From Modestobacter roseus (lineage in GTDB: Bacteria; Actinomycetota; Actinomycetes; Mycobacteriales; Geodermatophilaceae): a stretch of DNA of 64,000 nt. The notes under the pieces were generated by a model that did not search any database, was not told the DNA's origin, and saw only the letters and a program-made list of their open reading frames with translations. Shown one piece after another: positions 1-64,000 of this stretch. Location: positions 3,410,001 through 3,474,000 of the forward strand of contig NZ_VLKF01000001.1 of NCBI RefSeq assembly GCF_007994135.1, in the 5' to 3' direction. Both the position numbers and the translations under genes were made by a program. Position 1 is the first letter of the stretch; every line of letters starts with the position of its first letter.

Positions 1-1
1 G

Positions 2-328
2 CGTCCCCGCAGCGTGTGGTCGCAGAAGAACGTGGCGACGGTCGCCCGGCTGGTCGCCGCGGGGCGGATGCGCCCGGCCGGGCTCGTGCAGGTCGAGGCG
101 GCCCGGGCCGACGGGCGGTGGGACCGCGCCTACGCCGGCCCGGCCACGATCACCGTGCCGGCGGACCTCGCCGCGGCCCTGGCGGAGATCCCCGGTGCCG
201 CCGCGGCGTTCGAGGCGCTGCGGTCGCAGGACCGGTACGCCGTCCTCTACGGGGTGCACGCGGCGAGGACCCCGCAGACCCGCGCGCGGCGGATCGCCGC
301 CGCCGTCCAGCAGTTGGCCGGCGGGTGA
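2..328 (+). CDS. YdeI/OmpD-associated family protein, C-terminal part
   Basis: This is the 3' end of a gene that begins before the window; codons are open from base 2. The visible 108 residues carry the typical tail of the YdeI family: a W-S-x-x-N-V-A-T-V-A-R-L element, the phrase G-R-M-R-P-A-G, then A-D-G-R-W-D and Y, followed by a helical end. The family is linked to bacteriocin or peptide resistance in some bacteria, but its biochemical role is unknown. The gene converges on the NlpC/P60 gene with only three bases between the stop codons. The family call rests on remembered motifs. Confidence 0.75.
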   Translation, partial: RPRSVWSQKNVATVARLVAAGRMRPAGLVQVEAARADGRWDRAYAGPATITVPADLAAALAEIPGAAAAFEALRSQDRYAVLYGVHAARTPQTRARRIAAAVQQLAGG

Positions 329-331
329 CCG

Positions 332-1333
332 TCAGCCGGTGACGCGGCGGGCACCGACGTAGCCGCCCTGGTCCACGCTGGTGACGGCGACGGGCTTGCC
401 GGTCACGCTGGCGTGCACCATCTGGCCGTTGCCGATGTACATGCCCACGTGGCTGATCGGGGAGTAGAAGAAGACCAGGTCCCCGGGCTGCAGCTCGCTG
501 CGCGACACCGGCACGCCCAGCTGGGCCTGCGCGCGGCTGGAGTGCGGCAGCGAGATGCCCGCCGCGGCGTAGGCGTACTGGGTCAGACCGGAGCAGTCGA
601 AGCGGTCCGGCCCGCTCCCGCCGGGCAGGTACATGTCCCCGACCTGGGCCAGCGCGGTCTGCACCGCCTCGCCGGCGGCCGCGGTGGGCGCGGGGGCCGG
701 CGCGGCGACGACGTCGGGGCCGGCGATCGCGGTCTGCACGCGCACCCGGTCGGCGGCGGAGAGCCGGGCGAAGTCCGCCTCGTAGCGGTCCATCTCGTCC
801 TCGAGCTCGTCGGCCCGACGCTGCAGGTCGGCGGCGGCCTGCTCGGCGGCGGCCGCCGCGGCGGTCGCATCGGCCTGCGCCTGGTCCGCGGCTGCCCGCG
901 CGGCGGCGGCCTCGCCGACGACGGCGTCGGCGTGCGAGGCCAGCTGGTCGAGGGTGTTCATCTGCTGCACCAGGTCGTCGGCCGACCCGCTGGTCAGGAA
1001 GGCCGCCAGCCGGCCGCGCGTGGTGCCCACGAACCCGGACTGGGCGATGGAGCGCAGCTGGGGCTCCAGCGCGTCCAGCTGCACCTGCGCCTGGGCGGCG
1101 GCCGCTGAGGCCGCCTCGGCGGCGGCCCGCTCCTGCTCGGCGGTGGCGGTGGCCTGGTGCACCTCCTCGTCCAGCGCGCTGAGCTTCCGGCCGGTCTCGG
1201 TGACCGCCTGGCGGGCCTCGTCGGCGGTGGTCGGGGCCGCGGAGGCCGTCGCGGGGACGAGCGTGAGCGCCGCACCGGCACCCAGCGCCAGCGCTGCGCC
1301 CCGGGTCCACCGGCGGGTGGTCGATCGGGTCAC
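332..1333 (-). CDS. NlpC/P60 family cell-wall endopeptidase (RipA-like)
   Basis: Secreted peptidoglycan hydrolase, expected to cut D-Glu/mDAP-type stem-peptide bonds during cell separation or wall remodelling. I chose the GTG at 1333 because GGAGG lies just upstream and it is followed by a signal peptide (R-rich start, hydrophobic A/L core, cleavage near ATASAAP). About residues 35-205 form an Ala/Gln/Glu-rich coiled coil, as in RipA and other NlpC enzymes where the helix shields or anchors the catalytic domain. The C-terminal NlpC/P60 domain holds the catalytic FDCSGL (Cys about residue 247), the SHVGMYIG histidine and a third polar position at MVHAS. Length (333 residues) suits the family. 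It is monocistronic, with about 280 bp upstream before the next gene's stop. Confidence 0.92.
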   Translation of the reverse strand: MTRSTTRRWTRGAALALGAGAALTLVPATASAAPTTADEARQAVTETGRKLSALDEEVHQATATAEQERAAAEAASAAAAQAQVQLDALEPQLRSIAQSGFVGTTRGRLAAFLTSGSADDLVQQMNTLDQLASHADAVVGEAAAARAAADQAQADATAAAAAAEQAAADLQRRADELEDEMDRYEADFARLSAADRVRVQTAIAGPDVVAAPAPAPTAAAGEAVQTALAQVGDMYLPGGSGPDRFDCSGLTQYAYAAAGISLPHSSRAQAQLGVPVSRSELQPGDLVFFYSPISHVGMYIGNGQMVHASVTGKPVAVTSVDQGGYVGARRVTG

Positions 1334-1552
1334 CGTGCCTCCGTCTGCGCGTGGCGGCCCGGGGAAGGGGCGACGTGGTCCATGCGCGTCGAGCACGGAA
1401 CGTAAGGAGACTTCGACGGCGCGTCGCCCTCGGCGCGCCGGGGGACGACCGGTCCGCTCGTCGAGTTGGTCCCACCGACCCCGCTCGTCACTCCCGTCCC
1501 ACGCGGGCGCGGCGGTGACGGTAGAGCGCGCCGTCCCACCCCGGACATGCGA

Positions 1553-1590
1553 CGAGGCCGCCCGCCGGTTCCCCCCGGCGGACGGCCTCG
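1553..1590 (-). terminator. Hairpin terminator after the cysteine-rich gene
   Basis: Arms of 16 bases (1553-1568 and 1575-1590) pair with one mismatch around a six-base loop. The hairpin starts 23 bases past the stop of the minus-strand cysteine-rich gene. There is no T-run, as is usual for actinobacterial terminators. Confidence 0.6.
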
Positions 1591-1613
1591 AGTCGAGCAG
1601 GGCCGAGCAGTGC

Positions 1614-1919
1614 TCAGCCGGCGAGCGGCTCCTGGCACTCCAGGGCCTCGACGACGGCGACGTCGCGCAGGATCGCGGCGAGCTCGGCGGAGGTCCACGC
1701 CTCGCAGCAGTCGCAGGTGCCGGAGTCGGTGAAGCTGCGCAGACCCAGGCTGCCGCCGGCCTGGTCCTCGGCGAGGGCGAGCTGCCCGTCGGCCGGGTTC
1801 CGGTGACAGCGGCAGGAGGCGGCGCACATGCCCAGACCCCACCCGGAGACGATCACGGACGGGCCGTTCTCGTGGACCTTGCCCAGCTGGAAGATCGAGG
1901 GCTTCTGTCGGTACGTCAT
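1614..1919 (-). CDS. Small cysteine-rich hypothetical protein
   Basis: Not a family I recognise. The ATG at 1919 is preceded by a purine-rich GGGGAG; a longer reading from 1991 is possible but adds a low-complexity acidic leader. The 101-residue product has seven cysteines, most in two groups: C-A-A-S-C-R-C-H in the middle and C-D-C-C later, with one near the C-terminus. That spacing suggests a metal site or disulfides. There is no signal peptide or membrane segment, so a cytoplasmic metal-binding role is more likely. The gene stands alone. Its upstream region (1920-2000) is unusually A/T-rich for this genome, as expected of a promoter. A strong hairpin follows its stop. Confidence 0.6.
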   Translation of the reverse strand: MTYRQKPSIFQLGKVHENGPSVIVSGWGLGMCAASCRCHRNPADGQLALAEDQAGGSLGLRSFTDSGTCDCCEAWTSAELAAILRDVAVVEALECQEPLAG

Positions 1920-2107
1920 GGCTTGGCTCCCCTCGCCGTCCTGCCGGAGCAGGGGGTCGTCGTCGGCGTCAGGAGAAAAAGTAGTCGGCATCTTGTTTCG
2001 AGTCAGTTACTCCGGGGAATGACAGGCCGATTCGCCCGTGGACCGTGCGCACCAGTCCCACGGGGCGCGCTCACCCCACGCGTTCCGGTGTGCGGGGCGC
2101 CGGCTGG

Positions 2108-3181
2108 TCACAGCGACCGGTAGAGGTCCAGGTGCGCCCGCGCTGCGGCGTCCCAGCTGTGCCCGGCGGCCAGCGCCCGCCCGGCGGCCCGCTGCGCCGG
2201 GGAGCCGCCGGCCAGCAGCCCGGCGGCCAGCCCCGCCGGGTCGTCGGCGAAGGCCGCCGCGCCGTCGAACACCTCGCGCAGCACCGGGAGGTCCCGGGTG
2301 ACCACCGGGACGCCGGCGGCGAGCGCCTCCATCGCGGCCAGCCCGAAGCCCTCCTTGGTGGAGGGGAAGGCGAAGGCCTCGGCCGCGGCGACCAGGGTGG
2401 GCAGCGCGTCGTGGTCGACCGGCCCGAGGACGACGGGTGCCACCCCGAGCTGCGCCGCCCGGTCGAACACCCGCGTCCGGTAGTCGCGGTAGTCGAACAG
2501 CGTCTCGCCCCCGGCGACCACGAGCGAGAGCTCCGGCCGCTGCCGCTGGACCAGCGCGAACGCCTCCACCAGGTCCAGCGTCCCCTTGCGGGGCTCGATC
2601 CCGCCGACCGCGAGCACGTACCGTCCGAGCCGCTCCCGCCAGGCCCGCCGTCCGGCCGCCCCCGCCGGACCGGCCGCCGCCGCGAACCGGCCGGCGTCCA
2701 CCCCGTTGGGGATCACGGTCGCGACCCGCCCCCAGCCGGTGGCCACCTCGGCGGCGACCGCGGCCGAGACGCAGACCAGCGCCCGGGGCGCGACGACCGC
2801 CCGCTCGTGGCAGGCGGCCAGCTCCGGGGTGGTGAAGGTGTCCAGGTGGTGCACCGTGCGCACGCAGTCACCGACGGCGTTGGCGCTGATGCAGTCCTGG
2901 GCGTGCACGACGTCGGCGTCCCCGGCGGTGAACGCCGCACCGAGCACCTCGATCGAGCGCAGGATCCGCGCGCCGACGTCCTCACCGGGCACGTCGGGGA
3001 AGGGCACCAGCCGCAGCCGGACCGCCGGGGCGACCGGGCGGAAGAACGCCGCGTCGCCGCCGCGGCCCAGCGACCAGACGGTCACCTGCTGCCCGGCGCG
3101 GGCCAGCGCCTCGGCCAGCGCGAGGGTGTGCACGACCCCGCCGCGGGGCCGGGTCGAGTAGGTGAGCAGGGAGATCCTCAC
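2108..3181 (-). CDS. MSMEG_0565-type glycosyltransferase of the nitrogen-starvation (Nit1C) cluster
   Basis: GT-B fold glycosyltransferase (GT4-like), 357 residues. An N-terminal Rossmann half with a G-G-V-V-H-T-L glycine motif is followed by the second half carrying G-G-I-E-P-R-K-G-T and the nucleotide-sugar-binding E-x7-E motif (E-G-F-G-L-A-A-M-E, about residues 277-285). The family is found almost only next to MSMEG_0566-0572 homologues. Its acceptor is unknown; a sugar-modified small molecule or product is plausible. Its GTG overlaps the stop of the degenerate nitrilase (GTGA), so the two are translationally coupled. It is the last gene of the operon. Confidence 0.87.
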   Translation of the reverse strand: MRISLLTYSTRPRGGVVHTLALAEALARAGQQVTVWSLGRGGDAAFFRPVAPAVRLRLVPFPDVPGEDVGARILRSIEVLGAAFTAGDADVVHAQDCISANAVGDCVRTVHHLDTFTTPELAACHERAVVAPRALVCVSAAVAAEVATGWGRVATVIPNGVDAGRFAAAAGPAGAAGRRAWRERLGRYVLAVGGIEPRKGTLDLVEAFALVQRQRPELSLVVAGGETLFDYRDYRTRVFDRAAQLGVAPVVLGPVDHDALPTLVAAAEAFAFPSTKEGFGLAAMEALAAGVPVVTRDLPVLREVFDGAAAFADDPAGLAAGLLAGGSPAQRAAGRALAAGHSWDAAARAHLDLYRSL

Positions 3182-3993
3182 GCGTACGCCCCGGGACGGC
3201 GCTCACGCAGGTGGTCCAGGACCAGCCGGGCCCGGCTCACCTCCGCGGCGACGTCCAGCTCGGCCAGCGCCAGCCCGGCCTTCGCCCAGGTGCGGGCCAG
3301 CACGTCGCCACCCGGGCCCACCACCTTGGACTGACCCAGGAAGCGGAGCCGGCCCATCGCGCCGGTCTGGTTCGCCGACACCCAGACCACCTGGTTCTCC
3401 GCGGCGCGGGCGCAGTCGTAGAGGTCGAACAACCGCGACTGCCGGTCCTGCACCAGCCGCGGCGCCCGGTTGGTGAGGCTGGCCGGCCACGCCGAGAGGC
3501 AGGCGACCAGCTGTGCGCCGTCGGCGGCCAGGGTGCGGGCGGACTCGGGGAAGGTCTTGTCGTAGTCGATGAGCATGCCGATCCGGCCCAGCGGGGTGTC
3601 GAAGGCGGCGAACCGGTCGCCTGCGGCGTAGGCGGGCAGCTCCCCCACCGGCTGGTGCACCTTGCGGTGCCGGCCGAGCACGCCGTCCCCGCCCAGGCAG
3701 ACGGCGCTGTTGAAGAACCGGCCGTCCGCGGCCTCCCGGTAGCCCACGCAGACCACCGTCTCCCCCGCGGCGGCGGCGATCCGCGCCAGCTCCGGGGCGT
3801 CGCCGTCCAGCGCGGGCGGCAGCCCGGTGTCGCCCGCGCGCCCCAGGTCGCCGAGGTACCCGCCCAGGGTGGCGTCGGGGAAGACCAGCAGGTCGACTCC
3901 GCGGCTGCGGGCGTCGGCGACGATCGCCTCGACCCGGGTCAGGCACGCGGCGACGTCCCGCCCGAAGTGCGCCGCGACCGCCGCGACCCTCAC
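3178..3993 (-). CDS. Nitrilase-fold protein with degenerate catalytic triad (likely pseudoenzyme)
   Basis: Carbon-nitrogen hydrolase superfamily, 271 residues, clearly paralogous to the nitrilase at 5362-6204 (shared H-R-K-V-H-Q-P, Y-D-K, F-P-E-S-A-R-T-L). In that paralogue the Glu-Lys-Cys triad is E42, K113, C145. Here the matching positions read D40 (in F-P-D-A-T-L-G-G-Y-L), K111 and D143 (in M-L-I-D-Y-D-K). I checked both substitutions at codon level: GAC in each case. Without the nucleophilic Cys, thioimidate chemistry is not possible, so a regulatory, scaffolding or ligand-binding role is more likely. The GTG start at 3993 follows a palindrome-filled gap. It is coupled to the glycosyltransferase by a GTGA overlap. 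Confidence 0.85.
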   Translation of the reverse strand: MRVAAVAAHFGRDVAACLTRVEAIVADARSRGVDLLVFPDATLGGYLGDLGRAGDTGLPPALDGDAPELARIAAAAGETVVCVGYREAADGRFFNSAVCLGGDGVLGRHRKVHQPVGELPAYAAGDRFAAFDTPLGRIGMLIDYDKTFPESARTLAADGAQLVACLSAWPASLTNRAPRLVQDRQSRLFDLYDCARAAENQVVWVSANQTGAMGRLRFLGQSKVVGPGGDVLARTWAKAGLALAELDVAAEVSRARLVLDHLRERRPGAYA

Positions 3994-4015
3994 GCGGGCC
4001 CCCCGCCGCGCCAGC

Positions 4016-4053
4016 TTTCGGCGCCGAAACCCGGCCGGGTTTCGGCGCCGAAA
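4016..4053. repeat. Perfect 38-bp palindrome with nested palindromes
   Basis: The 38 bases equal their own reverse complement. The unit TTTCGGCGCCGAAACC occurs twice, and TTTCGGCGCCGAAA is itself palindromic. It fills most of the 79-bp gap between the flavin oxidoreductase stop and the degenerate nitrilase start, the only sizeable gap in the downstream part of the operon. It could attenuate or process the transcript, or be a dispersed intergenic element; a related hairpin lies at 33927-33952. Confidence 0.9.
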
Positions 4054-4072
4054 CCTGGGGGGACGGCGCGCC

Positions 4073-5365
4073 TCACGCCATGGGGGCCGCGGACGCCGCG
4101 GCCAGCCCACCCCGCGCGCCGGTGAGCTCGGTGATCCGGTCGGCGAGGAACTCCGCGTCCCGGGCGACCCCGGAGAACCGGCCCGACCCCCAGGTGTGCA
4201 GCCAGGGCAGCCCCAGCAGGTAGAGCCCCGGCGCGGCGGTGACCCCGCGGGCGTGCGCCGGCCGGCCGGCGCCGTCGAAGACCGGCACGTGCACCCAGCT
4301 CCAGTCGGCGCGGAACCCGATCGCCCAGACGACGGCGGCGACCCGGTCCACCGGGAGCGCCGTGGGCTCGACCGACGGCGTCCACACCGGCGTGTACCGC
4401 GGCTCGGTGGGGGCATCCAGACCGGCGCGCTCGATGTGCGCGTCGACGAGGTCCTTGCAGTTCTCGCTGACCCGGTCGGCGTGGTCGAGGTTGGCGGCGA
4501 GCTCGGGGGCGAAGGTCAGCACGCCGTCCCGGACGCCGGTCAGCGGCCCGTAGAGCTGCATGCCCTCGAGGGCGAACTGCCGCAGGTCGATGTCGCGCCC
4601 GCCGCCCCGTCCGGTGACGTAGTGGTTCGTACCGGTCCGGGCCGCCTCGCCGTCGCGGTGCTGCTCGATCGGCATCTCGTAGTGGCCCATGTCGTGCAGC
4701 CAGGCGACGACGTCGCGCCCGCGGTACCGCCGGGCGATCCGGGGGGCGCCGCCCACGGCCAGGTGCACCCGCCGCCCGGTCAGGTGCAGGTCCTCGGCGA
4801 TCTGCGCGCCCGACTGCCCCGATCCCACGACCAGCACGTCACCGTCAGGGAGCTGCTCGGGGTTGCGGTACTGCTGGGAGTGCAGCTGGACCACCCCGGC
4901 GGGCAGCGCGCCGGCCCAGGGCGGGACGACGGGCAGGTGGTAGCCGCCGACGGCGAGCACCACCTGGTCGGCGGTCAGCTCCCCCGCGCTGGTGGTCAGC
5001 CGGTAGCCGCCGGCCGGGTCCGCCGCGAGCCGGGTGACGGCGACCCCCTCGTGCACCGGCGGACCGAAGGAGGCCGCGTAGCCGCGCACGTACTCCACGA
5101 TCTCCTCGCGCAGCATGAAGCCGTCGGGGTCGTCGCCGGCGTAGGGCCAGCCGGGCAGCTGGCACTGCCAGTTCGGGGTGACCAGGCAGAAGCTGTCCCA
5201 GCGGGCGTCGGCCCACTCGTGCCCGACGGTGTCGCGCTCCAGCACCACGTGCTCGATGCCGCGCTGCACCAGGTGCCAGGAGATCGACAGCCCGGCCTGC
5301 CCGCCGCCGACGACGGCGACCGGCACGTGCGCGGGGAGCGGTGGGGTGCCCTCGGTGGCGGTCAT
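4073..5365 (-). CDS. MSMEG_0569-type flavin-dependent oxidoreductase (NitH-like)
   Basis: Class B flavoprotein monooxygenase-like enzyme, 430 residues. The N-terminal FAD dinucleotide motif G-G-G-Q-A-G lies at about residues 19-24. A second Rossmann motif for NAD(P)H, G-S-G-Q-S-G-A-Q-I, follows in the middle, and a C-terminal A-I-G-F-R-A-D-W marks the FAD domain end. Members of this family sit in the Nit1C clusters of cyanide-using bacteria and in the MSMEG_0565-0572 locus. The substrate is not established; oxidation of a nitrile- or amide-derived intermediate is an inference. Its ATG overlaps the nitrilase stop (ATGA), showing coupled translation. Confidence 0.88.
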   Translation of the reverse strand: MTATEGTPPLPAHVPVAVVGGGQAGLSISWHLVQRGIEHVVLERDTVGHEWADARWDSFCLVTPNWQCQLPGWPYAGDDPDGFMLREEIVEYVRGYAASFGPPVHEGVAVTRLAADPAGGYRLTTSAGELTADQVVLAVGGYHLPVVPPWAGALPAGVVQLHSQQYRNPEQLPDGDVLVVGSGQSGAQIAEDLHLTGRRVHLAVGGAPRIARRYRGRDVVAWLHDMGHYEMPIEQHRDGEAARTGTNHYVTGRGGGRDIDLRQFALEGMQLYGPLTGVRDGVLTFAPELAANLDHADRVSENCKDLVDAHIERAGLDAPTEPRYTPVWTPSVEPTALPVDRVAAVVWAIGFRADWSWVHVPVFDGAGRPAHARGVTAAPGLYLLGLPWLHTWGSGRFSGVARDAEFLADRITELTGARGGLAAASAAPMA

Positions 5366-6204
5366 GCCATCGCCCCGGCGCGCACCCCGTAGGCGTCCGG
5401 ACGGCGGTCGCGCAGGTGCGCCATCGACCGGCGCGCGCCGTCCAGCAGGCCGCGGACGTCGACCTCGGCGACCGCCGTGCCGGGCGCGACCCCGGTGGTG
5501 GCCAGCACCTCGCCGCCGGGGCCGACCACCTTGGCGCTGCAGACGAACCGCAGCGACCCGAAGGTGCCGGCCTGGTTCGCCGACAGCCAGACCACCTGGT
5601 TCTCCAGCGCGCGGGCGGCGTCGAACAGGTCGAAGCGCCGGGTCCAGCGGTCCTGCGCCAGGTCCGGGTCGCTCATGGTGCGCGCCGCCGGCCAGGCGGA
5701 CATGCAGGCGATCACCTCGGCGCCGTCCATCGCCAGGGTGCGGGCGGACTCGGGGAAGGCCTTGTCGTAGCAGATCAGCATGCCCATCCGGCCGATCGGT
5801 GAGTCGAAGGCGCGGAAGCCGTCGCCGGCCGCGTACGAGGCGTTCTCCCCCAGCGGCTGGTGCACCTTGCGGTGCACGCCGAGGACGCCGTCCCCGGTCA
5901 CCGCGACCGCGGTGTTGTACCGCTGCGCGCCGTCGGACTCGCAGAGCCCGGCGGTGACCACCATGTCCCCGGCGATCGCGGCCAGCCGGGCGACCTCCGG
6001 GCCGTCGACGTCCAGCGCCGGTGGCAGGTCGGGCGTCCCGTCGCCACTGAGGTCGGCCAGGTAGCCGCCCAGCGCGGCCTCGGGCAGGGCGAGCAGCCGG
6101 ACGCCGCGCGCCCGGGCCTGCGCGACGAGCTCGGCGACCAGCGCGAAGCCCGCCTCCAGGTCGCGCCCGAAGGGCGCCGCGACGGCGGCGACGGAGATGG
6201 TCAT
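5362..6204 (-). CDS. Nitrilase of the Nit1C / Nit6803 type
   Basis: Carbon-nitrogen hydrolase, 280 residues. It hydrolyses the C-N bond of nitriles (or cyanide) to acid plus ammonia. The catalytic triad is intact: E42 in L-P-E-A-A-L-G-G-Y-L, K113 in H-R-K-V-H-Q-P and C145 in M-L-I-C-Y-D-K-A-F. The length is short compared with plant or arylacetonitrilases but normal for this cluster. Its ATG overlaps the stop of the upstream GNAT-AIR synthase fusion and its stop overlaps the flavoprotein start. In Pseudomonas the orthologous nitC is required for growth on cyanide; transfer of that role here is inference. It should act in the cytoplasm and feed ammonia into assimilation. Confidence 0.92.
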   Translation of the reverse strand: MTISVAAVAAPFGRDLEAGFALVAELVAQARARGVRLLALPEAALGGYLADLSGDGTPDLPPALDVDGPEVARLAAIAGDMVVTAGLCESDGAQRYNTAVAVTGDGVLGVHRKVHQPLGENASYAAGDGFRAFDSPIGRMGMLICYDKAFPESARTLAMDGAEVIACMSAWPAARTMSDPDLAQDRWTRRFDLFDAARALENQVVWLSANQAGTFGSLRFVCSAKVVGPGGEVLATTGVAPGTAVAEVDVRGLLDGARRSMAHLRDRRPDAYGVRAGAMA

Positions 6205-7631
6205 GGGGTCTCCCTGGGGGTGGCGGCGCCCAGGCCGGTGACCGGCCCGGGGACGGCGGGGGTGAGCGACCCGTCGGGCCAGCGCAGCTGCACGCCGGCG
6301 CCGGGGACGAGCTCGCCGCAGACGGCGGTGGTGGCCGGCCCCGCGTCGGCGACGGCGCGGCCGGGGACGTCGGTGGTGAGGAACGCGGTGCCGGGGAAGC
6401 AGCTGAACCAGTCGCCGACGGTGGCGACGGTGGGGCGGGGGACGGCGGCGACGTCGAGCACCGCGCCGCAGCCACTGGCCTCGGCGAGCATGCCGAGGGT
6501 GCCGACCAGCCCGGCCATGCTCACGTCCTTCGCCGCCGCCGGGGCGGTGCGGGCGACGGCCGAGCCCATCCGCTGCAGCTCGGCGGTGGTGCGGGCACTG
6601 GTGGAGTCCCACTGCCGGCCGGTCTGGCCGGGCCGCCAGCCGCCGCCGAGGTCGGCGGTGAGCCGCACCTGCTGGCCCGGGCGGCCACCGCCGGCGGGCA
6701 CCGGCCACGCCGTCCGCCCCAGCGCGGTCACCGACAGCGCCGCCGGCACGCCGAACTGGGTGTGCCCGCCGAGCACCGGCACGCCCCAGGCGTCCGCCGC
6801 CGCGCGCAGCCCGGACAGCACCCGGGCGGCGAACGAGGCGTCCCGCGCCCCGACCGCGTCGAGCAGGCCGAGCGGAGCAGCACCCATCGCGGAGAGGTCG
6901 TTGACGTTGACCAGCACCCCGCACCAGCCGGCCCACTCCGGGTCGCGCTCGACCATCGCGGGCAGGATCGCGTCGCAGGCGGCGATCACGTCGGTACCGG
7001 GCACCGGGGCGCCGTCGTCGCCGACGAAGCCGGCGCCACCGAGCTGGAACCCGGTCAGCAGCCCGCCCAGCGGAGCCTTGGTGGCGGCGGCCAGCGCGGC
7101 CAGCCGGCCGATCGGCCAGGTCACCGCCGTGTGCGCCCGCCCGCCGACCTCCGCCGGCCCGGTCACGTGCCAGCCCAGCCGGGTGAACATCCGGGCGTAG
7201 CGGTCCTGCACGGTCGCGTCGAACCGCAGCGCCCCGGCGGCCTCCGCGCGGGCGCAGGCGGCCCGGACCAGCGCGGGCCCCAGGCCGGCCGGCGACCCGG
7301 GCGCGACGACCAGCCGGGAGCCGGTCCACCAGCCGACGTCGGGGCCGGCCGGGTCGGCGGGGCCCAGCCGCACGCCGCCCAGCACCGCCCCTCCTGTTCC
7401 ACGTGCAACAAGGGTCACGCCGCGCGGGTCGTCGTCGGCGTCGTCCCGGTCGGTGCCGGCGAACAGGCCCTGGTCGTCGACGAACGCCGCGCGGCGGAGC
7501 TCGTGGTGGGCGGCGAGACCAACGGCGTCCGCGGGTTCGATCCGCCAGGCGGGGGCGGTCGGCGGGGTCCGGAAGTCGACGAGCAGCACGTTCCGGTCCA
7601 GCGCGAGCCGGTCCGGGTCGACGGCCCTCAT
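6201..7631 (-). CDS. GNAT acetyltransferase fused to AIR synthase-like domain (MSMEG_0567, Sll0786+Sll0787)
   Basis: A two-domain protein of 476 residues. About residues 1-170 form a GNAT N-acetyltransferase-like domain ending near the phrase F-T-R-L-G-W-H-V-T-G. Residues 180-476 resemble PurM/SelD-type ATP-binding enzymes, with D-x-L-P-A-M, V-N-V-N-D-L-S-A-M-G-A-A-P, a G-G-H-T-Q motif and K-D-V-S-M-A-G-L-V-G-T. In cyanobacteria the halves are separate genes (sll0786, sll0787). The PurM half should phosphorylate an amide or acid oxygen with ATP; the true substrate is unknown. It is coupled by ATGA overlaps to the radical SAM gene before it and the nitrilase after it. Confidence 0.88.
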   Translation of the reverse strand: MRAVDPDRLALDRNVLLVDFRTPPTAPAWRIEPADAVGLAAHHELRRAAFVDDQGLFAGTDRDDADDDPRGVTLVARGTGGAVLGGVRLGPADPAGPDVGWWTGSRLVVAPGSPAGLGPALVRAACARAEAAGALRFDATVQDRYARMFTRLGWHVTGPAEVGGRAHTAVTWPIGRLAALAAATKAPLGGLLTGFQLGGAGFVGDDGAPVPGTDVIAACDAILPAMVERDPEWAGWCGVLVNVNDLSAMGAAPLGLLDAVGARDASFAARVLSGLRAAADAWGVPVLGGHTQFGVPAALSVTALGRTAWPVPAGGGRPGQQVRLTADLGGGWRPGQTGRQWDSTSARTTAELQRMGSAVARTAPAAAKDVSMAGLVGTLGMLAEASGCGAVLDVAAVPRPTVATVGDWFSCFPGTAFLTTDVPGRAVADAGPATTAVCGELVPGAGVQLRWPDGSLTPAVPGPVTGLGAATPRETP

Positions 7632-8701
7632 CCGCCGGCCGCCTGCAGCGCGCTGCACGCCCCGCACGCCGCGCAACCGGCGCCCTGGTCGGCGCCGCGC
7701 ATGTCCAGCCGGCGCAGCCCCGCGGCGACCCGCTCGGTCACGTCCCGCAGGACGGCGGGGTCCGGGGCTCCGACACCGTCGGCCATCGCGAGCGTCCCGG
7801 CCAGCGGCCGGTAGGGGACGACGAAGGGGTAGACGCCCCGCCCGGCCAGCCGCAGCGCCCCGGTGACCAGCTCGTCCGGGTCCTCCCCCAGCCCGACCAG
7901 CAGGTAGGTCGAGACCCGGTTGCGACCGAAGACGCGCACCGCCTCGTCCCACGCCGCCTCGTACTGGGCCAGCGGCACGGTCGCCTTGCCCGGCATCCAG
8001 CGCCGGCGGACGTCGTCGTCCAGCGACTCGACGTGGATGCCGATCGCGGTGGCCCCGGCGTCGTGCAGCTCCTGCAGCACCCCGAGGTCGGCCGGCGACG
8101 GCGGCTCGCACTGCACCTGGACCGGCAGCCCGGGCACCGCGGCGGTGACCGCCCGCACGCAGCGGGCCAGGTGGCGGGCGCCGCGGTCGCGCCCGTTCGT
8201 CGTCCCGGTGGTCAGCACCATCTGCCGCACACCGTCGAGCCGGACGGCGGCCTCGGCGACCTCGGCCAGCTGCGCCGGGGTCTTCACCGCGGTGGTGGCG
8301 CCGGCGGCCAGCGACGCCTCGATGGCGCAGAACCGGCAGCGGTCGGCCTCGGCGTACCGGATGCAGGTCTGCACGACGGTGGTCGCCAGCACGTCCCGCC
8401 CGTGCAGCCGGGCGAGCTTGTCGTACGGCACGCCGTCGGCGGTGGCCAGGTCGTAGAACCGGGGCCGCTCGATCGCCTCGGCCTCGAGGCCGAGGTCGGC
8501 GCCGTCGAGCAGCAGCCGGCCGCCGGAGATCGAGTAGGGCGAGTCGGGGTTCAGCGGCAGCGCCGCGCCGTGCCCGCCGAGCAGCACGTGCCCGTCGTCG
8601 CTCGGCCCGGCCCCGGCGCGGCGCTGCACCGGGGCGTCGACCCGGACCCCGAGGATGGCGACGTCGACCCGGGTCGACGCCCGCGTCGGCGTCAGCGTCA
8701 T
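7628..8701 (-). CDS. MSMEG_0568-type radical SAM enzyme (NitD-like)
   Basis: Radical SAM protein of 357 residues. The cluster-binding cysteines are C113, C122 and C125, a CX8CX2C spacing instead of the classical CX3CX2C; this appears to be a feature of the subfamily. A typical barrel follows, with T-T-G-T-T-N-G and an H-V-E-S-L-D-D-D segment. The C-terminus carries a second cysteine group (C-A-A-C-G-A-C), able to hold an auxiliary cluster. Reaction unknown; with the GNAT and AIR-synthase modules it probably builds or processes a nitrogenous metabolite. It starts at an ATG sharing one base with the previous stop (TGATG). Confidence 0.9.
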   Translation of the reverse strand: MTLTPTRASTRVDVAILGVRVDAPVQRRAGAGPSDDGHVLLGGHGAALPLNPDSPYSISGGRLLLDGADLGLEAEAIERPRFYDLATADGVPYDKLARLHGRDVLATTVVQTCIRYAEADRCRFCAIEASLAAGATTAVKTPAQLAEVAEAAVRLDGVRQMVLTTGTTNGRDRGARHLARCVRAVTAAVPGLPVQVQCEPPSPADLGVLQELHDAGATAIGIHVESLDDDVRRRWMPGKATVPLAQYEAAWDEAVRVFGRNRVSTYLLVGLGEDPDELVTGALRLAGRGVYPFVVPYRPLAGTLAMADGVGAPDPAVLRDVTERVAAGLRRLDMRGADQGAGCAACGACSALQAAGG

Positions 8702-9258
8702 CAGAGGTTGTAGGTGGAGTTGATGATCGCGCCCTTGCGCGCGTAGTGGATCAGCGCGTCCTGCACGTCGAGCGGGTGGCAGGGGATGCAGCCGGCGATG
8801 AGGTCCTCCTCGCGCAGGCCGTGCAGCGAGAGGCCGAACCGGCAGACGTAGACCGTGCCGCCCTCCTCGATGAACTTCTCGATCTGGCTGTTGATGTTCT
8901 GCTCGCCGGGGAAGGCGGAGTCACCGGTGGTCGGGAAGCCGCGGGTGGCCATCGCGTTCATCGCCGCCGGGCCGTAGAAGTACAGGACCGACTCGTAGCC
9001 CTTGCGCAGCGCGCGCAGCGCCTGCAGGCAGGCGACGAAGCTGACCGAGGACTCGTGCGCGATGCCGTGCACCAGGGTGAAGTACGACTCGCCCTCGCCG
9101 GCCTGGTAGTCGGGGAAGATCTTGGTCGAGCCGTACAGGTTGCTGCCCGGGGGCAGCGAGGGGTGCGGGATCTCGCCGAGGCTCTCGGCCTGCTTGGCCT
9201 TGAGGTCCGCGTCGCTGATCAGCGGGGTGCCGGTGGTCGCGGGCAGGGTCTGGGTCAT
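8701..9258 (-). CDS. MSMEG_0572/Sll0783 family nitrogen starvation response protein (NitB-like)
   Basis: A 185-residue protein of the Sll0783 family, whose cyanobacterial member is induced by nitrogen starvation. Seen here: a G-S-N-L-Y-G-S-T-K-I-F-P-D-Y segment, a Y-F-Y-G-P-A-A-M-N-A-M stretch and two central-to-C-terminal cysteines (V-C-R-F-G, A-G-C-I-P-C-H). The pattern is reminiscent of DsrE-like small-molecule folds, which is inference. No signal peptide. An AGGAG-type ribosome site lies just before its ATG. It is the second gene of the operon, 23 bp after the amidohydrolase. Biochemical function is unknown. Confidence 0.9.
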   Translation of the reverse strand: MTQTLPATTGTPLISDADLKAKQAESLGEIPHPSLPPGSNLYGSTKIFPDYQAGEGESYFTLVHGIAHESSVSFVACLQALRALRKGYESVLYFYGPAAMNAMATRGFPTTGDSAFPGEQNINSQIEKFIEEGGTVYVCRFGLSLHGLREEDLIAGCIPCHPLDVQDALIHYARKGAIINSTYNL

Positions 9259-9281
9259 CTCGGTGCTCCTTCTGTCGGGGT

Positions 9282-10121
9282 TCAGCGGCCGTGCAGGGTC
9301 TGGAAGTTCGTGCGGAAGACGAGGTCGGTGAGCTCGGTGCCGGCGACGGCGGCGAGCAGCCGGGCGTGCTCGCCGGCGAAGTCGCCCCAGGGCTGGTCGG
9401 AGGCGAACAGCACCCGGTCGGCGCCGATGCCGTGGCGTTCGATCTCGGCGGCCAGCCAGCGCGGCGCGAAGCCGATGGCCCAGCTGGTGTCGGTGTAGAC
9501 CCGCTTGCCGGCGGCGACCCAGTCGAAGAACCGGGAGCCGATCAGCTTGATGTGGCCGCTCATCCCGCCGCCCAGGTGCACCAGGTGCACGGCGACGTCG
9601 TCGGCGTACCGGTCGACCAGCCGGCCGACCTGGTCGATGTCGCTGGCCGCGCCGGGGCTGGTGTGCACGTGCACGACCAGGCCGTGCGCCCGGGCCGCGT
9701 CGAAGATCGCGTCCAGCTGCGGGCGGCAGGCCTCGTCGTCGACGCCGCCGCCGAGCAGGAAGGAGAGCTTCAGCGCGGTGACGCCGTCCTCACCGGCGAG
9801 CGCGAGGGCCTTGTCGGTGTGTGCGGCGTCCTGCGGGCGGGGGCTGGTCCACAGCCCGGCGCGGACCCGCTCGTCGCGCTGGGCCGCTTCGACCACGAGC
9901 TCGTTGAGCGCGAAGGAGGCGCTGACGTCGGGGACGCCGTAGTTGGGGATGACCAGCGCCCGCTCGGTGCCCTCGGCGTCCAGGTCGGCGATCAGCTGGT
10001 CGATCGTGGCCCGGGCGGTGGTGTCGGGGTTGACCGGCGGGCCGCCGTAGAAGGGGTGCGCGGGCAGCACGCCGAGGTGGCGGTGCGCGTCGTGCACCCG
10101 TCCCGGGGCCCGCGTCGTCAT
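9282..10121 (-). CDS. Amidohydrolase family protein, first gene of the Nit1C operon
   Basis: TIM-barrel metal-dependent hydrolase of the amidohydrolase-2 type, 279 residues. The metal ligands look intact: H-R-H in D-A-H-R-H-L-G near the start, H in V-V-H-V-H-T, H in V-H-L-V-H-L-G-G, and the catalytic D in F-A-S-D-Q-P-W-G-D. Such enzymes cleave or decarboxylate cyclic and carboxylic substrates. In this position it may release or consume an amide made by the nitrilase pathway, but the substrate cannot be read from sequence. It is the promoter-proximal gene, with the GlnR-type operator 24 bp before its ATG. Confidence 0.85.
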   Translation of the reverse strand: MTTRAPGRVHDAHRHLGVLPAHPFYGGPPVNPDTTARATIDQLIADLDAEGTERALVIPNYGVPDVSASFALNELVVEAAQRDERVRAGLWTSPRPQDAAHTDKALALAGEDGVTALKLSFLLGGGVDDEACRPQLDAIFDAARAHGLVVHVHTSPGAASDIDQVGRLVDRYADDVAVHLVHLGGGMSGHIKLIGSRFFDWVAAGKRVYTDTSWAIGFAPRWLAAEIERHGIGADRVLFASDQPWGDFAGEHARLLAAVAGTELTDLVFRTNFQTLHGR

Positions 10122-10144
10122 GCCGAGAACGCTCTCGGCCTGCG

Positions 10145-10182
10145 GTTTCCCCGTGGTGACGGTCGGAACGAGTTGTCGTTAC
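10145..10182 (-). promoter_or_regulatory. GlnR-type operator upstream of the nitrogen-starvation operon
   Basis: On the minus strand, 10160-10145 read GTCAC-n6-GAAAC, an exact match to the actinobacterial GlnR consensus gTnAc-n6-GaAAc. A second GTAAC half-site begins exactly 22 bases further upstream (10182), the spacing of paired GlnR a/b sites, although its second half (TCGTT) is degenerate. The exact box ends 24 bp before the amidohydrolase ATG. GlnR is the global nitrogen regulator in this phylum; activation under nitrogen limitation is expected. Confidence 0.75.
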
Positions 10183-10245
10183 GAACCGCTCACCGGCGGG
10201 GTCCCCGGTTACGCCCCGGTGGCCGGACCCGCACGGTCGGGCCGC

Positions 10246-11031
10246 CTACCGGCGCCCGACGAGGGCGGTGACCGGCACGTCCTCCTGCATCGGCGCGTCC
10301 ACGAAGGGGTTGAGCACCGCACGGAGCCCGTCCTCGAATCGGGGCCGGTGAGCCGTCGGGAGGACGTCGGCGTCGAGCGCGGAGTAGAGGTGACCGATCA
10401 CGTGGTCGGCGTCGACGTCCGCCTGGTAGTGGTGGCGGAGCACCGCCACGTCGGCGAACCCCGCAGCTTCCAGCTGACCCTGCCGGTCGCGCAGCGCCTC
10501 CTCGTCACTGCCACAGCCCGCCGTCAGGGGACGGCCGAACCAGTCGGCCAGGTACGCGTTGACCGCCTTCGCCCAGGCGGCTCCGCCCAGCCAGAGCGGG
10601 ATCCCGTGCGTGATGACCGCGATCGCTCCGCTCGGGGCGAGACCCCGGTGCGCTGCTTCGAAGAGGGCGGGTGCGTCCATCCAGTGCAGCGCGTTGGCGA
10701 CCGTGAGCAGGTCGCACCGGCCCAGGGTGCCCAGCAGAGTCGGCACGTCCCGATCAGCGGCCAGCACGCACAGCAGTGTCCGGAGGCCTTCCTCCTCGCC
10801 GCGCCGGCGCAGCTGAGCCAGCATGTCCGGTTCCGGTTCGACGGCCAGCACCGCACCGGCGCGGGCGGTGAGGGGGACGGCGACCTGGCCGGTGCCGGCT
10901 CCGAGATCCAGGACGACGGCGTCGCCGGCGAGCCCGACGTGAGCCGCCAACCGGTCGAGCAGCGGACCCGGGACGTCACGGCGGTGACGCCGGTAGTGCG
11001 AGGCGGTCGGACCGGCGAAGGCGGGGCTCAC
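10246..11031 (-). CDS. Class I SAM-dependent methyltransferase
   Basis: A 261-residue methyltransferase. Motif I (V-V-L-D-L-G-A-G-T-G, about residues 40-49) binds SAM, followed by an acidic V-E-P-E-P-D-M post-I motif and N-A-L-H-W-M-D (motif IV/VI region), typical of the UbiE/small-molecule branch with a methyltransf_11 core. N-terminal F-A-G-P-T-A-S-H-Y-R-R-H is common in actinobacterial members. The acceptor is unknown. It sits alone, upstream of and co-directional with the Nit1C operon but separated by the GlnR region, so it is probably not part of that operon. Confidence 0.85.
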   Translation of the reverse strand: MSPAFAGPTASHYRRHRRDVPGPLLDRLAAHVGLAGDAVVLDLGAGTGQVAVPLTARAGAVLAVEPEPDMLAQLRRRGEEEGLRTLLCVLAADRDVPTLLGTLGRCDLLTVANALHWMDAPALFEAAHRGLAPSGAIAVITHGIPLWLGGAAWAKAVNAYLADWFGRPLTAGCGSDEEALRDRQGQLEAAGFADVAVLRHHYQADVDADHVIGHLYSALDADVLPTAHRPRFEDGLRAVLNPFVDAPMQEDVPVTALVGRR

Positions 11032-11109
11032 CCCCTGACCGTCCCCGATCGGCGTCAGGTCGCGTGCGCGTTTCGCGCAGGGCGCAGCGCGACCGGCGGC
11101 CCGGCACGC

Positions 11110-11380
11110 CTACCGCGGGTCGGCCGCCTGGACGCCGACGGAGGACCCACCGAACCGGACTCCGGGCACATCCGGGTACGCCTGACCCCCCAGCACGAGC
11201 GAGATGCTGGCCTCCGGCCCGGGGCGCACGGCTGCGACCTCCTCCGCCGTCAGTGTCGACGACACCGCCGTCGTCGTCGACACTGACGGCCCAGCCGCCG
11301 GCCGCCGCGTCCCACGCGACCGCGCCGGCCCGGAGCAACGCCTGCTCGTCCACGATCTCGACGGTGTAGGTGACCGTCAC
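11110..11380 (-). pseudogene. Small hypothetical protein gene, frameshifted as written
   Basis: From the GTG at 11380 one frame gives a convincing beta-rich start (V-T-V-T-Y-T-V-E-I-V-D-E-Q-A-L-L) for about 43 codons. After about 11250 that frame turns into Arg/Gly-rich nonsense, while another frame continues sensibly (T-A-E-E-V-A-A-V-R-P-G-P-E-A-S-I) to the stop at 11110. The span is 271 bases, not a multiple of three, so one indel separates the halves. The switch lies inside the 18-bp inverted repeat at 11246-11290. It could also be two small ORFs (a GTG is available in the second frame), a real lesion or a sequencing error. Function unknown. Confidence 0.45.
11246..11290. repeat. Perfect 18-bp inverted repeat with 9-bp loop
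   Basis: Arms 11246-11263 and 11273-11290 pair perfectly. The repeat lies exactly where the reading frame of the small gene changes, so it may be the cause of a deletion/insertion or of local sequencing error. Confidence 0.85.
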
Positions 11381-11780
11381 CTCACAGGTCGCCACGGACC
11401 GATCGTGCCAGCTCAGCGGCCGGTGAGGTCGACAGCAGGGTGTGTTGTTCTGTGCGCAAGTCCCGCTACGTCCCGCGAGAGAACCGGGCGCGGCCGACCG
11501 CGGTCGGCACGCGCAGCGGAGACGATGGACCACCCAGGCCCGGAAGCAGCCTCCTCGTGGTTCTCGGCGGTTCAACGGCTCGGTGGTGTGCGTTCGTGGC
11601 GGCTTCCGCGTCCAGAACCCGCCATGACCGCACATTGCTCGGGCCCGCCGTCGGCGGACGGCCGAGCTGTGCGGCCGTGGCCCCCTGGCGAACTGCTCCT
11701 CCTGCGGGCCGCCGTCCACGCCGCGTGACTAGTGAACGACAGCGGGACTCACGCACATCTGCCACACCTTGCTGCCGAAC
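11381..11780. other. Gene-poor 400-bp segment
   Basis: No reading frame here has convincing composition or family signal in any of six frames. It contains the extra 22-bp copy of the glyA 3' end (11412-11433). Base composition looks less extreme than its surroundings, and TGTGTTGTTCTGTG-like stretches are unusual for this genome. It may be the remains of an inserted or deleted gene. Confidence 0.6.
11412..11433. repeat. Direct repeat copy 1 (duplicate of glyA 3' end)
   Basis: These 22 bases are identical to 11780-11801, which encode the last codons and stop of glyA (V-D-L-T-G-R-stop). The copies are in the same orientation, 368 bp apart. Confidence 0.9.
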
Positions 11781-11801
11781 TCAGCGGCCGGTGAGGTCGA
11801 C
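11780..11801. repeat. Direct repeat copy 2 (native glyA 3' end)
   Basis: Second copy of the 22-bp direct repeat; it overlaps the stop codon of glyA on the minus strand. The pair resembles attachment-site duplication left by an integrating element, or a small tandem duplication later eroded. Confidence 0.9.
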
Positions 11802-13214
11802 CTCGGGGTAGAGCGGGTGGGCGCCGACGATCTCGGCGGCCCGGGCGCGCACGCGCCCGGCCACGGCCTCGTCGAGCCGGTACTTGACCTTCGAGTCGCC
11901 CTCGGCCTGGGTGTTGTCCAGCACGTCGGCGATCAGGTCACCGACCTCGGCCATCTCGGCCTCGCCGAACCCGCGGGTGGTCAGCGCGGGGGTGCCCAGC
12001 CGGACGCCGGTGGTGTACCAGGGGCCGTTCGGGTCGGCCGGGACGGCGTTGCGGTTGGTGACCAGGCCGGCGTCCAGCAGCGCGGACTCGGCCTGCCGGC
12101 CGGTGAGCCCGGAGCTGCGCACGTCCATCAGGACGAGGTGGTTGTCGGTGCCACCGGTGACCAGCCGGACGCCGCGCTTCTGCAGCCCCTCGGCCAGCGC
12201 CTGCGCGTTGTCGACGATCTGCTGGGCGTAGCCGGCGAAGTCGGGCCGGCGGGCCTCGGCGAACGCGACCGCCTTCGCGGCCATGACGTGCGGCAGCGGG
12301 CCACCGAGCACCATCGGGCAGCCGCGGTCGACCGAGGGGGCGTACTCCTCGGTGCACAGCACCATGCCGCCGCGCGGCCCGCGCAGGGACTTGTGCGTGG
12401 TGGTGGTGACGACGTCGGCGTGCGGCACCGGGTCGAAGTCGCCGGTGAGCACCTTCCCGGCGACCAGGCCGGCGAAGTGGGCCATGTCGACCAGCAGGGT
12501 CGCGCCGACCTCGTCGGCGATCTCGCGCATCTTCGCGAAGTCGACCCGGCGCGGGTAGGCGGAGTAGCCGGCGACCAGGATCAGCGGGCGGAACTCGCGG
12601 GCCCGCTCGCGCAGCGCGGCGTAGTCGATCAGCCCGGTCTCCGGGTCGGTGCCGTAGCTGGACTGCTCGAACATCTTGCCGGAGATGTTCGGCCGGAAGC
12701 CGTGGGTGAGATGGCCGCCGGCGTCCAGGGCCATGCCGAGCATCCGCTGCGTGCCGAACGACCGGCGCAGCCGCTCCCAGTCCTCCGGGGTCATCGCGTC
12801 GACGTTCTTCACCCCGGCCTCGGCGAGCGCGGGGGTCTCGACCCGGTGGGCGAGGATCGACCAGAAGGCGACCAGGTTGGCGTCGATGCCCGAGTGCGGC
12901 TGCACGTAGGCGTGGTCGGCGCCGAACAGCTCGCGGGCGTGCTCGGCGGCCAGGCGCTCCACGGTGTCGACGTTCTGGCAGGCGGCGTAGAACCGGCGCC
13001 CGGCGGTGCCCTCGGCGTACTTGTCGCTGAACCAGTTGCCCATGGCCAGCAGCACCGCCGGGGAGGCGTAGTTCTCGCTGGCGATGAGCTTGAGGCTCTC
13101 GCGCTGGTCGGTGAGCTCCTGGCCGATGGCGGCGGCGACCCGCGGCTCGACCTGGGCGATGACGTCGAGGGCGCTGGTGAAGGCGGCTGTCTCACGGGTG
13201 ACGGTGCTGGTCAT
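11781..13214 (-). CDS. glyA: Serine hydroxymethyltransferase (long form)
   Basis: PLP enzyme that converts serine plus tetrahydrofolate to glycine plus 5,10-methylene-THF, the main one-carbon source. The PLP lysine is K275 in [14 protein letters not shown]. Other hallmarks are I-A-S-E-N-Y near the start, K-Y-A-E-G and D-N-H-L-V-L. At 477 residues it is about 50 longer than typical GlyA, with the extra segment in about residues 115-165. The ATG at 13214 has GGAGGAG directly upstream. A ZTP riboswitch precedes it, linking expression to the purine/folate alarmone. Confidence 0.95.
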
Positions 13215-13239
13215 GGCTCTCCTCCGGGAGGACGACGGG

Positions 13240-13312
13240 GAGCCCAGGCGCGCGGCACGGCTTCGGAGCCGCTCCCCGGTGGTCGTCCACCTGTCTGCGC
13301 CAGTCACGGCCC
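13240..13312 (-). promoter_or_regulatory. ZTP (pfl) riboswitch upstream of glyA
   Basis: Read on the minus strand, the leader contains the signature elements of the pfl/ZTP motif in order: CCGTGACTGGCGCA, then GGTGGA...ACCACCGGGGAGCG, a variable GGCTCCGAAGCC hairpin and CGCGCGCCTGGGC. GGCGC of the first element pairs with GCGCC of the last. The known class senses ZTP/ZMP, which accumulates when 10-formyl-THF is short, and turns on one-carbon genes such as glyA. A TACCCT -10 candidate (13321-13326) would start the transcript right at the aptamer. The ribosome site GGAGG just downstream sits in a self-complementary CCTCCCGGAGG, consistent with translational control. Confidence 0.85.
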
Positions 13313-13407
13313 GGTTCCCAGGGTAGCCAGCCCGCGGGCCGGGGGACAGCGCGGTGCTCCTCGCCGGCGGCCGACGTGGCGACGGTCACCCACGGGGACC
13401 CGGGTGC

Positions 13408-13443
13408 TTGACAAACCGGTTTGCCGGAGCGGCAATGGACCGG
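13408..13443 (+). promoter_or_regulatory. Promoter and candidate operator of the XRE/cupin regulator
   Basis: A perfect -35 TTGACA (13408-13413) is followed after 17 bases by GGCAAT as a weak -10 (13431-13436), placing the transcription start about at the GTG at 13443 (leaderless mRNA). The spacer carries the 12-bp palindrome CAAACCGGTTTG (13412-13423), well placed for autorepression. Confidence 0.55.
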
Positions 13444-14042
13444 TGACGGACGACGCCGCGCTGCCCCAGGAGGTGCTCGACGCCGTCGGGCCGCGGCTGC
13501 GGGCGCTGCGCCAGCAGCGCCAGGTCACCCTCACCCAGCTGTCGGCGGCCACCGGCATCTCGGTGAGCACCCTGTCCCGGCTCGAGTCCGGCGGACGCCG
13601 GCCCACGCTGGAGCTGCTGCTGCCGCTGGCGCGGGTGCACCAGGTGACGCTCGACGAGCTGGTCGACGCCCCGCCCACCGGCGACCCGCGGGTGCACCCG
13701 CGACCCGTCGTCCGGCACGGGCTGACCATGCTGCCGCTCACCCGCCGCCCGGGCGGCGTGCAGGCCTACAAGATGATCTTCCCGCCGCACGCCCGGACCG
13801 AGGACCGATCGCAGAAGACGCACGAGGGCCACGAGTGGCTCTACGTGCTGTCCGGCCGGCTGCAGCTGCTGCTCGGCGAGCACGACATCGACCTGGGGCC
13901 CGGCGAGGTGGTCGAGTTCGACACCCGCACGCCGCACTGGTTCGGCAACACCGGCAGCGCGCCGGCCGAGGCGCTGGCCCTGTTCGGCCCGCAGGGCGAG
14001 CGGATGCACGTCCGCGCCCGCCCGGCTCGCGACGCGGACTGA
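13443..14042 (+). CDS. XRE-family regulator with cupin domain
   Basis: DNA-binding regulator of 199 residues. The helix-turn-helix (about residues 15-70) has the classical pattern L-R-A-L-R-Q-Q-R-Q-V-T-L-T-Q-L and T-G-I-S-V-S-T-L-S-R-L-E-S-G. The C-terminal half is a cupin_2 barrel with H-E-G-H-E-W-L-Y-V-L-S-G-R and P-G-E-V-V-E-F-D-T...H-W, which usually senses a small ligand. I chose the GTG at 13443: the open frame extends far upstream as antisense to glyA, but the family starts here and a promoter fits. Divergent from glyA; regulated genes unknown, possibly itself via the palindrome in its promoter. Confidence 0.9.
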   Translation: MTDDAALPQEVLDAVGPRLRALRQQRQVTLTQLSAATGISVSTLSRLESGGRRPTLELLLPLARVHQVTLDELVDAPPTGDPRVHPRPVVRHGLTMLPLTRRPGGVQAYKMIFPPHARTEDRSQKTHEGHEWLYVLSGRLQLLLGEHDIDLGPGEVVEFDTRTPHWFGNTGSAPAEALALFGPQGERMHVRARPARDAD

Positions 14043-14100
14043 CCCGCCGGGGCCGCCGCACCCCGGGTGTTCCGGCGGGGTCGCCGGGTAGTGGGGGCGC

Positions 14101-14340
14101 ATGTCGATGAGCGCACCGATCGAGCCGGACCTGCCGAACCGCGACCAGGGGATCCCCGCCGCCGACCCCGGCGCGGGCGCCCCGGACACCGCCGAGGGCT
14201 TCGGCATCGGTGGCGAGCAGCCGGACACCGCCGAGGGCGCCGCCGACCAGCAGGCCGGGGAGCAGCAGCGGGAGGCCGCGGAGCCCGAGCGGACGCCCTT
14301 CCACACCCCCGACCCCGACGAGGTCGGCCCCGCGCGCTGA
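14101..14340 (+). CDS. Small acidic hypothetical protein
   Basis: A 79-residue product rich in Pro, Glu, Asp and Ala with two internal repeats of the type P-D-T-A-E-G. It contains no hydrophobic segment and no cysteine and is probably intrinsically disordered. Translation starts at an ATG preceded by GTGGGGGCGC. Nothing about its function can be read from sequence. It lies 60 bp after the XRE regulator in the same direction and ends 18 bp before the iron box of the next gene. Coding status is supported by start context and lack of overlap with any better frame. Confidence 0.6.
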   Translation: MSMSAPIEPDLPNRDQGIPAADPGAGAPDTAEGFGIGGEQPDTAEGAADQQAGEQQREAAEPERTPFHTPDPDEVGPAR

Positions 14341-14357
14341 GCCCTCCGGTCGAATGG

Positions 14358-14376
14358 TTAGGTGAGGCTCACCTTG
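14358..14376 (+). promoter_or_regulatory. IdeR/DmdR-type iron box
   Basis: TTAGGTGAGGCTCACCTTG matches the actinobacterial iron-box consensus TTAGGTTAGGCTAACCTAA at most positions and is a near-perfect palindrome. It lies 28 bp before the start of the siderophore-binding protein gene; repression by Fe(II)-IdeR in iron-replete cells is expected. Confidence 0.85.
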
Positions 14377-14404
14377 CCCCTGACCACTCGACCGAGGAGC
14401 CACC

Positions 14405-15412
14405 GTGTCCCGCCGCACCACCCTGCTCGCCGCACTCGCCGTCGGCGTCACCCTCGTCCCGCTGACCGCCTGCGGCAGTGAGGACGCCGCCGCCGAGAAC
14501 GCTGCCGCGGACGGCGCCGCCGCCGGGGCCTTCCCGGTCACGATCGACCACCTGTGGGGCAGCACGACGATCGAGGAGGAGCCCGAGCGGGTCGTCGTCC
14601 TCGGGGTCACCGACTCCGACCCGGTGCTCGCGCTGGGCACGGTCCCGGTCGCCGTCCAGCCGTACACCTTCTACAGCGAGACCGGCGTCGGCCCGTGGGC
14701 CGAGGAGTACCTGCAGGGGCAGGAGCTGGAGGTCATCCCGTCCACGGGCGAGGTCGACGTGGAGCAGGTGGCCGCCTACGACCCCGACCTGATCGTCGGC
14801 GTCTCGGCCGGTTTCGACGAGGCCGTGTACGAGCAGCTGTCGCAGATCGCCCCCACGCTGGTCCGCCCGGCGGGCACCCGCGCCTACGGCGTCCCGCGGG
14901 ACGACGCGACCCGGATGATCGCCCGGGCCCTCGGCAAGGAGGACGAGGCCGAGGAGCTCATCGCGGAGGCCGACGCCGCCGTCGCCGACGCGGTCGCCGA
15001 GAACCCGCAGTTCCAGGGCGCCACCGCCACCGTGCTGCTGCCGTTCAGCGGCGTCTACGGCGCCTACCTCCCCGCCGACGCCCGCGGCCAGTTCATGACC
15101 GAGCTCGGCTTCGAGGTGCCGGCCCCGATCCTGGCCGAGGACGACGGGGAGACCTTCTACGTGGAGCTGTCCCAGGAGCGGCTCGACCTCGCCGACGGCG
15201 ACGTGCTCGTCGTCCTCACCGACGAGGCCAGCCGGGCCGTGGTCGAGCAGGACGCCGTCCTGCAGCAGCTGCCGGTCGTGCAGGACGGCGGCCTGGTGCT
15301 GCCGGACCTGGACGTGCGCGGGGCGATGACCTACAACACCGTGCTCTCCGCCCCGTATGCGGTCGAGGAGCTCACCCCGCTGCTCCGGGACGCGCTCGCC
15401 GCCACCAGCTGA
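14405..15412 (+). CDS. Iron-siderophore ABC transporter substrate-binding lipoprotein
   Basis: A 335-residue lipoprotein with a twin-Arg-free signal peptide and lipobox L-T-A-C (lipidated C23). It has the periplasmic-binding fold of FepB/FhuD type: V-V-V-L-G-V-T-D-S-D near the start, D-P-D-L-I-V-G in the first lobe and a long linking helix around residues 160-190. It captures ferric siderophore at the membrane and passes it to a FecCD-type permease. No permease or ATPase is adjacent, so the transport partners are elsewhere. GTG start at 14405 with GAGGAG upstream; iron box in the promoter. Paralogue of the gene at 42239. Confidence 0.92.
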   Translation: MSRRTTLLAALAVGVTLVPLTACGSEDAAAENAAADGAAAGAFPVTIDHLWGSTTIEEEPERVVVLGVTDSDPVLALGTVPVAVQPYTFYSETGVGPWAEEYLQGQELEVIPSTGEVDVEQVAAYDPDLIVGVSAGFDEAVYEQLSQIAPTLVRPAGTRAYGVPRDDATRMIARALGKEDEAEELIAEADAAVADAVAENPQFQGATATVLLPFSGVYGAYLPADARGQFMTELGFEVPAPILAEDDGETFYVELSQERLDLADGDVLVVLTDEASRAVVEQDAVLQQLPVVQDGGLVLPDLDVRGAMTYNTVLSAPYAVEELTPLLRDALAATS

Positions 15413-15427
15413 CGAGACCGCGCCACC

Positions 15428-15480
15428 GTTGTGCACTGATCGTCGTTCGGCCCGCGGCAGACCGACGATCAGTGCACGAC
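15428..15480. repeat. Palindromic element P1 (GTGCAC family)
   Basis: Arms 15428-15445 and 15463-15480 (18 bases, one G-T wobble) enclose a 17-base loop. It lies between convergent genes and could terminate both. Its sequence, including the loop end CGGCAGACCGACG, matches element P2 at 18473-18527, so it belongs to a dispersed family. Confidence 0.85.
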
Positions 15481-15488
15481 GGGTGAGG

Positions 15489-16884
15489 TCAGCTGGCGGG
15501 CGACACCGAGCTCATGTTGAAGTCAGGCACCCGCAGCGTCGGCATCGCGGCCCGGGTGAACCAGTCGTTCCACTCCCGCGGCAGCGTCCGCTCGGTGACG
15601 CTGGCCTGGGTGGCCCGGGCGAGCAGGTCGACCGGCGACTCGTTGAACCGGAAGTTGTTCACCGCGCCGGTGACCTCCCCGTTCTCGACCAGGAAGACGC
15701 CGTCGCGGGTGAGCCCGGTGAGCAGCAGGGTCTGCGGGTCGACCTCCCGGATGTACCAGAGCGTGGTGAGCAGCAGCCCCCGCTCGGTGCCGGCGATCAT
15801 CTCCGCCTGCGTGGCGGTGGCGTTCGGGTCGGCCAGGATGAGGTTGTCGACGGCGGCGGTGGCCGGCGCGGTCTGCTTCAGCGCCCACGCCCGGGGCCGG
15901 ATCAGGTTGGTCAGCACGCCGTCGCGGATCCAGTCGACCGCCGGCGTCGCCATGCCGTTGTCGAAGACCGACGACGAGCCCGAGGAGCCGCCGACCACCT
16001 GGAACGGCGCCGACTCGAGGCCGGGGGCGAAGGGGTCGCTGCGCAGCGTCAGCGGCAGCTGCGCCAGCCGGTCACCGATCCGGTTGCCCCCGCCGGCCCG
16101 TGCGTAGACGTTGCGGCCCTCGTCGGCGTCCCGCGCCTCCATCGTCCAGTAGGCGTAGATCATCAGGTCGCTCACCGCCGACGGCGGCAGCAGCGTCTCG
16201 TACCGCCCGGCCGGGAGCTCGACCCGCCGCTGCGACCAGGCCATCTTCTGCTGCACCTCGGCGGCCAGCGCCGCGACCGAGACGTCGGCGAAGTCGCGGG
16301 TGCCGACGCCGGCCCACACCGACCGGCCGAAGTCGCGGTCCTTGCCGTTGAGCTCGACCCGCCCGGTCGGCTGGTCGTGCCGCAGCCGCAGCCCGGTCGA
16401 GCTGCCCAGGTAGGTGGTGGTCATCGCGTGCTCGGCGAAGCCGAACAGCAGCTCCTCGCGCCCCTGCGCCTCGGCGAACGCCTCGCCCAGCGCGGGGGCG
16501 AACTCGCCGAACACCCCGATCGAGGTCTCCGCCGGGGGCGCGTCCCAGTCGCCCGCGCCGGGGGCGCCGTGCCGTCTCCGGGGGCGACCAGCGGCATCGC
16601 GTCCTCGGCCGGGCCGGCGTCACGGGCGGCCTGCTCGCTCATCGCGACCAGCTCGGCGACGTCCGGGGTGCCGGTGCGGGCGACCGTGCCCACGGCCATC
16701 CCGGCGCCGCCGTCGACGAAGCTGATGACGACGACCTGACGGGACCGCATCGACCCGTTGGTGGTGAGGCTGTTGGAGGCCCAGCGCAGGTTGGCCTCCG
16801 AGCCCTCCACCACGTAGGTGACCTGCCCGTCGACGGTGGAGGCCGCCAGCGCCTGCTCGACGATCTCCTGAGGGGTGAGCTGGC

Positions 16885-16888
<4 letters not shown>
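15489..16888 (-). pseudogene. TldE/PmbA-type metalloprotease subunit, frameshifted as written
   Basis: Partner of TldD in the TldD/TldE zinc protease, which matures or degrades peptides. From the ATG at 16888 the frame runs sensibly to about 16565 (ending A-M-P-L-V-A-P-G-D-G-T-A). The next in-family sequence, P-G-A-G-D-W-D-A-P-P-A-E-T-S-I-G-V-F-G-E-F, is in another frame that continues to the stop at 15489. One extra base in the five-G run at 16560-16564 would restore an intact protein of about 466 residues. The homopolymer context makes a sequencing error likely, but a true lesion is possible. Its ATG overlaps the tldD stop (ATGA). Confidence 0.85.
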
Positions 16889-18396
<1,508 letters not shown>

Positions 18397-18472
18397 GGGT
18401 CCGTGTCTACCAGGCGGGCCCGACAGCGCACGACGGAGATCCTGAGCACGGCTACGGATCGCCTGGGCCCAC

Positions 18473-18527
18473 CGTTGTGCACTTCTCGTCGGTCCGCGGG
18501 CGGCAGACCGACGGAAAGTGCACAACG
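18473..18527. repeat. Palindromic element P2 (GTGCAC family)
   Basis: Imperfect inverted repeat: CGTTGTGCACTT, two mismatches, CGTCGGT on the left and the complement on the right, with a 13-base loop. It resembles P1 in both arms and loop. It sits between the divergent starts of tldD and the MBL hydrolase, so it is not simply a terminator; it may affect both promoters. Confidence 0.85.
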
Positions 18528-18591
18528 GCGTCGCCGGCCGGGACGGGATGGCCGCGCATCGCCGACGCTCCCGCCGGGTAGCCGACCGGGC

Positions 18592-19395
18592 ATGACCGCA
18601 CCGGCAGACGACGTCACGCTCACGTTCGGCGGCACCGCGACGACGCTGCTGCGACTGGGCCCGTTCACCCTGCTCACCGACCCGAACTTCCTGCACCGGG
18701 GGCAGCGGGCGCACCTGGGCTACGGGCTGCGCAGCAAGCGGCTGACCGACCCGGCCCTGGTGCCCGCCCTGCTGCCGGAGCTGGACGCCGTCCTGCTCAG
18801 CCACATGCACGGCGACCACTGGGACCGGGTCGCCACCCGGTCGCTGCCGAAGGAGACCCCGGTGGTCACCACCCCGGAGGCCGCCGGCTGCCTGGCGAAG
18901 CGGGGGTTCACCCAGACCTCCGACCTGCGCCCCTGGCAGACCCACGAGATCGGCGCCGGCGACGACGTCCTGCGGATCACCAGCGTGCCCGGGGTGCACG
19001 GGCCCGGCCCGCTCGCCCGGCTGCTGCCGGAGGTGATGGGCAGCGTGCTGGAGCTGGTCCGCGGCGGCCAGGTGACCTGGCGCGGCTACGTCACCGGCGA
19101 CACGCTGTACCGGCCGGCGCTGGGCGAGGTGCTGCAGCGGTGCGGGCCGCTGGACGTGCTGGTGCCCCACCTGGGCGGCACCAAGGTCTTCGGGGTCACG
19201 GTCACCATGGACGCCGGGCAGGGGGCCGACCTGGTCGAGCTGGTGGAGCCCCCGGTGACCGTGCCGGTGCACTACGACGACTACCCGGTGTTCCGCGACC
19301 CGCTGGGGAACTTCGTCGCCGAGGTCGCGGCCCGCCGGCTGCCCGGGGAGGTCCGCGTCGTCGGCCGCGGGCAGACGGTCTCGCTGCGCGCCTGA
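18592..19395 (+). CDS. MBL-fold metallo-hydrolase
   Basis: Metallo-beta-lactamase fold protein, 267 residues, of the UlaG/L-ascorbate lactonase-like branch. The metal motif is S-H-M-H-G-D-H-W-D (about residues 65-73), with a further H at P-G-V-H-G, a D in Y-V-T-G-D-T and H in V-P-V-H-Y-D-D-Y. Members hydrolyse lactones, phosphodiesters or other esters; the substrate is unknown. ATG at 18592 follows T-A-G-containing -10-like sequence, no strong ribosome site. It is transcribed away from tldD and ends five bases before the convergent TauE/SafE gene. Confidence 0.87.
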   Translation: MTAPADDVTLTFGGTATTLLRLGPFTLLTDPNFLHRGQRAHLGYGLRSKRLTDPALVPALLPELDAVLLSHMHGDHWDRVATRSLPKETPVVTTPEAAGCLAKRGFTQTSDLRPWQTHEIGAGDDVLRITSVPGVHGPGPLARLLPEVMGSVLELVRGGQVTWRGYVTGDTLYRPALGEVLQRCGPLDVLVPHLGGTKVFGVTVTMDAGQGADLVELVEPPVTVPVHYDDYPVFRDPLGNFVAEVAARRLPGEVRVVGRGQTVSLRA

Positions 19396-19398
19396 GGC

Positions 19399-20223
19399 TC
19401 AGCCCAGGAGCGGGCGCAGGTTCTCCGTCCAGACGTCCCAGCCGAGCCGGCCGATCAGTGCGGTGACGACGACCAGGAAGACCACCCGGATGAACCGGCT
19501 GCCGCGCGCGGTCGCCGTCCGGGCGCCCAGGTAGGCCCCGAGCACGTTGGCCGCGCCGAGGAGGAGCCCCAGGCCCCAGAGGACGGCGCCGTACGGCGCG
19601 AAGAAGAGCAGCGCGCCCAGGTTGGTGGCGACGTTGACGATCTTGGCCTTGGCGCTGGCGTTGAGGAAGTCGTAGCCCAGCAGCGAGACCAGGGCGAACA
19701 CCAGGAACGACCCGGTGCCCGGCCCGAGGATCCCGTCGTAGAAGCCGATCGCCGCGCCCGTCGCCGCGGCGACGCCGTGGTGGCGACGGCCGGTGTGGCG
19801 CAGGGCGGTCACCTCCCCGAGCGAGGGGCGCAGCACGGTGAACGCCGCGATCGCGACGAGCGCGACGACGATGACCGGCTTGAACACCGCGGCCGGCAGC
19901 GCGGCGGCCACCGAGGCACCGGCGAAGCTGCAGGCCAGCGCCACCCCGGCCATCGGGAGGGCGGTCCGCAGGTCGGGGCGCACCCGGCGCTGGTAGGTGA
20001 CGGCGCTCGTCGTGGTGCCGAAGATCGACGCCAGCTTGTTCGTCGCCAGCGCCTGGACCGGGCTCAGCCCCGGCACCAGCAGCAACGCGGGCAGCTGCAC
20101 GAGGCCGCCACCCCCGACGACGGCGTCGATCCACCCGGCCGTCAGCGCGGCGACCAGCACGAGCGCGAGCACCGCGGGGGTCAGCCCGTCGGGCAGCAGG
20201 TCGCCCGGGAACGCGTCCGTCAT
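19399..20223 (-). CDS. TauE/SafE family sulfite/organosulfonate exporter
   Basis: Integral membrane protein of 274 residues with about eight hydrophobic segments. The family signature is present twice in diverged form: G-W-I-D-A-V-V-G-G-G-G and later G-F-Y-D-G-I-L-G-P-G-T-G, plus L-A-T-N-K-L. TauE/SafE proteins move sulfite, sulfoacetate or similar anions across the membrane. ATG at 20223 chosen over an upstream in-frame Met at 20244 because it begins the conserved N-terminus. No sulfur genes are adjacent, so the substrate remains open. Confidence 0.9.
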   Translation of the reverse strand: MTDAFPGDLLPDGLTPAVLALVLVAALTAGWIDAVVGGGGLVQLPALLLVPGLSPVQALATNKLASIFGTTTSAVTYQRRVRPDLRTALPMAGVALACSFAGASVAAALPAAVFKPVIVVALVAIAAFTVLRPSLGEVTALRHTGRRHHGVAAATGAAIGFYDGILGPGTGSFLVFALVSLLGYDFLNASAKAKIVNVATNLGALLFFAPYGAVLWGLGLLLGAANVLGAYLGARTATARGSRFIRVVFLVVVTALIGRLGWDVWTENLRPLLG

Positions 20224-20441
20224 CGCGGGGAGTCTGTTCTCCACCCGCCCCGGCAGCCCGCGCCGACGCGCGAGAGATCGGCGACACCCGCCGACCAGCG
20301 ACTGCTCCGGCCGGCCCGTCGGTCCCCGGGATGACCCGTCGGGCTGCGCGGATCACCCCGGCGGCCGATGCCCGCTGACGCCGGCCGGCCCGACGCTGAT
20401 CGCGGTCACCGGGCGGTGTCCGACGAGACGCGGAGGTCGAC

Positions 20442-20891
20442 GTGAACAAGGTCCTGCTGGGTGTGGCCGGTGCGGTGCTCGCGATCGGCGCTGCCGTGGT
20501 CGGCGGCGTCGTCGTCGCGATGCCGGTGGGTGTGTCGGGACCGGGCGCGGTGCTCGCCGAGCTGCAGGGCCACACCGACACCGACAGCTTCGCCGACGCC
20601 GGTGACGCCCCCGACGGCTGGCTGCCCGGCTGGGTGAGCGGCAGTGACGTCGTCGTCGTGCGGCCGGGGGAGGCCGCCGGCGACGACAGCGGCGCCATCC
20701 GGGCCGACCTGGTGCTCGACCCGGGCACCGAGCTGCCGGCCGACTGCACGCCCGCGGACTCGATCAGCATGCCGTGGGACGGCGGCGGTTCCTGGCCCGA
20801 GCTGACCGATCAGCAGCGCTGCGGTGACTGGGTGGCCGTCCAGCTCGGGGACCACCTCTACCTCTGGGGCGAGACCTCCGCCGGGGTGTGA
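20442..20891 (+). CDS. Small exported or membrane-anchored hypothetical protein
   Basis: A 149-residue protein. Residues 3-30 form one strongly hydrophobic segment (signal anchor or uncleaved signal peptide). The rest is acidic, Trp-rich and has two cysteines (A-D-C-T-P, Q-R-C-G-D) that could form a disulfide outside the cell. GTG start with GGAGG eight bases upstream. I do not recognise the family. Downstream, palindrome P3 overlaps the gap to the convergent DUF559 gene and may terminate it. Confidence 0.65.
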   Translation: MNKVLLGVAGAVLAIGAAVVGGVVVAMPVGVSGPGAVLAELQGHTDTDSFADAGDAPDGWLPGWVSGSDVVVVRPGEAAGDDSGAIRADLVLDPGTELPADCTPADSISMPWDGGGSWPELTDQQRCGDWVAVQLGDHLYLWGETSAGV

Positions 20892-20901
20892 CCAGCGTTC
20901 A

Positions 20902-20957
20902 GCACTGTGCGCTGGGTGCCCGTTCCGGCCACCGAGTGGGCAGTCAGTGCACAGTGC
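20902..20957. repeat. Palindromic element P3 at the 3' side of the DUF559 gene
   Basis: Outer arms GCACTGTGC / GCACAGTGC (20902-20910 and 20949-20957) plus inner matches (CTG, TGCCC / GGGCA, CAG). It overlaps the last codons of the DUF559 gene. It is similar across its length to P4 (21941-21998) at the other end of the gene. Confidence 0.85.
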
Positions 20958-21861
20958 TCGCGGCTCGGGCGCGGTACACCGCAGCGATCTCCGCCTGGCA
21001 CGCCGCGGGTTCACGGGTGAGCCGGGCGCAGCTGAAGCGCAGCACCAGCCAGCCACGGGCAGCGAGCGCCGCATCGCGCCGCAGGTCGCGTTCCCGGGCC
21101 TCCCGGCTGCCGTGGAATGCCGCACCGTCCAGCTCCACGGCCAGCAGCAGGTCCGGCCAGCAGGCGTCGAGGAACGCCACGCCGTAGGGGAGTCGCACGC
21201 GGTACTGCTGCCGGCACGGGGGCAGTCCGGGGACGTCCAGGACGTGCCGCATGCCCCAGATCTCCAACTCGCTCTGCGACCCGCCGTCCACCAGGGCCAG
21301 TAGGGCGGCCAGGGCCGCGCGACCGGGCAGCTCCGGACGCCGGGCCAGTTCGCGCCGGATGGCCGGCACGCCGGCCCGGCGGGTGCGGACCGCCGTGATG
21401 ACCGCCGCCCGGGCGACGCCCGGGAAGCGGAGTGACCGTCGTCCGCCGTGCGCCTGCCCCCAGGCGTCCACCAGCGTCCGGGCCGGCCGGGTCACCGTCA
21501 GGCCGTCGACCCGGGTGCCGGACAGCTCGGTCACCCGGTGGACGGTCAGCTGCCGGGCCCGGGCCGGTGCCCGGCGCCGGGCGTCGATGGAGACGTGCAC
21601 ACGGTCGGCCTCGGGCGCCAGCTGCCAGGTGGACAGCGCGGTGTGGTGGCTCAGCACGCCCCCGGTCGACAGGACGGCGGCGACCGCCCGGGTGCGCCAC
21701 CGATCGGCGCACTCCGGCAGGACGACGACGTGCGGCAGCGGGCGGATCAGTCGCCCTTGGGCAACCCACCGCGACACGCTCGTCGAGCTGGTCCGGCCCA
21801 CGAGGTCGTCGATGCGGCGGACGCCGTCCGTGCCCATCACGCCGCGCAGGTCGACCGCCAC
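20944..21861 (-). CDS. AbiEi-like N-terminal / DUF559 endonuclease-domain protein
   Basis: A 305-residue protein of the type often named type IV toxin-antitoxin AbiEi-family or DUF559 protein. The N-terminal part has a winged-helix-like beginning (G-R-L-I-R-P-L-P-H-V-V-V-L-P) and an S-H-H-T-A-L element. The C-terminal part is a Vsr-like PD-(D/E)XK nuclease fold: S-Q-S-E-L-E, F-L-D-A-C-W-P-D-L-L-L-A-V-E-L-D-G, H, then a basic E-R-D-L-R-R-D and W-L-V-L-R-F. No toxin gene is adjacent. These genes are multicopy and of unknown role in actinobacteria. Here the gene is bracketed by two related palindromes. Confidence 0.82.
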   Translation of the reverse strand: MAVDLRGVMGTDGVRRIDDLVGRTSSTSVSRWVAQGRLIRPLPHVVVLPECADRWRTRAVAAVLSTGGVLSHHTALSTWQLAPEADRVHVSIDARRRAPARARQLTVHRVTELSGTRVDGLTVTRPARTLVDAWGQAHGGRRSLRFPGVARAAVITAVRTRRAGVPAIRRELARRPELPGRAALAALLALVDGGSQSELEIWGMRHVLDVPGLPPCRQQYRVRLPYGVAFLDACWPDLLLAVELDGAAFHGSREARERDLRRDAALAARGWLVLRFSCARLTREPAACQAEIAAVYRARAASTVH

Positions 21862-21940
21862 ACCCCGGAGCCTGCCGACCGGGCCGCCCGGTCAGGAGGC
21901 CGCGAGCGGATCTGTGGACAGCCCACCGCACGCCCCGCGA

Positions 21941-21998
21941 GGCACTGTGCGGCTGGTGCCCAGATCACCGCCGAACTGGGCACTCAGCGCACAGTGCC
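21941..21998. repeat. Palindromic element P4 at the 5' side of the DUF559 gene
   Basis: Outer arms GGCACTGTGC / GCACAGTGCC (10 bases, perfect) and inner arms GTGCCCAG / CTGGGCAC. It shares the outer arms and the TGGGCA-n-TCAG-n-GCACAGTGC half with P3. It lies about 80 bp upstream of the DUF559 start, just after the end of the deaminase gene. Confidence 0.87.
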
Positions 21999-22014
21999 AG
22001 GCCGCGGGGGCGTC

Positions 22015-23307
22015 TCAGCGGCCGGCGAGCCGCATCGCCCGGGTCTGCACGTCGGCGCGCAGCTCCGCCTCGTCGACGGTGGTCGACACCCCGTCACGGA
22101 CGACCTGCCGCCCGGCGACCCAGGTGTCCCGCACGTGCCGCGAACCGACCGACCACACCAGGTGGGTGAGCAGGTCGGTGGGCTCGCCGACCGGGACGAA
22201 CGCGATGTCCTCGCTGTCCACGTGCACCAGGTCCGCCCGCCGCCCGGCGGTGAGCTGCCCCAGGTCCTCGCGGTCGATCGCCGCGGCCGCGGCCCCGGTG
22301 GCCAGCCAGAACGCCTCCGGCGCGGTCAGCGCGGTGGCGTCCCGCTCGCGCAGCCGGGCCAGCTGGGCGGCCAGCCGCAGGTCCTCGAACAGGTCGAGGT
22401 TGTCGTTGGACGCCGGCCCGTCGGTGCCCATGCCGACCCGGATGCCCAGGTCGAGCATGTCCCGCAGCCGGGCGGTGCCGCTGGCCAGCTTGGTGTTGCT
22501 GCCCGGGCAGTGGGCGACGGCGACGTCGTACTCGCGCCACAGCTCCAGGTCGCCGTCGTCCATGTGCACGCAGTGGTTCGCCAGCACCCGGCCGCCGAGC
22601 ACGTCGTGCGCGGCCAGCAGCTGCGGCACGCTCTGCCCGTGCTGGGCGAGCAGCTCGTTCCCCTCGGTCGCGGTCTCCGCGACGTGGGTGGTCAGCAGCA
22701 TCCCGTGCTCGCGGGCCACCTCGGCGGCCTGGGTGAGCACCGGCAGCGGCACGGTGTAGGCCGCGTGCGGGCCGATGCCCCACTCGACCTGGTCGTCGCC
22801 GGTGCCGCCGGACGCCGCCGCAGCGGCCAGCTGCTCGTCGAAGCTGCCGAACCCGGGCAGGCCCAGCAGCGGGTGGGTGATCACGCCGCGCGCGCCGGTG
22901 CGCCGCACCGCGGCGGCCATCCGGTCGGGGTGGAAGTACATCTCCACGCTGGTGGTCACGCCGTGGCGCAGCATCTCCGCCGACGCCGCGGTCATCGCCA
23001 CCTCGACGTCCTCGGGCGTCAGCCGGGCCTCCCGCGGCCACATGACCTCGTTCAGCCACCGGTCCAGCGGCAGCCCCTCGCCCTGGCCGCGGAACAGCAG
23101 CATCGGCGCGTGCGAGTGGGTGTTGACCATGCCGGGGGTGAGCACCCCGGGCAGGGCGGTGACCTCGGCGTCCGGGGCCTCCGGGGCGTCGGCCGCCCGG
23201 CCGACCCAGCGGATGACGCCGTCCTCGACGTCCAGCACGGCGTCGGGGACCACGGTGCCGGTCCGGTCCCCGACGACGACGGCCCGGGCGGTGAAGCGCT
23301 GCAGCAT
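22015..23307 (-). CDS. MtaD-type amidohydrolase (5-methylthioadenosine/S-adenosylhomocysteine deaminase family)
   Basis: Metal-dependent deaminase of the TRZ/ATZ family, 430 residues. Metal ligands: H-S-H in M-V-N-T-H-S-H-A-P (about residue 62), H in T-T-H-V-A-E-T, H in A-N-H-C-V-H and D in G-T-D-G-P-A-S-N-D-N. Members deaminate MTA, SAH, adenosine, guanine derivatives or 8-oxoguanine; the exact substrate cannot be assigned. Start ATG at 23307. It is divergent from dedA with 72 bp between starts. Confidence 0.88.
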   Translation of the reverse strand: MLQRFTARAVVVGDRTGTVVPDAVLDVEDGVIRWVGRAADAPEAPDAEVTALPGVLTPGMVNTHSHAPMLLFRGQGEGLPLDRWLNEVMWPREARLTPEDVEVAMTAASAEMLRHGVTTSVEMYFHPDRMAAAVRRTGARGVITHPLLGLPGFGSFDEQLAAAAASGGTGDDQVEWGIGPHAAYTVPLPVLTQAAEVAREHGMLLTTHVAETATEGNELLAQHGQSVPQLLAAHDVLGGRVLANHCVHMDDGDLELWREYDVAVAHCPGSNTKLASGTARLRDMLDLGIRVGMGTDGPASNDNLDLFEDLRLAAQLARLRERDATALTAPEAFWLATGAAAAAIDREDLGQLTAGRRADLVHVDSEDIAFVPVGEPTDLLTHLVWSVGSRHVRDTWVAGRQVVRDGVSTTVDEAELRADVQTRAMRLAGR

Positions 23308-23367
23308 GAGAGCTGAACCTAGTGCCGCCGGCCCTCGCGGGCAGAGCGACGACACAGCGAGCCCGGA

Positions 23368-23380
23368 TACCGTGACGCCA
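23368..23380 (+). promoter_or_regulatory. -10 element giving a leaderless dedA transcript
   Basis: TACCGT (TAnnnT) at 23368-23373 ends six bases before the ATG at 23380, the spacing of leaderless actinobacterial promoters; there is no ribosome-binding sequence between them. Confidence 0.5.
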
Positions 23381-24072
23381 TGCTGCCTCTCGCCGCGGCC
23401 GCCTCGGACGAGGGCGGCATCACCGGCTTCCTGCTCGACCTCATCGACTCCCTCGGCGCGGTGGGGGTCGGCCTGACCATCTTCATCGAGACGGTGATCC
23501 CGCCGATCCCCAGCGAGGCGGTGCTCGGCGCCGCGGGGGTGCTGATCAACGACGGCCGGATGTCGATCGTCCCGGTGATCATCTGGGCGACGATCGGGTC
23601 GGTGCTCGGTGCCACGATGCTCTACTGGGTCGGGCGGCTGCTCGGCCCGCGCCGGTCGCACGCCTTCCTCGACCGGTTGCCGCTGGTGGAGACCTCCGAC
23701 GTCGACCGCTCGTTCGAGTGGTTCGCCCGGCACGGGCGAGGGGCGGTCTTCTTCGGCCGGATGGTGCCGATCGTGCGCAGCTTCGTCTCCGTCCCCGCGG
23801 GCGTGGTGAAGATGCCGTTCTGGCAGTTCCTGCTGTTCACCGCCGGCGGCAGCCTGCTGTGGAACTGCCTGCTGATCGGGCTGGGCGTCGCGGCCGGCGA
23901 CTTCGTGCAGGCCAACCTGCACTACCTGGACTACGCGGTCGTCGCCGTCGTGGTCGTCGCCGTGGCCTGGTTCGTCTACAAGAAGGCGACCGGGCAGTAC
24001 CGCCGGCCGCCGGACGCCGGGGAGAACCTGCCGATCGAGCACCAGGAGGCCGAGCGCGGGGAGCAGGCATGA
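23380..24072 (+). CDS. DedA family membrane protein
   Basis: A 230-residue polytopic protein of the DedA/SNARE-associated (VTT) family, proposed polyprenyl- or phospholipid flippases and important for envelope homeostasis. Signature features: E-T-V-I-P-P-I-P-S-E near residues 36-45, F-F-G-R-M-V-P-I-V-R-S-F-V-S-V-P-A-G in the middle, and a C-terminal V-V-A-V-V-V-V-A-V-A-W-F segment. The E/R pair in the re-entrant loops is conserved. Its stop overlaps the ATG of the HAD gene (ATGA), so it leads a three-gene operon. Confidence 0.93.
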   Translation: MLPLAAAASDEGGITGFLLDLIDSLGAVGVGLTIFIETVIPPIPSEAVLGAAGVLINDGRMSIVPVIIWATIGSVLGATMLYWVGRLLGPRRSHAFLDRLPLVETSDVDRSFEWFARHGRGAVFFGRMVPIVRSFVSVPAGVVKMPFWQFLLFTAGGSLLWNCLLIGLGVAAGDFVQANLHYLDYAVVAVVVVAVAWFVYKKATGQYRRPPDAGENLPIEHQEAERGEQA

Positions 24073-24749
24073 CCTCCGGCGGTCGCACCCGGCCCGACGT
24101 CGTCGCCTTCGACGTCAACGAGACGCTGCTGGACCTCGCGCCGGTGCAGGCGGCCATGGTCGAGCGCGGTCAGCCCGGCCACCTGCTGGCCACGGTCTTC
24201 TCCCGCACGCTGGTCACCGGGTTCGCCGCCGCGACCGTGGGCACCTGGTGCCGGTTCCGCGACGCGTTCGAGGCATCGCTGGCGCAGGTGACCGGGCTGC
24301 CGGCCGCCGAGTGCTCGGCGGTCGCCGACGCGTTCATGGAGCTGTCGCCGCACCCGGACGTCGAGCCCGCGCTGCGCCGCCTCGCCGAGGGCGGGGTGCG
24401 GGCGGTCACCCTGAGCCACGGGTCCCCCGGCGTCGCCGAGGCCGGGCTCTCCCGCGGCGGGGTGACGCCGCTGGTCGAGCGGACGCTCAGCACCGAGTCG
24501 ATCCGGGCGTGGAAGCCGAACCGGGAGGCCTACCTGTGGGCCGCCGGCGTCTGCGACGTGGCCCCGGAGCGGATGGCGCTGGTGGCGGCCCACTCCTGGG
24601 ACGTGCTGGGCGCCGGGCGGGCCGGGTTGACCACCGGCTGGGTCGCGCGCACCGAGCAGGAGCCCGCCGCGGTGTTCGCCCCGCCGCACGTGCAGGGCCG
24701 CTCGCTGCCCGAGGTGGTCGACGCCCTGCTCGCCCTGCCCGCGGCGTGA
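24069..24749 (+). CDS. Haloacid dehalogenase type II-like hydrolase
   Basis: HAD-superfamily enzyme, 226 residues. Nucleophile D in V-A-F-D-V-N-E-T-L (about residue 15), motif II S in T-L-S-H-G-S-P, motif III K in I-R-A-W-K-P-N-R-E and an acidic/neutral motif IV V-A-A-H-S-W-D-V-L-G-A. This arrangement is that of 2-haloacid dehalogenases, which release halide from short haloacids with D-type nucleophile chemistry. The true substrate may differ. Translationally coupled at both ends: ATGA with dedA, GTGA with the next hydrolase. Confidence 0.87.
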   Translation: MTSGGRTRPDVVAFDVNETLLDLAPVQAAMVERGQPGHLLATVFSRTLVTGFAAATVGTWCRFRDAFEASLAQVTGLPAAECSAVADAFMELSPHPDVEPALRRLAEGGVRAVTLSHGSPGVAEAGLSRGGVTPLVERTLSTESIRAWKPNREAYLWAAGVCDVAPERMALVAAHSWDVLGAGRAGLTTGWVARTEQEPAAVFAPPHVQGRSLPEVVDALLALPAA

Positions 24750-25360
24750 CGGCGCTCGACGTCCCCACCCCGCTCGGCCCGGCCCGGGTGCACCGCGCGG
24801 AACCGGACACGTCCCCCCGCGGCACGCTGGTGCTCGGCCACGGCGCCGGTGGCGGCGTGGGGTCGCCCGACCTGGTCGCGGTGACCGGCGCCGCGTGCGC
24901 GGCGGGCTGGCGGGTGCTGCGGGTCGAGCAGCCGTGGCGGGTGGCCGGCAAGCGGATCGCCCCGGCGCCGGCCCGGCTCGACGAGGGCTGGACGGCGGTG
25001 CTCGCGCACCTGCGGGACGACGGCGCGCTGACCGGCCCACTGGTTTTCGGCGGCCGCAGCGCCGGCGCCCGGGTCGCCTGCCGCACCGCGGAGGCCTCGG
25101 GCGCCGCCGGTGTGCTGGGGCTGGCGTTCCCGCTGCACCCGCCGGGGAAGCCGGAGAAGAGCCGGGCGGCCGAGCTGCTGGGCGTGTCGGTTCCCCTGCT
25201 CGTGGTGCAGGGCGAGACCGACGCGTTCGGCACCCCCGCCGAGGTGGCCGCCGTCCGGGAAGGGGTGGTGCGCGCCGTCCCCGGCGACCACGCCCTGAAG
25301 AAGGACCCTGCCGCCGTCGCCGCCGCCGTCGCCGCCTGGCTCGGCACGCTCCCCGCCTGA
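24746..25360 (+). CDS. Alpha/beta hydrolase (KANL3/Tex30-like)
   Basis: A 204-residue alpha/beta hydrolase. Oxyanion motif L-G-H-G-A-G-G-G (residues about 31-38), nucleophile elbow G-G-R-S-A-G-A-R, and a later D (Q-G-E-T-D-A-F-G) and H (P-G-D-H-A-L-K-K-D) complete the triad. The TEX30/KANL3-like bacterial members are uncharacterised hydrolases. The GTG at 24746 overlaps the HAD stop (GTGA). Last gene of the dedA operon, followed by a strong bidirectional terminator. Confidence 0.88.
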   Translation: MTALDVPTPLGPARVHRAEPDTSPRGTLVLGHGAGGGVGSPDLVAVTGAACAAGWRVLRVEQPWRVAGKRIAPAPARLDEGWTAVLAHLRDDGALTGPLVFGGRSAGARVACRTAEASGAAGVLGLAFPLHPPGKPEKSRAAELLGVSVPLLVVQGETDAFGTPAEVAAVREGVVRAVPGDHALKKDPAAVAAAVAAWLGTLPA

Positions 25361-25380
25361 GCCGCCGTCCCCCTGCACCA

Positions 25381-25424
25381 AAGCGCGTCCCCCTGCACCA
25401 GCATTGGTGCGGGGGGACGCGCTT
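25381..25424. terminator. Strong bidirectional terminator
   Basis: Twenty-base arms with one mismatch (25381-25400 and 25405-25424) and a four-base loop lie between convergent genes. The left arm partly repeats the sequence just before it (GTCCCCCTGCACCA at 25367 and 25387). A second small palindrome, GATCAGGTCACCTGATC (25426-25442), follows. Confidence 0.85.
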
Positions 25425-25457
25425 CGATCAGGTCACCTGATCAAAGCCGGCGGACGG

Positions 25458-26506
25458 TCAGCGCTTGCGGCGGCGGCGGAGCAGCAGGGTGAGGAGCACC
25501 AGCACCGCGGCGACCCCGGCGGCCGGGGCCGCGTAGCGGGCCACTGCCGCGCCGCCGGCGACCTCGAGCAGGTCGATCGGCTCGGGCTCGGGCGCCGGGG
25601 AGGCGGCCGGCCGGGGCGCGGGCGGGCCGGCGGTGGGCGTGCTCTTGGCCGGTCCCCGCCGGCGGGCCGGTTCGGCGGTGCGGTGGTGCCCGCCGGCGGC
25701 CGGCTGGGGGCGGCCTTCGCCGGCGCGGACGTCGAGCGGCTCGGCGGGGCCAGCGGGTCCGGCACCGGTGCGGTCTCCGGAGCCGCCTTCGCCGCCTTGG
25801 CCGCCTTCGCGGGAGCCGCCTTGGTCGGGGCTGCCTTCGCGGGAGCCGCCTTGTCTGCTGCGGCCGCGGCCGTCTTCTTCGCCGCAGCGGCGGCCTTCTT
25901 CGCCGGGCCCTCGCCCGCGGCGCCCTCGGCGGACATCGCCGCCTCCTCCACCACGCCCGCGGTCGTGGCGGCCGCCCCGGCCGCTGCGGCGGCGGTCTTC
26001 TTCGCCACCGTCGGCTCCTGGGAGGTCGCGGCGGCCTCCTCGTCCACGGCCACGTCGTCCGCGCCGGTGGCCAGCTGGGCGGCGAGCTTGTCGGCGAACT
26101 GGCCGAGCAGCTTGTTGCCGACGTCGGTCATCACGCCGCGGCCGAACTGTGCCGGGCGGCCGGTGATGTTGAGGTCGGTGAGCACGTCGACCCGGGTGGT
26201 GCTGCCCTCGGCGGCCAGGGTGGCGGTGATGGTCGCCGCCGCGGTGCCGTTGCCCCGCTGGTCCTTGCCCTTGGCGTCGATGACCGCGCGGTGCGCCGCC
26301 TCGTCCTTCTCCACGAACGACGCCTTGCCCTGGTACGTCAGGTTGATCGGGCCGAGCTTCACCTTCACCCGGCCGGTGAAGTCGTCGCCGGTGACCGAGT
26401 CGAGGGCGGCGCCGGGCATGCACGGGGCGATCCGCTCGATGTCCAGCAGCACCCGCCAGGCGTCGTCGATCGGCACCGGGACGATGAACGAGTTCTCCAG
26501 CTGCAC
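25458..26506 (-). CDS. coxG: CoxG-like SRPBCC protein with Ala/Lys-rich linker and C-terminal anchor (apparent frameshift)
   Basis: Residues 1-150 are a CoxG/CO-dehydrogenase subunit G domain (V-Q-L-E-N-S-F start, W-R-V-L-L-D-I-E-R-I-A-P-C-M-P-G-A). CoxG recruits CO dehydrogenase to the membrane and can bind quinone. GTG at 26506 has GGAGG upstream. Then comes a long low-complexity region of A-A-K-K-T / K-A-A-P repeats, histone-H1-like. As written the frame runs to 25433 with an Arg/Pro-rich tail; shifting one base at the four-C run 25654-25657 gives a coherent tail with a transmembrane helix (A-A-V-L-V-L-L-T-L-L-L) and R-R-R-R-K-R, ending at 25458. The second reading is more credible. It lies 132 bp after the medium subunit. 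Confidence 0.8.
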
Positions 26507-26638
26507 TGCGGGACCTCCGGGTACGGGTTGCTCGACGACCTCCATCCGACCACGTCAGGGGGCCGTGTGCAGGAGATCGGCCCGCGGCACGCCGGACGGC
26601 GGCCCGGACGTGACGGACCGGTCCGGCCTGCGGGGGGG

Positions 26639-27496
26639 CTACAAGCCGACCGCCACGGCGACCGCCCGCCGGGTGAGCACGGTGGCCAGGTGCTGGCGGT
26701 AGTCGGCCTGGGCGTTGAGGTCGCTGCTCGGGCTGGTGCCCTCGGCGGCCTGCGCGGCGGCGGCGGTGACCGTCTCCAGGCTGACGTCGACCCCGACGAG
26801 GGCGGCCTCGGTGGCCCGGGCCCGCAGCGGCGTGGGCCCCATGTTGGTCAGCCCGATCCGGGCCTCGGCGATCCGGCCGCCCTCGCGGCGGACGGCGGCG
26901 GCCACCGCGACGATCGACCAGGCCTGGGCGACGCGGTTGAACTTCTCGTACCGCACCCCCCAGTCGTTCCCGAGCTTGGGCAGCCGGACCTCGACCAGCA
27001 GCTCCCCCTCCGCCAGCGCCGTGGTCAGGTAGTCGACGAAGAAGTCGGCGGCACCGACGGTGCGTCGGCCGCCCGGCCCGGCGATCACGAACTCGGCGTC
27101 CAGCGCCAGCGCCACCGCGGGCAGGTCCCCGGCCGGGTCGGCGTGCGCGAGCGCGCCGCCGAACGTGCCGCGCCGGCGCACCTGCCGGTCGGCGACGGTC
27201 GCGGTGGCCTGCACCAGCAGCCGGCCGTACCGGGCCAGCAGCGGGTCGGTGAGCACGTCGGCGTGGGTGGTCATCGCCCCGATCACCAGCGAGTCGCCGT
27301 CCTCCCGGACGCCGCGCAGCTCGGGCACCCGGGTGAGGTCGACGAGGGTCTCCGGCGCGGCCAGCCGCAGCCGCATCACCGGGATCAGCGACTGCCCACC
27401 GGCGAGGACCTTCACGTCCTCCCCGCCGTCGGCGACCGCCTGCAGCGCCTCCTCGACGGTGGTGGGCCGCGCGTAGGCGAAGGGTGCGGGTATCAC
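26639..27496 (-). CDS. FAD-binding medium subunit of a xanthine/CO-dehydrogenase-family enzyme
   Basis: CoxM/CutM-type flavoprotein, 285 residues. The FAD-binding motif A-G-G-Q-S-L (about residues 32-37) and the second motif T-x-G-G-x (R-R-G-T-F-G-G-A-L-A-H-A-D-P-A-G-D) are both present. It passes electrons from the 2Fe-2S clusters of the small subunit to the final acceptor. Its GTG overlaps the large-subunit stop (GTGA). It forms a trimeric protomer with the two genes upstream. The 3' side has a gap before coxG. Confidence 0.92.
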   Translation of the reverse strand: MIPAPFAYARPTTVEEALQAVADGGEDVKVLAGGQSLIPVMRLRLAAPETLVDLTRVPELRGVREDGDSLVIGAMTTHADVLTDPLLARYGRLLVQATATVADRQVRRRGTFGGALAHADPAGDLPAVALALDAEFVIAGPGGRRTVGAADFFVDYLTTALAEGELLVEVRLPKLGNDWGVRYEKFNRVAQAWSIVAVAAAVRREGGRIAEARIGLTNMGPTPLRARATEAALVGVDVSLETVTAAAAQAAEGTSPSSDLNAQADYRQHLATVLTRRAVAVAVGL

Positions 27497-29973
27497 TGGC
27501 CTGCCTCCTCGTGGTCTGCGGACTCGTAGCCGGACTCCGTGGTGCGGGCCCCGCCGTAGGCGTTGCTGCCCTCGGCGGCCCGGTCGCCGCCGTCGCCGCC
27601 GGTGTGCAGCGCCCGCCACACCCGCTCCGGGGTGAGCGGCATCCGGATGTCGGTCACGCCGAGGTGCCGGACGGCGTCGAGCGCGGCGTTGACCACCGCG
27701 GGTGTGCTGGCGATGCACCCGGCCTCGCCGACGCCCTTGGCGCCCAGCGGGTTGCCGGTGGCCGGGTGCACGGTGGTGCCGGTGTCGAAGTGCGGCAGGT
27801 CGGTGGCCGAGGGCAGCAGGTAGTCGACGAACGTGCCGGTGGTCAGGTTGCCCTCGGCGTCGTAGACCGCCTCCTCGTACAGCGCCTGCGCGATGCCCTG
27901 GGCCAGGCCGCCGTGCACCTGCCCCTCCACGATCGTCGGGTTGACGATCGTGCCGACGTCGTCGACGCAGGCGTACCTGCGGATCTTCACGAAGCCGGTC
28001 TCGGTGTCGACCTCCATCGCGCAGATGTGCGTGCCGTGCGGGAAGGAGAAGTTGTCCGGGTCGAAGGTGGCCTCGGCGTCGATGGAGGGCTCGATCCCCT
28101 CCGGGTAGTCGTGCGCGGCGAAGACCGCCAGCGCGATCTCCTGGATGTCCATGCCGGCGCCCGGCGTCCCGCGGACGGCGAAGCGGCCGCCGGAGAACTC
28201 CAGGTCCTCCTCGCTGGCCTCCAGCAGGTGCGCGGCGACCCGGCGGGCCTTGGCGACCACCTTCTCCGCGGCCTTGACCACCGCGGTGCCGCCGACCACC
28301 AGGGAGCGGGAGCCGTAGGTGTCCATGCCGCGGGGGGAGACCGAGGTGTCCCCGTGCAGCACCTCGACGTCCTCGAACGGGACACCGAGGGAGTCGGCGA
28401 CGATCTGGCTCCACGCCGTCTCGTGCCCCTGCCCGTGCGGGGTGGAGCCGGTGACCACCTCGACCTTGCCGGTGGGCAGCATCCGGATCGATGCGGACTC
28501 CCAGCCGCCGGCGCCGTAGGCGAGCGAGCCGAGCACCCGGGAGGGCGCCAGGCCGCACATCTCGGTGAAGGTGGAGAAGCCGATGCCCAGCTGCACCGGG
28601 TCGTTCGTGTCGCGGCGGCGGCGCTGCTCGGCGCGCAGCTCGTCGTAGCCGATCAGCGCCAGCGCCTGCTCGGTGGCGGTGGCGTAGTCACCGGAGTCGT
28701 ACTCCAGCCCGGCGACGGTGGTGAACGGGAACTCCTCGGCGCCGATCCAGTTCTTCCGGCGCAGCTCCAGCGGGTCCATGCCGAGGGTGACGGCGAGCTC
28801 GTCCATGATCCGCTCGATCGCGAAGGTGGCCTCCGGCCGCCCTGCGCCGCGGTAGGCGTCGGTGGGCACCTTGTTGGTGAAGACGCCGTCGCACTCGAAC
28901 CGGTAGGCCGGGAACTTGTAGATGCCGGGGAACATGAACGCGCCCAGCACCGGCACGCCCGGGGTGATCAGCCGCAGGTACGCGCCCATGTCGGCGAGCA
29001 GCCGCACCCGCAAGCCCTTGACGTTGCCCGCGCGGTCGCTGGCGACGTCGACGAACTGCACCTGGTCGCGGCCGTGGTGGGCGGTCATCAGCGACTCGCT
29101 GCGGGTCTCGGTCCACTTGACCGGCTTGCCCAGCCGGCGGGCGATCAGCAGGCAGAGGATCTCCTCCGGGTTGACCTGCAGCTTCCCGCCGAACCCACCG
29201 CCGACGTCGGGGGCGATGACGCGCAGCTTGTGCTCCGGGATGCCGGTGACCATCGCCGCCATCACCCGCAGGATGTGCGGCACCTGGGTGGCCGACCACA
29301 TCGTGTAGTTGTCGCCGAGGGGCTGGACGACGACCGAGCGGGGCTCCATGAACGCCGGGATCAGCCGCTGCTGCACGAACCGGCGGCTGACCACCACCTC
29401 GGCGTCGGCGAAGGCGGCGTCGGTGTCCGCGCCGGTGCCGGCGTCGCCTGCGTCGAAGACGAAGTGGTAGCTGGTGTTGGACGTGGTGTGCTCGTGCACC
29501 AGCGGCGAGCCGTCCTGCACCGCCTGCTCCATGTCGAGCACCACCGGCAGCGGCTCGTAGTCGATCTCGATCGCCTCGAGCGCGTCCGCGGCCGCCGTCC
29601 GGCTGCGGGCGACGACGACCGCCACCGCCTCACCGACGTGGTTGACCCGGTCGACGGCGATCGAGGGGTGCCCGGGGTTGACCATGTCGGTGGTGACCGG
29701 CCAGGCGCACGGCAGCGAGCCCTGCTCGTCGGCGAGGTCGCGGCCGGTGTAGACGGCGACCACCCCGGGCCGCTCGCGGGCGGCGGCGACGTCGATCGCG
29801 GTGATCCGCGCGTGCGCCATCGGGCTGCGCAGCACCGCGAGGTGCAGCATCCCGGGCAGCACCGTGTTGTCGGTCCACGTCGTCCGCCCGGTGATCAGCC
29901 GGGCGTCCTCCTTGCGCCGGCGCGCCTGCCCGATCTCGGGGGCGGGGGCGCCGGGCTCCTCGGTGACGGTCAT
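27493..29973 (-). CDS. Molybdopterin-binding large subunit, form-II CO-dehydrogenase type
   Basis: Xanthine-oxidase-family catalytic subunit, 826 residues. The active-site loop reads A-Y-R-G-A-G-R (Y374 region), the form-II signature, not A-Y-x-C-S-F-R of true form-I CO dehydrogenase. Conserved motifs G-G-G-F-G-G-K, Q-G-H-E-T and G-V-G-E-A-G are present; the last contains the catalytic Glu. Form-II enzymes may oxidise aldehydes, purines or aromatic heterocycles, with CO a poor or untested substrate. ATG at 29973 overlaps the small-subunit stop. The gene order S-L-M-G is typical. Confidence 0.93.
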
Positions 29974-30539
29974 GCCTGGGCCACCCGCTCGTCCGCCCCG
30001 GCCTGCTCGACGATCCCGGCGTCCACGAGCCCGGGCACGGTCACCTCGTGCTCCGCGCGCATCTCCGCGGCGGCGGAGCGCACCGCCTTGACGATGTTCT
30101 GGTAGCCGGTGCAGCGGCAGAGGTTGCCCTCGATGCCCTCCCGGACCTCGTCGTCGCTGGGGTCGGGGTTCTCCTGCAGCAGGTCGATCGAGGCCATGAT
30201 CATCCCCGGTGTGCAGAAGCCGCACTGCAGGCCGTGCATCTCGGTGAACGCCCGCTGGACCGGGTGCAGCACCCCGGATCCACCCGGCCCACCCGACCCA
30301 CCCGACAGGCCCTCCACGGTGGTGACCTCGCAGCCGTCGGCCTGGACGGCGAAGACGGTGCAGGACTTCACCGCGTGCCCGTCGAGGTGCACGGTGCAGG
30401 CGCCGCAGTTGCTGGTGTCGCAGCCCACGACGGTGCCGACCTTGCCCAGCTGTTCCCGCAGGTGGTGCACGAGCAGGGTCCGTGGTTCGACGTCGTCCGT
30501 GTAGGACACCCCGTCGACCCGCAGGTTGATCTGGGTCAC
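29970..30539 (-). CDS. 2Fe-2S small subunit of the xanthine/CO-dehydrogenase-family enzyme
   Basis: CoxS-type ferredoxin subunit, 189 residues. The plant-type cluster motif is [10 protein letters not shown] with a fourth Cys at K-S-C-T-V-F; the second cluster is in C-G-F-C-T-P-G and C-R-C-T-G-Y. Between the two domains sits a Gly/Ser-rich insertion ([10 protein letters not shown], about residues 79-88) encoded by tandem CCCACCCGA-like DNA. GTG at 30539 with GGAGGACTCG upstream. First gene of the operon. A 30-residue C-terminal extension beyond the family core is present. Confidence 0.92.
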
Positions 30540-30670
30540 CGAGTCCTCCGCTCCATTGCGTGGCAGGTGTGGCCGGGGTCACCCGGCGAGGTGAGTGTGG
30601 CAACGGTCACGCCGATCCGCCAGACCACGGGACGCGCGCATTCCTGCCCCACCGGCGGCCATCCGTGCCC

Positions 30671-30683
30671 TAGCCTGCCGCGA
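30671..30683 (+). promoter_or_regulatory. -10 element for a leaderless transcript
   Basis: TAGCCT at 30671-30676 ends six bases before the ATG at 30683 and no ribosome site is present, consistent with a leaderless mRNA for the small membrane protein. Confidence 0.5.
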
Positions 30684-30991
30684 TGGACATCGCGCGTTCC
30701 CGCGCCCTGCAGGCCGTCGGTGGGGTGGCCATCGCCGGTGGGCTGCTGCTGGGTGGCGCCTCGATGCCGCTGGGGGACTACGGGTGCGGCGCGGCGTTCG
30801 GGTCCTCCCCGTACATCGGCGACAACACCACCGACGTCGTGATCGCCTGCGCCGAGCAGCGCGCGGATCGCCAGGAGGTCGCGATCGGCTTCCTCGTGCT
30901 CGGGACGGGCGCGGGGCTCGGCGCCCAGGTGCACCTGTGGTCGAGCCGGCGCCCGGCCCGGGCGGAGGACCCGGTCCGTCCGCGGCGCTGA
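30683..30991 (+). CDS. Small two-helix membrane protein
   Basis: A 102-residue protein with two hydrophobic segments (about residues 10-30 and 65-85) separated by a loop containing two cysteines (Y-G-C-G-A and I-A-C-A-E) and an acidic patch. The N-terminus begins with D-I-A-R-S-R and the C-terminus is Arg/Pro-rich, so both ends are probably cytoplasmic with the cysteine loop outside, where a disulfide could form. Family unknown to me. Divergent from the Cox-type operon and followed 42 bp later by the propeller-like gene. Confidence 0.65.
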   Translation: MDIARSRALQAVGGVAIAGGLLLGGASMPLGDYGCGAAFGSSPYIGDNTTDVVIACAEQRADRQEVAIGFLVLGTGAGLGAQVHLWSSRRPARAEDPVRPRR

Positions 30992-31032
30992 CCGGCCGTG
31001 CTCAGCGGGCGTGCCGTCCTGGGTCCGAACCC

Positions 31033-32577
31033 GTGAACCGGGCACTGCGCGTGCTGGTCACCGCGCTCGCCATCGAGGACGGGGCGGTCCGGCCACCGGT
31101 TGTCGGTCGGGTGGAGGCCTACCCGCTGGGCTTCACCGAGGTCGACGGCGACCCGGCCGCCTCGGTGCTGCGGGCCCGGGCCGAGCCGCTGACCGGAGAT
31201 CGAGCCGACGGGGTACCGATGGGCCCCGGACGCATCTGGCCGACCCTGCTGGCCGGCGCCGGGTGGCAGGCGATCTGGCCGGCGCCGCGTCCGGTCGTGG
31301 GGGAGGTGGAGCTGCGCGGCACCCTCCTGGTCGACCTGCTGCTCGGCACCGACGGCTGGCCCACCCGCGGCCGGGTGACCCGGGTGCAGGTGGTCGCGGT
31401 GACCCGGGACCCGGCGGAGTCGGAGATCTGGCGCCCGCTGCCGGGCGGCCACCGGCTGCGGGACGTGGAGACCGCACCGCGCTGGTTCGACTCCGGGGTG
31501 CGTCCACCGCCGGGCATGGAGCCCGGCCGCTGGTACGCCCCCGTCCACGCCGACCCGTGGGTGCAGGAGACCGGCGTCCTGGTGGACCTGGACCTCGACG
31601 ACGTCCCGCCGCTCCCGCTCCGCCCAGCACTGCTGCCCGGGGCGGTCGGCGGGTACGGCGACGACCTCTGGGTGGCCGACGAGCGGTTGCCGCTGCTCGT
31701 CCGGCTGCACGGTGGCCGCACCAGGATGGAGGTCGTGGCCGAGCACCCCTGGCCCGGCGAGATCCTCCCCGCCGGGCAGGAACGCGGGCGGACCCTGCAC
31801 ACCGACGCCAGCGGCTGCTGGCTCACCGGTCCGGACGGCACGCACCGCTGCGAGCGGGACGGCCCGGTGCACCTGGTGGACGACGTCCCGGTGTGGCTGG
31901 CGGCGGCATCGGGCGGGACGCTGGCCACCGTGTCGCGCCGCGATCCCGGCGATCCGCGCAGCCCTACGGCGCTCCGGCTCCACACCCGGGACGGCGGGGT
32001 CATCGAGGTGCCGGCGGCCGCCGACCGGGTCGTGGAACTGGTCGCGGTCCCCGACGGCTTCCTGCTCGCACTCCAGGGGGACGATCCGCGGCTGGCACAC
32101 CTCGACCGGGCCGGCGAGCTCCTCGAGGGACCGCCGCTGACCGGCGTCCGGCACGTGCTCGGGCTGGTCGGCGGGGTGCGCCCGGCCCTCCAGGGTCCGG
32201 AGGCGGAGCTGCGGCCGGTGGACGTCGACCTGCGCGTGGGCGACCCGCTGCCCGGGCGGGTGCTGCGTGGCTGGGCGATGGACGGCCGGAGCTGGTGGTG
32301 GACCCATCCGCCGGACGACTGGGACCCGACCGCGGCCGGGATCGACCCGACCGACGACCGGCAGCGCTGGCTGCTCACCGAGATCGATGCGGCGACCGGG
32401 GCGCCGCGGGGCTCGGTCGCGGTGACCAGCCCCCCGGATCACGTGACCGTGGCCGCGGGTCGTGCGGTCTGGTGCTCGGCCGGCGCGGTGGAGCGCTGGC
32501 CGGTCCGCGGCGCCGTCCCCGAGCTGGTGGACGTCGCCGCCGCGCTGGCCCGGTTCCGCGGCGCCGCTGACCGCTGA
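31033..32577 (+). CDS. Hypothetical protein, probably beta-propeller-like
   Basis: A 514-residue soluble protein that I cannot assign to a named family. The second half (about residues 200-470) shows repeated strand-rich blocks with D-L-W-V-A-D, G-C-W-L-T-G-P-D-G and W-W-W-T-H-P-P patterns that suggest propeller blades. There is no signal peptide or membrane segment. The GTG at 31033 is chosen because it begins V-N-R-A-L-R-V-L-V-T, coherent strand sequence; longer in-frame extension overlaps the preceding gene. No catalytic motif is evident. Confidence 0.7.
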   Translation: MNRALRVLVTALAIEDGAVRPPVVGRVEAYPLGFTEVDGDPAASVLRARAEPLTGDRADGVPMGPGRIWPTLLAGAGWQAIWPAPRPVVGEVELRGTLLVDLLLGTDGWPTRGRVTRVQVVAVTRDPAESEIWRPLPGGHRLRDVETAPRWFDSGVRPPPGMEPGRWYAPVHADPWVQETGVLVDLDLDDVPPLPLRPALLPGAVGGYGDDLWVADERLPLLVRLHGGRTRMEVVAEHPWPGEILPAGQERGRTLHTDASGCWLTGPDGTHRCERDGPVHLVDDVPVWLAAASGGTLATVSRRDPGDPRSPTALRLHTRDGGVIEVPAAADRVVELVAVPDGFLLALQGDDPRLAHLDRAGELLEGPPLTGVRHVLGLVGGVRPALQGPEAELRPVDVDLRVGDPLPGRVLRGWAMDGRSWWWTHPPDDWDPTAAGIDPTDDRQRWLLTEIDAATGAPRGSVAVTSPPDHVTVAAGRAVWCSAGAVERWPVRGAVPELVDVAAALARFRGAADR

Positions 32578-32637
32578 CGCGGCCGGACGGACCGGCCCAC
32601 CCGGCCGCTGGACCGGCGCGGCTGACCCACCGCGCGG

Positions 32638-33885
32638 TCAGCGAGCGGCGAGCTCCCGGCGGCGCAGCACTGCGGAGGCGAGCAGGAAGCCCAGGCCGAG
32701 CACGGCCAGCCCGGCGCCGACGCCGCTGGGCGCTCGGTAGCCCCAGCCGGCGGCGATGACCAGCCCGCCGAGCCAGGCGCCGAGGGCGTTGGCGGCGTTG
32801 AGCGCGGAGTGGTTCAGCGCGGCGCCGAGCATCTGCGCCTCGCCGGCGACCTCCATCAGCCGCAGCTGGAGCAGCACCACCATCGTCGAGGCCGACGCGG
32901 CGACCAGGAAGACGTTCGCGATCAGGGTGACCGCCTGCAGCGACCCGACCAGCATCAGCGCCAGCAGCACGCCGGTGGCGATCGTGGCGCCGACCAGCGA
33001 GGGGAACAGCGCCCGGTCGGCCAGCCGGCCACCCAGCGCCGTCCCCAGCAGGCCCCCGAGGCCGAAGGCCAGCAGCACCACCGGCACGAACCCGGCGGAC
33101 ATCCCGGTGACGTCGGTGACGGTGGGCGCGATGTAGCTGTACATGGCGAAGAGACCGCCGAAGCCGACGGTGGCCACCCCCAGGGTGAGCAGCACCTGCG
33201 GGCGGCGCAGCGCGCCGAGCTCGGCGCGCATGGAGGCGTCCTGGCGCCCCGGCGACGAGGGCACCACCAGCAGGATCGCCACGACCGTGACGACGGCGAT
33301 GCCCACCACCGCCCAGAAGGCCGACCGCCAGCCCAGGTGCTGGCCGAGCCACGTTCCCGCGGGCACGCCGGCGACGTTGGCCGCGGCCAGCCCCAGCATC
33401 ACCGAGCTGACCGCGCGGCCGCGCAGGTGCGGGGCGACCAGCGAGGCGGCGATCAGCGACGCCGCCCCGAAGTAGGCCCCGTGCGGCAGCCCGCCGACGA
33501 ACCGGGCCAGCAGCAGGGTCGGGTACCCGGGGGCCAGCGCGGTGAGCGCGTTGCCGACCAGGAAGGCGACCATCAGGCCGACGGCGAGCCCGCGGCGGGG
33601 GAGCCGGGCGCCCAGCGCGGCGAGCACCGGTGCGCCGATGACGACGCCGAGCGCGTAGGCGGAGATGTAGTGGCCGGCCTCGGGGATGGTGACCCCGGTG
33701 CCGGCGGCGATGTCCGGCAGCAGGCCCATGGTGACGAACTCGGTGGTCCCGATGGCGAAGCCGCCCAGGCCCAGCGCCCCGATCGCCAGGGCCGCGGTGC
33801 GCGCCGAGGGCAGCGCCGGCTCCGCCGTCGTGGCCGGGGTGGTCGTTGCCGAGGGTGCTGCGCTCACAGCCGGTGCCAAGGACAC
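32638..33885 (-). CDS. MFS transporter, AraJ/YdhP-like
   Basis: Major facilitator with 12 predicted helices, 415 residues. Family cues: G-T-T-E-F-V-T-M-G-L-L-P-D-I-A in helix 1 and G-A-R-L-P-R-R in the helix 2-3 loop, typical of the AraJ/YdhP/NepI group of sugar, arabinose or purine-ribonucleoside exporters. Start: GTG at 33885; another in-frame GTG at 33867 is equally possible since neither has a good ribosome site. Substrate unknown. Divergent from the next gene, with a hairpin related to the 4016 palindrome in between. Confidence 0.88.
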   Translation of the reverse strand: MSLAPAVSAAPSATTTPATTAEPALPSARTAALAIGALGLGGFAIGTTEFVTMGLLPDIAAGTGVTIPEAGHYISAYALGVVIGAPVLAALGARLPRRGLAVGLMVAFLVGNALTALAPGYPTLLLARFVGGLPHGAYFGAASLIAASLVAPHLRGRAVSSVMLGLAAANVAGVPAGTWLGQHLGWRSAFWAVVGIAVVTVVAILLVVPSSPGRQDASMRAELGALRRPQVLLTLGVATVGFGGLFAMYSYIAPTVTDVTGMSAGFVPVVLLAFGLGGLLGTALGGRLADRALFPSLVGATIATGVLLALMLVGSLQAVTLIANVFLVAASASTMVVLLQLRLMEVAGEAQMLGAALNHSALNAANALGAWLGGLVIAAGWGYRAPSGVGAGLAVLGLGFLLASAVLRRRELAAR

Positions 33886-33926
33886 CCTGCCGTCCCGGCA
33901 TTCCCCCCGGCCGGTGTGGCACGCGC

Positions 33927-33952
33927 CTCCGGGTTTCGGCGCGAACCCGGAG
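33927..33952. repeat. Hairpin related to the 4016-4053 palindrome
   Basis: Arms CTCCGGGTT / AACCCGGAG enclose TCGGCGCG. It shares GGGTTTCGGCGC with the 38-bp palindrome near 4016, hinting at a dispersed intergenic element. It lies in the divergent region between an MFS gene and a secreted-protein gene. Confidence 0.6.
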
Positions 33953-33995
33953 CGCTGCTGCCGAGACTCCCGGGAGGACCCGAGGAGAGGCGGCG

Positions 33996-34712
33996 ATGGC
34001 CGGACCGCGCAGGACCACCCCGACCCGCAGGAGGAAGCGCCGCCCGGCGCGGCACCCCGGGCGCTGGGTGGTGCCCACGCTCGCCGTCGCCGGTGGGCTG
34101 CTGGTCGCGGCCACGCAGGTCGCCCCCACGGTGCTGGAGGTGACCACCACCAGTCGCGGCGTCGCCGTCGGCGCGCAGCTGAACGTCGACAGCCCGGTGG
34201 GCACCGACCCGTTCACCGCGGCCGTGACCAGCGAGGGGCTGGCGCACGCCGGCTCGGCGGCCGCCCGGCAGGCGGACACCGGCCTGGTCGTGCCCCAGCC
34301 GCCGCGGCCGCACCGGATCGTCGTGATGCCCAACGCCAACGTGGGCGAGCCGCCGGAGCTCACCCCGCGCCCCGACCCGTGCGGTGGCTTCACCACACCG
34401 CGGCGGATGGACCCCGGCGTCGTCCCCGGTCCCGGGTCGGCGACGGTGAGCTGGATGACCGCGAACCGGCCCGAGGTGCTGTCCTACCGGGTGTCCGCGG
34501 TGAGCCAGGTGCTGGTGCCGGGCGAGCAGGCCGACCCGGTCCGGCTGCAGGTGCCCGCGGCCGAGGGGTGCCAGGAGCAGGCCGTCGTGCTGCCCGGGCT
34601 GACCCCCGGCGTCCCCTACGTGTTCTGGCTGGAGGAGGAGACGCTCAGCCCGAGCACCGGGGTGGCCCGGCTGTTCCAGGTCGGCACCTCGGCGCCGGTG
34701 GTCATCGGCTGA
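33996..34712 (+). CDS. Membrane-anchored protein with fibronectin III-like domain
   Basis: A 238-residue protein. A basic N-terminus (R-R-T-T-P-T-R-R-R-K-R-R) is followed by one hydrophobic segment (about residues 25-45, V-V-P-T-L-A-V-A-G-G-L-L-V-A), giving a type II anchor or signal peptide. The outer part has a Pro-rich linker and, from about residue 145, an Fn3-like sandwich (G-S-A-T-V-S-W, then Y-R-V-S-A-V, L-T-P-G-V-P-Y-V-F). Two cysteines may form a disulfide. Function unknown; a cell-surface role is inferred. ATG at 33996 preceded by GAGGAGAGG. Confidence 0.7.
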   Translation: MAGPRRTTPTRRRKRRPARHPGRWVVPTLAVAGGLLVAATQVAPTVLEVTTTSRGVAVGAQLNVDSPVGTDPFTAAVTSEGLAHAGSAAARQADTGLVVPQPPRPHRIVVMPNANVGEPPELTPRPDPCGGFTTPRRMDPGVVPGPGSATVSWMTANRPEVLSYRVSAVSQVLVPGEQADPVRLQVPAAEGCQEQAVVLPGLTPGVPYVFWLEEETLSPSTGVARLFQVGTSAPVVIG

Positions 34713-34730
34713 CCACCGGCGCCGCGGACG

Positions 34731-36047
34731 TCAGTGCGCGACGGCCGGGGTGTCGGCGGGGTCGACGTCGGTCAGCTCCCACGGCCGGACGACGGTGAAG
34801 AGGACCACCAGCGCGAGCACCAGCGACCCGACGATCACCGTGCCCATGGCGACCGCGTCGTTGCCGAGCAGCCCCACCACCGGGGAGACCGCGGCGCCCA
34901 CGCCGAACTGCACCGCGCCGAGCAGCGCCGCGGCGGTGCCGGCGGCCTCCCCGTGCCGGGACAGCGCCAGCGCCGGGGCGTTGGGCAGCGCGAGACCGCA
35001 GGCGGCGAGCACGCCCCACAGCGGGATCGCCACGCCGAACAGACCGCCGGTGCCGGTGGCGGCCAGCGCCAGCAGCACCGCGCCGGCGACCGCGCCGGCG
35101 ATCGTGGCCGAGACCAGGATCTGGGCCGGGCCGAACCAGCGCAGGAGCACCGGGTTGAACTGCGTGGCGCCGATCAGGAAGACCGCCCCGGCACCGAAGA
35201 ACAGGCCGAACTGCTGCTCGCTCAGGCCGAAGTCGCGCTGGTAGACGAAGGACGAGCCGGAGACGTAGGCGAACAGCCCGGCCATGGTCAGGCCGGCGAC
35301 GAGCACCAGGCCGACGTAGGTGCGGTCCCGCAGCAGGGCCCGGTAGCCGCGCAGCGTGCCGACGACGCCGTTGCTGCGCCGGCGCTCCGGCGGCAGGGTC
35401 TCACGCAGCGCGAACCAGCCCATGGCGACCAGCAGCGCGCCGTAGACGGCGAGGACGACGAACACCCCGCGCCAGGAGGTGAACCGGAGCACCTCGCCAC
35501 CGATGGTCGGGGCGAGCACCGGTGCCGCGCCGATCACCAGGAACAGCCGGGAGAGCATGGTGGCCGCGGCCCGGCCGGTGAACAGGTCCCGGACGACGGC
35601 GATCGCGATCACCGCACCGGCGGCGGCGCCGACCCCCTGGAAGAACCGCAGCGCGCCGAGCACGGCGACGTTGGGGGCGACGAGCACCAGCAGCGACGCC
35701 AGCACGTGCACCGCGGTACCGGCCAGCAGCGGGCGGCGCCGGCCCAGCGCGTCGGCCAGCGGGCCGAGCACCAGCTGGCCCAGGGCGAGGCCGACGAGCG
35801 TGCCGGTGAGGGTGAGCTGCACCGTCGCCGAGGTGGTCTGCAGGTCCTCGGTGATGGTCGGCAGCGCCGGCAGGTACATGTCGATGGTCAGCGGGCCGAG
35901 GGCGACGAACGCCCCGAGGACCAGCGCGGTGCGGGCCTGGCTGCGCGGTGCCGGCTCCGGTGCGCGGTGTGCCCGCGCGCCGGTGGCGGGCGCCGCGGCA
36001 GCGGTGTCCTGGGTGGTGGTCAAGCGGGGCTCCCCGTGGTCGATCAT
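34731..36047 (-). CDS. Bcr/CflA-type multidrug MFS transporter
   Basis: DHA1-family drug exporter, 438 residues, 12 predicted helices. Signature cues: T-I-D-M-Y-L-P-A-L-P-T-I in helix 1 and L-A-D-A-L-G-R-R-R-P-L-L (motif A) between helices 2 and 3, then R-F-F-Q-G-V-G-A-A-A-G (motif C region). Bcr/CflA members export bicyclomycin, chloramphenicol or sulfonamides; the substrate here is not known. A 35-residue polar N-terminal extension (T-T-T-Q-D-T-A-A-A) precedes helix 1. Start ATG at 36047. Confidence 0.9.
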   Translation of the reverse strand: MIDHGEPRLTTTQDTAAAAPATGARAHRAPEPAPRSQARTALVLGAFVALGPLTIDMYLPALPTITEDLQTTSATVQLTLTGTLVGLALGQLVLGPLADALGRRRPLLAGTAVHVLASLLVLVAPNVAVLGALRFFQGVGAAAGAVIAIAVVRDLFTGRAAATMLSRLFLVIGAAPVLAPTIGGEVLRFTSWRGVFVVLAVYGALLVAMGWFALRETLPPERRRSNGVVGTLRGYRALLRDRTYVGLVLVAGLTMAGLFAYVSGSSFVYQRDFGLSEQQFGLFFGAGAVFLIGATQFNPVLLRWFGPAQILVSATIAGAVAGAVLLALAATGTGGLFGVAIPLWGVLAACGLALPNAPALALSRHGEAAGTAAALLGAVQFGVGAAVSPVVGLLGNDAVAMGTVIVGSLVLALVVLFTVVRPWELTDVDPADTPAVAH

Positions 36048-36197
36048 CTCGCGGGGCCGACGCTGGTCACCGCACTACCGCGCAGGACAAGGCCGCGCTC
36101 CGTCAGCTTGTTCCAGCCCCCGGGTAGCCCAGGTGGTTGTTCACCGAAACGTCACCCGGGCGTGTCAGCCGGCGCCCCCACCAGCCCGGGGCAGGGT

Positions 36198-37619
36198 TCA
36201 GCCGGCGACGGGCGGCGGCGCGACCGGCAGCAGCGCGGTGGCGTCCCGGGCCCGCCAGGCGCCGGCCCACAGCCCGGCCCCGTAGGCGAGGTCCTCCAGC
36301 CGGCGGCCGGCGGCGAAGGCCGCGAGGTCGACCTCCGCCCGGTGCGGCCACCAGGCGGCGACGGCGTCCCCGGCCAGCACCGCGAGCACCAGCGCCCGCG
36401 CCCGGCGGGAGACCAGCGCCGCGGCCAGCGCGAGCGGCCAGTGGTGCCGGGTCACCGAGCGGGCGAGCATCCGGCCGGCCCCCGCCGTCCCGCGCAGCAC
36501 CAGCCCGGCCGCCCACCGGTACGGCGGCCGCCGTCCGGGCGGGGCCACCCGGACGGCCAGCCGTCGGGACGCCTCGGCCAGCACGGCGGTGGCGGCCAGC
36601 GCCCCGGCCGGCCGGCCGGTGAGCGCGAGCGCCCAGGCCGCGCCCGACCACGGGGAGAGCACCACGGGAGCGACGAGCGCCCCATGCCGCTGGGCCAGCA
36701 GCGCCGCGCCGCTGCCGTAGAAGGCGCGGCGGGTGAGGAAGTCCCGCGGGTCGACCCGGTGCTCGTGCGCCACCCGGGCGGCGGGCTCGTAGCGGACCCG
36801 CCAGCCCGCGCCGATCAGCCGCCACACCAGGTCGACGTCCTCCGCCACCTGCATCGACTCGTCGAAGCCGTCGCCGATCGCCGACCGCCGGGCGAGCAGC
36901 GCCGCGCTGGGCACGTAGGGGACGGCGCTGCGCGGGTGCACCAGCGCCGTCCGCTCCCCCATGTCCAGCGCGCTCGACAGCGCCTCGTACCGGGCCACCC
37001 AGCCCTCGGCCCGCACCGGCAGCGCGGTGATCCGCGGTGCGGCCAGCGCCAGCCGCGGGTCGGCGCCCAGGTGCCCGGCCAGGAGCCCCAGCCAGCCGGG
37101 CTCGGGCACGCAGTCGGAGTCGACGAACGCCACCAGCGGCGTGGTCGCCACCCGGAGCCCGGCGTTGCGGGCCGCGGCCGGCCCCCGTGCCTGCTCGTGC
37201 CGGATCACCTGCGCCCCGGCCACCTGGACCGGGTCGGCCGAGCCGTCGTCGACCACGACCACCGGGCAGGCCGCCGTCCCCGGATCCGCGCGCAGGGCGG
37301 CCAACAGCCGGGTGAGCCCGTCGGTGCGGTCCTTCACCGGGACGACGATCGTGACGTCGCCGGTGGCGGCGGGCGAGACCTCCGGGTGGGCGATCCCGGC
37401 GTCGACGAGCCGGCCGGTGAGGGTGGCGCTGCGGGCGTCGGTGACGGTCACCCGGTCCCCGTCGACCATCGCGCGGGCGGCGGGGGCCAGGCGCAGCTGC
37501 CGCAGGGGCGAGCCGCCGACCAGCACCGCGCCGTCCTCCCGGCGCTGCACGGCGGGGTCCAGCCGGACCACCAGCCCGGTGGGCAGCGGCTCCTCCGGCG
37601 GGGACGGCGTCGTCAGCAC
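36198..37619 (-). CDS. mftF: Mycofactocin biosynthesis glycosyltransferase
   Basis: GT2 family enzyme that adds glucose units to (pre)mycofactocin, making the oligoglucosylated redox cofactor. Residues about 95-330 form the GT-A domain, with V-T-I-V-V-P-V-K-D-R, a V-V-D-D-G-S motif and a D-x-D-like V-D-S-D-C; Q-V-A-E-D-V-D-L-V-W-R is the acceptor E-D motif. The N-terminal L-P-T-G-L-V-V-R-L-D plus L-V-G-G-S-P-L-R-Q-L-R-L is specific to MftF. I chose GTG at 37619 by comparison with known MftF length and because an earlier GTG (37646) abuts a terminator. It is separated by about 6 kb from the other mft genes. Confidence 0.9.
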   Translation of the reverse strand: MLTTPSPPEEPLPTGLVVRLDPAVQRREDGAVLVGGSPLRQLRLAPAARAMVDGDRVTVTDARSATLTGRLVDAGIAHPEVSPAATGDVTIVVPVKDRTDGLTRLLAALRADPGTAACPVVVVDDGSADPVQVAGAQVIRHEQARGPAAARNAGLRVATTPLVAFVDSDCVPEPGWLGLLAGHLGADPRLALAAPRITALPVRAEGWVARYEALSSALDMGERTALVHPRSAVPYVPSAALLARRSAIGDGFDESMQVAEDVDLVWRLIGAGWRVRYEPAARVAHEHRVDPRDFLTRRAFYGSGAALLAQRHGALVAPVVLSPWSGAAWALALTGRPAGALAATAVLAEASRRLAVRVAPPGRRPPYRWAAGLVLRGTAGAGRMLARSVTRHHWPLALAAALVSRRARALVLAVLAGDAVAAWWPHRAEVDLAAFAAGRRLEDLAYGAGLWAGAWRARDATALLPVAPPPVAG

Positions 37620-37649
37620 GTGCCGGACGGTAACGGGCCCGCACACGAC

Positions 37650-37688
37650 GACGCCCCCGCCGGCCCGGGGAGGGCCGACGGGGGCGTC
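37650..37688 (-). terminator. Hairpin terminator after rpmE2
   Basis: Seventeen-base arms with one mismatch and a five-base loop, 16 bp past the L31 stop. It isolates rpmE2 from mftF. Confidence 0.75.
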
Positions 37689-37703
37689 AGGTGCTGCGGG
37701 CGG

Positions 37704-37955
37704 TCAGCCGCGGGTGCGGGCGCCGTACCGCTGGTTGAACTTCTCGACCCGGCCGGCGGTGTCCAGCACGCGCTGGTTGCCGGTCCAGAACGGGTGCGAC
37801 GACGCGCTGATCTCGACCGGGACCACGGGCAGGGTCTCGCCGTCCAGCTCGACGGTGCGCTCGCTGGCGATCGTCGAACGGGTGCGGAAGGTGGCACCGG
37901 TCGACGTGTCCTGGAAGACGACGGTCCGGTACTCGGGGTGGATGCCGTTGCGCAT
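37704..37955 (-). CDS. rpmE2: 50S ribosomal protein L31 type B
   Basis: An 83-residue ribosomal protein (M-R-N-G-I-H-P-E-Y start, S-S-H-P-F-W-T-G core). The CxxC zinc ligands of type-A L31 are absent, so this is the zinc-independent paralogue that usually replaces the zinc form under zinc limitation, typically under Zur control. I see no convincing Zur box in the 150 bp upstream. Start ATG at 37955 with AGAGGACC upstream. It is monocistronic. Its neighbours are not ribosomal, which is usual for rpmE2. Confidence 0.95.
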
Positions 37956-38145
37956 GGTGGGTCCTCTCGGTCTGCGCGGGACGTCCGCCCCCAGGCGGGG
38001 CGGGCTGATCGCGACTGCCCGGTACAACCGGCCCCCGGGGTTCGCTGTTCCCGGGTGGACCCGCCCGGGGCAGGGTCGAGCCGCGTGCGCACGCGGCCTC
38101 ACCCCACCCGGCCCGGGTTGACCCGGGCGACGGGCAGGGCAGGGC

Positions 38146-40689
38146 TCAGAGCCGGGGGTCGACCGGCTCGGACTCCAGCGCCAGGACGGCGAAGACGCAC
38201 TCGTGCACCCGCCACAGCGGCTCGCCGCGGGCCAGCCGCTCCAGCCCCTCCAGGCCGAGCGCGTACTCGCGCAGCGCCAGCCCGCGCTTGCGGCCCAGGT
38301 TCCGCTCGCGCAGCCGGGTCAGGTTCGCCGGCTCGGTGTACTCGGGGCCGTAGACCAGCCGCAGGTACTCCCGCCCGCGCACCTTCAGCCCGGGCTGCAC
38401 CACCCCGCGCCGGCCGCGGGTGAGGTTGCCGGCCGGCTTCACCACCATGCCCTCGCCACCGCCGGCGGTGAGCGCGGTCCACCAGGCGGTCGCCGCCTCC
38501 TCCTGCGCCGGGTCGGTGACGTCGACGAACCGGTGCCCGGTGCCGCGCAGCAGCCCGGGGTCGGCGGCGGCCAGCCGGTCACCGACGGCGAGGTGCCAGT
38601 CGTGCGGGCGGTCGCTGAAGGTCGCCCCGGCGGAGGCGAGCAGCTGGAACGGGGCGAACGCGGTGCCGGTGAGCCCGTCGGTGGGCCAGCAGTAGCGCCG
38701 GTAGGCGGCGGTGAACCCCTCGGCGTCGGCCCGGCGGGCACGCTGGCGGTCCAGCAGTTCCCCGACGTCCAGGCCCCGGCCGGCCGCCTCGGCGAGCACC
38801 GCCTCGGCCACCGGCAGCGCGGCGCGGGCGGCGGCGCCGACCGGGGCGTACTGGCCACGGATCAGCTCCCCGGCCTTGGCCGACCAGGGCAGCAGCTCCC
38901 CGTCGAGCAGCAGCCAGTCGCTGCCGAGCTCGTCGAAGAGACCGGCGGTCTCCGCCGCCCCGGCCAGCCGGGCGAGGAAGGCCGTGGTCAGCTCCGCGCC
39001 GAAGAACGACCGGCCGGTGCGGGTGTACAGCGCGCCCCGCTCGGTGACCGGCCGGTCCGGGTCGCCGGTGGCGTCGGCCCGGCGGACCAGCGCCACCGCC
39101 CGCGAGCCCATGTGCTTCTCCTGGCAGACGACCCGGTCGACGCCCTCGCCGCGGTAGTAGGAGAAGGCCTCGGCCGGGTGCTCCAGCCGGTCCTCCCGCG
39201 CCGAGGTGGCGACCGGGCTCATCGTCGGCGGCAGGTAGGCCAGCTGCTGCGGCGCCAGCGCGAACCGGCTCATCACCTCGATCGCGGCGGCCGCGTTCTC
39301 CTCGCGCACGGTCACCCGCCCGGACAGCCGGGTCTCCACCACCCGCTTGCCCAGCACGTCGGCGACGTCGAGGACGGCGTCCGGCCGGGCCGGCGGTGCG
39401 TCGTCCGCGCTCAGGAACGGGCGGGCCGGCTCGTACCAGGTGCGCTGCGCGGGCACGGCGACCAGCTCGCGCTCGGGGTAGCGCAGCGCGGTGAGCCGGC
39501 CGCCGAACACGCAGCCGGTGTCCAGGCACATCGTGTTGTTGACCCACTCGGGCTCGGGCACCGGGGTGTGGCCGTAGAGCACCGTCGCCCGGCCGCGGTA
39601 GTCCTGCGCCCACGGGTAGCGCACCGGCAGCCCGAACTCGTCGGTCTCCCCGGTGGTGTCGCCGTAGAGGGCGAAGCTGCGCACCCTGCCGCTGGACCGG
39701 CCCTGCAGGTGCTCGGGCAGCCCGGCGTGCGCGACCACCAGCGCGCCGCCGTCCAGCACGAGGTGGCTGACCAGGCCGTCGCAGAACTGCTCGACGTCGG
39801 CGCGGAACTCCGGGCTCTCCGCCGAGAGCTGCTCCAGCGTCTCGGCCAGGCCGTGGGTGACCTGCACGTCGCGCCCGCGCAGCGCCTTGACCAGCTTGTT
39901 CTCGTGGTTGCCGGGCACGCACAACGCGGTGCCGGCGCGCACCATGCCCATGACCAGCCGCAGCACGCCCGGGGAGTCGGGCCCGCGGTCGACCAGGTCG
40001 CCGAGGAAGAGCGCCGTCCGGCCCCCGGGGTGGGTGGCGCCGACCGGCCGGCCGGCGTCGTCGCGCGCCAGCTGCCAGCCGAGGGCGGTGAGCAGCTCCT
40101 CCAGCTCCGCCCGGCAGCCGTGCACGTCGCCGACGACGTCGAACGGGCCGGTCCGCTCCCGCTCGTCGTTGTACTGCTTCTCCCAGGTGACCACCGCGGA
40201 CTCGACGTCGGCCACCGAGGTGAGCCGGTGCACCTTGCGGAAGCCCTCCCGGGACAGCCCGCGGAGGCCGCGGTGCAGCTCGGCGCGCTGCCGGCTGACC
40301 ACCCCGCGCGGCAGGTCCCGGTCCGTGCGGGCGGCGTTGCGCTCCTGGCACACCCCCTCGGGCAGGTCGAGCACGATCGCCACCGGCAGGACGTCGTGGT
40401 CGCGGGCCAGCTGCACCAGCGAAGCGCGGTCCTCCCGCTTGACGTTGGTGGCGTCGACGACGGTGAGCCGGCCGGCGCGCAACCGGGTCGCGGCGATGAA
40501 GTGCAGGACGGCGAAGGCGTCCGGGGTGGCCGACTGGTCGTCCTCGTCGTCGGCGACCAGGCCGCGGCAGACGTCGCTGGAGAGCACCTGGGTGGGGCGG
40601 AAGTGCGCGCGGGCGAAGGTGGACTTGCCCGCGCCGGAGGCCCCGATCAGCACCACCAGCGCCAGGTCCGGGATCGCGAGCTCGGTCAT
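38146..40689 (-). CDS. pnkp: Polynucleotide kinase-phosphatase-ligase of the bacterial RNA repair system
   Basis: Trifunctional RNA end-healing and sealing enzyme, 847 residues. Kinase domain: P-loop G-A-S-G-A-G-K-S-T (about residues 16-24). Phosphatase domain: [13 protein letters not shown] and G-N-H-E-N (metallophosphoesterase). C-terminal adenylyltransferase/ligase domain: K525 in Q-E-K-H-M-G-S-R, with later E-G-M-V-V-K-P and L-K-V-R-G-R-E-Y. It repairs RNAs cut by ribotoxins. Its ATG overlaps the hen1 stop (ATGA). With Hen1 it forms the heterotetrameric Pnkp/Hen1 complex. Confidence 0.95.
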
Positions 40690-42119
40690 GCCGCCACCTC
40701 CGCGACGACGCCCCGGGTGAAGACCGCCAGCTGGGTCGGCGGCCCGACCTGCGGGTCGTCCTCCCCCACGCCGAGCAACCGCACCGTGTACCCGTGCCGC
40801 GCGGCGACCCCCTCCGCCCAGCCGGCGAACTCCGCCCGGGTCCACTCGAAGCGGTGGTCGCGGTGCCGGAACCCGCCGGCGGCCAGCGCGGGGTACCGCA
40901 CGTTGTGCTCCACGTTGGGCGTGGTGACGACGACGGTGCCCGGTGATGCCGCGGCGAAGACGGCGTCCTCCAGCGCCGGCAACCGGTCGGGGTCCAGGTG
41001 CTCGACGACCTCCATGAGCACGGCGGCGTCGTAGCCGGCCAGCCGGGCGTCCCGGTAGGTGAGAGCGCTCTGCACGAGGGTGAGCCGCGCCCGCTGGCGC
41101 TCCGGCATCCGGTCCAGGTGCAGCCGGCGGGCGGCGACCTGCAGGGCGCGGGCGCTGACGTCGACCCCGACCACCTCGGTGAACGACGGCTCGCCGAGCA
41201 GCGCCGGGAGCAGCGCGCCGCTGCCACAGCCCAGGTCGACGACGCGGTGGGCGCCGGCGGCCCGGAGCGCGGCGAGCACGGCGCCGGCCCGCAGCTGGGC
41301 CAGCGGGGTGGGCCGGTCGGCGGGCGCGTCGGCGGGCAGGTCGGTGGGCACGGCGTCGTCGAACGTCTCGGCGTCCGTGTCGTCGACCTCGGCGAGCCGG
41401 GCGAGCGCCTGCCCGGCCAGCGACCGGCGGTGCGCCAGGTACCGCTGGGTGATCAGCTCCCGGTCGGGGTGGGTGGCCAGCCAGCCCTGCCCGGCGCGCA
41501 GCAGCTTGTCGACCTCGTCGGTGCTGACCCAGTAGTGCTTGGCGTCGTCGAGCACCGGCAGGGCGACGTAGAGGTGGTTGACCGCGTCGGCCAGCCGCAT
41601 CGTGCCGGTCAGCCGCAGGTCGACCAGCCGCGAGTCGCCCCACTCCGGGAACTGCTCGTCCAGCGGCAGCGGGGTGGCCTGCACCGTCCAGCCCAGCGGG
41701 GTGAAGAACCGCTCGGCCAGCTCCGCGCCGCCCCGGCAGGACAGCGCCGGCAGGTGCACCTCCAGCGGCAGCGGCCGCCCGACCAGGTCCGGCCGCTCCT
41801 TGCTGACCCCGCGGCGGGCGCTGGCGAAGGCCTTGCCCAGGGCGACGGCGAGCAGGCTGGACGCCGCGTACGGGCGGTCGTTGACGTACTGGCCGAGGCT
41901 GAAGCCCTCGGCGGCGGCGCCCCGCGCGCCGCGGACCAGCCCGATCGGGTCGACCTCCAGCAGCAGCGCGACGGTGCACCGCTGCTCGGTCGCCTCCGGG
42001 TAGAACACGTGCGCGACCCCGGTGGAGACCTCGACCTGCTGCGCCCGGGCAGGGTTCTTGTGCAGCAGGAAGCCCAGGTCGGTGGCGGGTTCGTGGGTGG
42101 TCGAGAGGGTCAGCAGCAC
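40686..42119 (-). CDS. hen1: 3' terminal RNA ribose 2'-O-methyltransferase Hen1
   Basis: Partner of Pnkp, 477 residues. The N-terminal half (V-L-L-T-L-S-T-T-H-E-P-A-T-D-L-G-F-L-L-H-K) activates the Pnkp ligase. The C-terminal half is a SAM methyltransferase (D-L-G-C-G-S-G) with the metal-dependent Hen1 residues V-M-E-V-V-E-H-L-D and H-R-F-E-W-T-R-A-E-F. It 2'-O-methylates the RNA end before sealing, so the same toxin cannot cut again. GTG at 42119 begins the conserved N-terminus. Divergent from the iron-box lipoprotein gene. No ribotoxin gene is seen nearby. Confidence 0.95.
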   Translation of the reverse strand: MLLTLSTTHEPATDLGFLLHKNPARAQQVEVSTGVAHVFYPEATEQRCTVALLLEVDPIGLVRGARGAAAEGFSLGQYVNDRPYAASSLLAVALGKAFASARRGVSKERPDLVGRPLPLEVHLPALSCRGGAELAERFFTPLGWTVQATPLPLDEQFPEWGDSRLVDLRLTGTMRLADAVNHLYVALPVLDDAKHYWVSTDEVDKLLRAGQGWLATHPDRELITQRYLAHRRSLAGQALARLAEVDDTDAETFDDAVPTDLPADAPADRPTPLAQLRAGAVLAALRAAGAHRVVDLGCGSGALLPALLGEPSFTEVVGVDVSARALQVAARRLHLDRMPERQRARLTLVQSALTYRDARLAGYDAAVLMEVVEHLDPDRLPALEDAVFAAASPGTVVVTTPNVEHNVRYPALAAGGFRHRDHRFEWTRAEFAGWAEGVAARHGYTVRLLGVGEDDPQVGPPTQLAVFTRGVVAEVAA

Positions 42120-42200
42120 TGCGGCAGTGTGTCGGTTCCGGCACGCGTCCGGCCAGTGCGTTCGCGGGTGCGCGGTGACCGGACCGTGACCTCCGTGTGG

Positions 42201-42219
42201 TGAGGTCAGCCTCACCTGA
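42201..42219 (+). promoter_or_regulatory. Second IdeR-type iron box
   Basis: TGAGGTCAGCCTCACCTGA matches 14 of 19 positions of the iron-box consensus and is palindromic. It lies 19 bp before the ATG of the second siderophore-binding lipoprotein and in the divergent region with hen1. Confidence 0.75.
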
Positions 42220-42238
42220 CCACCTGAAGGAGCACTGC

Positions 42239-43252
42239 ATGTCCCGCACCGCCCTCCGCGGCACCGTCCTCCGGGGCACCGCCCTGCTGGCCGCCGCACT
42301 CGTCGTCACCAGCTGCGGCTCCGACTCCGGCGACGAGGAGACCAGCGCCGGGGGTGGCACGCCGTCCAGCAGCTCGTCCGGCGCCTTCCCGGTCACCGTG
42401 GACACCGCCTTCGGTGAGGTCGAGGTGCCCGAGGAGCCGACCCGGGTGGTGGCGCTGGGCTGGGGCGACGCCGAGACGGCGCTGGCGCTGGGCGTGCAGC
42501 CGGTGGGCGCGAGCGACTGGCTGGGCTTCGGCGGCGAGGGCGTGGGCCCGTGGGCCGAGGGGCTCTACGACGAGGCACCGGAGCTCATCGAGACGATCGA
42601 GCCCAGCTACGAGGCGATCGCGGCGCTCGACCCGGACCTGATCCTGGACACCAAGTCCCCGGCCACCCAGGAGCGCTACGACGCGCTGAGCGCCATCGCG
42701 CCGACGATCGGGCAGCCCGAGGGCGCCGACCAGTACCTGACCAGCCCGGAGCAGCAGCTGGAGATGATCGGCGCCGCGCTCGGCAAGAGCGAGGAGGCCG
42801 CCGCGCTGCAGGCCGAGGTCGACCAGGCGTTCGCCGACGCCGCCGCCGCGCACCCCGAGTTCGACGGGAAGACCGTGGTCGTCGGCACCCGCACCAGCGA
42901 GGGCTACGGCGCCTACGTCGAGGGCGACACCCGGGTGGAGTTCATGGAGCAGCTGGGCTTCACCAACTCCCCCGCGGTGCAGGAGCTGGCCGAGGACAGC
43001 TTCTCCGTCTCGCTGAGCAACGAGCAGCTCCCGCTGCTGGACGCCGACCTCACGGTGATGTTCCCGATCTTCATCGACGCCAGCGAGATCACCGACGACG
43101 CCCTGTTCCAGGCGGTGCCCTCCGTGCAGGACGGCCGCGCGGTGGTGCTCGACGACACCACGCTGACCAACGCGTTCTCGATCGGCACCCCGCTGGCCAC
43201 CCAGTACGCGCTGGAGAACGCCGTCCCGCTGTTCGCCGACGCCGTCAGCTGA
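42239..43252 (+). CDS. Iron-siderophore ABC transporter substrate-binding lipoprotein (second copy)
   Basis: A 337-residue lipoprotein with lipobox V-T-S-C (C26), a Gly/Ser linker and the FepB/FhuD-type fold (R-V-V-A-L-G-W-G-D-A-E-T, D-P-D-L-I-L-D-T). It should bind a ferric hydroxamate, catecholate or mixed siderophore. ATG at 42239 with AAGGAG nine bases upstream; iron box further upstream. It is paralogous to the gene at 14405 but diverged, so ligand range may differ. No permease genes adjoin. A strong terminator follows. Confidence 0.93.
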   Translation: MSRTALRGTVLRGTALLAAALVVTSCGSDSGDEETSAGGGTPSSSSSGAFPVTVDTAFGEVEVPEEPTRVVALGWGDAETALALGVQPVGASDWLGFGGEGVGPWAEGLYDEAPELIETIEPSYEAIAALDPDLILDTKSPATQERYDALSAIAPTIGQPEGADQYLTSPEQQLEMIGAALGKSEEAAALQAEVDQAFADAAAAHPEFDGKTVVVGTRTSEGYGAYVEGDTRVEFMEQLGFTNSPAVQELAEDSFSVSLSNEQLPLLDADLTVMFPIFIDASEITDDALFQAVPSVQDGRAVVLDDTTLTNAFSIGTPLATQYALENAVPLFADAVS

Positions 43253-43258
43253 GCCACC

Positions 43259-43307
43259 CCGAACGGCCGTCCCGGCGCCCAGGTGGGCCGCCGGGGCGGC
43301 CGTTCGG
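43259..43307. terminator. Bidirectional terminator between lipoprotein and mftE
   Basis: Nineteen-base arms with one mismatch (outer CCGAACGGCCG / CGGCCGTTCGG) enclose a short loop between convergent stops. Confidence 0.85.
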
Positions 43308-43310
43308 CGT

Positions 43311-44003
43311 TCAGCCGCGGAGGCGGCCGGTGGGGTCGACGTCCCAGCCGGCGACGGCGGCCACCAGCCGGCGCACCATCCCGGCCAGCAGCTCCGCCCC
43401 CTCGGCCGCCGAGGCACCGGTCGGGTCGCCCAGCACGCCGTCCGGGCTGACCCCGCGCACCCCCTCGGCCCGCAGCCGCGGCAGCAGCTCGCCGATCGGC
43501 GTCGTCACCCCGGGGGTGGCGACCGCCTCGTCCACCCCGTCCGGTTCCACGTGCAACATCAGTGACGTCTCGGTGCGCCCGGCGTGCGCGTCGCCCCCGG
43601 CAACGCCGCAGGGGAACCAGGCGACGTCCCGCCGCTCCGTGCGCAGCAGCGGCACCGCCGCGCGCAGCGCGTCCAGGTTCCCGCCGTGGCCGTTGACCAC
43701 CAGCACCCGGCCGGCCCACCGCCCGGCGGAGCGGCCGTACTCGGTGAGCAGCGCGGTGAGCGCCTCGGTGCCGAGGGAGATGGTGCCGGGGAAGCCCTCG
43801 TGCTCGCCGCTGGCGCCGTAGCCCAGCTCGGGCGCCAGCCAGGCGCCGTCCAGGTCGGGGACGGCGGCCTCGGCGACGGCGCGGGCGACGACGGTGTCGG
43901 TGGCCAGCGGCAGGTGCCGGCCGTGCTGCTCGACCGACCCCAGCGGGACGACGACCAGCGGCCGCGACCCGATCTCCGGCCACCTGGCCCCGCTCAGCCG
44001 CAC
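43311..44003 (-). CDS. mftE: Mycofactocin precursor peptide peptidase
   Basis: Creatininase-family metallopeptidase, 230 residues. It cleaves the MftC-modified MftA to release the Val-Tyr-derived core (AHDP). Metal ligands appear as V-E-Q-H-G-R-H-L-P-L-A-T-D-T (E, H, D) and V-N-G-H-G-G-N; an E in R-T-E-T-S follows. GTG at 44003 begins V-R-L-S-G-A-R-W-P. It is separated from mftC by the convergent/divergent oxidase gene at 44062, unlike the usual contiguous mftABCDEF order. Confidence 0.9.
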   Translation of the reverse strand: MRLSGARWPEIGSRPLVVVPLGSVEQHGRHLPLATDTVVARAVAEAAVPDLDGAWLAPELGYGASGEHEGFPGTISLGTEALTALLTEYGRSAGRWAGRVLVVNGHGGNLDALRAAVPLLRTERRDVAWFPCGVAGGDAHAGRTETSLMLHVEPDGVDEAVATPGVTTPIGELLPRLRAEGVRGVSPDGVLGDPTGASAAEGAELLAGMVRRLVAAVAGWDVDPTGRLRG

Positions 44004-44061
44004 GTCCGGAACCCTGCCAGACGGGGTGTCACCCGCCCCGGCGCGGGGCAGGGAGCAGCCC

Positions 44062-44544
44062 ATGACCTCCAACGACGAGACCCGCAAGGTCGCCGAGCTG
44101 CTGAAGGACGAGCGGATCGCCGCGCTCACCACCACCGCCCTCGACGGCACCCTGATGAGCCGGCCGATGGCGATGCAGGAGGTGGAGTTCGACGGCGACC
44201 TGTGGTTCTTCGCCGCGCGCGACTCCCGCAAGGTCGCCCAGGTGCGTGAGCGCCCCCAGGTCAACGTGGCCACCTCCGGCAGCTCCAGCTGGGTGTCGCT
44301 GACCGGGATCGCGGTGGTGATCGACGACCTGGCGAAGAAGCAGAAGCTGTGGAACAAGGCCGTGGAGGCGTGGTTCCCCGACGGCCCGGACGACGCTGAC
44401 GTCGTGCTGCTGCGGGTGGAGGCGACCTCCGCGGAGTACTGGAACTCCCCCGGGGGCCGGGTCGCGAGCGTCATCAGCTTCGCCAAGGCCAAGCTCACCG
44501 GCCAGGCCTACGACGGCGGCGAGAACGAGCGCGTCGACCTCTGA
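44062..44544 (+). CDS. Pyridoxamine 5'-phosphate oxidase-family (general stress) protein
   Basis: Split-barrel flavin-binding protein, 160 residues, of the COG3871 general-stress type. Cues: A-A-L-T-T-T-A-L-D-G-T-L-M-S-R-P-M near the start, W-F-F-A-A-R-D-S-R-K, and A-E-Y-W-N-S-P-G-G-R. Members bind FMN, FAD or F420; activity unknown. ATG at 44062, with GGGAGCAG upstream. Inserted between mftE and mftC on the opposite strand. Confidence 0.9.
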   Translation: MTSNDETRKVAELLKDERIAALTTTALDGTLMSRPMAMQEVEFDGDLWFFAARDSRKVAQVRERPQVNVATSGSSSWVSLTGIAVVIDDLAKKQKLWNKAVEAWFPDGPDDADVVLLRVEATSAEYWNSPGGRVASVISFAKAKLTGQAYDGGENERVDL

Positions 44545-44560
44545 GGCCGGGCGCCCCGGT

Positions 44561-44589
44561 CCGCCGCGCTGTGGGCAACAGCGCGGCGG
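44561..44589. terminator. Terminator between oxidase and mftC
   Basis: Perfect 11-base arms CCGCCGCGCTG / CAGCGCGGCGG with a seven-base loop, between convergent stop codons. Confidence 0.85.
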
Positions 44590-44598
44590 GCGGCCCGG

Positions 44599-45852
44599 TC
44601 AGCCGAGCTGCAGCCCGGCCAGCGGCGACTCGTCGCAGATCCGGGCGGGCGGTGCGGGTGTCGGCCGAGCGGGGATGCTCGGCATCCCGAGCAGGGTGGG
44701 CTGGCCGCGGACCGGGCCCTTGTGCGAGTGGTCCAGGTGGCTCTTGGGCGTGACCAGCTCCAGGTCCCGAGCCGCCAGTGCGGTCTCCCCGTGGCCCTGC
44801 ACGCACTCCGGGTCCGGGCCGTCCAGCGGCAGGCCGGTGAAGAACTTCGCCGCCATGCAGCCACCGCGGCAGGCGTCGAAGTGGGCGCACTTGGTGCACG
44901 CGCCGCCGGTCTGCGGGCTGCGCAGCTCGGTGAACAGGTCCGAGGTCTGCCAGACCCGCTGGAACCCACCCTCGCTGCGCACGTTGCCGGCGAGGAAGTT
45001 CTCGTGGATGGCGAACGGGCAGGCGTAGACGTCACCGACCGGGTCGATCAGGCAGACGACCCGGCCGGCGCCGCACAGGTTCAGCCCGGGCAGGGCCTCG
45101 CCGAACGCGGAGAGGTGGAAGAACGAGTCGCCGGTGAGCACGCCGTCGCCGTTGGCCAGCAGCCAGGAGTAGAGCTCCCGCTGCTGCGCCTGGGTCGGGT
45201 GCAGCTGGTCCCAGACGTCCGCACCACGGCCGGAGGGGCGGAATCGGGTGATCCGCAGCTGGGCGCCGTAGCGGTCGGTGAGCGCCTTGAAGTCGTCGAG
45301 CTGGGAGACGTTCTCCCGGGTGACGACGACCGAGACCTTGAAGTCCTTCATCCCGGCCTCGGCCAGGTTCTCCAGCGCCCTCGTGGCGGTGGCGAACGAG
45401 CCGGCGCCGCGGACCCGGTCGTTGACCTCCGCGGTCGCGCCGTCGAGGGAGATCTGCACGTCGACGTAGTCGGTGCGGGCCAGCTGCGCGGCGCGGGTCT
45501 TGTCCAGCTTCACGCCGTTGGTGGAGAACTTGACCCCGACGTCGTGGCCGATGGCGTAGTCCAGCAGGTGCCAGAAGTCCGGCCGGACGGTGGGCTCCCC
45601 GCCGCCGACGTTGACGTAGAAGACCTGCATCCGCTGCAGCTCGTCGATGACCGCCTCGGCCTCGGCGGTGGACAGCTCGCGGGGGTCGCGCCGTCCGGAG
45701 GAGGACAGGCAGTGCACGCACGCCAGGTTGCAGGCGTAGGTGAGCTCCCAGGTCAGGCAGATGGGGGCGTCGAGGCCGTACTCGAACTGGTCGACCAGCC
45801 GGCCGCCGGTGGGGCGCTCGACGGCGGGGCGGGAGGGCAGAACGGCGGTCAT
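44599..45852 (-). CDS. mftC: Mycofactocin radical SAM maturase
   Basis: Radical SAM/SPASM enzyme, 417 residues. It oxidatively decarboxylates and cyclises the C-terminal Val-Tyr of MftA with help from the MftB chaperone. Classical CX3CX2C at C41, C45, C48 (C-N-L-A-C-V-H-C). The SPASM domain supplies auxiliary clusters via C-G-A-G-R-V-V-C, C-P-F, C-T-K-C-A-H-F-D-A-C-R-G-G-C and a later C. The ATG at 45852 overlaps the mftB stop (ATGA). The C-terminal 30 residues are Pro-rich and not conserved. Confidence 0.95.
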   Translation of the reverse strand: MTAVLPSRPAVERPTGGRLVDQFEYGLDAPICLTWELTYACNLACVHCLSSSGRRDPRELSTAEAEAVIDELQRMQVFYVNVGGGEPTVRPDFWHLLDYAIGHDVGVKFSTNGVKLDKTRAAQLARTDYVDVQISLDGATAEVNDRVRGAGSFATATRALENLAEAGMKDFKVSVVVTRENVSQLDDFKALTDRYGAQLRITRFRPSGRGADVWDQLHPTQAQQRELYSWLLANGDGVLTGDSFFHLSAFGEALPGLNLCGAGRVVCLIDPVGDVYACPFAIHENFLAGNVRSEGGFQRVWQTSDLFTELRSPQTGGACTKCAHFDACRGGCMAAKFFTGLPLDGPDPECVQGHGETALAARDLELVTPKSHLDHSHKGPVRGQPTLLGMPSIPARPTPAPPARICDESPLAGLQLG

Positions 45853-46148
45853 GCGGATCGCCTCTCGATCATCTGGGAGCGGGCGAGGTCGGCCAGGGCC
45901 TTCACGTACGCCGGGCGCTGGGCCTCCGGCACGTCGCAGGCGGCGAGCGTGGCCGCCGCACTGGGGTGGTCGGCGAGGGACTCCACGACCCGGACCAGCG
46001 CCTTCGACTTCAGGAAGGAGAGCTTCCGGTTGCCGAAGTGGTAGACCAGCGCGCCGAACGGCTCCGGCCGCAGCGCGACCGACCGGGCCCGCCGCCAGGG
46101 GAGTGCGGGATCGAAACCGGCTGCTGCGGCCGGAGCGGGGGCGGACAC
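45849..46148 (-). CDS. mftB: Mycofactocin peptide chaperone
   Basis: A 99-residue RiPP recognition (RRE) protein that presents MftA to MftC. Diagnostic phrases are F-D-P-A-L-P-W and V-A-L-R-P-E-P-F-G-A-L-V-Y-H-F-G-N-R-K-L-S-F-L-K. Start GTG at 46148, seven bases after the mftA stop; the reading continues upstream but only as antisense-like low complexity. Coupled to mftC by ATGA overlap. Confidence 0.93.
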   Translation of the reverse strand: MSAPAPAAAAGFDPALPWRRARSVALRPEPFGALVYHFGNRKLSFLKSKALVRVVESLADHPSAAATLAACDVPEAQRPAYVKALADLARSQMIERRSA

Positions 46149-46155
46149 GGTCGGC

Positions 46156-46278
46156 TCAGTAGACGCCGCACATGCCGTCGATGGAGACCTCCTCGACGAG
46201 GGACTCCTCGACCAGCGCCTCCTCGGCGGGCGCGGCGGTCTCGATCTGGCTGTCCTGCTGCGTGGTCTCGGGCACCAT
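46156..46278 (-). CDS. mftA: Mycofactocin precursor peptide
   Basis: A 40-residue precursor. The acidic leader (E-E-A-L-V-E-E-S-L-V-E-E) ends in the invariant core I-D-G-M-C-G-V-Y; the terminal Val-Tyr becomes the cofactor. It is too short to appear in ordinary ORF lists. ATG at 46278 has GGAGG six bases upstream. First gene of mftABC, transcribed divergently from mftR. Confidence 0.96.
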   Translation of the reverse strand: MVPETTQQDSQIETAAPAEEALVEESLVEEVSIDGMCGVY

Positions 46279-46294
46279 TGCCTCCGGGTGAGCT

Positions 46295-46344
46295 GGGTCA
46301 CGCTGACCCCGGCGACGCTAGGTGACACCCAGTGCCACCGACAA
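46295..46344 (-). promoter_or_regulatory. mftA promoter with candidate MftR operator
   Basis: On the minus strand, TTGTCG (46344-46339) and TAGCGT (46320-46315) are separated by 18 bases. The predicted start falls next to the perfect inverted repeat GGGTCA-CGC-TGACCC (46295-46309). Its place over the start site, in the divergent region with a TetR gene, makes it the best MftR operator candidate. Confidence 0.55.
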
Positions 46345-46392
46345 GGGAGACGAGGGGCCCTTTCCGCGCGGCGGAAGAGAGAGGATGGCGGG

Positions 46393-46986
46393 GTGGTCGA
46401 GACGGTGGCCGGGGACGCGCGTGACCTCACGCGGGCCCGGATCGAGCAGGCGGCGCTGGAGCTGTTCACCGGCACCGGCTTCGAGCAGGTGACCACCGAC
46501 GAGGTCGCCGACGCCGCCGGGATCAGCCGGCGCACGTTCTTCCGCTACTTCGCCACCAAGGCCGACGCCGTGTGGGGCGACTTCGCCGGCCACGTCGCGC
46601 GCCTGGAGTCCCGGCTGGCCGCCACCGACGACACCCAGCCGGTGATGGCCTCGATCTGCGCGGCCTACGTGGCGGTCAACGACTACGCCGCGGCCGACCT
46701 GCCCCTGCTGCGGCAGCGGATGCGGCTGATCCTCACCGAGCCGGCGCTGCAGGCGCACTCCCAGCTGCGCTACGCCGCCGTCGACCGGGTGGTGGCCGAG
46801 CACGTCGCCCGGCGCGCCGGGACGACGCCGGACGCGCTGCTGCCCCGGCTGGTGGCCACCAGCACCCGCGCCGCGGCGACGACCGCGTTCGAGGTGTGGC
46901 TGGCCGACGGGGAGATGACCCTGGCGGTCTCGCTGCACAGCGCCTTCGACCAGCTCGCCGACGGCTTCCCCGCGCTGCGCCGCTGA
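46393..46986 (+). CDS. mftR: Mycofactocin system TetR-family regulator
   Basis: A 197-residue TetR repressor. HTH near residues 20-60: F-T-G-T-G-F-E-Q-V-T-T-D-E-V-A-D-A-A-G-I-S-R-R-T-F-F-R-Y-F-A-T-K. The C-terminal domain matches MftR-type ligand domains (L-R-Q-R-M-R-L-I-L-T-E-P-A-L-Q-A-H). MftR in mycobacteria responds to long-chain acyl-CoA. GTG at 46393 chosen for GAGGA upstream and the usual N-terminal length. Divergent from mftA. Confidence 0.9.
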   Translation: MVETVAGDARDLTRARIEQAALELFTGTGFEQVTTDEVADAAGISRRTFFRYFATKADAVWGDFAGHVARLESRLAATDDTQPVMASICAAYVAVNDYAAADLPLLRQRMRLILTEPALQAHSQLRYAAVDRVVAEHVARRAGTTPDALLPRLVATSTRAAATTAFEVWLADGEMTLAVSLHSAFDQLADGFPALRR

Positions 46987-47104
46987 CCCCCCCCATCGGA
47001 GGGGGCGTCCCTGGCGGGTGCGTCCAGTGCTCGGGTGATCCGGCCGATCGGACGGGCATGCCCTCCGCGCGCCCGCTGCCGGCCCCCTCCCGGCGCGCGG
47101 CCGT

Positions 47105-48229
47105 GTGCGCGCCGCCGACGTCGACTCCGCCGAGGTCCGCCGCCACGTCGCCGGCCGGGCCCGCACGTCGGGGCTCGCGGCCGGCTCGGTGGCCGCGGTC
47201 GGCTACCCGGGGTGGGCGGTGCTCGACGCGGCCCTGGAGCCCGCCGCGGCCGGCCGGCTGCTCGCCGTGCGCGCGGTGGGCACGGCGCTGATCTGGGCGC
47301 TGCTGCTGGTGCTGTGGCGCCGGCCGGTGGGCCGGCGGTACCCCGGGGCACTGGTCTTCGCCCTGCTCGCGGTGGTCCAGGTGACGACCGCGTGGATGCT
47401 CACCGAGGTGCGGCACCTGGAGTTCTACCTGCTGGGCCTGTCGCTGGCGCTGCACGCCAGCGGGCTGCTGCTGGTGGTCCGGCCCCGCTGGACGGTCCGC
47501 CTGGTGCTGTGCACGTGGGCCGCGTTCCTCGTGGCGGTCCCCCTCGACCCCACACCGGTCCCCGCGCGGCTCGTCGTGGCCGTCGTCGTGTTCCTCGCCA
47601 TCACGAGCTTGGTGGTGCTGGTCGCCCACTGGCACCGCTGGCAGCTGGCCCTGCGCGAGTTCGTCGCGCGCCGGCGCCTGGAGGCAGAGCAGCAGCGCAC
47701 CCAGGAACTGCTCGTGCGGCTGGAGCGTCTCAGCCACGAGGACCCGCTCACCGGCCTGGCGAACCGGCGGCGCTGGGACACCGCGCTCGCGACGCGGTGC
47801 TCCGGGGCCCGGGAAGCCGGCACCCCGGTGGCGGTCGTGCTCATCGACCTGGACCACTTCAAGCAGGTCAACGACCGGTTCGGCCACGCGGCCGGTGACG
47901 CGGCCCTGCAAGCGGTGGCGCAGCTGCTCCGCAGCCGGGTGCGCGGCGGTGACCTGGTGGCCCGGCTGGGCGGGGACGAGCTCGCCCTGCTGCTGCCCGG
48001 CGCCGAGCTGGTCGACGCCGTGCGGTTGGCCGAGCGGGTGCGGGCCGAGGCCCACGCCCTGTGGCCGGCGGGCTTCAGCGGCCCGGGGATCAGCCTGTCC
48101 CTCGGCGTCGCCGCCGCGGTCGGGGACGGGGCCGACCCACGGGCCCTGCTGGCCTCGGCCGACGCCCAGCTGTACCGGGCGAAGGCGAGCCGGGACGCGG
48201 TCAGCGCGGCGCGGTCCGTGCTCGCCTGA
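47105..48229 (+). CDS. Membrane-bound diguanylate cyclase
   Basis: GGDEF enzyme making c-di-GMP from two GTP, 374 residues. About six hydrophobic segments occupy residues 25-185 and form a sensory membrane module without a named domain. A short coiled linker leads to the catalytic domain: D-P-L-T-G-L-A-N-R-R, D-L-D-H-F-K-Q-V-N-D and the active-site loop G-G-D-E-L (289-293; Leu replaces Phe, which is tolerated). The inhibitory I-site R-G-G-D (280-283) is five residues upstream, so product inhibition is expected. Start GTG at 47105. Confidence 0.9.
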   Translation: MRAADVDSAEVRRHVAGRARTSGLAAGSVAAVGYPGWAVLDAALEPAAAGRLLAVRAVGTALIWALLLVLWRRPVGRRYPGALVFALLAVVQVTTAWMLTEVRHLEFYLLGLSLALHASGLLLVVRPRWTVRLVLCTWAAFLVAVPLDPTPVPARLVVAVVVFLAITSLVVLVAHWHRWQLALREFVARRRLEAEQQRTQELLVRLERLSHEDPLTGLANRRRWDTALATRCSGAREAGTPVAVVLIDLDHFKQVNDRFGHAAGDAALQAVAQLLRSRVRGGDLVARLGGDELALLLPGAELVDAVRLAERVRAEAHALWPAGFSGPGISLSLGVAAAVGDGADPRALLASADAQLYRAKASRDAVSAARSVLA

Positions 48230-48247
48230 CCGACCGGACGGCGTCGC

Positions 48248-48781
48248 TCAGGCGGCCACCGGGTCATCGGTGAGCCGCGCCCGGCGACGCCGCAGCCGGG
48301 CCGGCTCGAAGCACCAGGCCACCGCCGCCGCGCCGAAGCCGACGGCGCCCAGCCACCACCACGGCGTGTCGTTCAGCGCGAGCAGCACGGCGCAGCCCGT
48401 GGCCAGCGTGAAGGCCAGTGCACCGACCACCAGCTGGGCGCTGGTCGCCGCCCGCCGCCCGTCGAGCAGCCGGACGGCGGCGACGCGCACCCGCGGGTCG
48501 GTCGGCACGGGGCCCCGGCGCGACGCGCGGTCCGCCGTCCGGGCGGCGTGGCGGCTCAGCCCGGCGGTGACCTCCCGGAACCGGGCGTCCTCCCGGCGGG
48601 CGCCCCGCGATCCGGCCAGCCCGGCGACCACCCCCACGAGCAGCCCGCTGAGCAGCGCCTGGGTCAGGGAGAGGTCGAGGTCGTCGTCGGTGCCGAGCAG
48701 GAAGGCGCCGTAGGCGGTGAACACCAGGCCGAGCCCGAGGGTCTGCACCCACCACGGCCGTCGCGGAACGAGAACGGACAC
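48248..48781 (-). CDS. Hypothetical four-helix membrane protein
   Basis: About 177 residues with two pairs of hydrophobic segments (W-W-V-Q-T-L-G-L-G-L-V-F near the start; L-L-S-G-L-L-V-G-V-V-A-G; then Q-L-V-V-G-A-L-A-F-T-L-A and W-W-W-L-G-A-V-G-F-G-A). A charged cytoplasmic loop lies in between and an R-R-R-R-A-R tail follows. Start uncertain: GTG at 48781 or 48784, or an ATG at 48829. Family not recognised. It converges on the diguanylate cyclase gene with 18 bp between stops. Confidence 0.65.
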   Translation of the reverse strand: MSVLVPRRPWWVQTLGLGLVFTAYGAFLLGTDDDLDLSLTQALLSGLLVGVVAGLAGSRGARREDARFREVTAGLSRHAARTADRASRRGPVPTDPRVRVAAVRLLDGRRAATSAQLVVGALAFTLATGCAVLLALNDTPWWWLGAVGFGAAAVAWCFEPARLRRRRARLTDDPVAA

Positions 48782-48841
48782 CACCCGAGGGTGGCAGGCC
48801 GTGGCGCCGGTGACCAGCACCGACGCCACGGCCCGGGGTGA

Positions 48842-49393
48842 TCAGACGGTGGGGTTCTTCTGGGAGACGCCGCGCAGCACCTCCGACGGGCGCTGCTGCT
48901 CCCCGGCGTAGGAGCTGACGACGACCAGCGCGCCGGTCAGCGCCGGGATGACCCACTGCAGCGTGTCGAGCCGCTCCTGGGCGACGGCGACCTCGGCGCG
49001 GGCCCGCTTGGACGGCTTGGTGCCCCGCTTGGACGGGGTGGCGCCGCCGGCGGCGACGATCTGGCCCAACGCCCGGCTGTAGGCGGTGACACCCAGGGCG
49101 GCGGCGGTGAGGGCGGTCTTGACGACCGACATGCCAGCGGCGCCCTGCTGCTGGGCGACGCGGCGCTTGTTGGCCTGGAGCTGGCCGACGCTGCCGATCA
49201 GGTGCGCACCGATCGCGGCGGCGTTGACCGGCGTCCACCGGTTCCAGCCGGCGTTGGCGACGGCGCCGGCGGCCTTGGCGCTGCCGGCCTCGGCGGCGGC
49301 CTCGTTCAGGGCGACCGCGTTGGCCAGGGTGCCGCCGAACCAGGCGGCGAGGCCGACGTCGTGCAGGGAACGGGAGAGCGTGTTGCGGGCCAT
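48842..49393 (-). CDS. Hypothetical Ala-rich protein with two hydrophobic segments
   Basis: A 183-residue protein. The N-terminus M-A-R-N-T-L-S-R-S-L-H-D-V-G-L-A-A-W-F-G-G-T-L-A-N-A looks like a short membrane-associated helix; further hydrophobic stretches occur near residues 88-105 and 148-165. A basic K-R-G-T-K-P-S-K-R-A-R-A linker precedes the last. It is a recognisable actinobacterial hypothetical family, but no function is known. ATG at 49393 with TGGAGCC upstream. Divergent from the DsbA-fold gene. Confidence 0.7.
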   Translation of the reverse strand: MARNTLSRSLHDVGLAAWFGGTLANAVALNEAAAEAGSAKAAGAVANAGWNRWTPVNAAAIGAHLIGSVGQLQANKRRVAQQQGAAGMSVVKTALTAAALGVTAYSRALGQIVAAGGATPSKRGTKPSKRARAEVAVAQERLDTLQWVIPALTGALVVVSSYAGEQQRPSEVLRGVSQKNPTV

Positions 49394-49522
49394 GGCTGGG
49401 CTCCAGGTGTCGGGGACGGGCCGGCGGCCGAGGGCCGCCGCGCATGGGCCGACCGGTACCCCGCGGTTCCGCGTCCCACCCGCCGACACGCCATCCGCCG
49501 CCGGCCGTGGCAGCCTCGGGCC

Positions 49523-50245
49523 ATGGCGGACGCGGACCTGCACTTCTACTTCGACCCGGTGTGCCCCTTCGCCTGGATGACCAGCCGGTGGGTGCGCCTG
49601 GTGCAGTCCCAGCGCGACTACACCGTCGACTGGCGGTTCATCTCGCTGCGGCTGATCAACGCCCACGTCGACTACGACGCCCAGTTCCCGCCGGAGTACG
49701 AGGCCGGGCACACCGCCGGCCTGCGACTGCTGCGGGTGGCCGCCCGCAGCCGCGCCGAGCACGGCCGGGCCGCCGTCGGCACGCTGTACGCGGCCCTGGG
49801 GCAGCGCATCTTCGACACCGCGCCCGACCCGGGGGCGACCGGCGCCGAGCGGGGCACCCGCGAGTACCTGACGCCGGTGCTGGAGCGCGCCGGCCTCCCG
49901 GTCGAGCTGGCCGATGCGCTGGAGGACACGTCCTTCGACGCCGTCGTCCAGGCCGAGACCGACGAGGCGCTGGCACTGACCGGCAAGGACGTCGGCACGC
50001 CGATCCTGCACGTGCAGCCGCCGGAGGGGCTGGCGTTCTTCGGCCCGGTGATCAGCCGGCTGCCCGCCGAGGAGGACGCCGTCCGGCTGTGGGACCACGT
50101 CGTCGGCCTGGCCGGCTTCCCCGGCTTCGCCGAGCTCAAGCGCAGCCTGCGGGAGCTGCCCCAGCTGCGGGGGCTGGGCGTCGCCGACGGCGAGGTCGGC
50201 ACCCAGGAGGACTGGCACGGCGGCAGCCGCCGTCAGCACCGGTAG
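49523..50245 (+). CDS. DsbA-fold protein, mycothiol-dependent nitroreductase (Rv2466c) type
   Basis: A 240-residue thioredoxin-fold protein. The N-terminal F-Y-F-D-P-V-C-P-F-A-W-M-T-S-R-W resembles Rv2466c (D-P-L-C-P-W-C-W-I-T-S-R-W). The second active-site Cys is Ala here (C14-P-F-A17), leaving one thiol, compatible with a mycothiol-mixed-disulfide mechanism. Other matches: D-V-G-T-P-I-L-H-V, F-F-G-P-V-I-S-R-L-P and F-A-E-L-K-R-S. The Mycobacterium enzyme reduces nitro-drugs and is made in oxidative stress. ATG at 49523. Confidence 0.88.
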   Translation: MADADLHFYFDPVCPFAWMTSRWVRLVQSQRDYTVDWRFISLRLINAHVDYDAQFPPEYEAGHTAGLRLLRVAARSRAEHGRAAVGTLYAALGQRIFDTAPDPGATGAERGTREYLTPVLERAGLPVELADALEDTSFDAVVQAETDEALALTGKDVGTPILHVQPPEGLAFFGPVISRLPAEEDAVRLWDHVVGLAGFPGFAELKRSLRELPQLRGLGVADGEVGTQEDWHGGSRRQHR

Positions 50246-50254
50246 AACTCACCC

Positions 50255-50722
50255 GTGACCGAGAGCCTGACGCACCGCGACTCGATCGTCGTCGCGACCA
50301 CCCCCGACGCGCTCTACGACCTGGTGTCCGACGTGACCCGGACCGGCGAGTGGAGCCCGATCTGCGCCGCCTGCTGGTGGGACGAGGGCGCCACCGGGGC
50401 GGTCGGGGACTGGTTCACCGGCCGCAACGAGGTGCCCGGCCGGACGTGGGAGACCCGCAGCCAGGTGGTCGCGGCCGAGCGGGGCCGGGAGTTCGCCTGG
50501 CTGGTCGGCGGGAGGCTGGTGCGCTGGGGTTTCACCATGACGCCGGTCGAGGGCGGCACCCGGCTCACCGAGACCTGGGAGTTCCTCCCCGCCGGCCTGG
50601 CCCTCTTCGCGGAGAACTACGGCGACCAGGCCCCGGCGCAGATCGCGGACCGGACCCGGGCCGCGCACGAGGGCATCCCGGCGACGCTGGCCGCGATCAA
50701 GCGGATCGCCGAACAAAGCTAA
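50255..50722 (+). CDS. SRPBCC (START-like) family protein
   Basis: A 155-residue polyketide-cyclase/dehydrase-like protein: I-V-V-A-T-T-P-D-A-L-Y-D-L-V-S-D-V-T-R-T-G-E-W-S-P start, then helix-grip strands ending in a long C-terminal helix. It should hold a hydrophobic ligand; function unknown. GTG at 50255, nine bases after the nitroreductase stop, so probably co-transcribed. Same strand as the following regulator, with an operator-like palindrome in between. Confidence 0.85.
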   Translation: MTESLTHRDSIVVATTPDALYDLVSDVTRTGEWSPICAACWWDEGATGAVGDWFTGRNEVPGRTWETRSQVVAAERGREFAWLVGGRLVRWGFTMTPVEGGTRLTETWEFLPAGLALFAENYGDQAPAQIADRTRAAHEGIPATLAAIKRIAEQS

Positions 50723-50730
50723 AGAGTCCT

Positions 50731-50750
50731 TGCGCAAGACTTCTTGCGCA
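50731..50750 (+). promoter_or_regulatory. Candidate operator of the ArsR-like regulator
   Basis: TGCGCAAGA-CT-TCTTGCGCA is a perfect inverted repeat with nine-base arms, 15 bp before the regulator ATG. It is in the place expected for autoregulation and overlaps any leaderless promoter. Confidence 0.6.
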
Positions 50751-50765
50751 TGTCACGCTCTCGCC

Positions 50766-51344
50766 ATGACCGACGACCCGGGACGGCGCGAGCTCCGCGA
50801 TCCGCAGGCGATCCGCGCCCTGGCCCATCCGCTTCGCATCGCCCTGCTGGAGGTGCTCTCCGGGGAGGGCACCGCCACCGCCACCCGCTGCGCCGAGCTG
50901 CTCGGCGAGAGCGTGGCCAGCTGCTCGTTCCACCTGCGCACCCTGGAGAAGCACGGCTTCATCGAGCGCGCGCCGGGTGAGGGGCGGGAGAAGCCGTGGC
51001 GACTGCTGGCCCTGACCCAGGAGATCCGCCCGGCCGACGACGAGGCCGGCCGCGCGGCCGGGACCGCCACCGACGACTTCTTCCTCGACCACGAGACCGC
51101 CCGGATCCGCGCCTGGTGGGACCGGCGGGCGCAGGACGACCCGGAGTGGCGGCACGCCACCTGGATGACCGGGTCGACGTCGTGGCTGACCCGGGCGGAG
51201 CTGGCCGAGCTGCAGACGGAGATCGGCGCGGTGGTCGAGCGCTTCTTCGTCGACCGGGCCGAGGGCGCGGCGCAGCGGCCCGGCGCGCGGCCGGTCCGGC
51301 TGTTCACCGCCACCAGCGTGGGCCTCAGCAACGGCGTCGGCTGA
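50766..51344 (+). CDS. ArsR-like winged-helix regulator
   Basis: A 192-residue regulator. The HTH_20/ArsR domain covers residues 8-85: I-R-A-L-A-H-P-L-R-I-A-L-L-E-V-L, A-T-A-T-R-C-A-E-L-L-G-E-S-V-A-S-C-S-F-H-L-R and L-E-K-H-G-F-I-E-R-A. No CxC metal site is evident. The C-terminal part is helical and contains several Trp, perhaps for ligand binding. ATG at 50766 is preferred to an upstream TTG. It is coupled by TGATG to an MFS exporter, so it probably controls that pump. Confidence 0.9.
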   Translation: MTDDPGRRELRDPQAIRALAHPLRIALLEVLSGEGTATATRCAELLGESVASCSFHLRTLEKHGFIERAPGEGREKPWRLLALTQEIRPADDEAGRAAGTATDDFFLDHETARIRAWWDRRAQDDPEWRHATWMTGSTSWLTRAELAELQTEIGAVVERFFVDRAEGAAQRPGARPVRLFTATSVGLSNGVG

Positions 51345-52756
51345 TGGGCGCGTTCCGGGAACCCCGATTCCGGCGGCTGTTCGTCGGCTGGTCGCTGGGC
51401 AACTTCGGCGACAGCGCGCTGTACCTGACGCTGGGCATCTGGGCCAAGGAGCTCACCGGCAGCAACGCCGCGGCGGGCCTGGTCTTCCTGGCGATCCTGC
51501 TGCCCACCGTCGCCGCCCCGGCGATCGGGCACCTGGCCGACCGGGTGCGCCGCCGCCCGCTGCTCATCACCGTCGACCTGGCCGCGGGGCTGGGTGTCCT
51601 CTCGCTGCTCACGGTGCGGGGCCCGGACCAGCTGTGGCTGCTGTACGCGGTCGCCTTCGGCTACGGCCTGGTGGCGACGGTGCACACCGCGGCGCAGTCC
51701 GGGCTCGTGCGCGACCTGCTGCCCGACGAGCTGCTGCCCTCGGCCAACGGCGCGCTCTCCACCGTCGACCAGGGGCTCCGCCTGGTCAGCCCGCTGGTGG
51801 GGGCGGGGCTGTACGCCGCGTTCGGTGGCGGGGCGGTGGCGGTGCTGACCGCGTCGACCTTCGCCGTCGCCGCGGTTCTGCTCGGCACCGTCCGGATCAT
51901 CGAGTCCGACCCGGCAGCGGTCGCCCGGGAGCCGTTCCGGCGTGAGTTCACCGCCGGGTTCCGGCACCTGGCCGGCGACCCGGTGCTCCGCCAGATCGTG
52001 CTGGCGCTCGCGGCGGGGATGAGCGTGCTCGGCCTGCTGGACACCGTGGTATTCGCGGTGATCGACGAGGGGCTGGGCCGGCCGGCAGCGTTCTTCGGCG
52101 TGCTCACCAGCGTGCAGGGTGGCGGCAGCGTGGTCGGCGGCCTCACCGCCGCCTGGCTGCTGCGCCGGGTGGGCGAGGTGCGGGCCGTCGGCGTCTCGCT
52201 GGCCGCGTTCGCCGTCGCACTCACCCCGATGGCGTTCGGCTCCACGGCGCTGGTGCTGGCCGGTGCCGCGCTGGCCGGGGCGTCGATCCCGTGGTTCGTC
52301 GTCGCCTACGTCACCGCCCGGCAGAAGCGCACACCCCGCCACCTGCAGGGCCGGGTGGCCGGCGCCGGGATCGTCGCGATGAACGGTGCGCAGACCGTCT
52401 CGTCCGGGCTCGGGGCGGTGCTCATCGGGCTGGTCGACCACCGGCTGCTCATCGCCGTGGCCGTCGCCGTCCTCGCCGTCACCGGGGCGCGGCTGGTGCT
52501 GCGGCCGAGGTCAGCCGGCCAGCCAGTCCCGCAGCCCGGCCAGCAGCCGGTCGACGTCGGCGTCGTCGCTGTAGGGGGCCAGGCCCACCCGCAGCCCACC
52601 GGCGTCGCCCAGCCCCAGGTGGCGGCTGGCCTCGAGCGCGTAGAAGGAGCCGGCGGGGGCGTTGACGCCCCGCTCGGCCAGGTACCGGTGGGCGTCCCGG
52701 GGGTCCCGGTCGGCGAAGGTCAGCAGCAGGGTGGGGGTGCGCCGGGCCGCGCGTGA
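51344..52756 (+). CDS. MFS transporter coupled to the ArsR-like regulator
   Basis: A major facilitator exporter. Helices run to about residue 385 (last segment L-L-I-A-V-A-V-A-V-L-A-V-T-G-A-R-L-V-L). Motif A appears as L-A-D-R-V-R-R-R-P-L-L. No in-frame stop occurs where the family would end (about 52510): the frame continues 80 more codons to 52756 as the antisense of the convergent aminotransferase gene, giving a Gly/Pro/Gln-rich tail. Either the overlap is real or a base error removed the stop. ATG at 51344 shares a base with the regulator stop (TGATG). Confidence 0.85.
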   Translation: MGAFREPRFRRLFVGWSLGNFGDSALYLTLGIWAKELTGSNAAAGLVFLAILLPTVAAPAIGHLADRVRRRPLLITVDLAAGLGVLSLLTVRGPDQLWLLYAVAFGYGLVATVHTAAQSGLVRDLLPDELLPSANGALSTVDQGLRLVSPLVGAGLYAAFGGGAVAVLTASTFAVAAVLLGTVRIIESDPAAVAREPFRREFTAGFRHLAGDPVLRQIVLALAAGMSVLGLLDTVVFAVIDEGLGRPAAFFGVLTSVQGGGSVVGGLTAAWLLRRVGEVRAVGVSLAAFAVALTPMAFGSTALVLAGAALAGASIPWFVVAYVTARQKRTPRHLQGRVAGAGIVAMNGAQTVSSGLGAVLIGLVDHRLLIAVAVAVLAVTGARLVLRPRSAGQPVPQPGQQPVDVGVVAVGGQAHPQPTGVAQPQVAAGLERVEGAGGGVDAPLGQVPVGVPGVPVGEGQQQGGGAPGRA

Positions 52757-53713
52757 CCACAGGGTGACGCCGGGCAGCTCCCGGACGCCGTCCTCGATGC
52801 GCGCCCGCAGCCGGTCCTCGTGCTCCTCGACGGCGGTCATCGCCGCGATGAGCCGGCTGCGCCGGTGGCCCTCGGGGCCGGCGATCCCGGCCAGCACGTC
52901 GACGGCGGCGGTGGTGCCGGCGAGCAGCTCGTAGGGCAGCGTGCCCAGCTCGAACCGCTCGGGGACGGCGTTCGTCGAGGGCAGCAGCTTGTCCGGGTGC
53001 AGCGTCTCCAGCAGCGCCGGGGCGGCGACCAGGCAGCCGCAGTGCGGGCCGAGGAACTTGTACGGCGAGCAGACCAGGAAGTCCGCGCCCAGGGCGGCGA
53101 CGTCGACCGGGGCGTGCGCGGCGAGGTGCACGCCGTCGACCCAGGTCAGCGCGCCGGCTGCGTGGGCGAGCGCGGTGATGGCGGCGACGTCGGGGCGGGT
53201 GCCGATCAGGTTGGAGGCGCCGGTGACCGCGACCAGCCCGGTGCGCTCGGACAGCAGCGCGCCGACGGTGGCCGGGTCGAGCTCGCCGGTAGCCGGGTCG
53301 AAGTCGGCCCAGCGCACGGTCGCGCCGCGTGCCTGCGCGGCCTGCACCCAGGGCCGGATGTTCGCGTCGTGGTCGAGCCGGGTGACCACCACCTCGTCGC
53401 CCGGGCCCCAGCCGGCCGACAGCACCCGGGACAGCTCGTACGTCAGGGCCGTGGCGCTGCGGCCGAAGACGACCCCGCCCGGGTCGCCGCCGGTGAGGTC
53501 GGCGATCGCCTGCCGGGCGGCGACGACGACGGCGTCGGCACGCCGCTCGGCCGCGGTGACCGAGCCGCGGTTGGCCATCGGCGCGGTCATCGTCGCGGCG
53601 ACCGCCTGGGCCACGGCGAGCGGGGTCTGCGACCCGCCCGGCCCGTCGAAGTGGGCGGCCCCGCCGGCCAGGGCGGGGAACTGGGCACGCAGTGCGGCGA
53701 CGTCGAAGCTCAC
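52511..53713 (-). CDS. Cysteine desulfurase-like aminotransferase class V protein
   Basis: PLP enzyme, 400 residues, of the cysteine-desulfurase-like family (TIGR01976 type). Cues: H-F-D-G-P-G-G-S-Q-T-P near the start, R-L-D-H-D-A-N-I-R-P-W, V-D-G-V-H-L-A-A-H and the PLP lysine in C-S-P-Y-K-F-L-G-P-H-C-G. These proteins resemble NifS/SufS but lack the mobile active-site Cys loop of true desulfurases, so the reaction is uncertain. GTG at 53713. The 3' end overlaps the MFS frame by 246 bp in antisense. Confidence 0.9.
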   Translation of the reverse strand: MSFDVAALRAQFPALAGGAAHFDGPGGSQTPLAVAQAVAATMTAPMANRGSVTAAERRADAVVVAARQAIADLTGGDPGGVVFGRSATALTYELSRVLSAGWGPGDEVVVTRLDHDANIRPWVQAAQARGATVRWADFDPATGELDPATVGALLSERTGLVAVTGASNLIGTRPDVAAITALAHAAGALTWVDGVHLAAHAPVDVAALGADFLVCSPYKFLGPHCGCLVAAPALLETLHPDKLLPSTNAVPERFELGTLPYELLAGTTAAVDVLAGIAGPEGHRRSRLIAAMTAVEEHEDRLRARIEDGVRELPGVTLWSRAARRTPTLLLTFADRDPRDAHRYLAERGVNAPAGSFYALEASRHLGLGDAGGLRVGLAPYSDDADVDRLLAGLRDWLAG

Positions 53714-53752
53714 CCGGCCACGCTAACCGCGCCGGGTGACAGGGGTCGGCGC

Positions 53753-53766
53753 TAGGTTCCGCCGCA
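53753..53766 (+). promoter_or_regulatory. -10 element for a leaderless transcript
   Basis: TAGGTT at 53753-53758 lies seven bases before the ATG at 53766 with no ribosome site, the leaderless arrangement seen at several genes in this window. Confidence 0.5.
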
Positions 53767-54335
53767 TGGTCGACCTCTCCGACGCCACCCAGCTGCTGGT
53801 CTTCGGCAGCACGCGGGTCCCGAAGCCGGAGTCCCGGCACCTGTTGCTGCTGGCCGAGGGCGTCGTGCACGTCGACTTCGACGACCCCGACCACGTCTTC
53901 CTGGCGACCGTCACCCGCGTCGCCCGGGTGCACCTGCCGACCGGCGACCCGGTCGTGGCGGTGCTCGACGGGGTCGGCGTGCGCCTGACCGACGTCGAGC
54001 TCGCCAACCACGTGACGGTCGTGCTGGCGGGCAGCGGACCGGACGCCGAGGAGCAGGCGCGCGCGTACACCGAGGCGTTCAGCGCGTGGGGTGCGGTCGC
54101 CCGGCACGAGGCGCCGCCCTCGGCTCCGGGCGAGCGCCTGAGTGCGCTCCACTGCGGAGTCACCGACGACGTCGGGACGGTCTATGCGCTCTCGTCCGGG
54201 GCGTTCGGCGGCAGCGAGGACCCGTGGCAGGGCCGGTGGCAGTTCCTGCCCCTGCCCCCGCCGGACGCGCGCCGGCTGCGGGTCACCGTCGGGGACGGTC
54301 CCGCCGTCGACGTGCCACTGCCCGACCGGAGCTGA
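53766..54335 (+). CDS. Hypothetical soluble protein
   Basis: A 189-residue protein of unknown family. It alternates strands and short helices (L-L-V-F-G-S-T-R-V-P, H-V-F-L-A-T-V-T-R-V-A-R-V-H) with an acidic character and a Trp/Pro-rich end (D-P-W-Q-G-R-W-Q-F-L-P-L-P-P-P). No signal or membrane segment. ATG at 53766 is favoured over an upstream GTG (53736) by the leaderless promoter. Divergent from the cysteine-desulfurase-like gene. Confidence 0.65.
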   Translation: MVDLSDATQLLVFGSTRVPKPESRHLLLLAEGVVHVDFDDPDHVFLATVTRVARVHLPTGDPVVAVLDGVGVRLTDVELANHVTVVLAGSGPDAEEQARAYTEAFSAWGAVARHEAPPSAPGERLSALHCGVTDDVGTVYALSSGAFGGSEDPWQGRWQFLPLPPPDARRLRVTVGDGPAVDVPLPDRS

Positions 54336-54351
54336 CCGGGCGGGCCGTGGG

Positions 54352-54558
54352 CTACGGGTTGGGCTGCCCCGGTCGCAGGCGGCCGGTCAGCGTCGTGACC
54401 CGGGTGCCGACCACCACCAGGTTGAGCACGATGACCGCCAGCCAGACGGCCCGCCACCCGCCGGTCTGCGCGACCGCACCGATGGACAGCAGGATCGTGG
54501 AGAGGACCAGCCAGCCGAGCTCCGCGGTCAGGAGCAGCTGGGTCCGGCGCCGGGACAT
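54352..54558 (-). CDS. Small two-helix membrane protein
   Basis: A 68-residue protein: basic start (S-R-R-R-T-Q), two hydrophobic helices (about residues 9-28 and 35-52) and a short basic tail. No recognisable family. ATG at 54558. Too small for confident functional comment; kept because composition and the hairpin-helix layout look real, and it fills the gap between the neighbouring genes without overlap. Confidence 0.6.
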   Translation of the reverse strand: MSRRRTQLLLTAELGWLVLSTILLSIGAVAQTGGWRAVWLAVIVLNLVVVGTRVTTLTGRLRPGQPNP

Positions 54559-54606
54559 GGCCGGAGGATGGCCCAGCCTGGTGCGCCTGTACAGCTCTGC
54601 GCCAGG

Positions 54607-55131
54607 ATGCAGCCCGTGTCGGGAGCCGAGCCGGTCGTGCGCGTCGCCGGGCCGGGCGACGTCCCGGCCGTCTGCCGGTTCGGCGAGGAGCACGTCCCGC
54701 CGCACTACACCCCGCTGATCGGCGCCGAGGCAGCCGCCGCCCAGGTCCGCGACTGGTGGGACGAGCCGTCCATCGGCGCGGCCGTGGCCGAGGGGCTGGT
54801 GGTCGTCGCCGAGGCCGGCGGGCAGCTGCTGGGTGTCGCCCAGCGGGGGTGGTTCGCCGGCCACCACGTGGTCTGGAAGCTCTACGTGCACCCCGACCAC
54901 CGCAGCCAGGGACTCGGCTCGCGGCTGCTCGACGCCGTCATCAGGCAGCTGCCGAACGACGCCCAGCGGCTGCGCATCGAGCACTTCGCGGCCAACGAGC
55001 GGGCGGGTGCCTTCTACGAGCGGGTGGGCTTCGCCGTCGAACGGATCGAGCCCAGCCCCACCGGCGACCCGGCGCTCGCCGTCGTCTGGCGCGCCCGCCG
55101 GCTGGACCTTCAGGGCGGCGACCAGGTGTAG
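54607..55131 (+). CDS. GNAT family N-acetyltransferase
   Basis: A 174-residue GNAT. The acetyl-CoA motif A reads L-Y-V-H-P-D-H-R-S-Q-G-L-G-S-R-L-L (about residues 95-111); the last strand has N-E-R-A-G-A-F-Y-E-R-V-G-F. Acceptor unknown. ATG at 54607. Its 3' end overlaps the next, convergent GNAT gene by 22 bases. The two proteins are not close copies of each other, so this is not a recent duplication. Confidence 0.88.
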   Translation: MQPVSGAEPVVRVAGPGDVPAVCRFGEEHVPPHYTPLIGAEAAAAQVRDWWDEPSIGAAVAEGLVVVAEAGGQLLGVAQRGWFAGHHVVWKLYVHPDHRSQGLGSRLLDAVIRQLPNDAQRLRIEHFAANERAGAFYERVGFAVERIEPSPTGDPALAVVWRARRLDLQGGDQV

Positions 55132-55559
55132 GTGCAGTCGGCTTCCCGCTCCTCGTTCCGGCTGCCGTCGTCCTCGTCGACCAGGGTGAAGCCTGCGGCC
55201 TCGTAGAAGTGCCGGGCGCGGATGTTGCGCTGGAACACCCGCAGCGACAGCCCCTCCGGCCGGGCGCGCACGGCGTCGTCGAGCAGAGCCCGGCCCACCC
55301 CGGCGCCCTGGTGGTCCGGGTCGACGTACAGCTGCGCCAGCCAGTCGCCGTCCACCGCGGCGAAGCCGACGACGCGCCCGCCGTCCAGCGCGACCCGCAC
55401 CCGCTGCCCGGCCAGCACCACGTGCGCCATCCACCAGCGGGTGGCGGCCTCGTCGTGGGGGGAAGCCAGCCAGGGCATCGCCACCGACCGCGACCGCCGG
55501 AGCAGCGCGGTCAGCGCCTCGGCGTCGTCCGGCGCGCCGTCCCGGATCAGCAGGGTCAC
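55110..55559 (-). CDS. GNAT family N-acetyltransferase (second)
   Basis: A 149-residue GNAT with motif A L-Y-V-D-P-D-H-Q-G-A-G-V-G-R-A-L-L and N-I-R-A-R-H-F-Y-E-A-A-G-F. Acceptor unknown. GTG at 55559 overlaps the stop of the DinB-like gene (GTGA), so it ends a three-gene minus-strand operon with that gene and the FAD hydroxylase. Confidence 0.88.
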   Translation of the reverse strand: MTLLIRDGAPDDAEALTALLRRSRSVAMPWLASPHDEAATRWWMAHVVLAGQRVRVALDGGRVVGFAAVDGDWLAQLYVDPDHQGAGVGRALLDDAVRARPEGLSLRVFQRNIRARHFYEAAGFTLVDEDDGSRNEEREADCTYTWSPP

Positions 55560-56191
55560 GAGAGGCGCGACGCGAGCAGCTGCCGGCCGGGCCCCTCGAG
55601 CTCGGTCAGGGCGACGGTCCGGCCGCAGGCGGCCAGCAGGAGGTCGATGCCGCGGCCGCGGACCTCGGCGCCGTCGCCCTGCGCCCGGTCCAGGTCGGTG
55701 CTGACCAGCCGGAGGCCGCGGAGCCGGCCGCGGGGCACGAACCCGACCGGCCGCCCGGTGGTGATGAACTCCAGCGCGACCGCCACGGCCGCGGGGTCCG
55801 GGTCGAACGGCAGGCCGAGCGGCAGCCGCATGTCGCCCTCGTGCACCAGCACCTCGGTCAGCGGGGCCCGCGGCCCGGTGAGCGGCGGGGTGAACCGGCT
55901 CTCCGCCCGCTCCCGCAGCAGCGCGACCGTCTCGGCCACCGGACGACGGCCGGCCCGGCGCGCCGCCTCGTCGTTCGCCCGGTGCAGCCGTCCGCCGGCC
56001 CGCACCAGGTCGCGGGCGAACTCCCCCAGGGCGCCCGGCGCAGCTGCGTCGGCGAGGTGGGCACCGACGGTGCGGACGTCCCACCCCGCGCAGAGGCTCG
56101 GCGTGGCCAGCTGGGCGTCGTCCAGCCCGGCCAGCAGGTCCGCGACCGCCCGCCGGCGCACCGCGGCCAGCGCGAACGGGTCGGCGCTCAT
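55556..56191 (-). CDS. Maleylpyruvate isomerase / DinB-like family protein
   Basis: A 211-residue helical-bundle protein with the actinobacterial signature L-C-A-G-W-D-V-R-T-V-G-A-H-L-A-D-A (about residues 33-49) and H-E-G-D-M-R-L-P-L-G. The family includes mycothiol-dependent maleylpyruvate isomerase and other mycothiol transferases; metal ligand histidines at H-L and H-E are present. Specific role unknown. ATG at 56191 overlaps the hydroxylase stop (ATGA), suggesting joint use with that aromatic-type hydroxylase. Confidence 0.85.
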   Translation of the reverse strand: MSADPFALAAVRRRAVADLLAGLDDAQLATPSLCAGWDVRTVGAHLADAAAPGALGEFARDLVRAGGRLHRANDEAARRAGRRPVAETVALLRERAESRFTPPLTGPRAPLTEVLVHEGDMRLPLGLPFDPDPAAVAVALEFITTGRPVGFVPRGRLRGLRLVSTDLDRAQGDGAEVRGRGIDLLLAACGRTVALTELEGPGRQLLASRLS

Positions 56192-57594
56192 CGGGCCACC
56201 GCCGCGACGACCCGGTCCGGGCGCACCAGCACCGAGCGGCCACGCAGCCAGCGCACCAGCTCCGCGGAGCCGAACGCCGTCGCGTCGAGCACCGGCCCGG
56301 GCCAGTCGCCGGGCACCCGGCCACCCGCGGTGAGCACCGCCCAGCCCTCGCCCAGCAGGTCGTCCAGCCGCCCGCCCGCCACCGCCGGCTGCGGCAGCAG
56401 CGCCCCCACCGGCGACCCCGGGGCGAACCGCCGACGGCGCACCAGCGGCCCCGGCCGCAGCGGCGGCGTCCGGCTGTCGGCGGCGAAGGCGGCGACCCCG
56501 GGCAGCGCGAGCACGCCCCGGCGGAGCAGCGCCGCGGAGCGCCCGCCGCCGTTCATCAGCCGGCCGAGCAGCACCGCCAGCCGGACGAGCGCGGTCGCAT
56601 GCGGCGCCCGCTCCGCCTGGTGGGTGTCCAGCAGCGCGTCGTCCGCCCCGGCCAGCACCGCCGCGAGCTTCCAGGCGAGCTGGTGGACGTCGCGCAGCCC
56701 CAGGCCGAGGCCCTGGCCGATGAACGGCGGGGTGAGATGCGCGGCGTCGCCGCACAGCAGCACCCGCCCGGCGCGCCAGCGGTCGGCGACGGCAGCGCGG
56801 TAGGTGTACTCCGCCGTCCGCACGACGGCGCACCCCGCGGCGCCGAACCGGCCGAGCAGCGCCGGGAGGTCCGGGTCCCGGGCCGACTCCCCCGGCGCGA
56901 GCCGGAACTCCGCCCGGTACCGGTCGCCGGCCACCGGCATGAACGTCGCCGGCCGCGCCGGGTCGCAGACCTGGTGCACGCCGGGCCAGACGTCGAGCGG
57001 GACGTCGGACGTCAGGTCGACCACCAGCCAGCGCTCGGCGGGGCCGAGGTCGCGCATCCACCCGCCGATCAGCCGGCGCACCGTGCTGTTGGCGCCGTCG
57101 CAGCCGAGCACCGCCTCGGCGACCAGCTCCTCGACCGCCCCGGTCCCCCGGTCCCGCAGCCCGAGCCAGACCGCCCCGTCCCGCTGTTCCACGTGCAACA
57201 CGTCCACCCCGCCCCGCAGCGACGCCCGCGGCTCGGCGTCCAGCGCGGCGCGCAGCACCGCCTCCAGGTCGGGCTGGCTGAACATCGAGCCCTGCGGCCA
57301 GCCGTGCACCCCGCGCCCCCGCGGGGCCTCCAGCAGCACCCGGTGCTCGGCGTCCAGCAGGCGCAGCCCGGCCATCGGCCGGCTCACCGCGGCGAACGCG
57401 TCGGCGACGCCGGCGGCCTGCAGCACCCGCAGCGACTCGTCGTCCAGGTGGACCGCGCGCGGCTGCGGGTACGGCGCATCGTGCCGGTCGAGCACCAGGA
57501 CGTCGACCCCACGACGGGCCAGCAGCAGCGCCGCCGTCACCCCCACCGGGCCGGCGCCCACCACCACCACGGTCACCGGCTCAGTCTCGCCCAC
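56188..57594 (-). CDS. FAD-dependent aromatic hydroxylase-type monooxygenase
   Basis: Class A flavoprotein monooxygenase, 468 residues. FAD motif G-A-G-P-V-G-V-T near the start, the DG motif L-G-C-D-G-A-N-S-T-V-R and the GD motif C-G-D-A-A-H-L-T-P-P are all present. Most similar in style to MhpA/PgaE-type hydroxylases acting on phenols or polyketides. GTG at 57594 gives V-G-E-T-E-P before the Rossmann strand; GTG at 57576 is an alternative. Coupled to the DinB-like gene; the substrate is not identifiable. Confidence 0.87.
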   Translation of the reverse strand: MGETEPVTVVVVGAGPVGVTAALLLARRGVDVLVLDRHDAPYPQPRAVHLDDESLRVLQAAGVADAFAAVSRPMAGLRLLDAEHRVLLEAPRGRGVHGWPQGSMFSQPDLEAVLRAALDAEPRASLRGGVDVLHVEQRDGAVWLGLRDRGTGAVEELVAEAVLGCDGANSTVRRLIGGWMRDLGPAERWLVVDLTSDVPLDVWPGVHQVCDPARPATFMPVAGDRYRAEFRLAPGESARDPDLPALLGRFGAAGCAVVRTAEYTYRAAVADRWRAGRVLLCGDAAHLTPPFIGQGLGLGLRDVHQLAWKLAAVLAGADDALLDTHQAERAPHATALVRLAVLLGRLMNGGGRSAALLRRGVLALPGVAAFAADSRTPPLRPGPLVRRRRFAPGSPVGALLPQPAVAGGRLDDLLGEGWAVLTAGGRVPGDWPGPVLDATAFGSAELVRWLRGRSVLVRPDRVVAAVAR

Positions 57595-57647
57595 GTGCGG
57601 GGTGCCACCTGACGGAAGTCGGCGTCGCGCCGATGTGACCGACGGCA

Positions 57648-57653
57648 TAGGTT
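57648..57653 (+). promoter_or_regulatory. -10 candidate for the alcohol dehydrogenase operon
   Basis: TAGGTT at 57648-57653 lies about 70 bp before the alcohol dehydrogenase start, giving a leader of about 60 bases. No good -35 is visible at the usual distance. Confidence 0.4.
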
Positions 57654-57721
57654 CCGGCTCCGGGTGCGGGAGCGCGCCCGCCCACCGACGCCCTCGACGA
57701 GGAGGGCAGGAGGAGGTCCCC

Positions 57722-58849
57722 GTGCCCGTCCCCACCCGCGGCGCGATCCTGCGTGAGGCCCCCGGCAGCTGGGAGGTCACCGACCTGCTGGCCGACGACC
57801 CCCGTACCGGCGAGATCCAGGTGAAGCTGTCCACCTCCGGGCTCTGCCACTCCGACGACCACATCGCCACCGGCGACATGCCCAGCGGCCACTACCCGAT
57901 CTGCGGCGGCCACGAGGGCGCCGGCGAGGTGATCGGGGTGGGCCCGGGCGTCACCGACATCCGGGAGGGCGACCACGTCGTCTTCTCCTTCCTGCCGGCG
58001 TGCGGCCGCTGCCGCTGGTGCGCCACCGGCAAGCAGTACCTGTGCGACTCCGGCGCCAACATCGGCATGGGCTCGCGCTGGGACGACGCCGAGAGCTTCC
58101 GGTACTCCCTGCCCGACGGCACCCCGGTCGGGCAGATGTGCGGGCTGGGCAGCTTCTCCGAGGTCACCACGATCGACGTCCGGTCGGCGGTGAAGATCGC
58201 CTCCGACATCCCGATGGACATCGCCTGCCTGGTCTCCTGCGGCGTCGGCACCGGCTTCGGCACCGCCACCCAGGCCGGCGCGGTCGAACCGGGCGAGACG
58301 GTGATCGTGATGGGCATCGGCGGGATCGGCATCAACGCCGTGCAGGGCGCGGCCTTCGCCGGCGCCAGCCACGTGATCGCCGTCGACCCGGTGCCGTTCA
58401 AGCAGGAGAAGGCCCGCGAGTACGGCGCCACGCACGCCTTCGGTGACATCGAGGAGGCCACCGACTTCGCCCGCAGCGTCACCAACGGCCAGGGCGCGGA
58501 CAAGGCGCTGGTCACCGTGGGCGTCACCACCGGCGAGCACGTGGCCCAGGCGCTGGCCAGCGTCCGCAAGGCCGGGGTGGTCGTGGTGACCGGGCTCGGC
58601 CCGGTCTCCGCCGTCGGCCTGCCGATCTCCTCCATGGACTTCACCCTCTTCGGCAAGGAGATCAAGGGCGCGCTGTTCGGCGACCAGAACCCGACCACCG
58701 ACATCCCGCGGATGCTGCGGCTCTGGCAGGAGGGCAACCTCAAGCTCGACGGCCTGATCACCAACCGCTACCGGCTGGACGACATCAACACCGGCTACCA
58801 GGACATGCACGCCGGCAAGAACCTGCGCGGCGTCCTCGAGTTCAGCTGA
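57722..58849 (+). CDS. NDMA-dependent (mycofactocin-associated) alcohol dehydrogenase
   Basis: Zinc-dependent medium-chain dehydrogenase, 375 residues, of the Rxyl_3153-type NDMA-dependent family, in which NAD stays bound and mycofactocin carries electrons away. Catalytic zinc ligands C42 (G-L-C-H-S-D-D-H) and H-E in G-G-H-E-G-A-G; structural zinc C-G-R-C-R-W-C-A-T-G-K-Q-Y-L-C; NAD motif G-I-G-G-I-G. GTG at 57722 with AGGAGGAGG upstream. Its stop overlaps the MoxR ATG (TGATG). Physiological alcohol unknown. Confidence 0.92.
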   Translation: MPVPTRGAILREAPGSWEVTDLLADDPRTGEIQVKLSTSGLCHSDDHIATGDMPSGHYPICGGHEGAGEVIGVGPGVTDIREGDHVVFSFLPACGRCRWCATGKQYLCDSGANIGMGSRWDDAESFRYSLPDGTPVGQMCGLGSFSEVTTIDVRSAVKIASDIPMDIACLVSCGVGTGFGTATQAGAVEPGETVIVMGIGGIGINAVQGAAFAGASHVIAVDPVPFKQEKAREYGATHAFGDIEEATDFARSVTNGQGADKALVTVGVTTGEHVAQALASVRKAGVVVVTGLGPVSAVGLPISSMDFTLFGKEIKGALFGDQNPTTDIPRMLRLWQEGNLKLDGLITNRYRLDDINTGYQDMHAGKNLRGVLEFS

Positions 58850-59757
58850 TGACGATGACGACCTCCGCCTCCCCGACCTCCGCCGCCCGCCTCGACGGCG
58901 TCGGCATGGTGCACACCGCCCGGCAGCGGGTGGTGGCCCGGGTGCGGGAGGCGGAGGTCGTCGCCGCCGCGCTGGCGGCGGGCCGGAACGTGGTGCTGGA
59001 GGGTCCGCCCGGCACCGGCAAGACCACCCTGCTGCGGGCCCTGGCCGACGGCACCGGGGTGCCGCTGGTGCTCGTCGAGGGCAACGCCGAGCTCACCCCG
59101 ACCCGGCTGGTCGGCCACCACGACGCCTCCCGGGTGCTCACCGAGGACTACCGGCCGGAGAACTTCGTGCCCGGCCCGCTGACCCGGGCGATGACCGAGG
59201 GCGCGCTCCTCTACGTCGAGGAGTTCAACCGGGTGCCCGAGGAGACGATGAACGTGCTGCTCGGGGTGCTCTCCGAGCGCGAGATGCACGTGCCGCGGTT
59301 CGGCCGGGTCACCGCCCGGCCGACGTTCCGGCTGGTGGCGGCGATGAACCCGTTCGACGCCGTCGGCACCGCCCGGATCACCCCGGCGCTGTACGACCGC
59401 TCCTGCCGGGTGGCCATGGGGTACCAGACCGAGGACGACGAGCGGGCGGTGGTCACCACCGCCACCGGCGGCCCGGCGCCGCTGCTGCACCGCGCCGTGC
59501 GGGCGGTGCGGATCACCCGCGACCACCCCGAGCTGCGGATCGGCTCCTCCGTCCGTGGCGCCATCGACACCGTGCTGATCGCCCGGGAGCTGGCCGGCGT
59601 GCGCGGGGTCGGCCCGGACGACGAGGAGGTCGGCACCGACGCCGCCCTCGCCGCGCTGACCGGCAAGGTCACCGTCTCCGACGGCATCGCGCGCCCGGTG
59701 GAGGACGTCGTCCGCGACATCTGGCGCCGGGCCGGTGAGGAGCTGGGAAAAGCCTGA
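58849..59757 (+). CDS. MoxR-family AAA+ ATPase
   Basis: A 302-residue MoxR-type AAA+ chaperone ATPase. P-loop G-P-P-G-T-G-K-T at residues 52-59, Walker B L-L-Y-V-E-E-F-N-R-V-P and sensor motif A-A-M-N-P-F-D. MoxR proteins work with VWA partners to mature metal- or cofactor-containing enzymes (for example methanol dehydrogenase). Coupled by TGATG to the alcohol dehydrogenase and followed directly by a VWA gene, which points to activation of that dehydrogenase. Confidence 0.92.
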   Translation: MTMTTSASPTSAARLDGVGMVHTARQRVVARVREAEVVAAALAAGRNVVLEGPPGTGKTTLLRALADGTGVPLVLVEGNAELTPTRLVGHHDASRVLTEDYRPENFVPGPLTRAMTEGALLYVEEFNRVPEETMNVLLGVLSEREMHVPRFGRVTARPTFRLVAAMNPFDAVGTARITPALYDRSCRVAMGYQTEDDERAVVTTATGGPAPLLHRAVRAVRITRDHPELRIGSSVRGAIDTVLIARELAGVRGVGPDDEEVGTDAALAALTGKVTVSDGIARPVEDVVRDIWRRAGEELGKA

Positions 59758-60785
59758 CCCCCGGGCCCGACCCCGGGGCACCGGCACCGCCCCCCGCACC
59801 GGACCGGCTCGCCGACCCGCCGGGACGGCGACCGGCGCAGCCCGCACCCGTCAGCGAGGACGCCGACGTCGAGGCGCTGCTGCGCGGGCAGCGCACCCCG
59901 CGCGCCGGGCGGGCGGAGCTCACCCGCGCCCACCCTGACCTGCCGCAGGTCAGCCCGGAGGCCGGTCAGCTCGACGAGGCGGCGCTGGCGGAGGTGGCCG
60001 GCCGGGACCCCGATGCGGCGGTGCGCCTGCTGACCGCGCTGGGGCGGGCGGTCGACCCGGCGCTGCGGGCCGCCGCCCGGGCGCTCGCCGCACGCCTGCC
60101 GGTGACCGCACCGCGGCGCGGCCTGCCGGACCGGCCGGGCAGCCGGCGGGTGGTCACCCGCCGCGATCCCACGGGCGCCGACGTCGATCTGGACGCCACG
60201 CTGGCCGCCCGCGGCGCCGAGCCGCACTGGCGGGCCGAGCACCTGCACACCCGCGGCTGGCGGGCGACCGGGCGGGCCTGCGTGCTGCTGGTCGACGCCT
60301 CCGGCTCGGTGGCCGGCGACGAGCTGGCCTCGGCGGTGCTCACCGCGTCGGCGCTCACCCAGCGGATGCGCCCGGGCGACGAGCTCGCCGTCGTCGCGTT
60401 CTGGTCGACGGCGGTGGTGCTGCAGCCGCTGTCCGCGGTCGCCCGGCCGCAGCTGGTCGTCGACCGGCTGTTCGACCTGCGCGGGGGCGGCACGACCGAC
60501 CTGGACCTGGCGCTGCGGACGGCGGCCCGGGAGCTGGCCCGCACCCGGACGGCGGCGCGGGAGGTGCTGCTGCTGTCCGACGGGATGCCCACCGACAGCC
60601 CCGACCCCCGCCCGGCGGCAGCCGCGCTCACCCGGGCGGGAGCGCGGCTGCACGTGCTGGGGCTGTCCACCGACGAGGAGTCGGTGGCGAACTGCGCAGC
60701 GCTGGCCGCGGCCGGCGGGGGTCGCAGTGCACCGTTGCACCGCCCCGCGCTGGCCCCGGCCGCGGTCCGCGCGCTGCTGGATTGA
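59754..60785 (+). CDS. VWA-domain protein, MoxR partner
   Basis: About 343 residues. The C-terminal von Willebrand A domain has the MIDAS motif D-A-S-G-S (L-L-V-D-A-S-G-S-V-A-G-D-E-L), then G-G-T-T-D-L and S-D-G-M-P-T-D. The region before it (S-E-D-A-D-V-E-A-L-L-R-G-Q, V-S-P-E-A-G-Q-L-D-E-A-A-L) also looks coding, yet the only in-frame start upstream is CTG at 59754, which overlaps the moxR stop (CTGA) and has GAGGAG upstream. The next standard start is GTG at 59994. I favour the CTG. Confidence 0.83.
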   Translation: MTPGPDPGAPAPPPAPDRLADPPGRRPAQPAPVSEDADVEALLRGQRTPRAGRAELTRAHPDLPQVSPEAGQLDEAALAEVAGRDPDAAVRLLTALGRAVDPALRAAARALAARLPVTAPRRGLPDRPGSRRVVTRRDPTGADVDLDATLAARGAEPHWRAEHLHTRGWRATGRACVLLVDASGSVAGDELASAVLTASALTQRMRPGDELAVVAFWSTAVVLQPLSAVARPQLVVDRLFDLRGGGTTDLDLALRTAARELARTRTAAREVLLLSDGMPTDSPDPRPAAAALTRAGARLHVLGLSTDEESVANCAALAAAGGGRSAPLHRPALAPAAVRALLD

Positions 60786-60796
60786 ACGCTGCCGGG

Positions 60797-61531
60797 TCAG
60801 GCGCCCGGCTGCAACGTGTTCAGGTCGATCGGCGCCTCCGGGGCGACGATGTCGAACTGCTCACCGTGCTCGGTCAGGGTCAGGGTCTGGTTCCCGTCGT
60901 CGGTGTTCTCCAGCTGCAGCGGGTACGGCTCCCCCTCGGCCGCGACGGCCAGCGTGCTGCCGTCGGTCTGGGTCACGATCAGCACCTCCTCGCCGTCGAG
61001 CTCGTCGGTGGTCACCTCGTCCTCGATCTCGGTGTCGGGGTTGCGCAGCTGGTCGACCAGGGTGGCCAGGGTGAGCTCCTCGAAGCCGGCCGTGCCCTCC
61101 TCGGGGACGACGACCCAGGCACCGTCGAGCTGTCCGGCCACCTCGGCGGGCACGCCGGAGGCGGTCCAGAAGTCGCCGGGCGCCTGCAGGTAGACGACGC
61201 CGCCGGTGCGCAGCAGGCTGAGGGTCAGCCCGCCGGTGGTCACGGTGCCGCTCACGTCCTCACCCTGCATCACCAGGTCGACGGTCTCCGCCTCCGCGCC
61301 CGCACCGGTACCGCCGGTGACGTGCACGGAGCCCGCCTCCTCGAGGGCATCGGCGGCGGCCGAGGCGACCTCCGGGCCGGTCTGGTCGGTCGCGCCGGAC
61401 TCGCTGCCGCTCTCCGCGGCGGAGGACGACGACGCCTCGCCGGTCGTCTCCTCGTCACCGCCGCAGCCGGCGAGCAGGACGGCGGCGAGTCCCGCGGTGG
61501 CGCCGGCGGTGGCCAGCCTGCGGATCTGCAT
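60797..61531 (-). CDS. LppX/LprG-like lipoprotein
   Basis: A 244-residue lipoprotein: signal peptide with lipobox L-A-G-C (C23), a Ser/Glu-rich linker, then a beta-sheet domain with G-S-V-H-V-T-G-G-T, V-V-Y-L-Q-A-P-G-D-F-W and D-E-V-T-T-D-E-L-D-G-E-E-V-L-I-V. The pattern resembles the LppX_LprAFG fold that carries lipids in mycobacteria. Lipid-carrier function is inference. ATG at 61531 with GGAGACC upstream. Converges on the VWA gene with 11 bp between stops. Confidence 0.83.
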   Translation of the reverse strand: MQIRRLATAGATAGLAAVLLAGCGGDEETTGEASSSSAAESGSESGATDQTGPEVASAAADALEEAGSVHVTGGTGAGAEAETVDLVMQGEDVSGTVTTGGLTLSLLRTGGVVYLQAPGDFWTASGVPAEVAGQLDGAWVVVPEEGTAGFEELTLATLVDQLRNPDTEIEDEVTTDELDGEEVLIVTQTDGSTLAVAAEGEPYPLQLENTDDGNQTLTLTEHGEQFDIVAPEAPIDLNTLQPGA

Positions 61532-61586
61532 GGGGTCTCCGTTCCTCGGTGCCGGGAGCACGCTCGTCGCGCCCCGGCCGGGCGCA

Positions 61587-62177
61587 TCATGCCCGGCGCG
61601 GCTGCGCGGCACTCGCAGGGCGCACCGGTGGGCGGATCGCCAGGCCGGCCCGCGCCGCGTCCAGCTGCACCGGCGAGCGCAGCACCGCCGGCCCCAGCCG
61701 CAGCACCCCGTCGCTGCGCGGCGCGCACCGCACACCGCCCCGGCCGCGCATGCCGCGGTGCGCGCCCGGGGCGAGCACCCGGTCCAGCCAGGCGCAGGGG
61801 TGGGCCGGCCGGCCGCCGGCGAGCACGATCCCGTCCAGGCTGAACTCCACCCCGCGGAGCGCCTCGACCTCCGCGCCGCGCAGCACCACGTTGCGCCGGG
61901 TGGCCAGCGGGTCGAGCGGGCCGGCCCCGAGCTCGGCGGCGAGCGCCTCGACCGCCTCGGCGGCGAGCACGGTCACCGAGGCGTCCCGGTGCGCGGGCTT
62001 GCCGAAGTAGCGGTCCCCGACGACGCCGAGCCCGGCCCGCACCTCGATCCGGTCCACCCGCTCCACCGGCCGCGCGGCCACGGCGTCGTCCGGCCGCCCG
62101 TCGTACCGGTGCTCCGGCGAGGCGAGCAGCCCGACGACCTCGACGTCGTACCGGTACGGCAGGTCGTCGGTCTCCAC
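61587..62177 (-). CDS. MOSC-domain-like protein
   Basis: A 196-residue protein with MOSC features: an N-terminal H-R-Y-D-G-R-P-D-D, G-V-V-G-D-R-Y-F-G, R-R-N-V-V-L-R-G-A-E-V and H-P-C-A-W-L-D. The Cys in P-C-A-W is where MOSC proteins bind the molybdenum cofactor or sulfur. Role unknown. GTG at 62177; an ATG nearby is in another frame. Divergent from the serine hydrolase gene. Confidence 0.85.
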   Translation of the reverse strand: METDDLPYRYDVEVVGLLASPEHRYDGRPDDAVAARPVERVDRIEVRAGLGVVGDRYFGKPAHRDASVTVLAAEAVEALAAELGAGPLDPLATRRNVVLRGAEVEALRGVEFSLDGIVLAGGRPAHPCAWLDRVLAPGAHRGMRGRGGVRCAPRSDGVLRLGPAVLRSPVQLDAARAGLAIRPPVRPASAAQPRRA

Positions 62178-62249
62178 GCCGCCATCCTGCCCGCTGCCCC
62201 GGGCGGTTCGCGGCCGGTTCGGGACCGCCGGGCCACGCCGGGGCGACCC

Positions 62250-62262
62250 TAGGGTGGGCGCA
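62250..62262 (+). promoter_or_regulatory. -10 element for a leaderless transcript
   Basis: TAGGGT at 62250-62255 lies six bases before the ATG at 62262, with no ribosome site between: leaderless arrangement. Confidence 0.5.
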
Positions 62263-63188
62263 TGGGCGTCCACGAGGCGGTGCGGCGGTTCGGCCGGATC
62301 TCGGCCGACCGCGGGCTCCGCGTCCACGGCCTGGTCGTGCACCAGCGGGGGGCGGCGGCTGTCGACGAGCACTGGGACCTCGATCTGCGCCGGGACGTCT
62401 TCTCCGCGTCGAAGACGGTCACCGCGCTGGCGGTGGGTCTCGCCGAGGCGGAGGGCCTGCTCAGCCGGGACGACCCTGTCCTGCGCCACCTGCCGCAGCT
62501 CGCCGCTCGGGCAGCTCCCGGCGTCGAGCTGGTGACCGTGGACTCGCTGCTGCGGATGACGTCGGGCCTGACCTGGCGTTGGGCGGCTCCCGATGCCGAT
62601 CACCCCGGCGATCCCGCCGTCGACGTCCTGGCCGGCCGCCCCGTCGCGACGCCCGGATCGGTGTTCCGGTACCGCGGGGGGAGCACCTACCTGCTCAGCC
62701 GCGTGATCCACGCGTGCTCCGGCGTGGACCTGCGGGACTTCCTGGTGCCGCGGCTGTTCACCCCGCTGGGCATCGCGAACCCCCAGTGGCACCGGTGCCC
62801 GTTGGGACACTCCCTCGGCGCGGTCGGACTGTGCCTGCGCACCTCCGAGCTCGCCGCGTTCGGTCGGCTGCTGCTGGACTCGGGCCGGTGGCACGACCAC
62901 CAGCTGGTGCCCCCGGACTTCGTCAGCGCGTTGACCAGCGACCCGGTCGACACCGACGGGCACGTGGCAACCGGCGCCCCCGGCCCGCACCCGGACAACG
63001 CCCGCTATGGCCGGGGCGTGTGGTTGTGCGCCCGGGACGACGCCTGGCGGATGGACGGCATCCACGGCCAGGTGAGCGTCGTGCTGCCCCGACACGACGC
63101 CTGCGTCACCGTGACGGCCGGGTACCCCGGGCCCACCAGCGACGTCCTCGACGCACTGTGGTCGGTGGTCGTCCCGGCGCTCGGCTGA
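62262..63188 (+). CDS. Serine hydrolase, class C beta-lactamase-like
   Basis: A 308-residue beta-lactamase-fold serine hydrolase. Catalytic S-x-x-K is S48-A-S-K51 (F-S-A-S-K-T-V-T-A). The second motif Y-x-G in F-R-Y-R-G-G-S-T-Y is a variant of Y-x-N, and H-G-Q near the C-terminus replaces K-T-G. No signal peptide, so a cytoplasmic esterase- or peptidase-like role is more likely than antibiotic resistance. ATG at 62262, leaderless. Confidence 0.85.
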   Translation: MGVHEAVRRFGRISADRGLRVHGLVVHQRGAAAVDEHWDLDLRRDVFSASKTVTALAVGLAEAEGLLSRDDPVLRHLPQLAARAAPGVELVTVDSLLRMTSGLTWRWAAPDADHPGDPAVDVLAGRPVATPGSVFRYRGGSTYLLSRVIHACSGVDLRDFLVPRLFTPLGIANPQWHRCPLGHSLGAVGLCLRTSELAAFGRLLLDSGRWHDHQLVPPDFVSALTSDPVDTDGHVATGAPGPHPDNARYGRGVWLCARDDAWRMDGIHGQVSVVLPRHDACVTVTAGYPGPTSDVLDALWSVVVPALG

Positions 63189-63213
63189 CCGGACCGTCCG
63201 GGCGGTGGTCCGG
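63189..63213 (+). terminator. Weak hairpin terminator
   Basis: Seven-base arms CCGGACC / GGTCCGG with an eleven-base loop directly after the serine hydrolase stop, before a convergent gene. Confidence 0.4.
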
Positions 63214-63220
63214 GCCGGCG

Positions 63221-64000
63221 TCACCCCGCGGAGGCCAGCCCCGCCAGCACGTCCCGCAGCGGCGTCGCCGGGCGCCCGAGCAGCTCGGCGAGCAGCGGCC
63301 CGGTGGCGGCGAACTCCCCGCGCCGGGACGCGGCGAACATGCCCAGCAGCATCCGCGCCTGCCCCTCGGGCACACCGTGGCCGATCAGCCCCGCCGCCCA
63401 CTCCTCGTCGTCGACGACCACCCGCCGCACCGGCCGGCCGGTCAGCTCGGTGAGGAGGGCGGCCACGTCGGCGAGGTCGAGGGCGGCCGGACCGGTCAGC
63501 GGCGGGGTCGGGCCGTCGAACCGGCCCGGGTCGGCCAGCAGGACGGCGGCCGCCTCGGCGAGGTCACCGTGCGTCGTCCAGGAGACCGGCCCGTCGGCCG
63601 GGGCGACGAGCTCACCGGTCTGCAGCGCCGGGCCGAGCAGCAGCGGGACGGTGCTCGCGTAGAAGCCGTTGTGCAGGGCGGTGAACGGCACCTCGGCGCC
63701 GGCCGCGTACGTCTCGGTCGCCGCGTGGTCGAGCATCGGCCCGAACAGCGAGTCGGCCGCGGCCGCCTGGTGGCTGGTGTAGACGACCCGCCCGGCTCCC
63801 GCCGCACGGGCCGCGTCGACCGCGGCGGCGTGCTGGGTGACGGCATCGGTTCCGGTCGAGTCCACCGAGACGACGAACACCTGGGTGGCGCCGGCGAAGG
63901 CGTCGGCGAGGGACGCGGGGTCGGCGAAGTCGCCGCGCCGCACGCGCACGCCGCGGTGGGCGAGGTCGGTGGCGCGCTGCGGGTCGCGGACGCTCACCCC
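63221..64000 (-). CDS. NmrA-like NAD(P)-binding protein, N-terminus cut by the window edge
   Basis: Atypical short-chain dehydrogenase of the NmrA/QOR2 type. At least 259 residues are visible: V-R-R-G-D-F-A-D-P-A-S-L, F-V-V-S-V-D-S-T-G, V-Y-T-S-H-Q-A-A and L-H-N-G-F-Y-A. The expected N-terminal T-G-A-T-G-x-L-G Rossmann motif lies beyond base 64000; the internal Met/Val near the edge is not the true start. Such proteins bind NADP and sense redox state or reduce quinones. Confidence 0.85.
   Translation of the reverse strand, partial: GVSVRDPQRATDLAHRGVRVRRGDFADPASLADAFAGATQVFVVSVDSTGTDAVTQHAAAVDAARAAGAGRVVYTSHQAAAADSLFGPMLDHAATETYAAGAEVPFTALHNGFYASTVPLLLGPALQTGELVAPADGPVSWTTHGDLAEAAAVLLADPGRFDGPTPPLTGPAALDLADVAALLTELTGRPVRRVVVDDEEWAAGLIGHGVPEGQARMLLGMFAASRRGEFAATGPLLAELLGRPATPLRDVLAGLASAG

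Follow-up and report, generated by a model that had tools for sequence, protein, structure and literature searches.

Within the window analysed here, a stretch of 64,000 nucleotides of Modestobacter roseus DNA taken at its full length, a DUF559 nuclease gene lies between two related palindromes. The question raised by this locus is whether the gene and the palindromes form a unit, in which the nuclease recognises or spreads the repeats that bracket it. A sequence-only reading of the region had proposed as much, describing a Vsr-like nuclease with a palindrome at each of its two ends and likening the layout to that of REP elements and their RAYT transposases.

The window locus and its protein

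The downstream palindrome P3 (20902-20957) and the upstream palindrome P4 (21942-21997) are each 56 bp long, have no assigned strand, and score 65.7 and 62.6 bits respectively with the covariance model. Both exist as originally described: a re-reading of the sequence and a pattern search of the genome recover the outer arms GCACTGTGC/GCACAGTGC in each of them, together with the common half TGGGCA-n-TCAG-n-GCACAGTGC. The nuclease gene between them (20944-21861, minus strand) encodes 305 amino acids. P3 overlaps the 3' end of this gene, and its left arm, read on the gene strand, was correctly recognised as encoding the last residues of the nuclease, to which the TGA stop can be added (...T-V-H-*). 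The placement of palindromes at the two ends of the gene is thus accurate for P3, but P4 is separated by 80 bp from the start codon on one side, and on the other by 17 bp from the stop codon of a neighbouring amidohydrolase-like gene (22015-23202, minus strand, of which the 3' part is given) that serves as the anchor for empty-site comparison. On the other side a gene of 149 aa (20442-20891, plus strand) is the convergent neighbour of the unit, and adjoins the amidohydrolase gene in a relative with an empty site (G018).

The covariance model finds no other strong copies of this palindrome family (family 1) in the 64-kb window, and one weak copy. The weak palindrome (11583-11638, 27.6 bits) is by eye nearer to the GTGATGTGC type of the L081 and L084 units. 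In the 4.5-Mb genome the exact pattern GCACTGTGC-N20..50-GCACAGTGC is present in six copies and, read backwards, in none, and a looser pattern with up to three mismatches identifies 13 copies. The looser pattern is also found in seven of 22 other Modestobacter genomes, all reversed controls being zero, and is absent from all 16 genomes searched from the order's other families.

The nuclease is a two-part protein in which residues 1-192 are AbiEi-antitoxin-like (a winged helix and an AbiEi C-domain) and residues 195-301 are a Vsr/EDxHD-type nuclease. The window gene has Pfam DUF559 and REase_MTES_1575 matches, the C-terminal DUF559 and MTES_1575 matches are present in all 22 aligned homologues, and most of the aligned homologues match the PADLOC AbiEi model in their N-terminal part. 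In an AlphaFold2 model built from 50 sequences (mean pLDDT 91), residues 1-192 align with the AbiEi antitoxin 6y8q (Z 12.9), and residues 195-301 with NGO0050 (3hrl, Z 11.5), with the catalytic domain of the homing endonuclease I-Bth0305I (3r3p, Z 11.1) and with Vsr (1vsr, Z 8.3). The catalytic-type residues E198/E200, D232, E243, D245 and H250 are invariant or nearly so among homologues. The Vsr-like assignment stands for the C-terminal half, for which it is supported by Pfam and by the 3r3p and 1vsr folds, but it overlooked the AbiEi-like DNA-binding half. As modelled, that half offers a concrete route to palindrome recognition, and also a rival explanation, which is autoregulation.

Palindromes at other DUF559 genes

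Most DUF559 genes in Modestobacter sit between two long related palindromes, the sequence of which differs from one nuclease subclade to another. Bracketing was tested without bias at 80 named Geodermatophilaceae loci, using 78 other genes of those loci as controls and counting a palindrome if its span is at least 42 bp and its score at least 11. A palindrome is present upstream of 59% of the units and 10% of the control genes, downstream of 60% and 5%, and at both ends of 41% and 1%, the tally of two-ended units varying with the threshold. The upstream and downstream flanks of the units align with each other with a median score of 15.75 and a maximum of 40.5, compared to 11 and 17 in controls. 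Downstream palindromes usually overlap the gene by 9 bp, counted up to the end of the stop codon, such that the TGA falls within the left arm. There is no consistent orientation of the two palindromes of a unit relative to each other (24 direct and 17 inverted, not significant). Palindromes thus flank DUF559 genes well beyond controls, in which respect the initial proposal is largely borne out, and rather than lacking them, most close homologues of the window nuclease have them.

Related brackets are present at several DUF559 genes of other actinobacterial families. In a class-wide sample of 28 DUF559 loci, the two flanks of ten match better than the 99th percentile of cross-locus controls, and about seven of the brackets are clear (L198, L202, L209, L215, L216, L219 and L221); the longer multi-domain DUF559 proteins of this sample are generally without matching palindrome flanks.

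The palindromes diverge together with the proteins. Among 50 units, those with more identical proteins also have more identical downstream palindromes (Spearman 0.67; Mantel 0/2000). Units at different sites, a split in which the two clpX orientations were counted as different sites, have palindromes that share 23.2 of 56 positions when protein identity is below 45%, and 34.9 of 56 when it is 65-75%; the two palindromes within one unit share 40.9 of 56. Both chance and simple shared ancestry at one locus are rejected, by the control genes and by this co-diversification across different sites. Partial correlations are suggestive of the AbiEi-like half (rho 0.43) rather than the nuclease half (rho 0.28) as the part that tracks the palindrome, with a bootstrap interval that includes zero.

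The same correspondence can be seen within the window, which contains three palindrome families, each matching a separate DUF559 unit in this genome. A solo palindrome at 3997-4072 (no assigned strand) is composed of GGTTTCGGCGCCGAAACC units and is cognate to a third DUF559 unit of the genome (L007, at ~183 kb in G000:C1), against the flanks of which it scores 40, compared to a control of 13.5. Two solo 57-bp palindromes (CCGTTGTGCACT...), at 15426-15482 and 18472-18528 and likewise with no assigned strand, are cognate to the DUF559 unit L012 (G000:C1, ~12.4 kb), and score 32 and 29.5 against its flanks, with controls of 14 and 15.5 respectively.

We note that the distant DUF559 paralogues in G000 (L007, L010, L012 and L014) are bracketed by unrelated palindromes of their own, such as GGGCGGAAATGGCCATTTTCGCCC at L010.

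Sites and solo copies

The amidohydrolase-like gene of the window site is present in 22 of 23 Modestobacter genomes, and the whole unit is next to it in four of these. A clean empty site, of the kind that had been proposed for comparison among relatives, is found in G018, in which both unit and palindrome are missing and the two neighbouring genes are 14 bp apart; G009 has a palindrome without the nuclease at this position (site C). A solo copy at position 3390403 of G000 is also present in G005, G009 and G017 (which has two copies there), and is absent from G001, G014 and G018, in which a short terminator-like hairpin is found instead.

The 3' end of clpX hosts 51 of the 80 units, of which 33 are convergent and 18 co-directional with clpX. 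At this site the nuclease is reduced to a remnant beside a palindrome in G011, and is missing from G010, where a palindrome is nevertheless present. On a tree of 71 units, 16 site changes are required. Judged from these comparisons, the units appear to be mostly inherited at conserved sites with movement being rare, yet to have moved many times together with their palindromes. Examination of 46 solo or unit palindromes reveals no excess of direct flanking repeats, as would be expected of a target-site duplication, and no outward extension of the palindromes into their flanks; a search for plasmid or phage carriage returned no match.

As a separate observation, the 3' end of clpX (L313-L332) is a hot spot in which nuclease units of two clades are present in opposite orientations.

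Solo copies are dispersed through the genomes, with up to ~16 family-1 copies per Modestobacter genome as scored by the covariance model. Those solo copies that were examined are mostly intergenic, many of them lying between convergent genes, no more than ~20 bp from a gene end, and a few fall inside ORFs as called by a simple gene caller. Family-1 copies are also present in four Modestobacter genomes that have no close nuclease. A second family, GGCCCAGAACC-N5-GGTTCTGGGCC, is cognate to the L107 clade and is found in 47 of 112 genomes of the bacterial family, with a reversed control of 0. Of its copies, 26 of 30 sampled are solo; a spread of palindromes with no link to DUF559 genes, which would have spoken against a unit, is thus seen to the extent that most single copies stand alone, as REPs do, but the flanks of DUF559 genes are enriched over controls. 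Genomes with a cognate nuclease contain the palindrome in four of four cases, versus four of 19 without it (p 0.008), and in a further set in 16 of 19 versus 31 of 93 (p 5e-5), although these counts include the units' own copies and ignore shared ancestry. Unlinked solo copies alone average 1.53 per genome where the cognate nuclease is present and 0.60 where it is not, a difference that is no more than suggestive (p 0.07).

Candidate mechanism and relation to known systems

Flanks that exceed those of controls, ends that match, co-diversification, and joint travel to new sites together support a real unit of nuclease and palindromes, of ~1.1 kb and arranged as a palindrome, ~80 bp, a gene for an AbiEi-like domain with a Vsr/EDxHD nuclease, and a second palindrome. 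A plausible scenario, to which we assign a probability of roughly 0.55, is that the window locus is self-contained, with a protein that acts on and disperses its own palindromes. Two AbiEi-like domains would bind the type of palindrome that belongs to the unit, one on each arm (~21-25 bp), and the fused nuclease would act at or near the unconserved 5-6 bp at the palindrome centre. On rare occasions, repair or re-integration of the cut DNA would carry the entire unit to another intergenic site; more often it would leave solo palindromes, which would then persist at gene 3' ends in a REP-like manner. Binding, cutting and protein-caused dispersal of the palindromes are steps that we infer, and recognition of the arms by the AbiEi-like half, which would place the nuclease on the palindrome, is the simplest reading by analogy with AbiEi. 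A broader claim, for which we see even odds, is that nuclease-palindrome elements are widespread in actinobacteria, with an AbiEi-type repressor domain and a homing-endonuclease-type nuclease recognising, maintaining and dispersing their own cognate 47-57 bp palindromes, and that they constitute an undescribed mobile or housekeeping class that is a convergent counterpart of REP/RAYT.

The main rival is AbiEi-style autoregulation only. On this view the AbiEi-like half would act as a repressor with the palindromes as operators: the upstream copy would control the gene, those at the 3' end and at solo positions would be secondary sites or decoys, and the nuclease would have a separate role such as phage defence. 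AbiEi antitoxins repress their own operon from its promoter, where they bind 23-bp inverted repeats in pairs (PMC7319586), and the position of the upstream palindrome just before the ORF, the AbiEi fold of the N-terminal half and the PADLOC AbiEi matches in most members are all in line with such a repressor. We nonetheless consider this explanation unlikely, in that it leaves unexplained the 3'-end copy with its stop codon, the solo copies between convergent gene ends, and the polymorphism between occupied and empty sites. Moreover, no AbiEii (DUF1814) toxin gene adjoins the window gene as a partner, the neighbours identified by reading the ORFs being the amidohydrolase-like gene and the 149-aa gene.

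A homing process can also be envisaged, whereby the nuclease cleaves a solo palindrome centrally and repair of the break, templated by the nuclease locus, leaves the gene between two palindromes. The catalytic domain resembles that of the homing endonuclease I-Bth0305I, the centre is the least conserved part of the palindrome, and there are solo-palindrome sites without the nuclease where relatives have the unit (site C in G009, and clpX in G010). Homing predicts, however, that the outer arms form one ancestral palindrome, whereas outer-outer complementarity equals that of the palindromes' own arms; both flanking palindromes would stay cleavable, and the G018 site is clean and empty without any palindrome. 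On balance this origin seems improbable.

We give little credence to the palindromes being RNA hairpins, either terminators or mRNA stabilisers, with only an incidental link to the nuclease. Placement at 3' ends and between convergent genes is what such hairpins would have, and at clpX and the L169 site a copy stands in place of a terminator-like hairpin. Pairing between the arms is kept, with 79 cells having double changes compared to 39 in shuffles, although the copies were collected with a search pattern in which part of each arm is fixed, so that this result is not fully independent. On the gene strand, mismatches in the downstream palindromes comprise 87 A-C and 70 G-U, and those in the upstream palindromes 66 A-C and 82 G-U. 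Because A-C departures are as frequent as G-U, the pattern fits a DNA-level feature (a protein dyad, a cruciform or single-stranded DNA) rather than an RNA hairpin. Neither an Rfam match above threshold nor a U-tract terminator is present at P3 or P4, and a role in RNA leaves the matching upstream copy and the co-diversification with the protein unexplained. The least credible explanation is that an unrelated transposase moves the palindromes, with the nuclease gene either carried along as a passenger or acting to suppress them, which would suit the solo copies in genomes without a close nuclease, but not the several palindrome families of one genome, each with its own matching DUF559 unit, or the way in which palindrome type follows the nuclease clade across sites.

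The favoured scenario, of a unit that disperses its own palindromes, invites comparison with the REPtron, in which REP palindromes flank a RAYT gene and are also scattered elsewhere, chiefly close to 3' ends in the gaps between genes that are convergent or unidirectional; REP palindromes can supply stop codons, and there are several enzyme-specific families per genome (PMC3733652). The window-type gene is similarly flanked by palindrome copies, and the units share with REPtrons the dispersed extragenic palindromes near gene 3' ends, the supply of stop codons, and the several enzyme-specific families in one genome. The unit enzyme differs in being an AbiEi-like protein with a Vsr/EDxHD nuclease, as indicated by Pfam and fold, and not an HUH/Y1 transposase, and the palindromes differ both in length (47-57 bp, compared to 20-40 bp for REP) and in number (up to ~16 per genome, compared to the high copy numbers of REP). 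An unpaired GTAG/CGTC end tag is not seen by eye in any of 46 copies with flanks. The REP/RAYT analogy drawn earlier thus agrees on most anatomical points and fails on the enzyme and the tags, and because the unit lacks the defining HUH/Y1 transposase and the GTAG/CGTC tags we do not class it as REP/RAYT. By analogy, it looks like a counterpart of the REPtron in its way of working but with an unrelated enzyme, such that the machinery would be new and the layout analogous.

Other known systems share parts of the unit. The N-terminal 192 residues have the fold of AbiEi, of the type IV toxin-antitoxin system AbiE, and AbiEi recognises a pair of 23-bp inverted repeats separated by 3 bp (PMC7319586), a dyad near in size to the 47-57 bp unit palindromes; in the window protein, however, the AbiEi-like half is fused to a nuclease, and the palindromes are at both ends of the unit and dispersed genome-wide. 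EDxHD homing endonucleases such as I-Bth0305I, and Vsr, have in common with the unit the catalytic fold and the conserved acidic and histidine residues, but the window gene is free-standing and intergenic with its own terminal palindromes, and is not inside an intron, an intein or a coding target. DNA transposons that generate a target-site duplication differ from the units, which lack that duplication. No paper joining DUF559 with palindromes or with AbiEi was found in a literature search that lay outside most subscription papers and bioRxiv preprints, and a prior description is possible.

If the favoured scenario is correct, a REPtron-like lifestyle has arisen more than once, and the AbiEi-fused DUF559/REase_MTES_1575 proteins would have a natural substrate. 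Each nuclease comes with its own candidate substrate, which makes the question testable, and the units could be a source of compact site-specific nucleases with long, clade-specific targets.

Among minor observations, we note that two family-1 palindromes flank a two-gene segment in G009 (L153), and that a single palindrome is present between the same outer genes in G000 (L162). Comparison of these loci and of L170 in G001 gives the appearance of the segment having been lost between palindromes in G000. A shorter hairpin, CGACGGCCCGYTCCCC-n-GGGGAGCGGGCCGTCG, is present at gene 3' ends across the genus (L313, L318, L323, L330 and many DUF559 loci) and is probably an ordinary terminator.
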